This document shows positions 1-48,201 of a DNA stretch of 48,201 nt, one piece after another. The translations under genes were made by a program, and so were the position numbers. Under the pieces are notes generated by a model. The model did no database searches. It saw only the letters and a program-made list of their open reading frames with translations, and had not been told where the DNA came from. The stretch is from Acidobacteriaceae bacterium. Its GTDB lineage: Bacteria; Acidobacteriota; Terriglobia; Terriglobales; Acidobacteriaceae. The stretch spans positions 1 through 48,201 of the forward strand of contig JANXUR010000004.1 of the NCBI GenBank assembly GCA_025356095.1, given 5' to 3'. Numbering within the stretch: position 1 is the stretch's first letter; each line of letters starts with the position of its first letter.

Positions 1-1868
1 TGCATAACCAGGGCGTCAGGAAAGCCATCGTCGTAGTTCCCGAGAAAGCCATCGGCGCGAGCTTTCACAGCGAGCCGCTGTCGAAATACGGATTCTTCAC
101 GGATTGGGAAGTCGCACCGCAGTGGAATCTCTGCAATGCTCCAGGGGATGACAATGGCGGAAAGGTGAACTCCGTCAAAACCTTCCTAGAAGGTACGGAT
201 CGCATATTGGTGTGCACTCACGCCACGTTCCGATTCGCCGTTGACCGCTTTGGCGTCGAGATGTTTGACGGCTGTCTTGTCGCCGTGGATGAGTTTCACC
301 ATGTGAGCGCGAACCCCGACAATAAGCTCGGAATGTATCTCGGCCAATTCATGGCACGTGACAAGGCGCACATCGTGGCGATGACCGGCTCCTACTTTCG
401 AGGCGACGCAGATCCCGTGTTATCGCCCCATGACGAATCCAGGTTCGAGACGGTGACCTACACCTACTACGAGCAGCTCAATGGCTACCAGTACCTCAAG
501 CAGTTGAACATAGGGTATTACTTTTACACCGGTTCGTACCTGGAGAAGGACACGCCGGAAGACCAGACAATATTTGATGTCTTGGAAGACGACGAAAAGA
601 CCATTATCCACATCCCGAACGTCAACTCGCGCGAAAGCACGAAAGACAAGATCAAGGAGGTCGAAAATATCCTCCACGGCTTAGGCGAATGGCAGGACAC
701 GGACCCCAAAACCGGCTTCTACCTGGTGAAAACGAAAGAGGGGAGGGTGCTGAGGATCGCTGATCTGGTTGATCCTAGCAAACAGAGTGTTGTATCGGCG
801 GCGCTAAAAGACCCGGCGATCAAGACAGACCGTGACTACGTTGACATCATCATCGCGCTGGGAATGGCAAAGGAAGGCTTTGATTGGATTTGGTGCGAAC
901 ACGCTCTGACCGTAGGTTATCGGTCTAGCCTTACGGAAATCATCCAGATCATCGGACGGGCGACCCGCGATGCAAAAGGCAAGACGCATGCACGGTTTAC
1001 GAACTTGATCGCCGAGCCGGATGCTTCCGAAGAAGCCGTAACGGAGGCGATCAACGACACGCTAAAGGCCATTGCGGCCAGTCTGCTCATGGAGCAAGTG
1101 CTTGCGCCCAGGTTCAATTTCACCCCGAAAACCTCTGCAAGCGGCCCCGTGGATGGATTCGACTATGGTGACGGTGGCTACGATCCAAAGAAGCCCAATG
1201 TTGGCTTCAACCAACAGACGGGCCAATTCCAGATAGAGATCAATGGCCTGACTGAACCACAGAGCAAAGAAGCGACCCGCATCTGCCAGGAAGACCTCAA
1301 TGAAGTGATCGCCGCCTTTGTACAGGACAAGACTGCTCTTGAGCGAGGCATGTTCGATAAAGAGGCAGTACCTGAGGAGCTGACACAGGTCCGCATGGGA
1401 AAAATCGTGAAGGATAAATACCCGGAACTGACCGATGAGGACCAGGAAGCAGTGCGTCAGCATGCGATTGCCGCGTTGACTCTGACTCAGCAGGCAAAAA
1501 AGATTCTGAATCAAGAATCGACAACCGGCAGCAACACCGCCCTCATCGACGGTGTCCGCCGATTTGCGTTGAGTGTGACCGAGCTGGACATTGACCTCAT
1601 CGACCGGATCAATCCATTCGGGGAAGCTTACGCGATCTTGGCGAAGGCCATGACGGAAGAGAGTCTAAAGCAAGTCGAGGCGGTTATCGCGGGTAAAAAG
1701 GTCAGTCTCACCCTCGAAGAGGCTCGCCAGTTAGCGAAGCGCGCCCTCAAATTCAAACACGAGCGCGGCAGGCTGCCATCGCTCACATCTACTGATCCGT
1801 GGGAAAAGAAAATGGCAGAAGGGATTGCATTTTTAGCCCGCATGAAAGCGGAGGCCGTCAATGGCTGA
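1..1868 (+). CDS. DEAD/DEAH (DExH) box helicase, 5' truncated by the window edge
   Basis: The frame is open from base 3, so the true start lies outside the window and about 621 codons are visible; an internal GTG at 165 is not the start. Visible SF2 helicase signs: a motif Ia-like stretch VVPEKAIGASF at the very beginning, motif II DEFHH (DExH type) inside VAVDEFHHV, motif III-like MTGSYF, and a motif VI region QIIGRATRDAKGK. The Walker A motif must lie upstream. The remaining 300 or so C-terminal residues are charged, helical and unrecognised. It should be an ATP-driven nucleic-acid translocase in the cytoplasm. The stop overlaps the next gene's ATG by 8 bases (1861-1868), so the two are translationally coupled. 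Helicase plus nuclease is typical of phage-defence or DNA-processing modules, but I cannot name a described system. Confidence is high for the family, low for the role. Confidence 0.88.
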   Translation, partial: HNQGVRKAIVVVPEKAIGASFHSEPLSKYGFFTDWEVAPQWNLCNAPGDDNGGKVNSVKTFLEGTDRILVCTHATFRFAVDRFGVEMFDGCLVAVDEFHHVSANPDNKLGMYLGQFMARDKAHIVAMTGSYFRGDADPVLSPHDESRFETVTYTYYEQLNGYQYLKQLNIGYYFYTGSYLEKDTPEDQTIFDVLEDDEKTIIHIPNVNSRESTKDKIKEVENILHGLGEWQDTDPKTGFYLVKTKEGRVLRIADLVDPSKQSVVSAALKDPAIKTDRDYVDIIIALGMAKEGFDWIWCEHALTVGYRSSLTEIIQIIGRATRDAKGKTHARFTNLIAEPDASEEAVTEAINDTLKAIAASLLMEQVLAPRFNFTPKTSASGPVDGFDYGDGGYDPKKPNVGFNQQTGQFQIEINGLTEPQSKEATRICQEDLNEVIAAFVQDKTALERGMFDKEAVPEELTQVRMGKIVKDKYPELTDEDQEAVRQHAIAALTLTQQAKKILNQESTTGSNTALIDGVRRFALSVTELDIDLIDRINPFGEAYAILAKAMTEESLKQVEAVIAGKKVSLTLEEARQLAKRALKFKHERGRLPSLTSTDPWEKKMAEGIAFLARMKAEAVNG

Positions 1869-2667
1869 ACCCCGTTTCACGGATGATGACGATGCGCTTC
1901 TTGCCGAACTTGGCGTAGAGGTTGAAACACAGGCAACGTCCGCCCATTCGCCCCGCGAGGAACGTATAATCGCAGGCTTTGAGGACATTGAGCGATTCTT
2001 CGAGCAACACGACCGTGTTCCGGTCAACGCGGAGACCAATGACATTTTCGAGCGCATGTACGCTGTCAGGCTGGATAGGATTCGCGCGTCCGACGAGTGC
2101 CGCGAGGTTCTGGCGAATCTCGACAGGCACGGCTTGCTCCAGGGACAGCCAGCACCTGTGAAAGCAGGCGAAGATGAACTCAGCGACGACGCTTTGCTTG
2201 CGGAACTCGGGGTTGCTGAATCTCGCGAAAATGACGTCACAAAACTTACCCATGTGAAGACCCGCGCCGAGATTCGCGCAGCCGAGGACGTAGCAAAACG
2301 AGCGCCGTGCGCCGACTTCGATAAGTTCAAGCCCCTGTTTCGCGCTGTACAGGACGATTTGAAATCCGGCAGGAGAAAGGGACGCCGCTTCAAAGTAGAC
2401 GCTAGCATCGAGCAGGGCGAGCTTTTTATCCTGGGTGGGCAGATTGCCTTTGTTGCCGAAGTCGGCGAGGCGATCAAAACATCGGTTGGCAAGCCCGACG
2501 CCCGCCTTCGCGTCATTTATGACAACGGCACGGAAAGCGACCTGTTGATGCGGTCGCTTCAAAGGGCTTTGTACAAGGACGAAGCCGGTCGCCGCATAAC
2601 CGACCCGTCGCTCGGCCCACTTTTCTTCGATACGGAGGAAGAGGGCGGGGAAGCTGGAGTTCATTAA
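1861..2667 (+). CDS. N-terminal part of a helicase-associated GIY-YIG protein (268 aa), ends at an in-phase TAA
   Basis: A 268-residue acidic protein starting inside the helicase stop region. No catalytic motif is recognised. It contains an internal near-repeat: DDDALLAELGVE near residue 10 and SDDALLAELGVAE near residue 116. The second half (about 130-250) has a compact fold-like stretch with EQGELFILGGQIAFVAEVGE and LLMRSLQRALYKDEAGRRITDP. The stop TAA at 2665-2667 is followed, in the same frame, by one codon and then the ATG of the next reading frame, which carries the GIY-YIG domain. From memory of the family, these two pieces usually form one protein of about 400-430 residues. So this is either the front half of a gene broken by a nonsense change or a genuinely split two-subunit version. 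Likely DNA-binding or partner-binding, function unknown. Confidence 0.75.
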   Translation: MAEPRFTDDDDALLAELGVEVETQATSAHSPREERIIAGFEDIERFFEQHDRVPVNAETNDIFERMYAVRLDRIRASDECREVLANLDRHGLLQGQPAPVKAGEDELSDDALLAELGVAESRENDVTKLTHVKTRAEIRAAEDVAKRAPCADFDKFKPLFRAVQDDLKSGRRKGRRFKVDASIEQGELFILGGQIAFVAEVGEAIKTSVGKPDARLRVIYDNGTESDLLMRSLQRALYKDEAGRRITDPSLGPLFFDTEEEGGEAGVH

Positions 2668-2670
2668 GAT

Positions 2671-3135
2671 ATGGACGGCTCGCGCCCATTATTTTCCGAT
2701 ATGCCGGAGGATGGCGACGTCGGAACAGGTCGAATCTATGTCTTGCGCAGCAAGTCGGATCATCCGACGATCAAAGAACACCGGAATGTCATTCACAAGA
2801 TCGGCGTAACCGGCGGTGACATCAAGAAACGGCTTGTCAACGCGAAGCTCGACCCGACGTTTCTGATGGCTGAAGTTGAAATCGTCGCCACCTATGAACT
2901 CTCCAACATCCACCGAGCGCGGCTGGAAAACCTTATCCATACCTTTTTTGAACCCGCTCGCCTCAATCTCACGATTACGGACAGGTTTGGCAACTCCATA
3001 GTCCCTCGGGAATGGTTTCTCGTGCCCCTATATGCGATAGACGACGCCATCGCAAAAATCCGTTCGCATGAGATTGTTAAGTACAGGTACAATCCGGCGA
3101 CTGCTTCGCTGGAGCTTAGCCCTTCCGCGACATAA
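2671..3135 (+). CDS. GIY-YIG nuclease domain protein (T5orf172-like), 154 aa
   Basis: Contains the GIY-YIG nuclease signature: R-I-Y at residues 21-23, K-I-G at 43-45 within IHKIGVTGG, a candidate catalytic Arg at 54 (IKKRL) and a candidate catalytic Glu at 86 (RLENLIH). This matches the T5orf172 branch of the superfamily, which cuts one DNA strand using Tyr, Arg and a metal-binding Glu. It lies in the same frame as the upstream 268-codon frame, separated by TAA and GAT. A GGAG at 2656-2659, 11 bases before ATG 2671, could allow independent initiation. The nuclease domain itself looks intact, so a stand-alone protein may still be active. It is the last gene of the module with the helicase; the next 370 bases are gene-free. 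Confidence 0.8.
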   Translation: MDGSRPLFSDMPEDGDVGTGRIYVLRSKSDHPTIKEHRNVIHKIGVTGGDIKKRLVNAKLDPTFLMAEVEIVATYELSNIHRARLENLIHTFFEPARLNLTITDRFGNSIVPREWFLVPLYAIDDAIAKIRSHEIVKYRYNPATASLELSPSAT

Positions 3136-3509
3136 ATCTGAAGAGTCCCCCCGCCCGTGTTTCTGGCAGGCGGCCCCCGGTACTTTCTGCAGGGTCCGGC
3201 TCGTACAGCACCTTGAAACGCACAGCGAGACCTGCGCCCATGCGGGTACATTTGCGGGTATGTGTCGCTAGTATTTTGCTATCTGCATTACAATCAGTCA
3301 CTTATGGGTGGATATGAATCCCTCTCCCGCAAAAATCGTTAAGCTTCATTCTTTGCATAGAATTATCGTTCCACAGCGTCCCGTGAGGTACGATGGCGGC
3401 CGCGCGCAGTGCGGACGGCAACTGTTGGCACCTGCGACGCAGGCTGCACACAATACTTCTGCGGTCTCGTGACGCCGTGCGCGTTTGCGTGTAGTGCGGT
3501 GCCCCGCGT
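3136..3509. other. gene-free boundary between the helicase/nuclease module and core genes
   Basis: No supported gene. The stretch holds a short direct repeat GCGGGTA (about 3242-3261, 12-base period) and a near-perfect palindrome CCTGCG-A-CGCAGG at 3431-3443. The base composition shifts here from the flatter usage of the module to the GC-rich, GCG/CGC-heavy usage of the genes to the right. This would fit an island edge, but I see no integrase and no second copy of an attachment sequence. Confidence 0.4.
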
Positions 3510-4508
3510 TTACAGCGCTGAGCGAACTTCCAGCAGCATCTTCAGCGTAGCGCCGGGTGCGTGGCTCATGCGGTCGAGTGCCTGCTGGCCGTGCTCAAGC
3601 GGCGTGCGCTCTGTCCAAGGCGCGAGATCCACTTTGCCGGTAATGAGCAGGTCAAGGGCGCGGCGGAAGTCGCCGGGAGTGTAGGCGAACGACATCACTA
3701 CCCGGTGTTCCTTGCGAATGCTGGCGACGAAGTTGACTTCGCTTTTTTGTGCACCCATGCCGAGCAACGCCACCATGCCGCCGGGACGAGTCAGGTCGAA
3801 GGCCATTTGCCGGGCGGCGGCACCGCCGCTGGCATCAATCACTAAATCAAAGCCGCGCCCGGCAGCGTGCAATGCTGCTGCGAGGCCTTCGGCGGTGCTG
3901 GTGTTGATGGTGGCGGCTGCACCCAATTGTTTTGCGACGGCGAGCCGAGCGTCATTCACGTCTGTCAATAGAATGTCTTGCGCCCCGTTGAGCCGGGCTA
4001 CAGATAATGCCAGCGAACCCATGGTCCCTGCCCCAACTATCGCTAGCCGGAACATGGGTGCGGGGGCGGCGATGCGAAACAGGTGCACAAGATTGGCGAG
4101 CGGCTCCGCCAACACGGCGCTGGATGAGGGCAGAGAATGGGGCAAATCGTGAATCTGCGATTCGGGAATGGAGACGAACTCGGCAAAGGAGCCTTGTGTG
4201 TTGCCTAACCCGAGCAGCCGCCAAGAAACGCATTGATTCTGCGCGCCCGAGAGGCACGACTCGCAGTGGCCGCAACTGATCAGCGGATTTACCACGACGC
4301 GGCGCCCATCGTCCAACCAACCCACCAGTTCATGGCCCAGAATCAAGCCGGGCTTGCGCAGAGCGCTGTGGCCAAGAAAGCCGGAGATGTCTGACCCGCA
4401 GATTCCGGTGAGCTGCACGGTGACTTCGACTTCGCCCGTCGCAGGCTGGGGGCGGGGTGCATTCTGCATTTCTACGTGTTCCGGCGCGGTGTAAACAAGA
4501 GCTCGCAT
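3510..4508 (-). CDS. zinc-dependent medium-chain alcohol dehydrogenase
   Basis: A 332-residue MDR-family NAD(P)-dependent dehydrogenase. Catalytic zinc ligands are visible as Cys37 (ICGSD), His59-Glu60 (LGHE) and a later acidic residue (AEPLAN). Structural zinc cysteines are at 79, 82, 85 and 93 (CGHCESC...C). The Rossmann motif is VGAGTMG near residue 145. The gene order of motifs resembles sorbitol or threonine dehydrogenases; the substrate cannot be read from sequence. I chose the ATG at 4506-4508 (MRALVYTAPE) because the family starts there; upstream codons give a Cys/Trp-rich tail unlike the family. No good Shine-Dalgarno is visible. It is a lone gene facing the module on its left. Confidence 0.85.
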   Translation of the reverse strand: MRALVYTAPEHVEMQNAPRPQPATGEVEVTVQLTGICGSDISGFLGHSALRKPGLILGHELVGWLDDGRRVVVNPLISCGHCESCLSGAQNQCVSWRLLGLGNTQGSFAEFVSIPESQIHDLPHSLPSSSAVLAEPLANLVHLFRIAAPAPMFRLAIVGAGTMGSLALSVARLNGAQDILLTDVNDARLAVAKQLGAAATINTSTAEGLAAALHAAGRGFDLVIDASGGAAARQMAFDLTRPGGMVALLGMGAQKSEVNFVASIRKEHRVVMSFAYTPGDFRRALDLLITGKVDLAPWTERTPLEHGQQALDRMSHAPGATLKMLLEVRSAL

Positions 4509-4802
4509 AGGGCAGGAGTATAGCGCAATTTCGCAGTGCAGTCGCCATTTTGGCACGCAATGTCGCCACTTTACCTTAGGGGTGCGGCAGCAGGGGGTCA
4601 CGCTTCAAACTGGGCACTCATGTTGCAACTAAGGGCGGAGTATATACCGCTTGCGGCGTGGCGGGAGCCAAGTTACCCTAAGTGGGGGCGCCATCCCAAG
4701 GGCTGTAACCGAAGGTTGACCACTCGCCCGCCCCGCCGTCTAACCGGTAAGCTTGGGTGTGTTTGGTGGGCGGCGGTCTGATGCAGGATTTGAGAAGCAG
4801 CC
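4509..4802. other. divergent intergenic region, no gene seen
   Basis: It separates the leftward dehydrogenase from the rightward permeases. It contains GCGG-N8-CCGC around a TATATA core near 4636-4651, a possible promoter or operator, but nothing stronger. Confidence 0.3.
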
Positions 4803-6050
4803 ATGAGAGAGCTTTTAGACATCTTCGGACAAACCCTCCGCACCTTGTGGGCGCATAAGCTGCGCTCTTTCCTCACCATGTTTGGCATCGCCTGGGGAGT
4901 GGGTTCGCTGCTGCTGCTGGTGGGGGTGGGGGAAGGGTTTCGCTCGGGCAACCGCAAGCAATTTGATGAACTCGGGGAAAACGTGATGTTCATCTGGTCC
5001 GGGCGGGCACCGGCCATTGACGGCAGTTTCAACTCGCTGCGGCCTTACCAGTTGACTTATCGTGACTACCTGGACGTGAAAGCCGAGTGCCCCAGCGTGC
5101 GCGCGGTGATGCCAATTATCAACCGGCAGGACCTGCGGGCGGTGAGCGAGTATTTTTCGGCAAGTGGGCAAATTCTGGGAGTTACGCCGGAGTTCAATAC
5201 CGTCCGCTACGTGCCTTTAGCCGAAGGCCGCTGGCTGAATGAACTGGACGATCAACAGAAGAGGCACGTGATTGTGATCGGCGATGAGTTGCGCAAGACC
5301 TTGTTTCCGGGACGACCGTACCTTGGTGCGACCGTGCTGCTCAACGGCACCCGTTTCGAGGTGATCGGATCGATTATTCGGATTGGCCACGGAGACAACA
5401 GCAACAACAACCTCAAGAGCTTTATTCCGTTCAACACCATGCACGACATGTTTCCGCCCAAGGGCACGGACGTGACCGATGCCATTTCGAATTTGAATTA
5501 CCAGCCGCGGAGCCGGGCGTTGCATGAACAAGCCAAGCTGGAAGTCCACAAAATCATCGCTCGCAATCACGGATTCGATCCGCTGGCGCCGGACGCATTC
5601 GAAGAATGGGACACGATCAAGACAGCAGATTCGGTGGGCGCAATCTTCGACGCTATGAACGAATTCCTAGGTAGCGTCGGCTTGGTTACGCTGGCTCTGG
5701 GTGCGATTGGCGTAATCAACATCATGTTGGTGGCGGTGGCAGACCGCACTCGCGAAATTGGATTGCGCAAAGCGCTGGGCGCGACCAACCGCAGCATCAT
5801 GCTGCAATTTTTTATTGAAGGCGCGTTCCTTACTATTTTGAGCGGGGCAGTGGGCATTGCGGCCTCGGCAGGCTTGATGGCCGCGCTGGCAACGCTACCC
5901 CAGCCGCAGGGTTTTGATACTCCAAAGCTGGTGCCCTCCACGGCGCTACTGGCTCTGGTAGCGCTTTCCATCGCCGGGGTGGTGGCCGGTCTGTACCCGG
6001 CACGGCAGGCGGCGCGACTGGAGCCTGTGGAGGCACTTCGCAAGGAATAG
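4803..6050 (+). CDS. MacB/FtsX-type ABC transporter permease (first of a pair)
   Basis: A 415-residue inner-membrane permease. An N-terminal transmembrane helix (about residues 22-42, TMFGIAWGVGSLLLLVGVGEGF) is followed by a long periplasmic MacB_PCD-type domain. The C-terminal FtsX domain (about 285-405) has three helices and the conserved VADRTREIGLRKALGAT loop that contacts the ATPase. It ends with the usual ARLEPVEALRKE signature. Such permeases drive extrusion or mechanotransmission rather than classical import. No ATPase or membrane-fusion gene is adjacent, so the ATPase must be encoded elsewhere. It is followed after 135 bases by a paralogous permease, so the two may form a heterodimer. 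Confidence 0.9.
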   Translation: MRELLDIFGQTLRTLWAHKLRSFLTMFGIAWGVGSLLLLVGVGEGFRSGNRKQFDELGENVMFIWSGRAPAIDGSFNSLRPYQLTYRDYLDVKAECPSVRAVMPIINRQDLRAVSEYFSASGQILGVTPEFNTVRYVPLAEGRWLNELDDQQKRHVIVIGDELRKTLFPGRPYLGATVLLNGTRFEVIGSIIRIGHGDNSNNNLKSFIPFNTMHDMFPPKGTDVTDAISNLNYQPRSRALHEQAKLEVHKIIARNHGFDPLAPDAFEEWDTIKTADSVGAIFDAMNEFLGSVGLVTLALGAIGVINIMLVAVADRTREIGLRKALGATNRSIMLQFFIEGAFLTILSGAVGIAASAGLMAALATLPQPQGFDTPKLVPSTALLALVALSIAGVVAGLYPARQAARLEPVEALRKE

Positions 6051-6083
6051 CGGCGAGCGTTGCGGGTTGGGCAGCGCCCACAA

Positions 6084-6182
6084 GCACACATAAAAGTGCA
6101 CAGAAAAGTGCACAGAAAAGCACACAGAAAAGTGCACAGAGAAAAGCACACATAAAAGCACAGACAGGAAAGCTCACAGCAC
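6084..6182. repeat. degenerate 12-bp tandem repeat between the two permease genes
   Basis: About eight head-to-tail copies of a purine-rich unit close to AGTGCACAGAAA, with variants AGCACACATAAA and AGCACACAGAAA. The array fills most of the 135-base gap between the paralogous permeases and stops just before the second start codon. The copies are imperfect, suggesting an old array or one grown by slippage. Read as RNA it is A-rich and unstructured. Confidence 0.8.
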
Positions 6183-6185
6183 ACC

Positions 6186-7427
6186 ATGATGAATGAACTG
6201 CTCCTCGAAGCCTACACCGCCATGCGGCATGATCTGCGCCGGACGCTGCTCACCGTGCTGGGCATGGCTTGGGGCATTGCGACCGTGGTGCTGCTGCTCT
6301 CGTACGGGCAAGGTTTTGGTGATGCGGTGACGCACATTTTCGAAAGCTTCGGGGCACACGCTGTGGGTGTGTTTCCGGGGCGCACCTCGCAACAGGCAGG
6401 CGGCAACAAGGCGGGCGTGCAGATTCGCTTCACGGAAGAAGATGTGGAGATCATGCGTAACATCGCGCCGCTGGTGCGCCACGTCTCACGCATGTCTTTC
6501 CGGGATTCTACCGTCAAGTTAGGCGACCGCAGCTACACGTTTCAGGTGACGGGGGCGGATCCCGGCATTCAACAAATCTGGAATCTCAGCCTTGCTTCTG
6601 GGCGCTTTTTTAATGATGGTGACAGCGTAAGCCATGCACGGGTGGCGGTGATCGGGTCCCAAGCCAAGTTCAAGCTGTTTTCCGGCATCCCGGCGGTGGG
6701 GCAATCCATACGGCTGGATGGTGTGAGCTTCGAGGTGGTGGGGGAGGCGCAGCCACGCATGCAGGAAGGGGATAACAACATCAATCAACAGATCTACATC
6801 CCCTACAATTCGATGGAAGCCTTGCAGGATATTCATTACCCAAATGGCATTTTCCTGGATTTCGAAGGGTTGGACCATGACAAGCTGACCCAATCCATCC
6901 GCGACGCCATCGCGGTGCAGCACAATTTTCGGCCCGACGACCGGCGGGCGTTGAATGTCTTCGACGCGCAGAAGCAACTGGAGCAATTCAGCGTCATTAC
7001 GCTGGGGTTAAAGGTGCTGCTGGCATTTGTTGGGACGATTACGCTGGGTATTGGCGGCGTTGGCCTGATGAACATCATGCTGGTTTCAGTGACGCAGCGG
7101 ACGCGCGAAATTGGCGTACAAAAGGCGCTGGGCGCGACGCGAAAGCATGTTCTGTTTCAGTTCTTGTCAGAGGCTTTGGTGATTACGGCCGTAGGCGGAA
7201 TCGTGGGCATTGCCATGTCCTACGCGGTCGCATTATCGGTGGGTCGCATTACGCTGTACAGCGCGACCGCGAAATACGCGGACGCAGGCGATATTTATCT
7301 GAAAGTATCGCCACAGATTTTGCTGATTGCCATTGCCATTCTGGTGGTGGTAGGCGTAGCCAGCGGCATGTTCCCCGCGCTGCGTGCCTCCAAGCTGGAT
7401 CCGATTGAAGCGCTCAGGTACGAGTAA
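6186..7427 (+). CDS. MacB/FtsX-type ABC transporter permease (second of a pair)
   Basis: A 413-residue paralogue of the preceding permease with the same plan: N-terminal helix (about 19-39), periplasmic MacB_PCD-type domain, and a C-terminal FtsX domain with SVTQRTREIGVQKALGAT and the terminal KLDPIEALRYE. The first two codons are both ATG (6186 and 6189); I kept the first. The usual ribosome binding site is not obvious because the tandem array reaches the start. It presumably pairs with its neighbour on an unlinked ATPase. The stop codon runs straight into the A-tract of a terminator. Confidence 0.9.
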   Translation: MMNELLLEAYTAMRHDLRRTLLTVLGMAWGIATVVLLLSYGQGFGDAVTHIFESFGAHAVGVFPGRTSQQAGGNKAGVQIRFTEEDVEIMRNIAPLVRHVSRMSFRDSTVKLGDRSYTFQVTGADPGIQQIWNLSLASGRFFNDGDSVSHARVAVIGSQAKFKLFSGIPAVGQSIRLDGVSFEVVGEAQPRMQEGDNNINQQIYIPYNSMEALQDIHYPNGIFLDFEGLDHDKLTQSIRDAIAVQHNFRPDDRRALNVFDAQKQLEQFSVITLGLKVLLAFVGTITLGIGGVGLMNIMLVSVTQRTREIGVQKALGATRKHVLFQFLSEALVITAVGGIVGIAMSYAVALSVGRITLYSATAKYADAGDIYLKVSPQILLIAIAILVVVGVASGMFPALRASKLDPIEALRYE

Positions 7428-7458
7428 AAAAGGGCCTGCCCGCGCTGCGGGCAGGCCC
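7426..7458 (-). terminator. intrinsic terminator between convergent genes
   Basis: A perfect 12-bp stem (GGGCCTGCCCGC at 7432-7443 with GCGGGCAGGCCC at 7447-7458) and a GCT loop. The A-tract at 7426-7431 becomes a U-tract on the minus strand, so it terminates the leftward AIM24 gene; the strong stem may also stop the permease transcript. Confidence 0.85.
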
Positions 7459-7480
7459 GGCGGTTTGGCATTGGCCGGGC

Positions 7481-7536
7481 TGCACCACCACGCCTGCACC
7501 ACCGCATATGCACCACCGCAAATGCAGCACCATGTC
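7481..7536. repeat. 14-bp tandem repeat, about four copies
   Basis: Units TGCACCACCACGCC, TGCACCACCGCATA, TGCACCACCGCAAA and a degraded fourth starting TGCAGCACC lie between the terminator and the 3' end of the AIM24 gene. No spacers, so not a CRISPR array. Confidence 0.75.
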
Positions 7537-7571
7537 GTCGCCACCCTGCGCGTCTTGGTGGCGCGGGCTGG

Positions 7572-8324
7572 TTACATGCCTTTTAAAAGCGATCCCACAA
7601 TCCCCGCCACGCCGCCTGCCTCGGCACCTTGCGCACCGGGGGATGGCATGTACTCCAGCAATTTGTGGGCGAGGCGCGAGATGGGCAGGGTTTGCAGCCA
7701 TACTTTGCCGGGGCCGGTGAGCGCGGCGAGAAAGATGCCATCGCCGCCAAAGATCATATTCTTGATGCCGGGCACAGTGGAGATCTGGAAGTTGACGCTC
7801 GACTGAAAGGCACCCACGTGTCCGGGGTGCACAAAGATCGTCTGGCCGGGCAGCAACTCCTTTAGGATGACTTCGCCGGAAAGCTCGATCCATGCCATGC
7901 CACTGCCAGTGACGCGTTGCAGCAGGAATCCGTCGCCACCGAAGATGCCCGCGCCGAGCGATTGCTGAAAGCCGACGCCCACCTGAATCTGCGGGGTGGC
8001 GCAAAGAAAACCGTGACGATGGATGAGGAATTCGTGTCCGGGTCCGATTTCGAGGGGCAGGATGTGGCCGGGCACTTTGGTGGCGAACGCGACTTCGCCG
8101 GGAGAGCCTTGAGCGCGGTATTCGGTCATGAACAGCGTACCGCCGCCCGCCACGCGCTGCAGGACACCGAACAAGCCGCCGCCGCCGCCAAACTGGGTGT
8201 GCGTCGTCATTTGCACGTTGCTGGACATCCAGGAAAGCTCGCCAGCTTCTGAGATAACGGATTCGTTGGGTTCCAGAATGAATTCCAGCACGGGCATGGT
8301 CGTGCCCTGAATACGACTTTGCAT
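7572..8324 (-). CDS. AIM24 / TIGR00266 family protein
   Basis: A 250-residue protein of the AIM24 family, a beta-rich Gly-rich fold found in bacteria and, as Aim24, in mitochondria, where it is linked to inner-membrane organisation. The bacterial role is unknown. Typical features seen are repeated strands, the glycine run FGGGGGLFG near residue 45 and the repeated FGGDGFLL / FGGDGIFL motifs. The start at 8322-8324 (MQSRIQGTTMPVLEF) is fixed by GGAGGAG about 8 bases upstream; an earlier in-frame start would add 50 unrelated residues. There is no signal peptide or membrane segment. It is probably monocistronic with the terminator at 7426-7458. Confidence 0.85.
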   Translation of the reverse strand: MQSRIQGTTMPVLEFILEPNESVISEAGELSWMSSNVQMTTHTQFGGGGGLFGVLQRVAGGGTLFMTEYRAQGSPGEVAFATKVPGHILPLEIGPGHEFLIHRHGFLCATPQIQVGVGFQQSLGAGIFGGDGFLLQRVTGSGMAWIELSGEVILKELLPGQTIFVHPGHVGAFQSSVNFQISTVPGIKNMIFGGDGIFLAALTGPGKVWLQTLPISRLAHKLLEYMPSPGAQGAEAGGVAGIVGSLLKGM

Positions 8325-8492
8325 AAAGAAAACTCCTCCGGAGAAATCGAGAAACACTCTTCCATTATCTTCTACGAAAAGCCCAATCCGCGGGTTCCAC
8401 GCAAGGCGTTGCCGGGTGGCCGAAGAGTTGCGGAGTTTCGCTCTGACTCGGCCGTCGAGGGCACCTGCCTCCATGCGGATGGGACGCCTTGG

Positions 8493-9269
8493 CTAGCGAA
8501 CGGCGGGCAAGGCGATGGTAGCAACAGCGGCGAGCTTCGCGGGGTTCGAGTTGAGGGCATGGGGGTCGGTGATTTTGTAATCGTTGTAGAGGATGGTGAG
8601 CTCAGATTTGCCGCCGAGGCGCACTTGCGTGATGGTGTGATTTTTCTCGGGCAGCCAGAAGTTACCCACCTTGCGGTAAGTGTGCTCGATGTCGCTCTGC
8701 TTGATCCAGAAAGAAGGGTTCTTGGAGGGCTGGGCGACGATGCGGACGACGGCGAAGTCGTGTGCATCCACCCAGATTTTTCCGCGATACAGGAACTTGT
8801 TATGCGTCTTGGGCTCAACCTGCAAAACGTAAGCGCTCCCTGAGGGCAGGGCTTCGCTGCCGGTGAGATGGAAGTCGTAGTTGGCGGGTGTGAGCGCTAC
8901 GCGGTCGCGATTCTCGGGGGACGAGGCTTCTTGCTCACCCTCGAGCAGCTTGTGCAGGACGCGATCCAGCAGCAGGCGCGAGCCTTCCTCAGAAACGATT
9001 TTTAGTTGCTTGCTGGCGGGGGCGACAAAGCGGGCGTCCACCACCATGCTTCCCTCTTTATCCACTGGAAACCCGCGATAGTTGAGCTGGTAGTGGCGCG
9101 TGGCATCGAAGCTGCGGAGAGCCTCGGCGCGCTCAGCATTGCGGCGAACCAATGTGCTTACCACCTGATCAGTGGTAAGCGGAGGTGCCGATTGGGCGGC
9201 TACCGCGACGCTGCATAGCAGCAGTGCCACGCCTAGAGCCCGAACCAAGAGTTGTCTGCGAGCGATCAT
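8493..9269 (-). CDS. LolA-like outer-membrane lipoprotein-sorting type protein
   Basis: A 258-residue exported protein. A cleavable signal peptide is visible (MIARRQLLVRALGVALLLCSVAVAAQS). The mature part resembles LolA/YdhA-type beta-barrel carrier folds: NAERAEALRSFDATRHYQLNY..., the RGKIWVDAHDFAVVRI strand pair and KVGNFWLPEKN near the end, a pattern common in proteins annotated as outer membrane lipoprotein-sorting. It is periplasmic and may bind a lipid or lipoprotein. I chose the ATG at 9267-9269 because GGAGGA lies 7-8 bases upstream; an earlier ATG would put eight extra residues before the signal peptide and has no ribosome binding site. Family call moderate. Confidence 0.7.
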   Translation of the reverse strand: MIARRQLLVRALGVALLLCSVAVAAQSAPPLTTDQVVSTLVRRNAERAEALRSFDATRHYQLNYRGFPVDKEGSMVVDARFVAPASKQLKIVSEEGSRLLLDRVLHKLLEGEQEASSPENRDRVALTPANYDFHLTGSEALPSGSAYVLQVEPKTHNKFLYRGKIWVDAHDFAVVRIVAQPSKNPSFWIKQSDIEHTYRKVGNFWLPEKNHTITQVRLGGKSELTILYNDYKITDPHALNSNPAKLAAVATIALPAVR

Positions 9270-9341
9270 TATGGTTTCCTCCGCGTAGTGCAACGGCGCA
9301 AGCCATCGTAAACTGCAAATGCTCTCGAGCCATCGCGAAGA

Positions 9342-10532
9342 TCAAGCGGCGTTTGCAGCGCCGCCGCAGCTCAGAGCCGTGTCGTAACCGCGATACACGC
9401 CTTCAAAGATCGCATCCCATGAGGCGGCCAGGGCGTGCTGACGGGCGGCGTTACGCATCGCATTGTGCAGCTCCGGCTGGGTCATAAGCTCGCCCGCCCG
9501 CCGCACAAATTCGCCGATGTTTGCGGCGACGTAGCCCGTCTCGCCGGGGGTACCGATGAACTTTGGCCCGCCCTTGTTGGTCACGAGCGTGGGCACACCG
9601 GAGGCGAGTGCCTCTAACACTACGTTGCCAAATGTGTCTGTCTCAGAGGGAAAGACGAAGAGATCGAGGTTGGCGAAGGCGCGGGCCAGCGCTTCGCCCT
9701 TCAGTACGCCGGGGAAGTCGCCGAAATGCAAGTTCTCGCGCAACTGCGGCTCGCTGTGGCCCTGGCCGATCACGGCGATACGAAAATCCTTGAGTCCGGC
9801 GGCAACCAGTCCTTTTTCGAGCTCGATGAGCAACTCGACATTTTTTTCTGGCGTGATGCGGCCGACATAGCCGAGCGTGAAAGGGCCACCCGCGCGGTGA
9901 CGCTTGGCGGGATCAAACAAGTGGGTATCTACGCCGCGCTGCATCAGGAAGCATGGCTTGCCAGCAGTGCGATGCAGCAGCTCGCAAAGTTCCTGATTGG
10001 GGGCATAGAGCACACGCGCCCCTTGATAAAGCTGGGCCACAATCTGGAAAGTGGATTTGCGGATGAGGTGGCCGGCGTTGCCTCCCCAAGATGGGGGCAG
10101 CGCAGTAAAAAAGCGCATGGAGCGGCGCTCGGCGTATTGATGCACGTTGGTGTGCCAGGAGGCGGCAAGCGGAATCTGCAAACGATAAGCAATCATCGCC
10201 CCCATCAAGCCCACGTCGGTAGGGCCGGTGATGTGGACGATATCCGCACGAAAGTTGCGGACCGCAGCTTCCACCTCTCGATAGTAGCGCCAGAGGAGTA
10301 CGTCGAAGTCGTGGTTTTTATCGAAATTCACTAGCGGCCAGCGACGCTCGAGTTCAATGGTGCTGACTGAGCCTTCGGTGAAGGTGCGATTTTCTGGCCC
10401 GGCGTGGACGTTGAGAAAGGGCAGACGCCAGCGGCGCGCAAAGGCGTCAAATTGGCGCGAGGTGTTGGCGACACCATCCACCTCGTGAAACATGTCGGGG
10501 AAAAAGGCGACCCGGGGGCCAGCCAGATTCAT
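9342..10532 (-). CDS. GT4-family glycosyltransferase
   Basis: A 396-residue GT-B fold transferase. The N-terminal domain shows FFPDMFHEVDGVANTSRQ and DIVHITGPTDVGLMG. The C-terminal nucleotide-sugar domain has LGYVGRITPEKNVELLIE, and the E-x7-E motif region DLFVFPSETDTFGNVVLEALASGVPTL. It resembles bacterial alpha-mannosyl- or sulfoquinovosyl-type transferases; donor and acceptor are unknown. Its ATG overlaps the stop of the PHP gene by four bases (10529-10532, ATGA), with GGGAG upstream of the ATG, so it is translationally coupled to it. No signal peptide; a cytoplasmic or membrane-peripheral enzyme. Confidence 0.88.
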   Translation of the reverse strand: MNLAGPRVAFFPDMFHEVDGVANTSRQFDAFARRWRLPFLNVHAGPENRTFTEGSVSTIELERRWPLVNFDKNHDFDVLLWRYYREVEAAVRNFRADIVHITGPTDVGLMGAMIAYRLQIPLAASWHTNVHQYAERRSMRFFTALPPSWGGNAGHLIRKSTFQIVAQLYQGARVLYAPNQELCELLHRTAGKPCFLMQRGVDTHLFDPAKRHRAGGPFTLGYVGRITPEKNVELLIELEKGLVAAGLKDFRIAVIGQGHSEPQLRENLHFGDFPGVLKGEALARAFANLDLFVFPSETDTFGNVVLEALASGVPTLVTNKGGPKFIGTPGETGYVAANIGEFVRRAGELMTQPELHNAMRNAARQHALAASWDAIFEGVYRGYDTALSCGGAANAA

Positions 10533-11737
10533 GAAAGCACTCCCTCACGCTTGCGCAGATTCAGCTTTAGGTGCTGTTCGCGGGGGTCGGTGGCCAGTGC
10601 CGCGTGTAGTGCTTTCTGCACGGCGGCATGCTCAAAGCCACGGAGTCCCCAAAAGATCGCCTCGATAAATCGCGGTGACTTTCGCCACATCGAACTCAGC
10701 GGGCGCTCCACACCATTTGCGTCGGGATGAAAGACGCGTTCATCCCAGTGGCGCGAACCTTCCGCGTACTCGGGATAATAGCGGATCACGTCCATCAGCG
10801 TCTTGAAGATGCGCAAGCCGAGCGGTTCGGCATACTGCGGCATGAACAGAATATCGCTGCGGCGCTCACGGCGGACTTCGTGCACGAACTCTGGGAAGCT
10901 GCGGGCGCGGGTCAGGTTAAGGCAGGCTGCAGGCTCACAGCCATGGCGGTCGCCGCCCGCTACGGCTAGTTGGTTCCAGCCTTCGCAGAGCTTGAGCACG
11001 GCCTGATTCTCCTGCCAGTTGCGCACGCCATTCAGTTCGAGCGCGTGCAGAAAGATGCCGAAGCGTTGAAGCAGTTCGCTGAGTGCATGGTTGTGTGCAT
11101 CTGGGCCGATGCCGCCAAGATCCCACAGCGGGTGATTCAACACTACCAGCACATCTGCATAGCGGTGCAGCATGGCGAAAAGGTCGCGCAGAATTTTTTC
11201 TTCAGGTGCGGCGGTAAAGGCGTTGAGCTGCGCGACAATGCTGGTGGCGGCAGCCGCAGGCAGATTGTGCACGCCAACGTGGAAGACGGCGCCATGGAAG
11301 GGTACGCTCCACTCCAGCGAAATGGGCACAGGCCCGACTTGCGGCATTACCTGCAATTGCATGGGTGCGGCGATGCTGTCATGGTCGGTGAGTGAGACCA
11401 TGCTGCACAGGCCGAGGCCATCTTCAATCTGCCGCTGTTCCAGCTCCAGCGCGGCGCGTACCGGCAAGGGCGGAGTCCAGTAGCCTTTGTCAAAATCCAC
11501 CGGAATGGGAGAACGACTTTGCTGATAGTTGAGGCCGCGCTCAAGCCACGGGTGTTTGGCGGCATATTGCGGTAGAAAGAACAGGCTCTCACGGGACTGA
11601 TTGGTGTGGCCATGCAAACAAACGGCGGCAGGAAAAGGGCGGGCTGCGGCAGGTTCTTTCCACAGGTACGAGATTGTGCTATGCAAGCTGCCTCCCCAAG
11701 CAAGTCTGTAAAGCCTGAATCTATTTTCCAGCTTCAC
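10529..11737 (-). CDS. PHP-type metal-dependent hydrolase-like protein
   Basis: A 402-residue protein with His/Asp motifs of the PHP phosphoesterase superfamily in order: CLHGHTNQS near residue 40, SLTDHDS near 139, VVLNHPLWD near 208, and AGGDRHGCEP near 270. These could bind two or three metal ions. The C-terminal 100 residues look helical and unrelated. The substrate is unknown; coupling to a glycosyltransferase suggests a phosphate ester of a sugar or glycan. The start is GTG at 11737. It is the first gene of a leftward two-gene unit, divergent from the membrane-protein gene at 11853. Confidence 0.72.
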   Translation of the reverse strand: MKLENRFRLYRLAWGGSLHSTISYLWKEPAAARPFPAAVCLHGHTNQSRESLFFLPQYAAKHPWLERGLNYQQSRSPIPVDFDKGYWTPPLPVRAALELEQRQIEDGLGLCSMVSLTDHDSIAAPMQLQVMPQVGPVPISLEWSVPFHGAVFHVGVHNLPAAAATSIVAQLNAFTAAPEEKILRDLFAMLHRYADVLVVLNHPLWDLGGIGPDAHNHALSELLQRFGIFLHALELNGVRNWQENQAVLKLCEGWNQLAVAGGDRHGCEPAACLNLTRARSFPEFVHEVRRERRSDILFMPQYAEPLGLRIFKTLMDVIRYYPEYAEGSRHWDERVFHPDANGVERPLSSMWRKSPRFIEAIFWGLRGFEHAAVQKALHAALATDPREQHLKLNLRKREGVLS

Positions 11738-11836
11738 TTTAGCTTGCAGGCAGAAGATGAAATGAAGATGATGCGTGGAATATTTTTTGATTAATTTTGC
11801 ATTTTCATTCCCATTTCACGCGCTTTGCTCGGAGAG

Positions 11837-11853
11837 TTCCTATACTGGAACCA
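11837..11853 (+). promoter_or_regulatory. possible leaderless promoter with inverted repeat
   Basis: TATACT (11841-11846) is framed by GTTCC and GGAAC, a perfect inverted repeat, and ends six bases before the ATG at 11853. A start of transcription at the usual distance would fall on the ATG itself. No -35 match at 17 bases, and no properly spaced Shine-Dalgarno. Confidence 0.4.
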
Positions 11854-12455
11854 TGAGCGGTACCCCTGCGGCCATTCCCAAATCAGCGAATCTGGAGCCT
11901 GCGCCCCGTGGCCCATCGCTTGCGTCAGCGATTGCGGCCATCTTCCGCGATCCGGCGGGTATCATTTTGGCGCGTTGGAACTGGAAGGCCGCGCTGCTGA
12001 GCGTCACCCTGCGCGGCTGGATCTATTTTGCCGCGAGCATCCGGCATGGCTGGGCCGAAGTGGGGGGCGCGCTTGGTGCGGAGGTTCTTTACTGCGCAGC
12101 GACGGCGGGATTCTACGGCGCGATCACACAGGCACTTTGCGACGCCGAGCCTGAATGGCTGACTGCTTTGCTGGTTACATTTTTGATGCCCGCTCTGATG
12201 CAGTGGATGGAATATCTAGTACATCTCTATCGGGGCACCCACCATTTGCACTATGTAATTCTGGGCTCGGTGGGGATGAGTGCCATCTCATCACTCTTCA
12301 ACTGGTACGCGATGCGGCGCGGCACTTTGTTGATGGGCGAGAAGTCGCAATCGTTTGGGCGTGATCTGGCGAGCCTGCCGCTGTTGCTAGGCCGGTTTTT
12401 CGCTGCGGGGCCGCGATTGCTTTGGCAGGCGGCTCGTAAGCGGAGTGTGGCGTAA
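11853..12455 (+). CDS. uncharacterised membrane protein in a glycan cluster
   Basis: A 200-residue protein with about three to four hydrophobic segments (WIYFAASIRHGW region, ALGAEVLYCAATAGFYGAIT, LTALLVTFLMPALMQWMEYLVHL, HYVILGSVGMSAISSLFNWYAM). A His/Arg cluster HLYRGTHHLHY sits between the last two. No family recognised. The ATG at 11853 is chosen because codons upstream give a Phe-rich tail lacking any ribosome binding site and because TATACT sits just before it. Its position between the divergent GT4/PHP pair and a second GT4 suggests a job in the same surface-glycan pathway, by context only. Confidence 0.7.
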   Translation: MSGTPAAIPKSANLEPAPRGPSLASAIAAIFRDPAGIILARWNWKAALLSVTLRGWIYFAASIRHGWAEVGGALGAEVLYCAATAGFYGAITQALCDAEPEWLTALLVTFLMPALMQWMEYLVHLYRGTHHLHYVILGSVGMSAISSLFNWYAMRRGTLLMGEKSQSFGRDLASLPLLLGRFFAAGPRLLWQAARKRSVA

Positions 12456-12511
12456 TTGCTATTTGCAGGTGGGCACGATTGCTACATACTCTGGGATGGA
12501 AAGGCAGCGCT

Positions 12512-13873
12512 CTGAAAACTCTGCACTTCAACAACTACTGGCATAAGACGTCGGGTGGAGTGGCGCAGTTCTACAAGGCGCTGATGGCAGCCGCCAATCG
12601 CGCCGGGCACGAGATGCGGTTGGTAGTTCCCGACGAACGTAGTTGGGTGGAAGAAGTGGGCGAGCACTGCAAGATTTATCACGTGGCTGCGCCACCTGCG
12701 CCGCTCGATCCCGGTTACCGACTGATCTATCCCACGCAGTTTCTGCAAGGCGGCACCTCACTCCAAACGATTCTGCTAGCCGAGCAGCCGGACCTGGTGG
12801 AAATCTGCGACAAGTACACACTGAACTATTTGGGTGCGTTGTTGCGGATTCGCGGTTTGAAAGACATTTCTTTCCGCCCCGTGGTGGTGGGCACCAGCCA
12901 TGAGCGAATGGACGACAACTTCCGCACCTACTTGGCGAGCGACTGGCTGAGCGCCGCTTTCTGCCGCTGGTATATGCGGTGGATCTACTTTCCGTTTTTC
13001 GATCACCACATCGCCAACTCGCGCTACACGGCAGAAGAACTGGTGCCTGCCGGAGATGGCTTGCCCGAACGGCGCGGCATTTGGGTGCGGCCTCCGGGGG
13101 TAGATTTCGCACACCTCTCGCCCCAGTTGCGCAGCGCGCAAGTGAGGGCGCGGCTGGAGTTGCAGGCCGGTGTGCCAGCGGGTGCGACGTTGCTGCTTTA
13201 TGTGGGGCGGCTGGCGGCGGAAAAAAATCTGCCACTGCTGATTGAGACGATGAAGCAACTTGCGGCACCGCCGGGTGGAAACTACTACTTGCTGGTGGTG
13301 GGGCAAGGTGTGGAGCGGGACAACCTGGCTCGCACGGCAGAAAGCGTGGTACCCGGCAGAGTGAAGCTGCTGGGCCATCTGGCCGACCGCGCCGCTCTGG
13401 CAGAGATGTACGCCAACTGCGATGTATTTGTGCATCCCAATCCGCGTGAGCCTTTCGGTATTGCGCCCCTGGAGGCGATGGCGTCAGGCCTGCCGCTGGT
13501 GGCTCCCAACAGCGGTGGAGTGATGACCTATGCCAGTTCTGAAAACGCGTGGATCGCGGAGCCGACGGGAGCAGCCTTTGCCGCTGCGATTGTCAATGCG
13601 CTGGACGATGCAGAAACGCGACACCGGAAGCGGGCTGCCGCGCTGGCAACGGCAGAAAACTTTCGCTGGGAAGTGGTGGCGGATCGCTTTTTACATCTGC
13701 TGCAAGAGATGGGCAAGACGATCCATAGCAGCGACGTGGCCGAGCCTGCGGACTTCGTGGCCGCGCACGTAAGCCAGACCAGCACGGTGATGACGCGAGT
13801 GGTTTCGGGGACAGCGAAGCGGATATTTGCCGCCGCCAGCAGGCTAAAGCTGATCCCCAGCCGTGCCCCCTAG
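12512..13873 (+). CDS. GT4-family glycosyltransferase
   Basis: About 453 residues, GT-B fold. N-terminal: LHFNNYWHKTSGGVAQFYKAL (acceptor side, G-G motif). C-terminal: LLYVGRLAAEKNLPLLIETM and the E-x7-E region VFVHPNPREPFGIAPLEAMASGLPLVAPNSGGV. The start is uncertain. The frame is open from a TTG at 12479, but the family-like sequence begins at LKTLHFNN, where a CTG at 12512 has GGAAAGG five bases upstream. The C-terminal 60 residues are Ala/Thr/Ser-rich and of unknown role. It lies 56 bases after the membrane-protein gene and likely shares its transcript. Confidence 0.82.
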   Translation: MKTLHFNNYWHKTSGGVAQFYKALMAAANRAGHEMRLVVPDERSWVEEVGEHCKIYHVAAPPAPLDPGYRLIYPTQFLQGGTSLQTILLAEQPDLVEICDKYTLNYLGALLRIRGLKDISFRPVVVGTSHERMDDNFRTYLASDWLSAAFCRWYMRWIYFPFFDHHIANSRYTAEELVPAGDGLPERRGIWVRPPGVDFAHLSPQLRSAQVRARLELQAGVPAGATLLLYVGRLAAEKNLPLLIETMKQLAAPPGGNYYLLVVGQGVERDNLARTAESVVPGRVKLLGHLADRAALAEMYANCDVFVHPNPREPFGIAPLEAMASGLPLVAPNSGGVMTYASSENAWIAEPTGAAFAAAIVNALDDAETRHRKRAAALATAENFRWEVVADRFLHLLQEMGKTIHSSDVAEPADFVAAHVSQTSTVMTRVVSGTAKRIFAAASRLKLIPSRAP

Positions 13874-13972
13874 ATCGAAGAACTGCAAGTCTATTGTTTG
13901 CATATATTTGGCAACTCGTGTGACACAGGCCACGTACTGCCACCGCTCGAGTTTGCTAACCTTACAGTTTCT

Positions 13973-15025
13973 ATGGCAGCCCCTAAAAGCATTTTCGTGC
14001 AGGCTTGCAAAGCGCAAGCTACTTCTATGACTCCGGTCTGGTTTATGCGGCAGGCCGGTCGCTACATGGCCGAGTATCGTGCTGTCCGCAAACAGCATTC
14101 GCTCATCGAGATCTGCAAAAAGCCGACGCTGGCCGCCGAGGTGACCATCACCGCTGCGGAAGCGCTCGATGTGGATGCGGCAATCATTTTTGCCGACCTG
14201 CTGCTTCCGTTGGAAGTGATGGGCCTCGACTTCCACTTTTCCGCAGGTGAAGGGCCGGTGATTGCCAAGCCGCTGCGCACACCAGAAGATGTGGCGCAAC
14301 TGCGCACCGACCGTGCGGCGGATTTGGGCTATGTAGCCGAAGCGGTCAAGCTGGTAAGCGACCACTTTGCCGACAAGTTGCCGGTGATCGGCTTCTGCGG
14401 TGCGCCGTTTACGCTGGCGAGCTACATGATTGAAGGTGGCGGCTCGCGTAACTATCTCCACGCCAAGCGCATGATGTACAACCATCCGCAGGCTTGGGAT
14501 GAACTGCTGGGCAAGTTGGTGGATGTGACGTGTGCATATTCCGCCGAGCAGGTGCGCGCGGGTGCCGACGTGCTACAAATTTTCGATAGCTGGGTTGGAT
14601 GCTTGAGCGTGGATGACTATCGCCGCTACGTGTTGCCACGTACGCGCGAAATGGTGCAACGGCTGCAAAAGACCACGGGTGTTCCGGTCATTTACTTTGG
14701 CACCGACTCCGCGACGCTGCTTACCGCCATGCAAGAGACAGGCGCAGAGGTGCTGGGACTCGACTGGCGTGGCAACCTCGACGACGGTTGGAAGACGCTG
14801 GGTTGGCGCGGCTCGGTGCAGGGCAATCTTGATCCACTGTGTTTGTTTGCGGAGTGGAAAGAGGTAGAGCTGCGGGCGAAGCGAATTTTGGATTTGGCAG
14901 CGGCGCGGCCGGGGCACATTTTTAATCTGGGCCACGGCATTTTGCCGGAAACTCCGGTGGAGAACGTGAAGGCGTTGGCCAAGTTTGTGCATGAATATTC
15001 GGCGAGCCAGCGGGCAGGAAAGTAG
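13973..15025 (+). CDS. hemE: uroporphyrinogen decarboxylase
   Basis: A 350-residue enzyme that converts uroporphyrinogen III to coproporphyrinogen III by four decarboxylations. Family hallmarks: WFMRQAGRYMAEYRAVR near the N-terminus, GFCGAPFTLASYMIEGGGS, QIFDSWVG, LGLDWRGNL and QGNLDP. Length is normal for HemE. The ATG at 13973 gives the expected MAAPKS start; codons upstream would add 25 residues and have no support. No clear Shine-Dalgarno. It is five bases before the next haem gene, which makes an operon. Confidence 0.95.
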   Translation: MAAPKSIFVQACKAQATSMTPVWFMRQAGRYMAEYRAVRKQHSLIEICKKPTLAAEVTITAAEALDVDAAIIFADLLLPLEVMGLDFHFSAGEGPVIAKPLRTPEDVAQLRTDRAADLGYVAEAVKLVSDHFADKLPVIGFCGAPFTLASYMIEGGGSRNYLHAKRMMYNHPQAWDELLGKLVDVTCAYSAEQVRAGADVLQIFDSWVGCLSVDDYRRYVLPRTREMVQRLQKTTGVPVIYFGTDSATLLTAMQETGAEVLGLDWRGNLDDGWKTLGWRGSVQGNLDPLCLFAEWKEVELRAKRILDLAAARPGHIFNLGHGILPETPVENVKALAKFVHEYSASQRAGK

Positions 15026-15030
15026 ATCGC

Positions 15031-16443
15031 ATGATGCGAATCGCAGTGCTCGGCGGCGGAGTGAGCGGGCTTAGCGCAGCCTATGCGCTGGAGAAGCGCC
15101 GCCGGGAATCCGGAGATTTTTCTTACAAGCTGTTTGAGGCCGCGCCGCGACTTGGCGGTGTGCTGCATACAGAGCGCGTAGAAGGCTGTGTGGTCGAAGG
15201 TGGCCCCGATTCATTTTTGAGCGAGAAGCCGTGGGCAGCGGCGCTGTGCCGCGAAATCGGTCTAGGCGACCAACTGATTTCTTCTAACGACGACCTGCGC
15301 AAGACCTACATTATTGTGCGAAACCGGTTGATTGAGATGCCGGATGGTTTGATGTTTCTGGTGCCAACTAAGATCATTCCAACCGTACTTTCGCCGCTGT
15401 TTTCATTTACCACCAAGCTGCGTATGGCGGCGGAGTGGTTTTATCATCCCCGTGCCTGTGGTGATGAATCGGTGGCAAGTTTTGTGAAGCGCCACTATGG
15501 AGACGAAGTGGTGGACCGACTGGCGGATCCTCTGCTTTCAGGTGTGTATGGCGGCGAGGCTGAGAAGCTGAGCGTGCGCTCGGTGCTGCCGCGCTTTGTT
15601 GACATGGAGACCAGATACGGCAGCCTAGGGAAAGCCATGCTGGCGGCGCGGGCTAAAATGCCGGCCGCAAATTCAGGTGGCTCGGCGCGCGGCATCTTCA
15701 CCACGCTGAAAGATGGGATGCAGCAGATTGCCGACGGGCTAGGGGCACAGTTGCAACCCGAGGCCCTTGCCGCTGGATGCAAGGTGCGAAGCATCGCGCG
15801 CACGGAATCAGGCTGGACGATTGCATACGAGAGTGGCAGTCAAGAGTTCTCAGAAAACTTCGATGGGCTGGTACTGGCGTTACCGACGCAACGTGCCGGT
15901 GAAGTGCTAGGCGCGGCTTCGCCCGCGCTGGCAGCGGAGTTGAGCGCGATCAGCTACTCCTCGTCCATTACCGTGGCGCTGGGTTATGACGCGCAAGTGC
16001 GCAAAAGCCTGCCTGCGGGCTTTGGCTTTCTGGTGCCACGGAGCGAGAAGCGCAGCATCATGGCCGCGACTTTCGTGCACAACAAATTCCATGATCGCGC
16101 ACCAGCGGATAAGGCGCTGTTGCGTTGCTTTATCGGCGGTGCAGTAGCGAAGGCGAGCATGAATTTGCCGGACGATGAAATCGCGTGCTTGGTGCGCAGC
16201 GACTTGCGTGCGATTTTAGGACTGCAAGCTGAGCCACTGTTTGTGCGAGTTGTGCGGTGGCCTAGCGCGATGGCGCAGTATGAGGTGGGCCACTCGGAAC
16301 GTTTGTTGCGGATTCAGCAAGGCGCGCAGCGTCTGCCGGCATTTGCGCTCGCGGGCAATGGCTATAGTGGCATCGGCGTGCCTGATTGTGTGCGCTCCGG
16401 CAGTGAGGCCGCGCAAAGCGTACTGGCCGCGCTGGGATTGTGA
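15031..16443 (+). CDS. hemY: FAD-dependent protoporphyrinogen/coproporphyrinogen oxidase
   Basis: A 470-residue oxidase with the N-terminal FAD-binding VLGGGVSGLSAAYAL motif, LGGVLHTERVEGCVVEGGPDSFL and the C-terminal FALAGNGYSGIGVPDCVRSG signature that is diagnostic of oxygen-dependent PPOX/HemY. It oxidises a tetrapyrrole at the inner membrane in the late haem pathway. Whether it uses the classical or the coproporphyrin route cannot be told, because no hemH-type gene is in the window. Two ATGs start the gene (15031, 15034). It follows hemE by five bases and ends 115 bases before the convergent aminotransferase. Confidence 0.92.
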   Translation: MMRIAVLGGGVSGLSAAYALEKRRRESGDFSYKLFEAAPRLGGVLHTERVEGCVVEGGPDSFLSEKPWAAALCREIGLGDQLISSNDDLRKTYIIVRNRLIEMPDGLMFLVPTKIIPTVLSPLFSFTTKLRMAAEWFYHPRACGDESVASFVKRHYGDEVVDRLADPLLSGVYGGEAEKLSVRSVLPRFVDMETRYGSLGKAMLAARAKMPAANSGGSARGIFTTLKDGMQQIADGLGAQLQPEALAAGCKVRSIARTESGWTIAYESGSQEFSENFDGLVLALPTQRAGEVLGAASPALAAELSAISYSSSITVALGYDAQVRKSLPAGFGFLVPRSEKRSIMAATFVHNKFHDRAPADKALLRCFIGGAVAKASMNLPDDEIACLVRSDLRAILGLQAEPLFVRVVRWPSAMAQYEVGHSERLLRIQQGAQRLPAFALAGNGYSGIGVPDCVRSGSEAAQSVLAALGL

Positions 16444-16558
16444 GTTAGGGCATGCATTCCAGTAGAACCAGATCTGCCACCTAGAACACAGACGTTCCCG
16501 GAGGTGCGTTTGCAATCCCCGCCTCACTTTTCTTCGGCGAGAGCTGTCTACTGAGTGG

Positions 16559-17962
16559 CTAAGGTTCCTTCTCGCCCGCAACTTCTTCAATGGCTTCCGC
16601 CAACTGTTGCACCGCCCAGTTCACTTGCTCAGGTGTAATCACGGCCGGTGGTGCCAGCAGCAGGTGGTCGCCCGCATTGCCATCCACCGAACCCTGCATG
16701 GGATAAACGAGTAAGCCGCGCCTGGCGGCGGCGGCTCCCACTCGCGGGGCAAAGTTCGCTGCAGGCGCGAACGGCCGCTTGCTGGTGCGGTCAGCGACAA
16801 ACTCCACGCCCCACAGCAAACCAATGCCGCGCACGTCGCCGACTGCGGCCAGTTGCCACAACTGCTGTAGGGTACTCTTCATCGCACCGCCGGCCTCGCC
16901 GGAGTCTGAGTTCGCGCGCGCCACCAGATCTTCTTCGCGCATAATGCGAAGTACGGCGCGTCCGGCGGCTACGCTAACGGGATGTGCGTTGTAGGTAAAG
17001 CCATGCAGGAACGCGCCAGAACCGTTGGCGATCGCGTCCACCACTTTGGCGCTGGCAATGACTGCACCGAGCGGCGCGTATCCGCTGGAAAGGCCTTTGG
17101 CAGTGACAAGGATGTCGGGGATTCCGCAGGCGTGGCCGCAATGGTGGAAGGCAAAATTTCTTCCAGTGCGGCCCATGCCGGTCATCACTTCATCAGCGAT
17201 CATCAACAGGCCGTGCAGCGAGCAGATTTCGCGAATGCGCTGCAGATAGCTTTGCGGCGGCACCGAGGCGCCCAGCGTAGCACCACTCACGGGCTCGCAC
17301 AGAAAGCCCGCCGCCGCAGCATTCGGGGCACCGGCCCCCGCTTCGAGAATCGCACGCTCCAATTCATTGGCATACTTCAGCCCGCAATCGTCGCAGCCGA
17401 GGGCGCATGAATATTGGCAACGATAGCAATGGGGAACGCCGATGTGGGCAAACTCGCGCACCATAGGCAGATACATCTCGCGGCGGCGGCGATTGCCGGA
17501 GGCGGCGAGGGCGCCCAAAGTGGAACCGTGATAGCTCTGGGTGCGGCTGAGGACGGCAACGCGTTCGGGATGGCCGATTTCCACCTGATATTGCCGGGCG
17601 AGCTTCAGTGCGGTTTCGACCGCCTCTGAGCCGCCGCTGCAAAAGTAAACGCAGCCGCCCGCGAAGTGTGGCCCAGCGAAGTCGAGCAACTCGGCGGCAA
17701 AGGCTTCGGCTGCTGGCGTGGTGAACTGACTGCTGTGAACGAACTCCAACTGGTCGGTTTGCGCTGCCATGGCAGCGCCAATTTCGCGCACACCGTGGCC
17801 AATAAAATTCACCGCTGCGGAGCCGGAAAAATCGAGGAAACGCAGGCCGTCCGCATCCCACAGGTAAACGCCTTCGCCCCGCACCGCGGCGGGGTACACT
17901 TTGCGGAATGAGCGGGGGAAGGCAGCGGGATGGGTAAGAGGCGGCAATTTGCTCAGTTCCAT
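16559..17962 (-). CDS. class III (fold type I) PLP-dependent aminotransferase with a five-Cys insert
   Basis: A 467-residue aminotransferase of the omega-amino acid/ornithine group. PLP lysine is Lys289 (LVTAKGLSSGYAPLGAV) and the cofactor-binding Asp is Asp257 (ADEVMTGMGR). SGGSEAVETALK and SYHGSTLGALAASGN are typical. Unusual: five cysteines at residues 179, 182, 186, 190 and 193 in HCYRCQYSCALGCDDC, where relatives often have a shorter Cys-containing loop. Substrate not known. Lone gene with start ATG at 17962; no clear ribosome binding site. Confidence 0.85.
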   Translation of the reverse strand: MELSKLPPLTHPAAFPRSFRKVYPAAVRGEGVYLWDADGLRFLDFSGSAAVNFIGHGVREIGAAMAAQTDQLEFVHSSQFTTPAAEAFAAELLDFAGPHFAGGCVYFCSGGSEAVETALKLARQYQVEIGHPERVAVLSRTQSYHGSTLGALAASGNRRRREMYLPMVREFAHIGVPHCYRCQYSCALGCDDCGLKYANELERAILEAGAGAPNAAAAGFLCEPVSGATLGASVPPQSYLQRIREICSLHGLLMIADEVMTGMGRTGRNFAFHHCGHACGIPDILVTAKGLSSGYAPLGAVIASAKVVDAIANGSGAFLHGFTYNAHPVSVAAGRAVLRIMREEDLVARANSDSGEAGGAMKSTLQQLWQLAAVGDVRGIGLLWGVEFVADRTSKRPFAPAANFAPRVGAAAARRGLLVYPMQGSVDGNAGDHLLLAPPAVITPEQVNWAVQQLAEAIEEVAGEKEP

Positions 17963-18323
17963 TTGGAAAGTTGTTGAAACCTACTGGTAAGGAAAGGATA
18001 GGGCGTTATCCTTTGCTTAGCAAAATGCTATGCAAATCATCCTTATCTTACGGTGGGCGCTGGAATTCGGCGATGCGGCCAGCTTTGAGGCGGGAGTCAG
18101 CGGAGAATTCTCGTTTGCTGGCCTGTAATTGCTTTGTTAAACGTTATTTACGCAGCGCCACTGTCAAGGCTACGCGGGCACCCAGCCAAAATCACTGCTG
18201 GACAAGGTCGCTTTTGTGATGAAGGGTGGCACCACCTCAAAAAGCGAAACAGGCGGCAGTCAGTAGTCGCTTCGGCGGGGTGGGATCGCGAAAGAACTCG
18301 CCTCGCCGTTTACAATCGCGGTA
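17963..18323. other. divergent intergenic region before murJ, no gene seen
   Basis: Holds a 7-bp hairpin AAGGATA/TATCCTT (about 17994-18013) that can act as operator or leader hairpin for the leftward aminotransferase. I found no small gene here. Confidence 0.35.
18311..18316 (+). promoter_or_regulatory. possible leaderless -10 for murJ
   Basis: TACAAT ends seven bases before the murJ ATG at 18324, so transcription would begin at or next to the start codon. No good -35 and no Shine-Dalgarno are seen. Confidence 0.4.
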
Positions 18324-19925
18324 ATGGCTTCTTCCCTCTCGCAACGCTTGCAGCGGCTCTTTCGGCCGTCGCATCAGCACACGGCGTTTTCGGCGACGAT
18401 TTTGCTCGTCTTCGCCATCATGGCCTCGCGCGTCATCGGCTATGTACGCGAGGCATACATCGCCTGGGCGTTTGGCGCAGGGCCGATGGTGGACGCTTAC
18501 GTCGCTGGCTTCACCATTCCGGACTGGCTGAATTACATCGTAGCGGGCGGCACGGCTTCCATTACTTTCGTCGCCATTTATTCGCGGTTTCTGGCAGCGG
18601 AGCAAGAAGAAGAAGCGCAGAAGACATTCTCTGTCATCATCACGGTGATGACTACGGTGCTGACCGTCGGCATCATCATCGCGGAAGTGTTCACGCCCCA
18701 AATTGAGCGTACGATCTTTCCGAACTTCACGCCAGAGCAGTTGCAGCTCTGCGTATACCTCACCCGCATTCTGCTGCCCGCGCAGATTTTCTTCTACGTT
18801 GGTGGAGTGGTTTCGGCCGTGCTGCTGGCGCGACGGATGTTCTTGTTCCCGGCGTTTGCACCTCTGCTTTACAACGTATTCATCATTCTGGGTGGGGTGC
18901 TGCTGGGGCGCTCCATCGGCATTGTGGCGCTGGCATATGGCGCGGTGGCGGGCGCGGTGGTGGGGCCGTTTCTGATTAACGCGATTGGGGCAGCGCGCGT
19001 CGGAACCGGCTTCCGCATCTCATTTGACGTAAAGAATGCAGCCTTCCGCGAATGGGTGCGGCTCACCATTCCGCTGATGCTTGGCGTTTCGCTGGTTACG
19101 GCTGATGACTGGATTCTGCGCTATTTTGCGTCGGGTGGCGCGGGCGACATTTCGCGGCTCAACTATGCAAAGCGGCTGTTCGCGGTGGCGATTGCGGTGC
19201 TTGGCCAAGCGATTGGGCAGGCTTCACTGCCATTTTTCGCGCGGCTTTTCGGCGAAAAGAAAATGGACGAGTTTGCCGCGACAGTGAATGGCGCGATCTA
19301 TCGGACAATTGCAGCGTCGCTGCTGGCAACTGCGTGGATGATGGCAGCATCCCTACCGCTGGTGGATTTGGTGTACCGGCGCGGGCGCTTTAGTTTTGCA
19401 GACTCCCGCGAAACTGCGCTGTTCTTTTTCTGGTTTGCGCTGTCGTTGGCCTGCTGGGCGGCGCAAGGCCTGTACGCACGTGCGTATTACGCAGCGGGCA
19501 ACACCATCACGCCGATGGTGGCCTGTACCCTCGTCACGGTAGTGTCGCTGCCGCTGTATTCCAACCTGTTCCAGCGTTTTGGCGTCACCGGCCTGGTGGC
19601 TGCGTCGGACGTTGGCATTCTGGCCAACACGGTGGTGTTGGCGTGGCTGCTGCATCGTAAAGGCCTGGTGCGGGCGCAATTGCCTTGGGCGGAGCTGGCT
19701 AAGGCAGCCGCGACGGCGGTGTTTGCTGCGGGGCTCAGCTTTGCTGTTGCGCGCGTCGTTCCTGCCAGTGGTCGCCGGCTGGATGACGTGCTCGCGCTCA
19801 CGTTGGTGACGCTCACGTGGGCAGCCGCAGTTGTAGTGGGTTTGACGGTGCTACGCTCGAAACTGCCGGGGGAATTGCGGGGGCGGAGTAAGCCAGCAGC
19901 GGACCCTGAAAGCGCGGTCGCCTAG
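18324..19925 (+). CDS. murJ: lipid II flippase MurJ/MviN
   Basis: A 533-residue MATE-like flippase that moves lipid II across the inner membrane for peptidoglycan synthesis. About 14 hydrophobic segments run through the protein. Family motifs include MASRVIGYVREAYIAWAFGAG near the N-terminus, LPAQIFFYVGGVVSAVLLARRMF, and the Arg/Asp-lined central cavity segments GQASLPFFARLFGE and ALSLACWAAQGLYARAYYAAGNT. Length is normal. The tail (about 25 residues) is polar. The stop TAG lies inside a 15-bp triplication. Confidence 0.93.
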   Translation: MASSLSQRLQRLFRPSHQHTAFSATILLVFAIMASRVIGYVREAYIAWAFGAGPMVDAYVAGFTIPDWLNYIVAGGTASITFVAIYSRFLAAEQEEEAQKTFSVIITVMTTVLTVGIIIAEVFTPQIERTIFPNFTPEQLQLCVYLTRILLPAQIFFYVGGVVSAVLLARRMFLFPAFAPLLYNVFIILGGVLLGRSIGIVALAYGAVAGAVVGPFLINAIGAARVGTGFRISFDVKNAAFREWVRLTIPLMLGVSLVTADDWILRYFASGGAGDISRLNYAKRLFAVAIAVLGQAIGQASLPFFARLFGEKKMDEFAATVNGAIYRTIAASLLATAWMMAASLPLVDLVYRRGRFSFADSRETALFFFWFALSLACWAAQGLYARAYYAAGNTITPMVACTLVTVVSLPLYSNLFQRFGVTGLVAASDVGILANTVVLAWLLHRKGLVRAQLPWAELAKAAATAVFAAGLSFAVARVVPASGRRLDDVLALTLVTLTWAAAVVVGLTVLRSKLPGELRGRSKPAADPESAVA

Positions 19926-19965
19926 CCCGAAGCCGTCTAGCTCGAAGCTGCCTAGCTCGAAGCGG
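19921..19965. repeat. 15-bp tandem triplication straddling the murJ stop codon
   Basis: CCTAGCCCGAAGCCG, TCTAGCTCGAAGCTG and CCTAGCTCGAAGCGG lie head to tail. The murJ stop TAG (19923-19925) is part of the first unit, so the CTAG is repeated in each copy. Confidence 0.85.
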
Positions 19966-19985
19966 GCGTCCGCAAGGATGCCCGC
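19962..19985 (+). terminator. strong hairpin with GCAA loop between convergent murJ and bactofilin
   Basis: GCGGGCGTCC (19962-19971), loop GCAA, GGATGCCCGC (19976-19985): ten base pairs with one G-U pair and a GNRA tetraloop. There is no long U-tract on either side, so termination is likely but not certain. Confidence 0.5.
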
Positions 19986-20046
19986 TGTGCAAGGCTGCTT
20001 CAGTCCGCTTTTCTGCTTAAGTTCGCCTGTCCGGCTGACTGATGCC

Positions 20047-20604
20047 TTACGCCCGGAACGAAATAGCAGGCGTGGCCGCCGCAGCAGGAGGTCGCTCCGC
20101 CGTGCGGGGCTCAAGCGCAGCCTGACCGTTAGGCCGTGCTTCTGCGATGGCATCCTTCACCGGCTTGCGCAAGTCAATGCCACCCTTCACGAAGGCACCA
20201 TCTTCCACGCTGATGCGGGCAGCGGTAATGTCGCCGACGAGCGAACCCTCGGCACGAATCTCCACCCGGTCGCTGGCGTCAAGGTTGCCGTGCACTTTGC
20301 CGTGGAGGACAATTTCGCGAGCCTGAATATTGGCCGCGACCACGCCGTTACGCCCGATGGTGACGCGATTGCCCGGCAAGGAAATGGTGCCTTCTACCTT
20401 GCCTTCAATCACCAAAGATTCCGCACCGCTGATTTCGCCCTTAATGACTAGCGACTTGCCGATGGTGGCAGCGTCGCCAAAGTTGGCGGAAGAAGGTGCG
20501 ATGGTGGGGCGGCTTACACTCTCACCAGCGAAAGGGGCGGGTGTGGCAGCGCGCTCCGGCTCGGCCGGGCGGCTTGGGGTGGACAGACTAGATGGCTTCC
20601 ACAT
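20047..20604 (-). CDS. bactofilin (polymer-forming cytoskeletal protein)
   Basis: A 185-residue protein with the central beta-helix (about residues 50-140) of bactofilins, seen as repeated glycine/valine strands GKSLVIKGEISGAESLVIEGKVEGTISLPGNRVTIGRNGVVAANI. Flanking N- and C-terminal Pro/Ala-rich arms are disordered, as usual. Bactofilins form membrane-associated filaments that guide cell-wall enzymes, which fits a place near murJ. I chose the ATG at 20602-20604 (MWKPSS) because the upstream codons give a Cys/His tail. GAGG lies about 11 bases upstream, further than ideal. Confidence 0.85.
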   Translation of the reverse strand: MWKPSSLSTPSRPAEPERAATPAPFAGESVSRPTIAPSSANFGDAATIGKSLVIKGEISGAESLVIEGKVEGTISLPGNRVTIGRNGVVAANIQAREIVLHGKVHGNLDASDRVEIRAEGSLVGDITAARISVEDGAFVKGGIDLRKPVKDAIAEARPNGQAALEPRTAERPPAAAATPAISFRA

Positions 20605-20895
20605 AGTAGCTATAACCTCATGACAACGGCACAAAAATATCGGTTCTGCCCGGCAACCGGGCGGTAAAGAAGCCGAAGCTCCATTCTACGCCCGCTATAG
20701 ATGGGCTGCACAACGGCAGAAACGCAGTAGTTGCAAGGAAGATTCCATGATTTTCCCAATTAGGGAAAGCTCCGGCTTTGGCAAACTATGGCTCGGGCTG
20801 CGAATCGGGCTAGCTCCCATGCGTCTGCACAGATAGCATAGGAGCAAGTGTGGCACCTTCCAGAGGGTTGCCGCGATACTTGAGGGACGGACGAT

Positions 20896-23484
20896 TTGTT
20901 CAGCGACACTAAAATTCTTGCGCACATCGAACGCCAGCCGAAGCGCAGCGCTGGCTTCAAGCAGTTGGTGCGGGAGCTAGGTGTGCGCGGAGAGAGCCGG
21001 CGAATGCTGGCTGACTTGCTGGAGCGGATGGTGCGGCGCGGTGTGCTGGTAGAAATTGATTCCGACCGCTACGCCTTGCCGCAAGCGGTGAAAGCGGTGC
21101 AAGCCAAGCAGCAAAACGCGCTGGTGGGTCGGCTGAAGATGCATGCGGATGGCTTCGGCTTTGTCATCCCGGATCCGATTTCGGTCCCGCAACATCTCAA
21201 GGGCCGTTTGACCGGTGATGTATTCATTCCGCCGCATGCCGTGGGCACCGCCATGCATGGCGACCGGGTGCTAGTAGAAGTCGGCAACGTGCGTGACGAC
21301 GGCAAGGCCGAAGGCGCGGTGCTGCGCACCGTGATGCGAGCGCATCCCACGGTGGTGGGGACTTTTCACTATGGCCCGCGCCACAACTATGTGGTGCCGA
21401 TGGATGGCAAGCTGGCGCAAGAAATCACGATTCCCAATGGTATGGAGCGACCGCAAAGGCCGCATTCAGAAGAGGAAGAGGATGCCGCGCTGAGCGCGCA
21501 CCGTGTACTGGGTAGCGAAGCCCGCCGCACGCAAACGCTAAGGGAGCATGATGACCTCGATGGTCTGGTAGTGGATGTCGAAATCACGGAGTGGCCTACA
21601 GCCAGCCGGGGCGCGCGCGGACGGGTGGTGGAGATTCTGGGCCGGGAAGGTGATTTCGGGGTAGATGTGGAGATCATCATCCGTAAGCATCATCTGCCGC
21701 GGATCTTTCCCGCTGCCGTATTGGCGCAGGCGCGGGCAGTTTCCCCACAGATTGCGAAGCAAGACGTGGCGCAGCGCCGTGACTTTCGCGAGTTGCAGAT
21801 TGTGACGATTGATGGCGAGACCGCGCGAGACTTTGACGATGCCGTTGCGGTTACGAATCTAAACAACGGCAATTTCGAACTGCAAGTGCACATTGCAGAC
21901 GTGGCGCAGTACGTGACCGAAGATTCGCCGCTGGATGCTGAAGCGCGCCTGCGGGGCACGTCTGTGTACTTTCCAGATCGCGCAATTCCCATGCTGCCGC
22001 TGGAGCTTTCTACCGACATTTGCAGCCTACGGCCGAAGCTGGATCGCTTGGTGCTGAGCTGTGTAATGGAGTTTGACCGCCGCGGCGAAATCATGCGCTA
22101 TGAAGTCTGCGAAGGTGTGATCCGCTCGGCGGAACGAATGACGTACACCAACGTGAACCGGGTGTTGCAGGATGACCCCAGCGCGTTGCTGGAATTCGCG
22201 CCGCACGTAGAGCTGTTCCGGCGCATGCAGGAACTGGCCGCGATCCTCAACAAAAAGCGCGAGCGGCGTGGCTCGATTGACTTCGACTTGCCAGAAGCAG
22301 TCATTGAGTTTGATGAGTTTGGCCTGATGTCGGGGGTGTCGCGCTCGGAGCGCAACGTAGCGCACCGCATCATTGAGGAGTTCATGCTCTCGGCCAACGA
22401 ATGTGTAGCGGATTATCTGGAAGGCAAGAACATCGGCTCGCTCTACCGCATCCATGAAAAACCCGACGCCAAGCGTGTCTATGACTTTGAAGTAGTGGCG
22501 GCGACGTGGGGCTATTCGCTTGGGGTGGGCAGTCTGCCCATTCAGCGAGTGCAAATGAAGTCCGATCGCAGAGCCAGCCGGGGCACGGGAAAACGGCCTA
22601 CGGCGCTGGAGATCCCCAAAGAAGTGCACTTGACGCCGCGCATGTACCAGAAGTTAACCAAGAAAATTGCCGGGACGCCCGAGGAGCGGATTCTCTCGTT
22701 CCTGATGCTGCGGTCGCTGAAGCAGGCGCGCTACTCGGAAGAAAACAGCGGCCACTTTGCGTTGGCTGCGCCTTGCTACACCCACTTCACCTCGCCAATT
22801 CGCCGATATCCGGATCTGATTGTGCATCGCATTCTGAAGCAAGTGCTGCGGGATGATCCCGAGCGGGAGGGCGGGCAAGAGGACGGGCAGGATGGCCGCT
22901 TCGTGCCCGTGGGGGTTGGAGCGATCACCCGAGAGGGTGGCGACACGTCGCCATGGTCCAAGCCACCGAAGCCGCTCAGTGGAAAGGGTTCGCTGGTCAG
23001 TTCGCCGCCTGCAAGGAAGCTGCACAAAGCGATGGGCGGGCCGATTTCGCTGGAGGAGTTGAACTCCATCGCCGCCGAGAGCAGCCAGTCCGAGCGCCGG
23101 GCGGACGATGCCGAGCGCGAGTTGATGGACTGGAAGAAGGTCAAGTTCATGGAGCAGCGGGTGGGCGACGAGTTTGCCGGGCTCATTATCTCCATCACGC
23201 GGAACGGCCTTTTTGTGGAGTTGACGGATTTGTTCATCGAAGGTCTGGTGCCGCTGAGCCTTATGGTGAGCGACCGCTTTTTGTTCCACGAAGGTACGCG
23301 GCAGATTATTGGGCAAACCAGCCGCATTGCGTACAGCTTGGGCGACCGGGTGCAGGTGCTGGTAGACCGGATTGACCCGGTGGAAAAGAAAGTGCTGTTC
23401 GCGCTGGTGGAGGAAGAAGAGCGGCAGCGGGTGGAGCGGGAGCGGGGCCAGAAGCGGGGCCAGAAGCGGGGCCAGAAGCACTGA
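20896..23484 (+). CDS. rnr: ribonuclease R
   Basis: An 862-residue 3'-5' exoribonuclease for structured RNA. Domain order: N-terminal helix-turn-helix (to about 65), cold-shock domains, RNB catalytic domain with TIDGETARDFDDAVAV (about 306-322) and FTSPIRRYPDLIVHR (about 635), then an S1 domain near 757-835. Two oddities: an insert of about 55 residues (656-713), Gly/Pro/Ser-rich, between RNB and S1, and a C-terminal tail made of exact GQKR repeats. Start is TTG at 20896 with GAGG upstream. It follows a 290-base gap and precedes tRNA-Pro. Confidence 0.93.
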   Translation: MFSDTKILAHIERQPKRSAGFKQLVRELGVRGESRRMLADLLERMVRRGVLVEIDSDRYALPQAVKAVQAKQQNALVGRLKMHADGFGFVIPDPISVPQHLKGRLTGDVFIPPHAVGTAMHGDRVLVEVGNVRDDGKAEGAVLRTVMRAHPTVVGTFHYGPRHNYVVPMDGKLAQEITIPNGMERPQRPHSEEEEDAALSAHRVLGSEARRTQTLREHDDLDGLVVDVEITEWPTASRGARGRVVEILGREGDFGVDVEIIIRKHHLPRIFPAAVLAQARAVSPQIAKQDVAQRRDFRELQIVTIDGETARDFDDAVAVTNLNNGNFELQVHIADVAQYVTEDSPLDAEARLRGTSVYFPDRAIPMLPLELSTDICSLRPKLDRLVLSCVMEFDRRGEIMRYEVCEGVIRSAERMTYTNVNRVLQDDPSALLEFAPHVELFRRMQELAAILNKKRERRGSIDFDLPEAVIEFDEFGLMSGVSRSERNVAHRIIEEFMLSANECVADYLEGKNIGSLYRIHEKPDAKRVYDFEVVAATWGYSLGVGSLPIQRVQMKSDRRASRGTGKRPTALEIPKEVHLTPRMYQKLTKKIAGTPEERILSFLMLRSLKQARYSEENSGHFALAAPCYTHFTSPIRRYPDLIVHRILKQVLRDDPEREGGQEDGQDGRFVPVGVGAITREGGDTSPWSKPPKPLSGKGSLVSSPPARKLHKAMGGPISLEELNSIAAESSQSERRADDAERELMDWKKVKFMEQRVGDEFAGLIISITRNGLFVELTDLFIEGLVPLSLMVSDRFLFHEGTRQIIGQTSRIAYSLGDRVQVLVDRIDPVEKKVLFALVEEEERQRVERERGQKRGQKRGQKH
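23441..23476 (+). repeat. exact 12-bp triplication at the 3' end of rnr
   Basis: AGCGGGGCCAGA occurs three times in a row, encoding repeated GQKR, and ends directly before the stop codon TGA (23482-23484). Confidence 0.9.
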
Positions 23485-23544
23485 GCAGATTTCGTGTAAA
23501 CTTAGAGAACCTCATGGGGCGATCTTTGCCCCAGCATTTACCGT

Positions 23545-23621
23545 CGGGACGTGGCTCAGCCTGGTAGAGCACTCGCTTGGGGTGCGAGGGGTCGGCAGTT
23601 CAAATCTGCCCGTCCCGACCA
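23545..23621 (+). tRNA. tRNA-Pro (anticodon GGG), CCA encoded
   Basis: Full cloverleaf by eye: acceptor CGGGACG/CGTCCCG, D-stem GCTC/GAGC, anticodon stem CTCGC/GCGAG with loop TTGGGGT (anticodon GGG), T-stem GGCAG/CTGCC with TTCAAAT loop, discriminator A and encoded CCA. Length 77. Confidence 0.95.
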
Positions 23622-23683
23622 TTACTTTCTGCACTTCGCACCACCCCCGCTCTTTGGTGCACCACCTACCCCTGAAAGTGGTA

Positions 23684-23712
23684 TTTACCCGCTAGTTGAA
23701 TTGTCCTATACT
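23684..23712 (+). promoter_or_regulatory. promoter for the secreted Ig/SGNH-like protein
   Basis: TTTACC (23684-23689), a 17-base spacer and TATACT (23707-23712). Expected start near 23719, leaving about 218 bases of leader before the ATG at 23937. Confidence 0.6.
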
Positions 23713-23718
23713 GCAACC

Positions 23719-23936
23719 TCGAAGTTCCTCCCCCTGTAGTTTTGGATTGCGGGCGCTGCGTTTAAGTCATCCGTGGAGTTAGGGCGCGGATGGGTGGTGG
23801 CTCGTCTTGCCACATGGTTTAGCGAAAGTACCAGCCGGGGCTACGGGCAGCCTTGGTAATCAGGAGCGGTTCCAACCAAGGCTGAACGAATAGAAGCTAA
23901 ACGAAGAGAAGCTGAAGGAAATAGAAGAGGACAAAT
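23719..23936 (+). ncRNA. long structured 5' leader (riboswitch-like, unassigned)
   Basis: Several hairpins can form in order: CATCCGTG/CGCGGATG (about 23779-23803), GTGGC/GCCAC (about 23807-23823), TGGT with ACCA around 23813-23833, GGCT/AGCC and a strong CAGCCTTGGT/ACCAAGGCTG (23848-23884, 10 bp). GGCT/AGCC and the last stem share AGCC, so they compete. An A/G-rich linker then leads to AGAGG, a ribosome binding site 7 bases from the start. I could not match it to a riboswitch class by eye. Confidence 0.45.
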
Positions 23937-25853
23937 ATGAAGAATTCAACTGCTTTTTCCCGGAAGATGGCGGTATTGCTTGGGATGTTGCTGGGTTTGT
24001 TTGCCGTCGCGGCGGCACAGGTGAGTGTCTCCCCTACCACCCAGGCTTTCGGTAACGTCTCGGTGGGTAAGGTATCGTCCCTGTATACCTTTACGGTGAG
24101 CTATTCCGGCAAAGGTCAGGCCACGATAACTAACGTCGCTGTTACGCCCCCAGAGTATGTGTTGATTACCGGGCAAACCCCAGTCGTAGTGAATGGCGGG
24201 ATGGCAGCGCACTATCAAGTGCAGTTTCAACCGGACGTCGCGGGCAGCTTTAACGGCACCATGACGATCACGCTGGATAACGGGCAGTCGCCGCTGGTAG
24301 TGACCTTTACCGGCAACGGCACCAGCACGGCGGGTAAGATCACTTTAGATAAAACCAACATGGATTTTGGAGCAGTCCCAGTGGGATCCACAAGTGCTGC
24401 ACAGACTGTAACACTGACCAATACTGGGACGGCTGCGGTTACGGTAAACCCCGCCACTCTAAGCCCGATGGAGTTCATCCAGACCGGTGCCACCAAGAAG
24501 TTCACGCTTACGCCCGGGCAGTCTGACACGGTGATGGTTACGCTGAGCCCCGACCACATTGGTACTTATACCGGTACGCTTGACTTGCAGTATGCGACGC
24601 TATCTGACAACGGCGTTAGCCTGACGGGAAGCGGTGTAGCCGCCAGTGCATTCTCTATCGCCACGTTGGCGAACCTGCCCACTGGCACGCAGAGCGCTGC
24701 GTATTATGTTCCGCTACAAACGGCTGGGCCAGCGGGCACGGTGACATGGAGCTTGGTCAGCGGCTCGACGCTGCCACCCGGCCTCACGCTTTCTAGCAGC
24801 GGCATTTTGAGCGGCACCTTGAACGGTGCGGCGCTGACCACTTACAAGTTCGCACTTTCGGCGACGGACTCGATTACCAATTCTGCACCTCGACGCACCT
24901 ACTCGCTGGTGGTATCGGCAGCTACCGGCGCGAACTGCAATGATGATATGTTTTCTGCCACCGACGGTTCTGGCTTGTTGACGCCCTTGGATGCGCTAGG
25001 CACGGGCTTGTATCAGGGCTTCCAGGCGGGGCTGTACCCAGGCGGGGTCAACACACGGCCGGCATCTTTTGAGGCCTTTGGGGTAGCGCAGGCGAACGCC
25101 ATTCAAGCGCTCGATGGCAACGGGAACCCCAGCCCAACGGGCAAGTATGTACTGCTCGCCATCGGTTCTTCGACCGAGCAGAAGGAGATGCAGTCATTCT
25201 CCGCGTTCTTCGCAGCCGATCCATCAAAGAATCCGAAATTGGTATTTGTCAGCGGGGCGCAGGGCGGGGAGACGGTGGGCGAACTGATGTCGAGTACCAG
25301 TTCGTACTGGAACTCGATCATCAACAGCAGCCTGCCCTCAGCCGGCGCCACAGCCAATCAGGTGGTTGCGGTGGAACTGGAGGCGGTGGATTCACTCAGT
25401 TCTTCGTTTCCTGCGGATGCGCAGCAAATTCAAGGTGAGATTGAAACGGTGATGCAGATCGTTCTCACTAAATTTCCCAACACGAAGCTGATGTATCTTT
25501 CGCCGCGCATCTATGGCGGCTACTCCAACGGCATCGTCACCACGAATCCTGAGCCGTGGGCGTATGAAATTGGATTCGCCAACAAGTGGGTATTGGCTGA
25601 CCAGATCAACGGGGTGGCCTCGATTAACTACGATCCTGCGAAGGGACCAGTCCTGGCTCCGTGGGCGTCATGGGCCAACTACTACTGGACGAACGGTATG
25701 GTGCCAAATGCCGCCAACTTGCTCTACACCTGCCAGGACATTAATCCGGATGGTACTCATCCCAACATTGGGGGAAAGAACAAAGTAGCGCAAGCGCTGC
25801 TCAACTTCTTTAAGACCGATGTAACCGCGACGCCGTGGTTCTTGGCGCACTAG
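23937..25853 (+). CDS. secreted choice-of-anchor D / Ig-like protein with SGNH-like C-terminal domain
   Basis: A 638-residue exported protein. A signal peptide ends near residue 28 (...LFAVAAAQ). Two immunoglobulin-like 'choice-of-anchor D' domains follow (about 28-125 and 135-230), with TFGAVPVGSTSAAQTVTLTNTG-type strands. A He_PIG-like putative Ig domain (about 240-335) has GTVTWSLVSGSTLPPGLTLSSSGILSGTL. The C-terminal 300 residues resemble an SGNH/GDSL hydrolase: LLAIGSSTEQKEM (block I-like, Ser), MYLSPRIYGGYS, and DINPDGTHPNIGGKNKVAQALLNFF (Asp and His of the D-x-x-H pattern). Outer-surface or secreted. An ester substrate is possible, none is shown. It has its own promoter and leader, and a terminator after it. 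Confidence 0.8.
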   Translation: MKNSTAFSRKMAVLLGMLLGLFAVAAAQVSVSPTTQAFGNVSVGKVSSLYTFTVSYSGKGQATITNVAVTPPEYVLITGQTPVVVNGGMAAHYQVQFQPDVAGSFNGTMTITLDNGQSPLVVTFTGNGTSTAGKITLDKTNMDFGAVPVGSTSAAQTVTLTNTGTAAVTVNPATLSPMEFIQTGATKKFTLTPGQSDTVMVTLSPDHIGTYTGTLDLQYATLSDNGVSLTGSGVAASAFSIATLANLPTGTQSAAYYVPLQTAGPAGTVTWSLVSGSTLPPGLTLSSSGILSGTLNGAALTTYKFALSATDSITNSAPRRTYSLVVSAATGANCNDDMFSATDGSGLLTPLDALGTGLYQGFQAGLYPGGVNTRPASFEAFGVAQANAIQALDGNGNPSPTGKYVLLAIGSSTEQKEMQSFSAFFAADPSKNPKLVFVSGAQGGETVGELMSSTSSYWNSIINSSLPSAGATANQVVAVELEAVDSLSSSFPADAQQIQGEIETVMQIVLTKFPNTKLMYLSPRIYGGYSNGIVTTNPEPWAYEIGFANKWVLADQINGVASINYDPAKGPVLAPWASWANYYWTNGMVPNAANLLYTCQDINPDGTHPNIGGKNKVAQALLNFFKTDVTATPWFLAH

Positions 25854-25890
25854 AGCGCTTGGCGGGATTCGTGCTTTCAGGAACATGCAG

Positions 25891-25925
25891 GAAAACAAGG
25901 GGCGGAAGGTTCGCCCCTTGTTTTC
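25891..25925. terminator. strong bidirectional terminator
   Basis: A 14-bp perfect stem GAAAACAAGGGGCG/CGCCCCTTGTTTTC (25891-25904 and 25912-25925) with loop GAAGGTT. A/T-tracts on both sides allow termination of the rightward secreted protein and the leftward MerR gene. Confidence 0.9.
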
Positions 25926-25967
25926 TTGGGGCGTGGGAGTGATCGCAGCTTGGGAAATTTGTGAAAT

Positions 25968-26381
25968 CTAGCGCTTGGGCTTGAGTATGCCGAGGATAGC
26001 CTTGAGTTCGTGACGTAGAGGAGCCAGCGATGGTCGCGGCGTGCTGGGGAATGGGATCACCGGTTGCTGGGCTTCAGGTTTGCCTTCTTCGCGCAAGTGT
26101 TGGCGCGCGCCTGCGATCGTAAAGCCTTCGGCGTATAACAACTGCTTGATCCGCAACACACATTCGACATTCTTGCGGCGATACATGCGTTGCCCGGTTT
26201 CGCTCTTGTTGGGCCGCAATTGCGGAAACTCAGATTCCCAGAAACGCAAGACGTACGGCGGAAGAGCGCACAGTTTGGAGACCTCGCCAATCCTGAAATA
26301 GAGCTTATCCGGAATGTTGGTGCCGGGCTCAGCGCTGCGGCGCGCGTTTTTCGTTTTCGTGGTTTTCGCTTTGGCAGGCAT
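25968..26381 (-). CDS. MerR-family transcriptional regulator
   Basis: A 137-residue regulator with an N-terminal winged helix-turn-helix typical of MerR: YFRIGEVSKLCALPPYVLRFWESEFPQLRPNKSETGQRMYRRKNVECVLRIKQLLYAEGFTIAGAR. The C-terminal part is short and has no metal-binding Cys, so the ligand, if any, is unknown. I used the ATG at 26379-26381 (MPAKAKTT); a GTG at 26402 is also in frame. Lys-rich N-terminal arm before the DNA-binding domain. It is convergent with the secreted protein and lies next to the small Lys/Ala peptide gene. Confidence 0.88.
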   Translation of the reverse strand: MPAKAKTTKTKNARRSAEPGTNIPDKLYFRIGEVSKLCALPPYVLRFWESEFPQLRPNKSETGQRMYRRKNVECVLRIKQLLYAEGFTIAGARQHLREEGKPEAQQPVIPFPSTPRPSLAPLRHELKAILGILKPKR

Positions 26382-26510
26382 GGCGGTGGTCAACGGGGGC
26401 ACGATTCGAAAGCTTCGGCCACCAATTACTCTACTGCTGTTTCTAGCAAATTCAGCGCCAGACTACAACTGTGACCGGCACATCGGGGATATTTCTCTGC
26501 CAACGAATAA

Positions 26511-26531
26511 GGCCCCCGCGCAGCGGAGGCC
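26511..26531 (-). terminator. terminator of the Lys/Ala peptide gene
   Basis: On the minus strand GGCCTCCGC, loop TGC, GCGGGGGCC (nine pairs, one G-U), followed by TTATTCGTT. It lies 32 bases past the stop of the 27-codon gene. Confidence 0.7.
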
Positions 26532-26562
26532 CGAACTACACGCAAAGCCGAAGCTTGCGCTC

Positions 26563-26646
26563 TTAGTGCTTTTTCTTCGCAGCCAGCTTCTTCGCGGCGG
26601 GCTTCTTTGCAGCAGCCTTCTTGGCAGGTTTCTTAGCAGCAGCCAT
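26563..26646 (-). CDS. 27-residue Lys/Ala-rich peptide, histone H1-like
   Basis: A gene of 27 codons plus stop. The peptide has 11 Lys and nearly all the rest Ala/Pro (MAAAKKPAKKAAAKK..., ends KKKH), like the C-terminal tails of H1-type histones and bacterial H1-like proteins. It likely binds DNA or another polyanion electrostatically. Support for a real gene is strong for its size: GGAGGA seven bases before the ATG, a TTGACA-N17-CAAAAT promoter about 100 bases upstream, and a terminator just after the stop. No signal peptide. It is leftward, next to the MerR gene. It overlaps, on the other strand, only noise reading frames. The alternative is a longer protein in this region, which I see no evidence for. 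Confidence 0.75.
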   Translation of the reverse strand: MAAAKKPAKKAAAKKPAAKKLAAKKKH

Positions 26647-26752
26647 GGTGATTTCCTCCGTTGAGTTTTTTCCCTTGAGTTTGAGGCTTACCACTGCCTC
26701 TGCCGCACATCACTAGCGCAATCCCTAGGATGCACAACGTTTCTAATACAAC

Positions 26753-26781
26753 ATTTTGTGGTGGCGTGGCAACAATGTCAA
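26753..26781 (-). promoter_or_regulatory. sigma-70-type promoter for the Lys/Ala peptide gene
   Basis: On the minus strand TTGACA (plus-strand 26776-26781), exactly 17 bases, then CAAAAT (plus-strand 26753-26758). Start near 26746, giving a leader of about 100 bases. Confidence 0.7.
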
Positions 26782-26882
26782 TACCTATTTTTCCACAGGG
26801 TCGCTGCTAACCCGATGACTTCACGAAACTTTTTGCCCTTGACGGGCAGGGAGGTGGTTGTGCCTTACACTAAAATTCGCCG

Positions 26883-28652
26883 ATGAGTTCCGTACGCAAG
26901 CCGAAATTGCTTGGACGCCGCGATGAGAACCTTCGCGTGGGGGCCGCTGCGGGCCTTGCCGGGTTCGACCCCATTGAACTCGAAGTCTTCAAAAGCCTTT
27001 TTCACTCGATTGCAGAAGAGATGGGCGCGGCTCTGCGACGGACTGCGTTCTCACCCAACATCAAGGAGCGGCGGGACTACTCTTGCGCGGTGTTTGACGC
27101 TGCTGGGCGCGCGGTTGCCATGGGGGATCACATGCCCGTGCATCTCGGCTCTATGCCGATGTCGGTCGAAGCGGCGATTGGCGAACTGACTCTGAAGCCC
27201 GGCGATGTGGCGATTCTGAACGATCCTTTTTGTGGCGGAACGCATTTGCCGGATATCACACTGGTGGCTCCGGTGTTTGTGGACGGCAAGAAAGAATCGC
27301 GCGTGGCAGCGAAATCGCGCGCGTCGCGCACACCCGGCGATGCTGAAGACCGCCAGCCAGATTTCTATGTAGCCAGCCGTGCGCATCACGCCGATGTGGG
27401 CGGTACCTTTGCTGGTTCCATGGGGTTGTGTACGGAGATTTTTCAAGAAGGCATTCGCATTCCGCCGATCAAGTTGGTGAAGCGTGGCGAGATGCAGCGC
27501 GGTGTGCTGGCTCTAATTCTGCGCAACGTTCGCACGCCGCGTGAGCGGGAAGGTGACCTTGGCGCACAACTCGCGTCATGCCACACCGGTGCGGAGCGCT
27601 TGCGCCAAGCCTGCGCGCGGTATGGTTTGCCGCGGGTGCAGCGCGCGTGTGCTGAGTTGCAGGATTACTCTGAGCGGCTGATGCGAGCACTCTTGGGCGG
27701 ATTGCCTGCGGGCGAGTATGAGGCGGAAGATTTTTTAGACGATGATGCTGCGGGCGGCTCGCCGGTGAGGCTGGCGGTAAAAGTCACGGTGAATTCTGGC
27801 GGAAAGCGCGTGGCTGCGAAGGCTCGCAACTCCAACGCGCCGCTCGTGACTGTGGATTTTAGTGGATGCGCGCCGCAAGTGGCGGGCGCGATCAATGCGG
27901 TGGAGGCGATAGCATATTCGGCGTGCTTCTATGTTTTCCGCTGCCTGCTGCGTGAGGATGTACCCGCGACCGCAGGGCTGATGCGGCCGATTCGGGTGAT
28001 CACGCGCAAGGGTACGGTTGTGGATGCGCAACCCCCGGCGGCGGTGGCGGGTGGGAATGTGGAAACCTCGCAGCGCATTACCGATGTGCTGCTGCGCGCG
28101 CTGGCAAAAGTCGCGCCAGACCGCGTGCCTGCGGCGGCCTCGGGCACGATGAACAATTTGACAATCGGCGGCATGGATGCGCGGTTTGCTGCGAGGGGCG
28201 AATCAGGTGAACCGTTTGCCTACTATGAAACCATAGCGGGCGGCATGGGAGCGCGGCCCGGTAAAGATGGAGTCTCGGGTGTGCACACCCACATGACGAA
28301 TTCGCTGAATACCCCCGCCGAGGCGCTGGAATATGCGTATCCGTTGCGGGTGACGCGGTATTCGTTGCGGCAAGGCAGTGGAGGCGCGGGCAAGTATCGC
28401 GGCGGCGACGGGATTGTACGCGAGATTGAACTTCTAGCCGACGCGCAAGTGACGTTGCTGGCCGAGCGCCGAAAGTTTTCGCCGTATGGCTTAGCGGGCG
28501 GCGGCGACGGCGCGGTGGGCAAGGCAGGCATCGTCCACACCAATGGCCGGGTGGAGGAGATGCCGGGCAAGTTCAGTCATCAGCTTCGGAAGGGCGATAA
28601 GATTCGGATTGAGTCGCCCGGTGGCGGCGGGTGGGGAAAGCCGTCGAGCTGA
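26883..28652 (+). CDS. hyuB: hydantoinase B / oxoprolinase family protein (HyuB-like)
   Basis: A 589-residue protein with the HyuB fold signs: IELEVFKSLFHSIAEEMGAALRRTAFSPNIKERRDYSCAVFDAAG at the N-terminus, HMPVHLGSMPMSVEAAIG, LNDPFCGGTHLPDITLVAPVF and RSGSGGAGKYRGGDGIVREIELL-type residues (QGSGGAGKYRGGDG) near the end. HyuB normally works with HyuA, an ATP-using partner, to hydrolyse hydantoins or 5-oxoproline. No HyuA gene is adjacent, which is unusual. About ten extra residues precede the conserved start. No Shine-Dalgarno is visible. The stop is 47 bases before the next gene. Confidence 0.88.
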   Translation: MSSVRKPKLLGRRDENLRVGAAAGLAGFDPIELEVFKSLFHSIAEEMGAALRRTAFSPNIKERRDYSCAVFDAAGRAVAMGDHMPVHLGSMPMSVEAAIGELTLKPGDVAILNDPFCGGTHLPDITLVAPVFVDGKKESRVAAKSRASRTPGDAEDRQPDFYVASRAHHADVGGTFAGSMGLCTEIFQEGIRIPPIKLVKRGEMQRGVLALILRNVRTPREREGDLGAQLASCHTGAERLRQACARYGLPRVQRACAELQDYSERLMRALLGGLPAGEYEAEDFLDDDAAGGSPVRLAVKVTVNSGGKRVAAKARNSNAPLVTVDFSGCAPQVAGAINAVEAIAYSACFYVFRCLLREDVPATAGLMRPIRVITRKGTVVDAQPPAAVAGGNVETSQRITDVLLRALAKVAPDRVPAAASGTMNNLTIGGMDARFAARGESGEPFAYYETIAGGMGARPGKDGVSGVHTHMTNSLNTPAEALEYAYPLRVTRYSLRQGSGGAGKYRGGDGIVREIELLADAQVTLLAERRKFSPYGLAGGGDGAVGKAGIVHTNGRVEEMPGKFSHQLRKGDKIRIESPGGGGWGKPSS

Positions 28653-28699
28653 ATAGCCGGGAGCATTTCTGTGTTGGTAGAATCCTCGGGAGGCGCAAA

Positions 28700-29218
28700 A
28701 TGGACAATATTAATCTCGATAACCTTTCGGTTTCAGAACTTCTCGGCCTCTTCGTTCGGATCCTTCAGGTTCTCAAGGAACGCAAAGTCGTTCGCAGTAC
28801 CAACAATCCAGTCGCGGACTATGCAGAATACCTGGCAATTGAGGCTCTAGGACTTAAGCCTGCTCCGAAGTCCACGAAAGGCTTCGATGCAACGGATAGC
28901 AATGGGGTCAAGTACGAGGTTAAGGGCCGTCGCCCAACGCAGGCGAACAAGTCTCGCATGTTGAGTGCTATCCGCGATTGCGACGCAGGACACTTCAACT
29001 TTCTGGTCGGGGTGCTCTTTAACGAAGACTTCAGTTTTGATAGGGCTTGCGTTGTTCCCTTCAATGTTGTGCAAACGACAGCCAGATATAGAAAGCATGT
29101 GAACGCGCACATCCTTGAGTTGAAGGACGCCCTTTGGCAGGTAGAGGGCGTTAGAGACATAAGTGCTGAGGTTCGAGGAGTGATCGCTCGAGATCAGGGG
29201 GTAAAGAATGCGCGATGA
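28700..29218 (+). CDS. PD-(D/E)XK nuclease-like protein (DUF6998-type)
   Basis: A 172-residue small protein. Possible nuclease core: Glu43 (DYAEYL), Asp63 (KGFDATDSNG) and Glu73-Val-Lys75 (YEVKGRRP), the E...D...ExK order of PD-(D/E)XK restriction-endonuclease-like folds. The N-terminal part has SVSELLGLFVRILQVLKERKVVRSTNNPVADYAE, which I recall from small proteins of unknown function near restriction systems. The start at 28700 is fixed by GGGAGG six to seven bases upstream; codons before it belong to the end of hyuB. The stop overlaps the next ATG by 11 bases. Substrate and role not known. Confidence 0.65.
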   Translation: MDNINLDNLSVSELLGLFVRILQVLKERKVVRSTNNPVADYAEYLAIEALGLKPAPKSTKGFDATDSNGVKYEVKGRRPTQANKSRMLSAIRDCDAGHFNFLVGVLFNEDFSFDRACVVPFNVVQTTARYRKHVNAHILELKDALWQVEGVRDISAEVRGVIARDQGVKNAR

Positions 29219-29840
29219 CCCTACGTACATCGCAGCTGCGTTTCTCGACGAAGTGGGCCGCAGCTATCGCGCGCACAAGCGCATGGCGGAAGCTGCCATG
29301 GCGCAGGTGGCGGATGATAGGTTCTTCAAGCTTCTGGATGCCGAATCAAACAGCCTGGCGCTGCTGGTGAAGCACATTGCTGGCAATCTGCGCTCGCGCT
29401 TCACAGACTTCGGCACCAGCGACGGCGAAAAGCCCGACCGCCATCGTGACAATGAATTCATCATCGTGGAAGCGGACACGCGCGAAGTTTTGATGCAGCG
29501 CTGGGATGAAGGTTGGGGACTGCTCTTCGCAGCTATTGGTACGATGCAGCCGACGGACCTCACCCGCACTGTGACCATTCGCCACGAACCGCATACCATT
29601 CTGCAGGCTGTCAACCGCTCGCTCAATCACATCGTCTATCACGTAGGCCAAATTGTGTTTCTGGCCAAGCATCTGCGTGCTGAAGGGGCTGGCTGGCAGA
29701 CGCTTAGTGTGCCACGCGGCCAGTCCGAAGAATTTAACGCCAAGATGTCCGAAAAGCTGTCCGCCAAATTCAGAACGCCCACCACGCCCACACAGCCCGG
29801 TGAACTTTCAAGAAAAGACTATTCAGGAGAAACCAAGTGA
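29208..29840 (+). CDS. DinB-like / DUF1572 protein
   Basis: A 210-residue four-helix-bundle protein. Possible metal ligands are the His residues in LVKHIAGNL, LNHIVYHVGQIVFLAKHL near residue 145, as in DinB-like folds. Members include thiol transferases using bacillithiol or mycothiol, but DUF1572 members lack a known reaction. The gene starts inside the end of the nuclease-like gene and its stop overlaps the next start (GTGA at 29837). Cytoplasmic, no signal peptide. The C-terminal 40 residues are polar and disordered. Confidence 0.82.
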   Translation: MRDDPTYIAAAFLDEVGRSYRAHKRMAEAAMAQVADDRFFKLLDAESNSLALLVKHIAGNLRSRFTDFGTSDGEKPDRHRDNEFIIVEADTREVLMQRWDEGWGLLFAAIGTMQPTDLTRTVTIRHEPHTILQAVNRSLNHIVYHVGQIVFLAKHLRAEGAGWQTLSVPRGQSEEFNAKMSEKLSAKFRTPTTPTQPGELSRKDYSGETK

Positions 29841-30967
29841 GTTGCTGTCACCGTCTGCTGAACCTGCCCGCCTCGATTCTTGTCACCGTCATGGCCGTCT
29901 TGGTGTTTTCGTTTGGTGTTGCCGCGCAAGCACCGCCGCCTCCGCCTGCGGGTGCCACCGCTGGCCAGGTCTTTAAGAACGTGATGGTGCTGAAGGATAC
30001 TCCTGCCGATCAGTTCATTCCGGCGATGCAGTTTATGGCGTCGTCGTTGGGCACCACCTGCGATACCTGCCACATGCAAGGTGCGCCCGAGAAAGACGAC
30101 AAAGACGAAAAGAAAGCCGCCCGCAAGATGATGGAGATGATGTTTGCCATCAACAAGATGAACTTCGAGGGCGAGCGCAACGTCACTTGCTACACCTGCC
30201 ACGTGGGTTCGTTGCGCCCCGGCGTTACCCCACCCGTCGCAGGTGATGATGCAGCCGCGGCGCATCCTGAGCGCGACAAGAACGCCCCGGCCGCCGATGC
30301 AGTCTTTGCGCGCTACATCCAAGCGCTGGGCGGCGAGGCGGCGATTCGCAAAACCAACTCGCGCGTGATGCACGGGCAAATGGAAATGGCCAACGGCATA
30401 AAGACCGCGATGGACGTGTATGCTGTCGCGCCTAACAAGCGCGCGGCGGTGGTCAAGTTCCCAGACGGTGAAAGCGCGACCGTTTTTGACGGCGAGCGCG
30501 GATTCCTGACCAGTCGCCACGGAGTGCGTCCGGTGACCGGCGGTGAATTGGAGGCGCAGCAGCTGGATGGAGACTTTTATTTTTCGCTGCGGCTGAAGGA
30601 CATTTTCCCCAAGACACGTGTTTTTGGCTTGGAAAAAGTGAATGGCCAGCCCGCGCGATTGGTGGTGGGAGTGCGTGAAGGCAAACCCCCGGTCCGGCTG
30701 TACTTTGCGGAAGACAGCGGCCTACTTGTCCGCATGGTGCGCTATGTGGAGACTCCGCTGGGCCGCAACGCTACTCAGGTGGACTACGCCGACTTCCGTG
30801 AGTTGAACGGTGCCAAGGTGCCCTTCCAGTGGACTATTGCGCGGCCCAACGGCGCCTTCACCGTGAAACTCGACAAGGTAGAAGCCAACGCAGCAGTAGA
30901 CGAGAAGCGCTTTGTGATGCCAGCGACGCCCCCGGGAATGGGCGACGGGCCGCCAAAGCATTATTAG
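29837..30967 (+). CDS. diheme c-type cytochrome of the reaction-centre cytochrome family
   Basis: A 376-residue exported protein. A signal segment ends near residue 31. Two haem-binding motifs, CDTCH (75-79) and CYTCH (118-122), lie in an N-terminal domain of about 95 residues that resembles the tetrahaem reaction-centre cytochrome subunit, here with half the haems. The next 230 residues form an unrecognised beta-rich domain with ALGGEAAIRKTNSRVMHGQME, similar to LolA-like/DUF proteins. Electron transfer in the periplasm is likely, partner unknown. Start GTG at 29837 overlaps the DinB stop by four bases, so it is coupled. Confidence 0.85.
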   Translation: MSCCHRLLNLPASILVTVMAVLVFSFGVAAQAPPPPPAGATAGQVFKNVMVLKDTPADQFIPAMQFMASSLGTTCDTCHMQGAPEKDDKDEKKAARKMMEMMFAINKMNFEGERNVTCYTCHVGSLRPGVTPPVAGDDAAAAHPERDKNAPAADAVFARYIQALGGEAAIRKTNSRVMHGQMEMANGIKTAMDVYAVAPNKRAAVVKFPDGESATVFDGERGFLTSRHGVRPVTGGELEAQQLDGDFYFSLRLKDIFPKTRVFGLEKVNGQPARLVVGVREGKPPVRLYFAEDSGLLVRMVRYVETPLGRNATQVDYADFRELNGAKVPFQWTIARPNGAFTVKLDKVEANAAVDEKRFVMPATPPGMGDGPPKHY

Positions 30968-30999
30968 GTGAGAAGTGCACAAGGGTAGTACGGAACAGA

Positions 31000-31039
31000 G
31001 GGCTGGCCGGTGCTACACTAAGTAGTTTTCGGCCAGCCC
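31000..31039. promoter_or_regulatory. long inverted repeat upstream of tdh
   Basis: GGGCTGGCCG (31000-31009) pairs with CGGCCAGCCC (31030-31039). The 20-base loop itself contains CTAC/GTAG, so a stacked hairpin can form. It lies between the cytochrome stop and tdh; a terminator, attenuator or operator are all possible. No U-tract follows. Confidence 0.6.
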
Positions 31040-31091
31040 ATTTCGGGTGGCCTCATTTGTTGCGAATTCATACCGGTTCAGGAGCGCCCTT

Positions 31092-32156
31092 ATGTCCTAT
31101 CCAGCAGCCAAGACCATGCAGGTGGTGCGCAAGTCCACCGCTGCCGCAGGCAGTGAAATTTGCCAAGTTCCAATCCCCACTATCGGCCACACTGATGTGC
31201 TGGTGCGGGTGAAGGTGGCGTCGGTTTGCGGTACGGATCTGCATATCTACAACTGGGATTCGTGGGCGCAGCGCCGCATCAAGCCGCCGCTGGTGCCGGG
31301 TCACGAGTTTTGTGGCGAAGTGGTGGCAGTCGGGAGCGAAGTAACCAGCGTGAAGGAAGGAGACTTTGTCTCCGCCGAGATGCACGTGAATTGCGGCAAG
31401 TGCCTGCAGTGCCGTACCGGTGAAGCGCACATCTGCCAGAATGTGAAGATTATCGGCATTGACGAAGATGGCGCGTTTGCCGAATTTGTGAAGATACCGG
31501 AATCGAACATCTGGAAGCTCGACCCGGCGATTCCCGAAGAATACGCATCCATTCTGGATCCGCTGGGGAACGCGGTGCATACGGTGCTGGCGGGTGAAAT
31601 TGCCGGTAAGACGGTGGCGATTACCGGCTGTGGACCGATTGGTTTGTTCTGCATTGCGGTAGCCAGGGCAGTGGGTGCTTCCACTGTTTTCGCGCTGGAG
31701 ATTAACGAACACCGCCGCAAGCTGGCGAGCGAGATGCATGCCGACTATGTGCTCGACCCCACGACGCAAGATGTCCGCGGCATCATTAAAGAAGCTACCG
31801 GCGGACAAGGCGTGGATGTAGTGCTGGAGATGGCGGGCCATCCGGACGCGATTCGCCTGGGCTTTGATGTTGTGCGCTCGGGCGGCAGGGTATCGTTGCT
31901 GGGGCTGACCTCCAAGCCAGTTTCGCTCAATTTCAGCGAAGACATCATCTTCAAAGGGTTGACGATTCAGGGCATCAATGGGCGTCGCATGTACCAGACG
32001 TGGTACCAGATGACCTCGCTGCTGAAGACGGGCAAGCTGGACCTGCATCCGGCGATTACAGACCGCATTCCCATGACCGATTTTGCCAAAGGCATGGAGC
32101 GGCTACGGACGGGCGAAGCCAGCAAGATTTTGCTGTATCCGAATGGGGTGAAGTAG
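31092..32156 (+). CDS. tdh: L-threonine 3-dehydrogenase
   Basis: A 354-residue zinc MDR enzyme that oxidises L-threonine to 2-amino-3-oxobutyrate with NAD. Catalytic zinc ligands Cys46 (VCGTDLHIY), His71-Glu72 (PGHEF) and structural cysteines 101, 104, 107 and 115 are all present. ITGCGPIGLFCIAVARAVGA is the Rossmann motif, and the GINGRRMYQTWYQM stretch is typical of Tdh. The start at 31092 has CAGGAG about 8 bases upstream. It resembles but is not a paralogue copy of the dehydrogenase at 3510. Lone gene behind an inverted repeat. Confidence 0.92.
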   Translation: MSYPAAKTMQVVRKSTAAAGSEICQVPIPTIGHTDVLVRVKVASVCGTDLHIYNWDSWAQRRIKPPLVPGHEFCGEVVAVGSEVTSVKEGDFVSAEMHVNCGKCLQCRTGEAHICQNVKIIGIDEDGAFAEFVKIPESNIWKLDPAIPEEYASILDPLGNAVHTVLAGEIAGKTVAITGCGPIGLFCIAVARAVGASTVFALEINEHRRKLASEMHADYVLDPTTQDVRGIIKEATGGQGVDVVLEMAGHPDAIRLGFDVVRSGGRVSLLGLTSKPVSLNFSEDIIFKGLTIQGINGRRMYQTWYQMTSLLKTGKLDLHPAITDRIPMTDFAKGMERLRTGEASKILLYPNGVK

Positions 32157-32266
32157 ACGGAACGCGGTAGAAATCTTGACCAAACGAATGTTTGGGATGA
32201 CCCTCGTTAACTAACAGAACCGCTTTCCGTCAGACTTAGCTAAGGCGGGCCTTGTCAACGACCCTG

Positions 32267-32291
32267 CCTGCCCAAGCGGAGCTTGGGCAGG
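32267..32291. other. perfect hairpin after tdh
   Basis: CCTGCCCAAGC, loop GGA, GCTTGGGCAGG (11 pairs) between tdh and the convergent MoaD-like gene. No U-tract; possible terminator. Confidence 0.55.
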
Positions 32292-32308
32292 GCACCCGGC
32301 TCGGTGAT

Positions 32309-32611
32309 TTACCCTCCAGCGATGGCACCGACGATCATGAAAGGCTCCGCGCCGCACGCAACCGCCTCGGGCAAAGGCGCATCCACCGATTCGAACGAAA
32401 CATCCTGCTGGCAAGCGAAGAAGCGCAGAAATGCGCGGCGCTCACCGCTCACTTGGTCGCGCACCGTGCCCAGCAGGGTAGGGAAGCGCACCTCGAGTGC
32501 ATCAAGAATCGCCCGCGTCGTCACCGGTTCGCATACTTCCAGTTGCACATCTCCGGTCACTTTCGCCAGATTCCGCAGGTGGTAGGGCATCACGACTGTT
32601 ACATTCACCAT
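32309..32611 (-). CDS. MoaD/ThiS-like sulphur-carrier protein
   Basis: A 100-residue ubiquitin-like protein that ends in the required Gly-Gly (IVGAIAGG), where sulphur carriers of the MoaD/ThiS group are activated as thiocarboxylates. The N-terminus MVNVTVVMPYHLRNLAKV fits the beta-grasp start. The start at 32609-32611 lies 11 bases after the stop of the BNR gene, with GGAG a few bases before it, so the two form an operon. Which E1-like enzyme and sulphur acceptor it uses is not known. A dedicated partner of the BNR protein is likely by context. Confidence 0.8.
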   Translation of the reverse strand: MVNVTVVMPYHLRNLAKVTGDVQLEVCEPVTTRAILDALEVRFPTLLGTVRDQVSGERRAFLRFFACQQDVSFESVDAPLPEAVACGAEPFMIVGAIAGG

Positions 32612-32621
32612 GCCGCTCCGC

Positions 32622-33746
32622 CTACGCCAAGGTCTGCACTTCAACACTCAACACAGCGGGCAGATCGCGCACAATTGCTGACCAACTGTCGCCGCCATCG
32701 GGTGAGAAATAGACTTGACCGCCGGTGGTGCCAAAGTAAATGCCGCACTCGCCTTTGTCATCCAACTGGTCAATTGCCATCGCCTCGCGCAGCACATTTA
32801 CATAGCAGTCCCGCTGCGGCAGTCCCTTGGTCAGTGCCTCCCATTCGTTGCCGCCGGTCTTGCTGCGGTAGACGGTAAGCTTGCCATCGGGAGGAAAGTG
32901 CAGACTGTCACTCTTGATGGGCACCACGTAGATCGTCTCCGGCGCGTGCGCATGTACGTCAATCACAAAGCCGAAGTCGGTGGGCAGGTTGCCGCTCACC
33001 TTGGTCCACTGGTCTCCTGAATTATCGGTGCGCATCACGTGCCAGTGCTTTTGCATGAACAAGGTGTTGGGTTTGGCCGGATGCTGCGCGATGCGATGCA
33101 CGCAGTGCCCCACCTCCGCCGTCGGATTCGGCATAAAGTCAGAGACGAGCCCCTTGGTGATGGGCGTCCATGACTGCCCGCCGTCTTCCGTGCGAAACGC
33201 GCCTGCTGCAGAGATCGCGATAAAGATCCGCTGATGGTTAGTGGGGTCAATCACAATGGTGTGCAGTCCCATGCCACCCGCGCCCGGCATCCACTGCGCC
33301 CCCGTACCGTGGTTGCGGAGTCCGGTGAGCTCCTGCCACGTTGTGCCCGCGTCGGTGGAGCGGAACATCGCCGCGTCCTCTACGCCGGCGTACACTGTGT
33401 CGGGGTCGCTCAGCGAGGGCTCCAGGTGCCATACCCGCTTGAACTCCCAGGGATGCGGTGTGCCGTCATACCACTGGTGGGTGCCGGTATGGCCTTCGTA
33501 AGCGAACTTGTTGCCTACGGCCTCCCACGTCGCACCGGCATCATTCGAGCGCTGCATCACTTGCCCGAACCAACTGCTGGATTGCGAGGCGTACAGTCGG
33601 TTGGGGTCCACGGGCGAGCCCTTCACGTGGTAGACCTCCCACCCAGCAAAGTGCGGCCCGCTCACCTGCCAGTCTTGCCGCTTGCCGTCAGACGTAAGAA
33701 TGAATGCTCCCTTGCGCGTGCCCACCAGTAATCGAACCTGACTCAT
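32622..33746 (-). CDS. BNR-repeat / sialidase-like beta-propeller protein
   Basis: A 374-residue protein with BNR/Asp-box repeats. Recurrent SxDxGxxW-type motifs: [49 protein letters not shown] and [10 protein letters not shown]. They mark a six- or seven-bladed propeller. No signal peptide, so it is probably cytoplasmic. Sialidase activity is not suggested because an arginine triad is not visible. Start ATG with GGAGG 7 bases upstream. It is the first gene of the operon with the MoaD-like carrier. Such pairs recur in several phyla in my memory, function unknown. Confidence 0.82.
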
Positions 33747-33968
33747 GGCAATGCCTCCGAAACCCGAGTTCTAAAAAAGCGCAAGTCTGAAGGTAATACA
33801 AATCGCAGAACCGGGCAAAAGTTTCTTGACCGCAGAAGGCTTGTGTCTTTAATATTCGCGGTGCATACCGAGGCCGTTGCACCGGTTGCCGTACTGGAGT
33901 TGGCGCCTGCAGGGGAGTGCCCTGCCGCGAGCCATGCCGTACAAACCTCGCTTTCAAGGAGAACCAGA

Positions 33969-34358
33969 ATGTCCCATTCTGCCGACGATAAATATTTACG
34001 CATAGCGCTACTCGCAGTGGGTCTTGTATTCACATTCGGACTATATCCGCTTACCATCTTTTGGCCTGAGGGATGGTCCTGGCACACCGGCCATTCAGAC
34101 TATCTGCAGATGATTCTGGGGGTATACGCGACATTGGGCGTCTTTCTAATGCTGGCTAGCCGCAACCCGAAGAGCCACCTAAGCTTGATCTGGTTCACCG
34201 TGTGGTCCAGTGTGGTGCACGGCGGCATTATGGCCGCACAGTCAGTGGCGACTCCGGAGCACATGGGCCATCTCTGGGGCGACGTTCTGGCGCTATTTGC
34301 CGTAGCGGCCGTGCTTGCAGTTCTCACTCGTCAAGCCACGTCGGCCACCGCCCACTAA
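33969..34358 (+). CDS. small four-helix membrane protein (DUF6632-like)
   Basis: A 129-residue protein with about four hydrophobic segments: IALLAVGLVFTFGLYPLTIFW, LQMILGVYATLGVFLMLA, LSLIWFTVWSSVVHGGIMAA, LWGDVLALFAVAAVLAVL. The order resembles DUF6632 family proteins, function unknown. The ATG at 33969 is set by AAGGAG about 8 bases upstream; the 42 codons before it are not needed and look like leader. The gene is flanked by a 14-bp tandem duplication directly after the stop. Confidence 0.65.
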   Translation: MSHSADDKYLRIALLAVGLVFTFGLYPLTIFWPEGWSWHTGHSDYLQMILGVYATLGVFLMLASRNPKSHLSLIWFTVWSSVVHGGIMAAQSVATPEHMGHLWGDVLALFAVAAVLAVLTRQATSATAH

Positions 34359-34386
34359 ATATCAGGTTCCAGATTTCAGGTACCAG
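34359..34386. repeat. 14-bp tandem duplication directly after a stop codon
   Basis: ATATCAGGTTCCAG followed by ATTTCAGGTACCAG, immediately after the TAA of the DUF6632-like gene. Confidence 0.85.
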
Positions 34387-34404
34387 CGCGGTGCGCAACC
34401 CGAG

Positions 34405-36261
34405 TTACCGCACTGGCTGATTGGTAAAGATGAATTTGCCGCCGCTTTCCGCCAGCGTGTAGATGGTTTCGCTGGCAAGCTGAGGTGGGGCGGCCTTGTC
34501 TGTCCACAGATAGATTCGGTGGGGGCCGTTCCACAGCGCGGCGAAGGAGTTGTCGTCTTCGAAGATGGCAGGGGCATCGGGCCAGTAGGAGCCGAACCAC
34601 AGGTTGCCGCTGCGGGCGTTAAGTATATGCACCTGCTGCTGAGTGTAAAAGTTGACCGACGAGCCGACCTTGTACTCGCCATCAATCACAATCACGTCGC
34701 CGGGCTGGAGGCGCTGCGTAATTGCGGCGGCCAGCTTTTGCGACGAAAGTATCGGCGAAAAGGTGCTAAACGCCGTGTGAATGCAGAGCAACAAAATCGC
34801 AGCCATGGTAGCCAGCGTGAAGTTGGCCTTTGCGGCTTCATTCTTGCGACGATACCACCAGTTCAGCAGCGTACCCAGCAGCATGGCCAGTGACACGCCG
34901 AGCAGCGGCACGCGGAAAACGCCGAGCGCACGTGGGGTCAGGTCAAAGATGTGGCCAAAACTGAGCTGGTAGTCTTCCGGATTTTTTTTGAGCAGGTCGG
35001 CGAGGTCGGCTCCAGCGGCGGAGGTTTTCGATTCGGCCAGCAGCAACATGCCAGTGGCAAAGGCGAGTACGCCAATCACAGCCAATACCAGAGAAGAAAT
35101 GCGACCGCTGCGGCGCTCGGCGGAGTCGGGTGCGGACGCGTCTTCGCGCTGCATCCAGCCACCGAGTAGCAAGGCAAGTGCGGGCAGCGCGGGCAGGGTG
35201 TAATACTCCTGCCGGGTAGAAAAACTGAAGAAAGCGACGATCAGTAGCGCCCACAGACCGAACACCAAGTTTGCCCGCTGACGCTCGTCGAGGCCGTTGC
35301 CGGACGTTCCATTTCGCCGGGCGCGGAACCGCCACGGTGCCTCACGCAAAGCCTGCGGCAAAAAAGCTGCCCAAGGGAACATCCAGACAATGGTGAGCGC
35401 CCAGAAGACGAGCAGGGGAACTTTGTCGTAATCCTTGGGATAGCGTTCGCCTATGTAGCGCAGAAAGTGTTCGTTGACAAAGTAAAACCAAAGGAAGCCC
35501 TTGGATTGGCCGACGGGCGGATTTTGGATGGCGGCTAGAATGTGCCAAGGCGCGCCCAGCGCCAGAAACACGAGCAAGCTGCTGACAATGTGCATCCGCC
35601 ACAGGCGCCTCACGTTGCCGGTCAGCAGCAGGTAGAAGCAAATCACACCCACTGGAAAGACGAGGCCAATCAAGCCTTTGCTGAGGACGTTAGCGGCGGA
35701 GGCTGCCGCTATACCCCAACAGGCCCAGCGCGATGGCACCTCACCGCGCAGCGAGTGCAAGAAGAGGCCAAAGGTCACCACTAGCCAAACCCCAACCAAA
35801 AGATCGGGAATCAGGAAGCGTGTGTAGATGTAAGGGCCGATGGCCAGGCCCGCAGCCAGCGCAGCATAAAAGCCGCCGTCGCCGCCATAAATGCGGCGGC
35901 CGAGACGGTACACCAGCAGCATCAATGCCAGCGCGGCCAGCGCCATGGGCAGACGGGTGGACCAATCGTGCACACCGAAAACGGTATAGCTGGCTGCGGT
36001 CATCCAGTACAGGAACGGTGCTTTTTCCAGATAGCGAATCCCGTCCGCGTAAAGCGTCACCCAATCACCGCGCAGCACCATTTCTCGTGCGGCCTCAGCG
36101 TGAATAGTGTCGGCGTCGTCCATCAAAGGAGGCTGAAAGATGCTGAAGCCGTAGGTGCACAGCCAGAGGGTGAGCAGCACTAAGAGATGGGTGAGCGTCT
36201 TGCGGTCGGCGGCAGGCGTGGAGGGCCGCAAATCGGCCGCATCGGGGGGAGAGGTCATCAT
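34405..36261 (-). CDS. GT39-type glycosyltransferase (ArnT/PMT-like)
   Basis: A 618-residue integral membrane enzyme with about 12-13 helices. The first luminal loop holds PLMDDADTIHAEAAREMVLRGDW, whose acidic residues act as catalytic base and metal ligands in GT-C transferases. LYADGIRYLEKAPFLYWMTAASYTVFGVHDWSTRLPMA follows, as in ArnT/PMT relatives. It moves a sugar from a polyprenyl carrier to lipid A, protein or a polymer; which is not known. Start ATG at 36261 (a second ATG follows). Leftward, next to tatA. Confidence 0.88.
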   Translation of the reverse strand: MMTSPPDAADLRPSTPAADRKTLTHLLVLLTLWLCTYGFSIFQPPLMDDADTIHAEAAREMVLRGDWVTLYADGIRYLEKAPFLYWMTAASYTVFGVHDWSTRLPMALAALALMLLVYRLGRRIYGGDGGFYAALAAGLAIGPYIYTRFLIPDLLVGVWLVVTFGLFLHSLRGEVPSRWACWGIAAASAANVLSKGLIGLVFPVGVICFYLLLTGNVRRLWRMHIVSSLLVFLALGAPWHILAAIQNPPVGQSKGFLWFYFVNEHFLRYIGERYPKDYDKVPLLVFWALTIVWMFPWAAFLPQALREAPWRFRARRNGTSGNGLDERQRANLVFGLWALLIVAFFSFSTRQEYYTLPALPALALLLGGWMQREDASAPDSAERRSGRISSLVLAVIGVLAFATGMLLLAESKTSAAGADLADLLKKNPEDYQLSFGHIFDLTPRALGVFRVPLLGVSLAMLLGTLLNWWYRRKNEAAKANFTLATMAAILLLCIHTAFSTFSPILSSQKLAAAITQRLQPGDVIVIDGEYKVGSSVNFYTQQQVHILNARSGNLWFGSYWPDAPAIFEDDNSFAALWNGPHRIYLWTDKAAPPQLASETIYTLAESGGKFIFTNQPVR

Positions 36262-36492
36262 GCTGATAGAACTCTGATTTTATACGACAGCGCGGGCGGG
36301 TTGCGAGTAGCGAATGCGGAACTCCACCCTGAGTTTGTGAGCGCGGGCGCACAACTTTCGCGCACTCTACGTGAGCGATTTCGACCGGGTAGAATTTGTT
36401 CGACATTGCAAGCTCGCCGGGTTGTGGCGAACTTACTGCGATTTGACAGAAAAGGCGCGCTGGCCGCACCGGGCTTTAAGCAACGCGACGAG

Positions 36493-36675
36493 TTACGGCT
36501 TTTTGTCCGTATTCGGGGGGTTGGCCGGGTTTTCGCCGTCTTTCATGGCGGACTTGAAGTTCTTGATGCCGTCGCCCAAACCCTTACCAAGGTCGGCGAG
36601 CTTGCCGGGGCCAAAAATTAAAATCGCGATGGCCAGAATGACCAACAGTTCCATGGGACCAAGTCTGAATGGCAT
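36493..36675 (-). CDS. tatA: twin-arginine translocase subunit TatA/TatE
   Basis: A 60-residue protein: single helix [16 protein letters not shown], a Gly hinge (GPGKLADLG) and the amphipathic helix [14 protein letters not shown], as in TatA. A polar tail follows. The ATG at 36673-36675 has GGAGGA six to seven bases upstream. It forms the pore of the Tat export system. No tatB or tatC is nearby. A likely Tat substrate sits at the right end of the window. Confidence 0.92.
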
Positions 36676-36880
36676 GAAAATCCTCCACCGGAGCAAACTC
36701 CGGACACTTCATCGGGGCGAGCCCGGAAGCGGAAATATGTGTACAACCATGATTGTAGGGCGAACGGGGCAGGGGGTCAAAGCACGAACGTGCTATATGC
36801 CTGCCAGACCGGAACCGGGTCAGGTACCCCGAGTGGCGGCAGGATGCTGGTCTGCGCTGCAAGGTTTCCGGGCCTGGGGG

Positions 36881-38047
36881 CTAAATTCCGGCAATCAGCC
36901 CAGCCAACAGGGCGCAGCGCCAAGGAATATCGGCAATCGCGATAGATTCGTGGGGCGAGTGCGCCCCTTCGCCCACGGCACCGAGGCCATCCAGCGTAGG
37001 AATACCCAGCGCGGAGGTGAAATTGCCATCTGAGCCGCCGCCGACCGCGGCCTCGGCGAGATCGTGGCCAAGTTCAGCGGCAATGCGGCGGGCGGCAGCG
37101 AAAAGCTTGGCTCCGGCAGCAGTTCGCTCCAACGGCGGCCGATTGAGGCCGCCGGTCAGTTCCAACGAGCAGCGGAAATCAGCCGGGCGCAGGCTGCGCA
37201 TCCGTTTCTCAATGGTCGCCGCATCACGCAGCCTTGTGATGCGGACATCAATGCCAGCTTCCGCCTCGGCAGCAATCACGTTTACCCGGCTGCCGCCGCG
37301 GATAATGTCGGTGCTCACGGTCAGGCCGCGGTCAGGTTGGGCGAAGCTGGCGATGCGGCTAATCTGGTGGGCGATTTCGTGAATGGCGTTCGCCCCCTTT
37401 TCGGGATCAAGGCCCGCATGAGCCGAAACACCCTTTACGCGCAGTTTATATTCGCCGACGCCCTTGCGGGAGGTCTTCAGCGCGCCGCCGGGGCCGAGCG
37501 CAGGCTCCAACACGAAGACGGCTGCGCATTTCTGGGCAAGGGCCTCGGTGATGATGCGTGAGCTGTCGCTGCCGCACTCTTCGTCAGAAACAGCGAGAAG
37601 CGTGACGGGGCGCGGCAGGCCACCATAATCGCGGTAGGCTGCGATCACCTCCATCGCAAAGGCGAGCCCAGCTTTCATATCGAAGACGCCCGGGCCATAC
37701 AACTTTCCCATTGCCACTTTGCAGGGCATGGCGGCGAGTGTACCCATCGGGTAGACCGTGTCGTAGTGGCCCAGAAGCAGAATGCGTGATCCCGCTTTGT
37801 TGGTGGATGGGCCGAAGTCGGCCTGCACGTGATTGCCAGCCTGCTTCTGGCGGTGGATCTTGACGCGGCCACCCAGGCCAGTGAACTTCTGGGCCAGTAC
37901 TGCGGCGAGACGATCGAGTGCGGCCTTATTGTCACTGGGCGATTCAAACTCTACCAACTCGCGGATGGAGTCTACGATGCTGGTGCGGCGGGTTGCGAAA
38001 TGCTGGAACCATTGCTGCGGAGAGGTCGAATTGGTGGTGGCTGGCAT
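36881..38047 (-). CDS. M20-family metallopeptidase (CPG2-like)
   Basis: A 388-residue amidohydrolase/peptidase with the M20 metal-binding pattern: LLGHYDTVYP (His, Asp), DMKAGLAFAMEV (Asp), SDEECGS (catalytic Glu and metal Glu), a later Glu in VLEPALG, then GGGSDGNF and VGEGAHSPHES (His). It has an interior dimerisation domain around residues 180-290. It resembles glutamate carboxypeptidase and aminoacylase relatives; substrate unknown. No signal peptide is obvious. GGAG lies near 8 bases before the ATG. Divergent from fabZ. Confidence 0.88.
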   Translation of the reverse strand: MPATTNSTSPQQWFQHFATRRTSIVDSIRELVEFESPSDNKAALDRLAAVLAQKFTGLGGRVKIHRQKQAGNHVQADFGPSTNKAGSRILLLGHYDTVYPMGTLAAMPCKVAMGKLYGPGVFDMKAGLAFAMEVIAAYRDYGGLPRPVTLLAVSDEECGSDSSRIITEALAQKCAAVFVLEPALGPGGALKTSRKGVGEYKLRVKGVSAHAGLDPEKGANAIHEIAHQISRIASFAQPDRGLTVSTDIIRGGSRVNVIAAEAEAGIDVRITRLRDAATIEKRMRSLRPADFRCSLELTGGLNRPPLERTAAGAKLFAAARRIAAELGHDLAEAAVGGGSDGNFTSALGIPTLDGLGAVGEGAHSPHESIAIADIPWRCALLAGLIAGI

Positions 38048-38126
38048 AGAAGGTGGCTCCAGTGCCGGGCGGCCTTTGCCCCGACTCTCCCTCCACCATA
38101 CTAGGAGCGGACACTGAGCCGTGCAG

Positions 38127-38132
38127 TATAAT
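38127..38132 (+). promoter_or_regulatory. -10 element for the fabZ-lpxA-lpxI unit
   Basis: A consensus TATAAT at 38127-38132, 25 bases before the fabZ ATG at 38158. A -35 at 17 bases is not well matched. Confidence 0.5.
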
Positions 38133-38157
38133 CGCGATTTGTGCCCGTGCGCCTATT

Positions 38158-38685
38158 ATGACTGAGACCGCCCAACCCGTTGCTGAGTTTGCAGCAGCAA
38201 CCGAAGCGAACCTGCCGCAATCTCTGGATGTTATTGCCATCCAGAAGCTGCTGCCGCACCGCTATCCGTTTTTGCTGATCGACCGCATTGTGGAAGTGAA
38301 GGCCCACGAGAGCATTGTCGCGATCAAAAATGTGACGGTGAACGAGCCGTTTTTCCCCGGCCACTTTCCGGGTCAGCCGATTATGCCCGGCGTGCTGATT
38401 GTGGAAGCAATGGCGCAAGCCGGCGCCGCCTTGCTGCTGCTGGAAATGCCGAATCGCGCCGAGATGCTGGTGATGTTTGCCAGCATCGAGCGGGCACGCT
38501 TCCGCCGTCCGGTGGTGCCCGGGGATCAGTTGCGCATTGAGGTGAAGGTGCTGGCATGGCGTTCGACCGCTGCGCGCATGGAAGGCATCGCCTACGTAGA
38601 CGGCAAGAAGGTTGCCGAAGGCCGGGTGACGTGCCGGCTGGTGCCGCGGGGCATGAAGGCCGCCGCTGAGGGCGTTGAGGGCTAG
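38158..38685 (+). CDS. fabZ: 3-hydroxyacyl-ACP dehydratase FabZ
   Basis: A 175-residue hot-dog fold dehydratase of fatty-acid synthesis. [36 protein letters not shown] (catalytic His and Glu) and [19 protein letters not shown] are diagnostic. The ATG at 38158 is used; an upstream GTG at 38141 is out of frame. About 30 residues of an Ala/Glu arm precede the fold. It supplies acyl-ACP to LpxA, the next gene. Confidence 0.95.
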
Positions 38686-38727
38686 CCCTGGCAGGCAGTG
38701 CCAGTGCCTGTGGCGCGGAGAAATCGC

Positions 38728-39504
38728 ATGAGCATTCACCCCACCGCCGTCGTGCATGAATCCGCGAGGATTCCCGAGTCGTGTGAGATTGGCCCCTTTT
38801 GCGTGATTGGCGCGGAGGTGGAACTCGGCCAAAGCTGTCGGCTCGACTCGCACGTGGCGATCCAAGGTCCCACCAAGATTGGTGGCAACAACCGCTTCTT
38901 TCCGTTTTGCTCCATCGGCATGGCTCCGCAGGATATTTCCTATCGCGGGGAGCCCACGCGTCTGGAAATTGGCGACGACAACGAGATTCGCGAGTTTGTC
39001 ACCATCAATCGCGGCACGGTGAAGGGGCACGGCGTCACTCGCGTCGGCAGCCACATCCTCATCATGGCATATTCACATATTGCGCACGATTGCATTGTGG
39101 GTGACCACACTATGATGGCGAATGCGGCTACGCTGGCAGGCCATGTAACGATTGAAGAGTGGGCGACGGTGGGGGCATTTTCGGCCGTGCATCAGTTTTG
39201 CCGTGTGGGGGCACATGCCTACATCGGCGGTGGCAGCATTGTGACCCGCGACGTGCTGCCGTTTTCCAAGACAGCTTCCGAGCGCAACGTAAACGCCTAT
39301 CGGGCGAATGCAGTGGGCTTGCAGAGGCGAGGCTTTGACGAAACTCGCATCGCGCGCATCAACCATGCTTTCAAGGTGCTGCTGACTTCCAAGCTCAACA
39401 CCACGCAGGCGCTGGAAAAGCTGCGCGCCGAAGGCGATCAGGGCGAAGACGTCGCGATGATGATTCGCTTTATCGAGAGTGCCGAGCGCGGCGTGATTAA
39501 ATAG
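38728..39504 (+). CDS. lpxA: acyl-ACP--UDP-N-acetylglucosamine O-acyltransferase LpxA
   Basis: A 258-residue left-handed beta-helix acyltransferase, the first step of lipid A. Hexapeptide repeats run from residue 1 to about 185. HQFCRVGAHAYIGGGSIVTRDVLPF and a catalytic His in SHIAHDC are present, and the C-terminal helical domain is complete. Start with GGAG about 8 bases before the ATG at 38728. Substrate choice between UDP-GlcNAc and its 3-amino form cannot be settled by eye. Directly follows fabZ. Confidence 0.95.
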   Translation: MSIHPTAVVHESARIPESCEIGPFCVIGAEVELGQSCRLDSHVAIQGPTKIGGNNRFFPFCSIGMAPQDISYRGEPTRLEIGDDNEIREFVTINRGTVKGHGVTRVGSHILIMAYSHIAHDCIVGDHTMMANAATLAGHVTIEEWATVGAFSAVHQFCRVGAHAYIGGGSIVTRDVLPFSKTASERNVNAYRANAVGLQRRGFDETRIARINHAFKVLLTSKLNTTQALEKLRAEGDQGEDVAMMIRFIESAERGVIK

Positions 39505-39550
39505 CGGATCCCCATAACAAGGCTATTCCAGAAGCAACGAAGGACCTTCC

Positions 39551-40417
39551 ATGAAACTCGGCTTAATCGCGGGCAACGGCCGCTTCCCCATGCTGGTGCT
39601 GGATGCCGCGCGGGCGCGCGGGTATGAAGTGGTGGTGGCCGCGATCAAGGAAGAGACTTTCGCTGAGATTAGCGAGCACGGTGCTGCCTCCGTCTATTGG
39701 TTCTCTTTGGGCGAGCTTTCGCGGTTGATTGAGATGTTTCAGCGCGAGGGTGTGACTCGCGCCGTGATGGCTGGGCAAGTGAAGCACAAGCAAATATTTT
39801 CGGCGATTCGCCCGGACTGGCGACTGGCGAAGCTTTTGCTTTCGCTCCGCACCCGCAATACCGACGCCTTGCTAAGCGCGGTAGCCAAAGTGCTGGGCGA
39901 TGAAGGCATTGTGCTGGAGAACTCTACGTCACTGCTGGAGCCGCTGCTGGCCAAAGCTGGCGTGGCTTCCAGTCGTGCACCGAGCGAAAGCGAACTGCAG
40001 AGCATCGCGTATGGCCGCAACGTGGCGAGGCATTTGGCTCAGTATGATATCGGCCAGACGGTGGTGGTAGCAGAATCGGCGTGCGTAGCCGTCGAGGCCA
40101 TGGAAGGCACGGACGCCACTATTGCTCGCGCCGGGGAACTGATGCGGTCGCTAGAGGAAGATGCCGAGAGCGGCGACGGAGTTGGCAGCGGGGGCGCGAC
40201 GTCCACGCTGAGCCGCTCACTGGTGGTGGTAAAGGTCGCCAAGCCGAATCAGGATATGCGTTTTGACGTGCCGGTGATTGGCGTTAAGACGTTTGAGACG
40301 ATGCATGCAGCGGGCGCGACCTGCTTGGCTGTAGACGCGGGCCAGTGTCTGCTGATTGATGGTCAGGCGGGGATCGAAGTGGCAGACCGGTTGCGGATTG
40401 CCATCGTCGCGGACTAG
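39551..40417 (+). CDS. lpxI: UDP-2,3-diacylglucosamine pyrophosphatase LpxI
   Basis: A 288-residue LpxI (DUF1009): MKLGLIAGNGRFPMLVLDAARARGYEVVVAAIKEE, GQVKHKQIFSAIRPDWR and the C-terminal VIGVKTFETMHAAGATCLAVDAGQCLLID. It replaces LpxH in making lipid X. AAGGA lies before the ATG. It contains a variable Gly/Ser loop of about 20 residues (about 200-220). It follows lpxA by 46 bases. The stop is part of a 21-base duplication. Confidence 0.95.
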   Translation: MKLGLIAGNGRFPMLVLDAARARGYEVVVAAIKEETFAEISEHGAASVYWFSLGELSRLIEMFQREGVTRAVMAGQVKHKQIFSAIRPDWRLAKLLLSLRTRNTDALLSAVAKVLGDEGIVLENSTSLLEPLLAKAGVASSRAPSESELQSIAYGRNVARHLAQYDIGQTVVVAESACVAVEAMEGTDATIARAGELMRSLEEDAESGDGVGSGGATSTLSRSLVVVKVAKPNQDMRFDVPVIGVKTFETMHAAGATCLAVDAGQCLLIDGQAGIEVADRLRIAIVAD

Positions 40418-40450
40418 CGGTTTGCTGCCGGCGGACTGAGTTTTGCTGCC
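40409..40450. repeat. imperfect tandem duplication containing the lpxI stop
   Basis: A 21-base unit at 40409-40429, with the lpxI TAG inside, is followed after one base by a 20-base copy at 40431-40450. Shared parts are GCGGACT at the front and TTTGCTGCC at the end. Confidence 0.8.
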
Positions 40451-40495
40451 CGATGAAGCGAACTGCTGCAACTTGAGTGACAAGGATACCGCACC

Positions 40496-40963
40496 ATGAG
40501 TGAAGCTTCTCGCATCGCCGATCAGATCAAGAACGCGCTGGAAGGGCCAGCCTGGCACGGGCCGTCGCTGCTGGAGGCGATTGAAGGTGTCACTGCGGAG
40601 CAGGCGGCGAAGCATCCTATCGCGGGTAGCCATTCCATCTGGCAACTGCTGGAGCACTGCACCTTTTGGGTGGAGGCGGCGCGGCGAAGGCTGCACGGCG
40701 AGGTGGTAGAGCCGAGCACCGATAGCGAGAACTTTCCGGAGCCGCCAGGGGACAGCGAAGTCAGCGAAAGCGCCTGGCGGCGCAGCGTGATGAAGGTGCG
40801 TCAGGCACACGCGCAACTCATAGATGAAGCCATCACACTGAGTGACGCGCGGCTGGCGCAAACCATTGCCAACGACTGGGACGTGTACTCCACCCTGCAC
40901 GGCGCAGTGCAGCACACCCTTTACCATGCCGGGCAGATCGCCATTCTGAAGAAGCTGGTGTAG
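40496..40963 (+). CDS. DinB-like four-helix protein
   Basis: A 155-residue DinB_2-type protein. Metal-ligand-like His residues are in IWQLLEHCTFW (about residue 54) and VQHTLYHAGQIAILKK near the C-terminus. It has no signal peptide. It may be a thiol-dependent transferase or hydrolase. AAGGA lies nine bases before the ATG. A second, distinct DinB-like gene occurs at 29208. It is set between lpxI and the sigma factor gene. Confidence 0.85.
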   Translation: MSEASRIADQIKNALEGPAWHGPSLLEAIEGVTAEQAAKHPIAGSHSIWQLLEHCTFWVEAARRRLHGEVVEPSTDSENFPEPPGDSEVSESAWRRSVMKVRQAHAQLIDEAITLSDARLAQTIANDWDVYSTLHGAVQHTLYHAGQIAILKKLV

Positions 40964-41056
40964 GGTTGGCGCGGAGTGCAGGCGGCAATCTGCCAAGGCC
41001 GCTTTTTGTTTCCCCACTGTAACTTTTTGCTCCCCACCCCGTAACCTCTCACGAAC

Positions 41057-41557
41057 ATGATGACAGAGTTTGAGGCACTCTATCGGCGCTACGCAGCGGA
41101 TCTCTATCGCTTCTCACTTTACTTGTGCGGGAACGTGAGCGATGCGGAAGACATTGTGGCGGAAACGTTTGCGCGGGCGTGGACAGCTCCGGGGGCCATC
41201 CGCCACGAGACGGTAAAGGCATACCTCTTTGCAATTACGCGAAATTGTTATCACGACCGGGGCCGCCAGATTCGGCGTCGCGGTGAAGTGGAACTGGAGC
41301 AAGACTTCTGCTCGCAACGCCCTGGCCCGGAAGCGGCAAGCCAGGCACGAGCGGAACTGGATCATGTATTGCAACGACTGAAGGCATTTCCTGAAGTGGA
41401 CCGCGCGGCGCTGCTGCTGCGCGCCGTGGAGGGAATGCCTTATGAGGAAATCGCGGCAACGCTGCAGATTTCCGTGGGGGCCGCCAAGGTGAAAGTTCAC
41501 CGTACGCGGGCCAAGCTAGCCGCTCTGATGAGCGGAGGAAAGGTGACAAAGCAATGA
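41057..41557 (+). CDS. ECF-type RNA polymerase sigma factor
   Basis: A 166-residue sigma-70-family extracytoplasmic-function factor. Region 2: LYRRYAADLYRFSLYLCGNVSDAEDIVAETFARAW. Region 4: FPEVDRAALLLRAVEGMPYEEIAATLQISVGAAKVKVHRTRAKL, a clear helix-turn-helix. Its stop overlaps the next gene's ATG (41554-41557, ATGA), which marks the neighbour as its anti-sigma factor. No own promoter is recognised. Confidence 0.93.
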   Translation: MMTEFEALYRRYAADLYRFSLYLCGNVSDAEDIVAETFARAWTAPGAIRHETVKAYLFAITRNCYHDRGRQIRRRGEVELEQDFCSQRPGPEAASQARAELDHVLQRLKAFPEVDRAALLLRAVEGMPYEEIAATLQISVGAAKVKVHRTRAKLAALMSGGKVTKQ

Positions 41558-41976
41558 GCGTTACTAGGCACGTGATTGAGGACCTTATCCCGGTGTATTT
41601 GGCAGGCGATGCTTCGGGCGACACCAAGCGGCTGGTCGAGGAATTTTTGGCGGGCGATCCTGAAGTGGCGCGTCAGGTGGAAGAGCAGAGGCGCGCCTAC
41701 TCGCTGCCGCCGGTGCAGGCGGAGCTGACGCCAGGCGCAGCCGTAGAAGTGCGAGCGCTGGAGAAAACGAAGGCGCATCTACGCAAGCGCAGCCGGCTGC
41801 AGGCATTCGCCATTCTGTTCACCGGACTTCCATTGGCATTTGTATACCAGCACGGACGCGTGGCGTGGACGATGTGGCGCGATGCGCCCACCGAGGCACT
41901 AATCTTCTTACTCTGCGCGCTGGGCTGCTGGGTGGCATGGTTTGCGGGGGGGCGCAGGCTGCGGGCTGGCCTTTAG
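41554..41976 (+). CDS. putative anti-sigma factor without zinc-finger cysteines
   Basis: A 140-residue protein coupled to the sigma gene. The N-terminal part HVIEDLIPVYLAGDASGDTKRLVEEFLAGDPEVARQVE has the spacing of a zf-HC2 anti-sigma domain, but the Cys-x-x-Cys ligands are missing; only His6 is kept. Two hydrophobic segments (about residues 85-105 and 115-135) place it in the inner membrane. It would sequester the sigma factor by a metal-free version of the fold. Moderate for role, based mainly on the overlap. Confidence 0.75.
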   Translation: MSVTRHVIEDLIPVYLAGDASGDTKRLVEEFLAGDPEVARQVEEQRRAYSLPPVQAELTPGAAVEVRALEKTKAHLRKRSRLQAFAILFTGLPLAFVYQHGRVAWTMWRDAPTEALIFLLCALGCWVAWFAGGRRLRAGL

Positions 41977-42029
41977 GCCAACCCGCGCTATACTGGGCGT
42001 CGCTGTAACGTTTTTCAGGAGAGTTCGCT

Positions 42030-43067
42030 CTGGGCAAAGATACTCAGTTGCATGTTGCGGTGGTGGGCGCGGGCGCGTTTGGCAAGAACCACGCCCGCGT
42101 CTATCACACTCTTTCGCTGGAAGATCCCTCCCTCCGTCTCGCGGCCGTCATTGACGCGGACGCCGATCGCGCCGCCGCCATCGCCGCCGAGTTCGGCGCC
42201 CAGCCCTTCACCTCCGTCGCCGCCGCACTGGCCGGGGGCAAGCTGGACGCAGCCTCCGTCGCCGTGCCTACCATCCATCACCTCGCCGTGGCGCGCGAGC
42301 TGATGCAGGCTGGCGTGGATGTACTGATCGAAAAGCCCATTGCCTCTACCGTCGCAGAAGCGGATGAGTTGGCGGCAGTCGCTCACCAGCACGGCCGGGT
42401 CGTGCAAGTCGGCCACTTGGAGCGCTTCAATCCAGCGGTAAGGGCGACGGTGCCGCTCATCACCACCCCCATGTTTTTCGAGGTGCATCGGCTTAGCATT
42501 TTTACCCCGCGCTCGCTCGATGTGGACGTGGTGCTCGACCTGATGATTCACGACCTCGACATCGTGCTCTCACTGGTCAACTCGCCCGTGCGCGAGGTCC
42601 GCGCCGTCGGTCTGCCCATCCTCACCGAGAAAGTGGACATCGCCAACGTGCGGCTGGAGTTCGACTCCGGCTGCATTGCCAACCTTACGGCGAGCCGGGT
42701 TTCCACCGAGCGCGTGCGCAAGCTGCGCTTCTTCCAGCCGCACCAGTACATTTCTGTGGATTACGGCCGTCAGGACGTGCTGGCGTTCACGGTGGAGAGC
42801 GATGCATCTGCCTCGGTGATGAGCCAGTTGCTGGCGGGCAGCGAACCTACGCCGAATCCGCAGATTCACATGTCGCGACCGCCAATTCAAGCCGAAGAGC
42901 CGCTCACGGCAGAGATTAAGGCATTCCTCAATTCGGTGCGGGAGCGATCGGTGCCGGTGGTTCCGCTGCAAGATGGCCGCCGCGCACTTGCGCTGGCGTT
43001 GCAGGTGCTGGAGGAAATTGCCGAGCATAGCCAACGCGCAGGGCTAGCCAAGCTGATGCAGAGCTAG
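42030..43067 (+). CDS. Gfo/Idh/MocA-family oxidoreductase
   Basis: About 345 residues. Rossmann motif VVGAGAFGKNHARVYH at the N-terminus, EKPIAST (Lys) and MIHDLDIVLSL (catalytic His) are typical. I place the start at CTG 42030 because AGGAG (42017-42021) is 8 bases before it; the next possible start, TTG at 42048, is 26 bases away and leaves out MGKDTQ. Several lipid A clusters hold a Gfo/Idh enzyme, GnnA, that oxidises UDP-GlcNAc at C3 for a later amination. Here it lies 1.6 kb past lpxI and no GnnB-type aminotransferase is present. A GnnA role is possible, not shown. Confidence 0.8.
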   Translation: MGKDTQLHVAVVGAGAFGKNHARVYHTLSLEDPSLRLAAVIDADADRAAAIAAEFGAQPFTSVAAALAGGKLDAASVAVPTIHHLAVARELMQAGVDVLIEKPIASTVAEADELAAVAHQHGRVVQVGHLERFNPAVRATVPLITTPMFFEVHRLSIFTPRSLDVDVVLDLMIHDLDIVLSLVNSPVREVRAVGLPILTEKVDIANVRLEFDSGCIANLTASRVSTERVRKLRFFQPHQYISVDYGRQDVLAFTVESDASASVMSQLLAGSEPTPNPQIHMSRPPIQAEEPLTAEIKAFLNSVRERSVPVVPLQDGRRALALALQVLEEIAEHSQRAGLAKLMQS

Positions 43068-43095
43068 CCGCTGACCTAGCCGCAGAGCTAGCCGC
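43058..43095. repeat. 14-base exact repeat at 24-base period across a stop codon
   Basis: GCAGAGCTAGCCGC at 43058-43071, which contains the Gfo/Idh TAG, recurs exactly at 43082-43095. Confidence 0.85.
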
Positions 43096-43136
43096 CAAGC
43101 CGCGGAAAGCACTTCACAGCGGCAAAGGAACCACAC

Positions 43137-43484
43137 TCAGAGAATCACAATGGTGATGCCGCGGTTGCCTCGTCCCCAGTCGGCGTCTTGCTTCAGACCG
43201 GGATGCTGCTTGACCAGCCCCCAAGCGTCGGCATCGGCCATGCGCCAGTTCTCGCCGAAGATCGCGTGACGCACTTGGCCGTCGCGCTGCAACTTCGTCA
43301 AGGTGGCGCCTAGAGCGGAGCGCAGACTGCCACCCACGCCGCTGGAACCGTAGCCGTGGATGATCTTGAGGCCGAATTCGCGGGCGGCGCGGGCACGGGT
43401 AAGTTCCGCAGCCAATCGGCTACGCGCCTGCTCCACGCTAGGCATTCCGTCTTCCAGATTGACAATGCGCAAGGTGGCTGCCAT
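43137..43484 (-). CDS. Smr-domain protein
   Basis: A 115-residue protein with an Smr-type motif LKIIHGYGSSGVGGSLRSAL (the G-x-G-x-x-S-x-x-x-L pattern of MutS2/Smr nucleases). The N-terminal half EQARSRLAAELTRARAAREFG is a helix before the domain. It may be a stand-alone DNA or RNA endonuclease. No Shine-Dalgarno is seen. Leftward, between the Gfo/Idh and TonB-like genes. Confidence 0.78.
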   Translation of the reverse strand: MAATLRIVNLEDGMPSVEQARSRLAAELTRARAAREFGLKIIHGYGSSGVGGSLRSALGATLTKLQRDGQVRHAIFGENWRMADADAWGLVKQHPGLKQDADWGRGNRGITIVIL

Positions 43485-43729
43485 GGCTTTGTGAGTCTCC
43501 GCCTAGAGACTATTGTGATTTTAGCGCGGCTGGCGACGCGGCGCTTGCCGCGTGCATCTAACTGAAATCACCACTGCGTCCCTAGCATCGCTTAGGAAAA
43601 TTGGGCACCCAGTTCATATCCAGCGGCGGGAATGAGAGAATAGTAAGACGTTGAATTCAGAGTGTAATTTCCGCTCTCCGCAGGGAGCCGTAGGACAAAT
43701 CTGCATTTTGTTCGTCTGATATTTGATCA

Positions 43730-44854
43730 GTGCCGCCAGCAAAACCCTTGAAATTTCCCAGCCCCATTCCGCCGCCTGACGAGCTCGACCCACTTGACCC
43801 TAGCGCCGAGAGCGGCCCTAGCCGCGATCAGTTGGACTTGTTTACCGAGCCCCAGATTCCCGGCTCACCGTTTGGCACGCCCGAAGATGCCTTCCACTTG
43901 TTGCTGGAAGCACAAGATGAGTTGCAGGCAGCGCGCCGCCGCGAAGCGCTGTGGATCTCCATTGCCGTCCATGCGGTGCTGATTTTGATTTTGGTGAACC
44001 TTGGGTTCCTCTCCAGCCTGTTTCCGGCGCGTAAGCCGCTAGCCGTAATGACGCCGAGCGATGTGTTGAATCAAAAAGACCTTACCTATCTGGAACTGCC
44101 ACCGGACCAACTGAAGCAACTGAAGCCGCCTGATACCAATGTAATTTCAGACAAAAACCGCATTTCGGCGTCGCTGCACCCTGACCAGAAGATGCTGAAG
44201 CAGATGCGGGATAGCGCGCCTCCGCAGCCGCAAGGGCCGCAACAGCCGCAAATGCCAGCACCCCAACCACAGGGGCAGCCGGAGCAATCGCAAAATCAGC
44301 CGCAACCGTCGGTGACGCAGCAGGAAGCTCCTCCCGAGGATGCCAAGCTGCAAGTGCCGGTGGCGAAGCCCAGCTTTAAGACGGGCGGCTCGGCGGGCTC
44401 AGTGTTAGACCAAGCCACGCGCCATGTGGCAGAGAACCGCGGTGGTGGCAGCGGCGGGTCGTATGGCGACTTTGGCCGCGCCCAGCCCGGCGGTGGCCGC
44501 GAAGCCGCAGGCGTGGAAATCCTCAGCGACACCATGGGCGTGGACTTTGGCCCCTACCTGCAGCGGGTGAAGCACGCCGTGGAGGGCAACTGGTACGCCG
44601 TGATTCCAGAAATCGCCAAACCACCGCTGCTGCGGGAAGGCAATGTGGTGATTGACTTCGTGATCCTGAAGGACGGCCGTGTGGCCGGGATGCGCGTGGC
44701 GGGGCCGTCCGGCGAATCGTCATTTGACCGCGCAGCCTGGAGCGGCATTTCCGCGTCGAATCCATTTCCGCCTCTGCCTGCGGAGTTTCGTGGAGAATAT
44801 CTACAGTTGCGCTTCCACTTTTTCTATAACCCCAAGGCTGGCGAATTGCGGTAG
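43730..44854 (+). CDS. TonB-family energy-transducer-like protein
   Basis: A 374-residue protein: a cytoplasmic arm of about 70 residues (Pro/Asp-rich), one transmembrane helix (about 75-95, SIAVHAVLILILVNLGFL), a Pro/Gln-rich periplasmic spacer (about 160-215) and a C-terminal TonB-like domain with NVVIDFVILKDGRVAGMRVAGPSGESSFDRAAWSGI. No ExbB/ExbD genes nearby. Start GTG at 43730; a TTG at 43748 is an alternative and neither has a ribosome binding site. It may energise outer-membrane receptors or act in other envelope work. Confidence 0.82.
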   Translation: MPPAKPLKFPSPIPPPDELDPLDPSAESGPSRDQLDLFTEPQIPGSPFGTPEDAFHLLLEAQDELQAARRREALWISIAVHAVLILILVNLGFLSSLFPARKPLAVMTPSDVLNQKDLTYLELPPDQLKQLKPPDTNVISDKNRISASLHPDQKMLKQMRDSAPPQPQGPQQPQMPAPQPQGQPEQSQNQPQPSVTQQEAPPEDAKLQVPVAKPSFKTGGSAGSVLDQATRHVAENRGGGSGGSYGDFGRAQPGGGREAAGVEILSDTMGVDFGPYLQRVKHAVEGNWYAVIPEIAKPPLLREGNVVIDFVILKDGRVAGMRVAGPSGESSFDRAAWSGISASNPFPPLPAEFRGEYLQLRFHFFYNPKAGELR

Positions 44855-45062
44855 CTCAGTCTGGCCTTCGGGGAGCGTGGTTCCCCAAGCAGGCTTGCGG
44901 ATGCAGAAACGGTAGAGCGGGACTTCCGGTATTTGCAAGAGCTGGAGGGAGTGACGGTTCAGGCTCGGCACGGCTGCGAATTCTTACCCTACTATAGTTA
45001 TTTAATAACAAAACATTGATTTTGGCCTGCGCTTTGCGCCCGCTTTTCGTCAACGACAATCG

Positions 45063-45095
45063 CCGCCCTGTCCGCAATTGCGCGGATCAGGGCGG
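45063..45095. terminator. hairpin between convergent TonB-like and M13 genes
   Basis: CCGCCCTG/CAGGGCGG and TCCGC/GCGGA stack with one bulged T and an AATTGC loop. It lies 208 bases past the TonB-like stop and 40 bases past the M13 stop. No clear U-tract. The AT-rich palindrome GTTATTTAATAAC is just to the left (near 44997). Confidence 0.5.
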
Positions 45096-45135
45096 GGTAC
45101 TCGGGTGCTATGAATCGCCGTCCTCATCTACTCAT

Positions 45136-47166
45136 CTACCAGACTCGGCAACGCTCCTTGGGAGCCATGGGCGTGCCCGCAGCGCAGTGGAAGGCTTGCT
45201 GGAACTGAGGCATATTCACTAATACGCCGTTGGCCCGATACTTTTCTGGCGAGTGCGGGTCGGTGGTTGCCCGCGTCCGCTTCTCTTCCTCGCGCTCGTT
45301 GGTGCACCAGCTTTGCGCGTAGCCAACAAAGAATCGCTGCTCTGGGGTAAAGTCTTCGGCGGACTCCAGGTGCTTATCCTTTTCCGCACCTTGCCAGGCC
45401 ACGTAAGCAAGAATCAGGCCGCCCAGGTCGGCGACATCCTCCCCGAGCGTCAATTTGCCGTTGATTTTTATATCGTCCACGATCGTGTAACCCGAATACT
45501 GCGTTGAGATGCAGGCAGCGCGCTTCTCAAACTCCTTGGCATCTTCGGGCGTCCACCATTCCTTCAGGTTGCCTTCGGCATCGTAGCGGCGGCCTTGGTC
45601 GTCGAAGCCGTGCGTAAGTTCGTGGCCGATGGTGCCCCCCGTGTTGCCGTAATTTGGGGCATCATCTTCGGCAGGGTCAAACAGCGGCGGCTGCAAAATG
45701 CCAGCGGGAAAGTTGATGTCGTTCATCTGCGGGTTGTAATAGGCATTCACGGTGGGCGGAGTCATGCCCCATTCGCCTCGGTCGAGTGGCTGGCCGATTT
45801 TCTGCAACTGGCGTTGAAACTCAAACTTACCCGCTCGCTGCGAGTTGCCGGCGAAGTCGCCACGCACTACTTCTACAGCAGAATAGTCGCGCCACTTATC
45901 GGGATAGCCAATCTTGTTTGCCACGGAGTGCAGTTTTTCCAGACCACGCTTCCGGGTAGGGGCAGACATCCAATCGAGGGTGGAGATATCCTGCTCCATG
46001 GCAGTTTCAATACGATGCACCATGTCCACTACGCGAGCTTTTTGATCGGCCGTAAAGTATTTTTCGGCGTAGGCCTGACCCAGCGCTTCGCCAAGATCGC
46101 CATCTACATAGCGTACACAGCGCTTCCAGCGTGGTTGCAGTTGCTGCGCGCCGCGCAATACCTTGCCATAGAACTCGAACCGTTCCTCCACAAATGCCGC
46201 CGAAAGAGCTTCAGACTGCATGTGCGTCAGGTGCCAGCGCAGATAGGTCTTCCAGTGAGCCAGCGGCTCAGTCTGCAACTGCGTGTTCAATGTCTTAAAG
46301 AAGTTCGGAGCATCCACATTGAGCGCGCGGTGAGTATCCACGCCCAGCGCCTTGAAGTATTCGTTCCAGTGGATGGCGGGCGCCAGCGCCGCAAGCTGTG
46401 CCACCGTCATCTTGTGGTAGGTGTTATCCGGGTCACGGCGTTCCACGCGGGTCTGCGACCCCTTCGCCAGCGCCGTCTCAATGCGCAGCACCACTGCGGC
46501 ATTCATCTTGGCCACGGCAGGCTTATCGCCGAGCAAGGCAAAGGTGTGGGTGACGTGTTGCAAGTACGCCGCTTTGGTCTCCAGCGACTTCTTGTCCGTC
46601 TTTAGGTAGAAGTCGCGGTCGGGCATGCCGAGGCCACCCTGATCCGCATCGGCGATGAATTCAGTGGAATTTTTGGCATCCTGCGTGGAGCCGAAATTGA
46701 ACAGGGGCCCGCTGCCCATGCGCTGATGGAAGTCAGCGATTAGGGGAGTGATCTCGGCCTTGGACTTGAGCGCTGCAATGCGGCCAAGGTCAGCTTGGAT
46801 CGGGGCAGCGCCCTTATCTTCGGCAGCCTTTTCGTCCATGCAGGCGGCATAGTAGTCGCCCGCCTTTTGCTGATAGGGCGCCCGGTTGGGGTTGGGTTGT
46901 GCCAGGTCGTCCAGCAAGCTACGCAGCCGCTCGCGGGTTTCGTCGCTCACTTTGGAGTAGGCGCTCCAATTGCTCTGGTCGGCGGGAATGGGGTTCGCCT
47001 TCATCCAGCCACCGCAACTGAAGGTGTAAAAGTCGGTGCAGGGATCCACTGTGCGGTCGAGCGAAGTGGCATCCAGCACCGGCTTGGGCTTTTCGGTTTG
47101 CGCCAAAGCAAGCAACGGCAGAGTCATAAGAGCGAGCAGAAAAAGAGCAGAACGGCGTACACGCAT
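45136..47166 (-). CDS. M13-family zinc metallopeptidase (neprilysin/PepO-like)
   Basis: A 676-residue secreted endopeptidase. Signal peptide to about residue 22 (FLLALMTLPLLALAQ). Zinc site HELTH at about 515-519 and the third ligand Glu in GEDVADLGG near 576; NAYYNPQMNDINFPAGILQPPLF precedes the active site. Length is normal for M13. The C-terminal CRVW end, including a conserved Cys and Trp, is complete. I used the ATG at 47164-47166 because GGAGGG is about 7 bases upstream; an ATG 24 bases earlier adds eight residues to the signal peptide. It degrades oligopeptides in the periplasm or outside. Confidence 0.92.
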   Translation of the reverse strand: MRVRRSALFLLALMTLPLLALAQTEKPKPVLDATSLDRTVDPCTDFYTFSCGGWMKANPIPADQSNWSAYSKVSDETRERLRSLLDDLAQPNPNRAPYQQKAGDYYAACMDEKAAEDKGAAPIQADLGRIAALKSKAEITPLIADFHQRMGSGPLFNFGSTQDAKNSTEFIADADQGGLGMPDRDFYLKTDKKSLETKAAYLQHVTHTFALLGDKPAVAKMNAAVVLRIETALAKGSQTRVERRDPDNTYHKMTVAQLAALAPAIHWNEYFKALGVDTHRALNVDAPNFFKTLNTQLQTEPLAHWKTYLRWHLTHMQSEALSAAFVEERFEFYGKVLRGAQQLQPRWKRCVRYVDGDLGEALGQAYAEKYFTADQKARVVDMVHRIETAMEQDISTLDWMSAPTRKRGLEKLHSVANKIGYPDKWRDYSAVEVVRGDFAGNSQRAGKFEFQRQLQKIGQPLDRGEWGMTPPTVNAYYNPQMNDINFPAGILQPPLFDPAEDDAPNYGNTGGTIGHELTHGFDDQGRRYDAEGNLKEWWTPEDAKEFEKRAACISTQYSGYTIVDDIKINGKLTLGEDVADLGGLILAYVAWQGAEKDKHLESAEDFTPEQRFFVGYAQSWCTNEREEEKRTRATTDPHSPEKYRANGVLVNMPQFQQAFHCAAGTPMAPKERCRVW

Positions 47167-47660
47167 CAGGGCCCTCCGGCAGAAACGCACGCCTCAGCGT
47201 GCCGCAACCAGTGTAGAGGAAGACTCCAGCCACCCAAAGCGTAGGCCGCCGGTGGTGCGCTGGCTGCCCCACGTCTCGTTCGGTTTCTGGAGGCCGCCCG
47301 ACCTTCCGGCACGATCCGGCCCCCATCTCAACCGCGTGGAGCCGGACTCCCTCGCCTGCCCTTGGGGATGCAGTCCCGAAAACGCCCCGCCAGGTGAGCT
47401 ACCCCGACAGCCGCAGATAACCCAGGTCATGGGTGCACCTGCCTGCCAATCTGTTCCTAAATGGCGCGGGATGGCGCTAAGTGAGATATCACATACCGCC
47501 CGCGCTCCCTGCTGAATTTTTCGATTGACACCCAGATGAATGCGGCACACACTCCGTATTGTGCTTGAGGTTCGCATCGGCAGCCCCGCTGCCGATGCCG
47601 AACCGACCCCAGGGGCAATAACCTTCGTGTGTCTTTCGAAATTCAGTAAGGGAGCATGAT
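47167..47660. other. long intergenic region before the right-edge pair
   Basis: No gene found. It holds a TTGACA-like -35 at 47525-47530 with a weak CACACT at 17 bases, and a very stable hairpin at 47569-47604 in what would be the leader of the next gene. Confidence 0.45.
47569..47604 (+). other. 15-pair leader hairpin before the 86-residue protein gene
   Basis: GGTTCGCATCGGCAG (47569-47583), loop CCCCG, then CTGCCGATG and CGAACC with one bulged C. It ends 57 bases before the ATG at 47661 and lacks a U-tract. Confidence 0.7.
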
Positions 47661-47921
47661 ATGGAGCCGTACGTTATAGTATTTCCCAACCAAATCTGCG
47701 GAACGGGGACGCCGCCACAGCAGCTAGAAATCACCGTAGACGGTGCTGGTATTGACAGCAACGGTAACGTTTTTGGCATTGGCTACATATATGTTTACGA
47801 CAACTCTCTGCCCCAAGCGGAAAACTTCGCCAACATCAAGGCGGGGATTGTGCAGCAGGCTGCCGCCAGCGGCATTAAGGTAGCTACCAACAACGTAACC
47901 CTGCTGATGGCGGTGAACTAA
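47661..47921 (+). CDS. small protein of unknown function, 86 aa
   Basis: An 86-residue, soluble-looking protein: EPYVIVFPNQICGTGTPPQQLEITVDGAGIDSNGNVFGIGYIYVYDNSLPQAENFANIKAGIVQQAAASG... It ends NVTLLMAVN. There is no signal peptide, no transmembrane helix and no Cys motif beyond one Cys. It reads like a small beta-rich protein. The start has GGGAG about 6 to 7 bases upstream. Its stop overlaps the next ATG by one base (TAATG), so it is translated together with a Tat-exported protein. I do not recognise the family. Confidence 0.75.
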   Translation: MEPYVIVFPNQICGTGTPPQQLEITVDGAGIDSNGNVFGIGYIYVYDNSLPQAENFANIKAGIVQQAAASGIKVATNNVTLLMAVN

Positions 47922-48201
47922 TGACTAACTCAGTCAAAACCGGACGCAGGGAGTTACTCCGCAAGCTGGCCGGGACGGCGGCGGTAGCCGGACTCGCCGC
48001 CGCGCTGCCTCGTTCCGCCCAAGCTGAGACCAGCGCGCAGGCCGACACTTCCGCCGCAAGCGGCAGCGCCACGGTGCGCGTCATCCTAGCGGACGGCGTC
48101 AGCGTGCAATGGCTGGCAGTGACCGACGGCGGCATCACGGTCGGCGGCAAAACGGCAATCAGCGGCAAGACCAGCGGCTTGAATGGTGCCATCGTCAACG
48201 C
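47921..48201 (+). CDS. Tat-exported protein, 3' end beyond the window
   Basis: The reading frame runs from ATG at 47921 to the window end (93 full codons) without a stop. The N-terminus MTNSVKTGRRELLRKLAGTAAVAGLAAALPRSAQAE is a twin-arginine signal: R-R-E-L-L, a hydrophobic Ala/Leu core, Ala-x-Ala cleavage near residue 36. After it come an Ala/Ser-rich linker and a beta-rich region with GSATVRVILADGVSVQWLAVTDGGITVGG. It would be folded in the cytoplasm and exported by Tat, possibly with a cofactor. Gene identity is unknown; the start overlaps the stop of the 86-residue gene. Confidence 0.8.
   Translation, partial: MTNSVKTGRRELLRKLAGTAAVAGLAAALPRSAQAETSAQADTSAASGSATVRVILADGVSVQWLAVTDGGITVGGKTAISGKTSGLNGAIVN

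Follow-up and report, generated by a model that had tools for sequence, protein, structure and literature searches.

The closest described systems are the dnmA-yeeB-yeeC operons of Bacillus subtilis and Vibrio crassostreae. In B. subtilis, DnmA methylates one strand of the non-palindromic sequence GACGmAG, and yeeB and yeeC are the neighbours of its gene, in a synteny described in the same reports (PMC7261158, PMC9973331). As described there, the B. subtilis operon does not restrict transformation, its deletions have no effect on three phages, deletion of dnmA brings no growth defect and the authors regard the operon as a relic (PMC7261158, PMC9973331). PMC9973331 further reports this copy as inactive, with stretches missing from the C-terminal parts of both YeeB and YeeC. 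The Vibrio crassostreae operon, by the description in the same paper, consists of the same three families, and deletion of its dnmA or yeeB is cited there as leading to more sensitivity to some phages.

The window analysed here is a whole contig of 48,201 bases and its left edge is therefore an end of the assembly. Judged from its sequence, the stretch from position 1 to 3,135 carries the 3′-terminal part of a dnmA(yeeA)-yeeB-yeeC operon. It is a further member of the system already published for Bacillus subtilis, with a split YeeC as its variant feature. The gene order and the MmeI-like methyltransferase of its relatives, as well as the SF2 helicase and the protein with a C-terminal T5orf172/GIY-YIG domain, agree with the description of the B. 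subtilis operon in PMC9973331; unlike that operon, our contig carries no dnmA and its YeeC is split. The preliminary description of this locus had proposed a defence or DNA-processing module formed by a helicase-nuclease pair that could not be matched to a named system. The module is supported, and the pair can now be identified as the YeeB and YeeC of this operon.

Three frames, and not two, are present in positions 1–3,135, all on the forward strand. The first (3–1,868; 621 aa, start beyond the contig edge) is the 3′ part of yeeB and, as previously proposed, encodes a DExH helicase, with a DEFHH (Walker B) box, a C-terminal helicase region and a QIIGRATRD box in its translation. Across nearly its full length it is co-linear with and 73–80% identical to the 80 bacterial loci kept, and it is 66.9% identical to a plasmid gene annotated as YeeB (H36). 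It aligns with residues 65–682 of a relative's helicase (L084, 682 aa), and the approximately 64 N-terminal residues, where relatives have their Walker A box, lie beyond the contig end. Helicase profiles were matched only weakly, and sequence searches returned no convincing solved relative for either YeeB or YeeC. Foldseek with an AlphaFold model of YeeB (mean pLDDT 61) retrieved SF2 helicases including EcoR124I HsdR (E 5.8e-05) with TM-scores of about 0.2, which supports membership of the predicted fold in SF2 and nothing finer. A YeeB-family helicase, the second component of the system, is thus present in the window.

The yeeB stop and the next start share the 8 bases ATGGCTGA (1,861–1,868), an overlap which points to the translational coupling claimed earlier. 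A similar proximity is seen in the relatives: in 87 of 87 the expected start of yeeC lies no more than 60 bp from the yeeB stop. The coupled frame (1,861–2,667; 268 aa) holds the N-terminal and middle domains of YeeC, as judged from alignment with three plasmid YeeC proteins and from 67% identity to a relative (L004) over query residues 1–267, and ends with a TAA at 2,665–2,667. The third frame (2,671–3,135; 154 aa) starts with its own ATG one codon past this TAA, in the same phase and behind a GGAG at 2,656–2,659. It contains the GIY-YIG nuclease domain of YeeC, matching Pfam MUG113 (E 2.6e-14) and T5orf172 (E 1.1e-11), and the Arg54 and Glu86 pointed out earlier are invariant in a 6-row alignment. 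The earlier view that the coupled protein ends in the GIY-YIG domain has to be revised, as its frame stops ahead of that domain. A YeeC with C-terminal T5orf172/GIY-YIG domain is therefore encoded, but as two frames. Foldseek with an AlphaFold model of YeeC (mean pLDDT 73) gave no match at E ≤ 0.001; a weak SH3/EF-P-like likeness of the middle domain was set aside.

The contig ends inside yeeB, so the position of the upstream methyltransferase gene falls beyond it and the first gene of the operon was studied in relatives. Where 4 kb of sequence ahead of yeeB was available (74 loci), an MmeI-like methyltransferase, YeeA, with at least 800 aligned residues precedes the gene in 72. The supposed pair is consequently part of a triple with the methyltransferase first, and its relatives are found neither mostly alone nor as housekeeping helicases. 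Two relatives (L025 and L056) have no full YeeA within 10 kb, and L056 has none at all in that range. All five MmeI domains of Pfam were found in the three relatives' YeeA scanned, one of which matches the solved MmeI 5hr4 with E 2.3e-139. YeeA thus shares the methyltransferase, target recognition and C-terminal domains with the MmeI (Type IIL/IIG) enzymes, and methylation of one strand, published for DnmA (PMC7261158, PMC9973331), is a further likeness. However, in contrast to these enzymes with their N-terminal PD-(D/E)XK motif, no conserved [DE]xK pair (at least 70% each) shows up within the first 185 residues when YeeA of 73 relatives is compared, and the nuclease should therefore come from YeeC, so that a separate helicase and GIY-YIG protein would cut. 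Restriction enzymes of Types III and ISP resemble the system in their one-strand methylation logic and their SF2 motor. In those enzymes a PD-(D/E)XK nuclease is fused to the motor, whereas in DnmA-YeeB-YeeC the GIY-YIG domain resides on a separate protein.

YeeC is a single frame in 82 of 83 relatives and in all six family loci, and in the comparison with the relatives examined only the window has a linker stop that divides it. One continuous chain is usual but perhaps not defining for YeeC, and we take the split as a variant and not as a reason for exclusion. The linker (2,615–2,731) contains an imperfect duplication at lag 69, whose copies at 2,615–2,662 and 2,684–2,731 agree in 30 of 48 bases, and is 23 codons longer, stop included, than in three plasmid YeeC proteins. 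No other sampled window position is as high at lag 69, while over in-frame lags of 45–99 an equal score occurs in 3 of 1,903 other bins.

The in-frame stop may mean that the nuclease is dead. It is possible, though on balance unlikely, that the locus is a decaying remnant in which the nuclease has been killed by this stop or dnmA has been lost, with the genes being lost, as has been proposed for B. subtilis (PMC9973331). Apart from the uniqueness of the stop, such decay would agree with the 120-contig assembly of this genome, in which YeeA was not found by a query that detects it in two family genomes. Broken copies are also known elsewhere, such as a YeeC reduced to a 99-aa frame (L065) and remnants adjoining insertion sequences on Klebsiella plasmids. 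However, no further stop interrupts 3–3,135, both halves of YeeC keep their conserved residues, and the three frames depart from conserved residues at 3 of 274, 1 of 46 and 1 of 38 positions, comparable to other members. Moreover, the linker in which the stop falls is a disordered region in the AlphaFold model of a relative's YeeC, and a start codon follows one codon after the stop. It is improbable, and more so than decay, that the TAA is a sequencing or assembly error in a one-chain YeeC with a longer linker: L028, a Burkholderiaceae relative from the same region of the tree, carries a stop-free linker 19 residues longer at this place, but the sequence itself gives no sign of error.

The distribution of the operon favours the transfer suggested in the preliminary description. 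A yeeB match is present in 9 of 200 family genomes and 9 of 79 genera (this genome included; three of the nine only in pieces), and the nearest copy in the tree belongs to a Nitrosomonas bin and not to the window's own family; this patchy occurrence and the conflict in the tree are the grounds for horizontal acquisition. Family rows in the tree require 4 changes compared with a mean of 5.9 for shuffled labels (3 of 500 shuffles as low), so some shared history within the family is possible. The operon is found on plasmids and across unrelated phyla. Methyltransferase, helicase and GIY-YIG operons are annotated on all four plasmids inspected, with additional genes ahead of the helicase in three. 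In the relatives, unrelated defence-type or toxin-antitoxin genes often sit between methyltransferase and helicase.

YeeB matches at E 1e-5 occur in 264 plasmid records, of which 118 are predicted conjugative; 2 of 50,697 phage records have a match, both partial. This plasmid association, together with toxin-antitoxin genes within the operon on a Synechococcus plasmid, could suggest a maintenance or addiction module of mobile elements instead of phage defence, where loss of the methyltransferase would expose DNA to the nuclease. We consider such a role doubtful, given that B. subtilis is reported to tolerate dnmA deletion and that the V. crassostreae deletions cited in PMC9973331 increase phage sensitivity; the two roles can coexist. 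A stand-alone helicase-nuclease defence pair without methyltransferase, as first pictured, is very improbable because YeeA so regularly precedes yeeB and our contig ends within yeeB, even though no YeeA was found in the assembly and L056 has none within 10 kb.

We therefore regard positions 1–3,135 as quite likely the 3′-terminal part of an ATP-dependent restriction-modification operon gained by horizontal transfer, a reading based on the gene order, the identity to relatives, the MmeI-like YeeA and the residues kept. Its probable role is to label the host's DNA and to cleave incoming DNA that lacks the label. As an adenine methyltransferase of the MmeI-like kind, DnmA would methylate a single strand at an asymmetric host site and act as the site sensor on unmarked foreign DNA. 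YeeB would be loaded at the unmarked site as an SF2 motor and then travel along the DNA, while YeeC would be anchored by its N-terminal and middle domains with the GIY-YIG domain flexibly tethered, which would nick or cut, perhaps when two complexes meet. In this genome, the dnmA gene would lie beyond the contig end, and YeeC may be made as two chains by stop and restart in the flexible linker or be inactivated by the stop. This reading is weakened by the B. subtilis operon, reported to be without restriction or phage effect (PMC7261158, PMC9973331), by the failure to find YeeA in this assembly and a full one near L025 and L056, and by the weak profile match of YeeB and the mean pLDDT of both models.

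Rather unlikely as a whole is the joint proposal of a distinct class of ATP-dependent restriction-modification, with an exchangeable-gene slot and, in this genome, a two-chain nuclease. In such a class, a nuclease-less MmeI-like enzyme would mark one strand, helicase and GIY-YIG nuclease would be separate, and the slot between methyltransferase and helicase would take back-up defence or toxin genes. If true, stop and restart in the flexible linker would make the GIY-YIG domain a removable part. A YeeC naturally split at the linker would offer a handle on whether this domain acts in trans.

Profile searches with PADLOC 2.0, suggested in the preliminary description, gave weak and partial matches for the window's frames (best PbeA, E 0.0022, and PDC-S57, E 0.0012) and agreed with no system model. 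By E-values, taken without PADLOC cut-offs, YeeB and YeeC of two relatives behave likewise, while two relatives' YeeA match REase_MTase_IIG along their full length. YeeB and YeeC reached no NCBIfam cut-off in the scans made. Genome surveys may therefore misclassify the dnmA-yeeB-yeeC operon and count it as something else.

The preliminary description noted flatter codon use and base composition than in the genes to the right. At 54.5%, the first 3,135 bases are lower in GC than every one of the 420 other overlapping segments of equal size tested along the contig (minimum 55.8%, mean 59.3%). The three frames have GC3 values of 66.5, 62.3 and 63.0%; for 16 other long frames the value is 69.8% (s.d. 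2.1, minimum 64.9%), which places yeeB within the range of the others.

An island edge near 3,135 is plausible. For the ADH gene (3,510–4,601), 11 of 11 family loci (L105–L115) have no match within about 1.5 kb of the permease homologue, so no empty site is definable. Rfam gave no score near the gathering threshold on 2,900–3,700, and promoter and terminator scans of 1–3,700 did not rise above shuffles. The stretch at 3,316–3,331, which we take to resemble a tRNA 3′ end, was dropped as a tRNA 3′ end or att site: the genome has a single copy of it, and its tRNA-like form was in none of 150 family genomes (exact matches only, no positive control). The repeat GCGGGTACATTTGCGGGTA at 3,242–3,260 is likewise present in a single copy in the genome and, in a comparison of 118 loci, is confined to those of this genome.

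The source genome consists of 3.53 Mb in 120 contigs, and since the window is the complete contig C16 (48,201 bases), its position 1 is an assembly end. In the frame listing of the window, positions 3-3135 are occupied by three frames, all on the plus strand. The first, open at the left, extends from position 3 over 621 aa and is the 3' part of yeeB. The second (268 aa, the N-terminal part of yeeC) starts within the end of the first, with the overlap ATGGCTGA at 1861-1868, and the third (154 aa, from 2671), which carries the GIY-YIG domain, shares its phase with the second and is separated from it by an in-frame TAA (2665-2667, plus strand) and one codon. The preliminary description of a helicase coupled to a GIY-YIG protein stands for the helicase and the coupling, and Arg54 and Glu86 of the nuclease site had been read correctly, but the intervening stop had been missed. 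In Pfam, the third frame matched MUG113/T5orf172 of the GIY-YIG clan, the second had no match and the first gave a helicase signal and a pseudomurein-binding repeat, both sub-threshold. Against NCBIfam nothing came close to a cut-off and PADLOC returned weak, partial matches only, while in PHROGs the first frame matched a DNA helicase family (1e-06) and the third two unknown-function families (5.1e-07 and 7.1e-04). A double GCGGGTA (GCGGGTACATTTGCGGGTA) lies immediately to the right of the operon at 3242-3260 and occurs once in the genome.

A tblastn search with the first frame matched 264 plasmid records, 179 of them covering at least 80% of the query, and a feature named YeeB is annotated in one plasmid record among the 40 matches listed. 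All four plasmid loci inspected have the order DNA methyltransferase, helicase, GIY-YIG nuclease, and in three of them one to three genes lie between methyltransferase and helicase. A one-per-species genome scan with the same frame gave at least 579 confirmed stretches, the best 80 of which (73-80% identity to the first frame) were kept as loci L004-L083 and combined with 3 plasmid loci and 6 loci of the own family, Acidobacteriaceae, into a survey set of 89. A methyltransferase match spanning 800 residues or more was present upstream in 72 of the 74 loci with 4 kb of upstream sequence, the remaining 15 of 89 being too short upstream to judge. The exceptions are L025, with a 123-residue fragment only, and L056, where yeeB and yeeC are present and no methyltransferase match was found within 10 kb upstream. 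In 87/87 loci with all matches, no more than 60 bp separate the yeeB stop from the expected yeeC start. By gene order, by family names and by the single plasmid feature annotated as YeeB, these window genes can be assigned to dnmA-yeeB-yeeC, an operon known from B. subtilis (PMC7261158 and PMC9973331). The window shows the last part of the operon only, an incomplete, slightly odd copy of an already known, poorly understood operon type.

Neither of two YeeA (DnmA) queries matched the 120 contigs of the source genome; in that search the second did match two family genomes, G164 and G156, both at E 0. A full-length YeeB query matched C16 only. Therefore, dnmA and the first ~64 yeeB codons have been lost or fall into a gap of the assembly. 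In G156 yeeB is divided over contigs C90 and C61, and contigs end inside yeeB both there and in the family genome G090. Such recurrent contig ends suggest that yeeB may be difficult to assemble. The YeeA match at the G156 locus L103 (G156:C90:49374-52130) contains one in-frame TGA, as the search reports.

YeeC is a single protein of 392-416 aa in the 29 relatives aligned. Its two parts are read as a single frame at 82 of 83 loci, and comparison of matches with the frame list gave one frame in all six family loci with yeeC. The one exception, L065, has a 99-aa YeeC frame and looks broken. At L065:3405-3575 the YeeC match ends after 66 residues with ~2 kb of contig remaining. The window yeeC contains 23 extra codons, stop included, where other YeeC read GPLF...SGTIYVLR. 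A longer linker was seen elsewhere only in a Burkholderiaceae bin (L028; +19 residues, no stop), which belongs to the same 9-row group of the YeeB tree (support 84). In the YeeC model of L004 (mean pLDDT 73) the linker follows the folded middle domain and precedes the GIY-YIG domain; it lies within residues 251-265, which score below 50. The flanks of the stop are alike at lag 69 (30/48 bases identical). At this lag, picked after the alignment had been seen, no other sampled window position equals the likeness of the linker, and for any in-frame lag of 45-99 it is equalled in 3 of 1903 other bins. The flanks are likely to be an old duplication.

Among columns with 97% conservation across the other rows, the window departs in 3/274 for YeeB, 1/46 for the N-terminal part of YeeC and 1/38 for GIY-YIG, with 27, 34 and 26 of the 87 other rows, respectively, as bad or worse. 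Since the window departs no worse than many rows, nothing indicates prolonged decay. Translation could restart at the ATG that follows the TAA after one codon and has GGAG eleven bases ahead of it. The split may represent fission, recent loss or sequence error, and the split nuclease is a usable oddity. YeeC C-terminal remnants with no gene listed are also present on two Klebsiella plasmids, beside IS1/IS5 transposase genes (L120:5001-5486) and beside IS26/ISApu1 transposase genes (L121:4001-4396).

Recent transfer had been considered plausible. A yeeB match was found in 9/200 family genomes and 9/79 genera, own genome included; it is full or near-full in six (own, G062, G125, G126, G163 and G164) and partial in G156 (two contig-end pieces), G023 (63 residues) and G090 (70 residues). 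A smaller family draw gave 2/61, the own genome and the G023 fragment. A quick tree was built from 88 YeeB. Its six family rows, of which L099 has a long branch and unsure placement, need 4 changes, a number forced by the starred branches, and shuffled labels need 5.9 on average and as few as 4 in 3/500. The family rows are more clustered than shuffles, against a transfer-only history. The nearest row to the window is L004, a Nitrosomonas bin (82%), and their weakly supported group includes Pseudomonadota and Chlorobiota. GC in the operon stretch is the lowest in the contig.

All five Pfam MmeI domains are present in the three YeeA proteins tested. One of them matches MmeI 5hr4 from MmeI residue 104 onwards, beyond the MmeI nuclease residues D70, E80 and K82. 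Within the first 185 residues of YeeA from 73 relatives, three of them short frames only, no two columns forming [DE]xK each reach 70% conservation, and 5/73 have a loose D-x(8-20)-[DE]-x-K pattern in the first 110 residues. YeeA of L084 and L004 match a Type IIG restriction enzyme model of PADLOC over the full length, even though the family shows no conservation of the nuclease motif.

From this anatomy we infer a motor-driven restriction enzyme, in which DnmA would be the sensor, YeeB the motor and YeeC a tethered nuclease. Marking of one strand would leave one daughter duplex unmarked after replication, and a safe enzyme should therefore depend on a second site or on a partner complex, by analogy with Type III and ISP enzymes. 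According to PMC7261158 and PMC9973331, B. subtilis DnmA places m6A at non-palindromic GACGAG, the operon does not restrict transformation and is termed a relic by the authors, and single deletions left three phages unaffected. Deletions of dnmA and yeeB in V. crassostreae are reported, in other work cited in PMC9973331, to raise sensitivity to some phages.

Both ends of the gap from the methyltransferase stop to yeeB are visible in 85 of the 89 loci. The gap does not exceed 100 bp in 34 and is longer than 250 bp in 51, reaching up to 1500 bp in 40 and more in 11; the 51 include L025, whose gap is unreliable as its YeeA is an inner fragment only. No such gap was seen at the yeeB-yeeC junction (87 loci). 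Examples of the slot are L084:7399-7812, L085:8018-8800 and L119:2812-3750. Across L004-L100 the genes in it are unrelated, and some belong to defence or toxin-antitoxin types; on a Synechococcus plasmid it contains toxin-antitoxin genes. Embedding of such genes within Type I operons is known. In the titles and abstract openings of open-licence papers, no paper on the methyltransferase-helicase slot was found; PMC9973331 mentions an uncharacterized family close to dnmA as a possible additional member. The operon slot merits a survey. The 73 spacer frames of at least 90 aa, which were called mechanically and some of which are antisense, form many groups, the largest of eight. Among ten hand-picked spacer frames, three had no Pfam match and seven matched RhuM, SLFN_AlbA_2 with HATPase_c_4, DUF1016/YhcG, DUF3800, PDDEXK_4, HEPN and BrnT toxin; five further slot genes had no Pfam match. 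With PADLOC, ten spacer frames (eight shared with the Pfam set) gave six without match, one partial match to several models and three matches, over most of the frame length, to the phage-defence candidates PDC-S05, PDC-S02 and PDC-S26.
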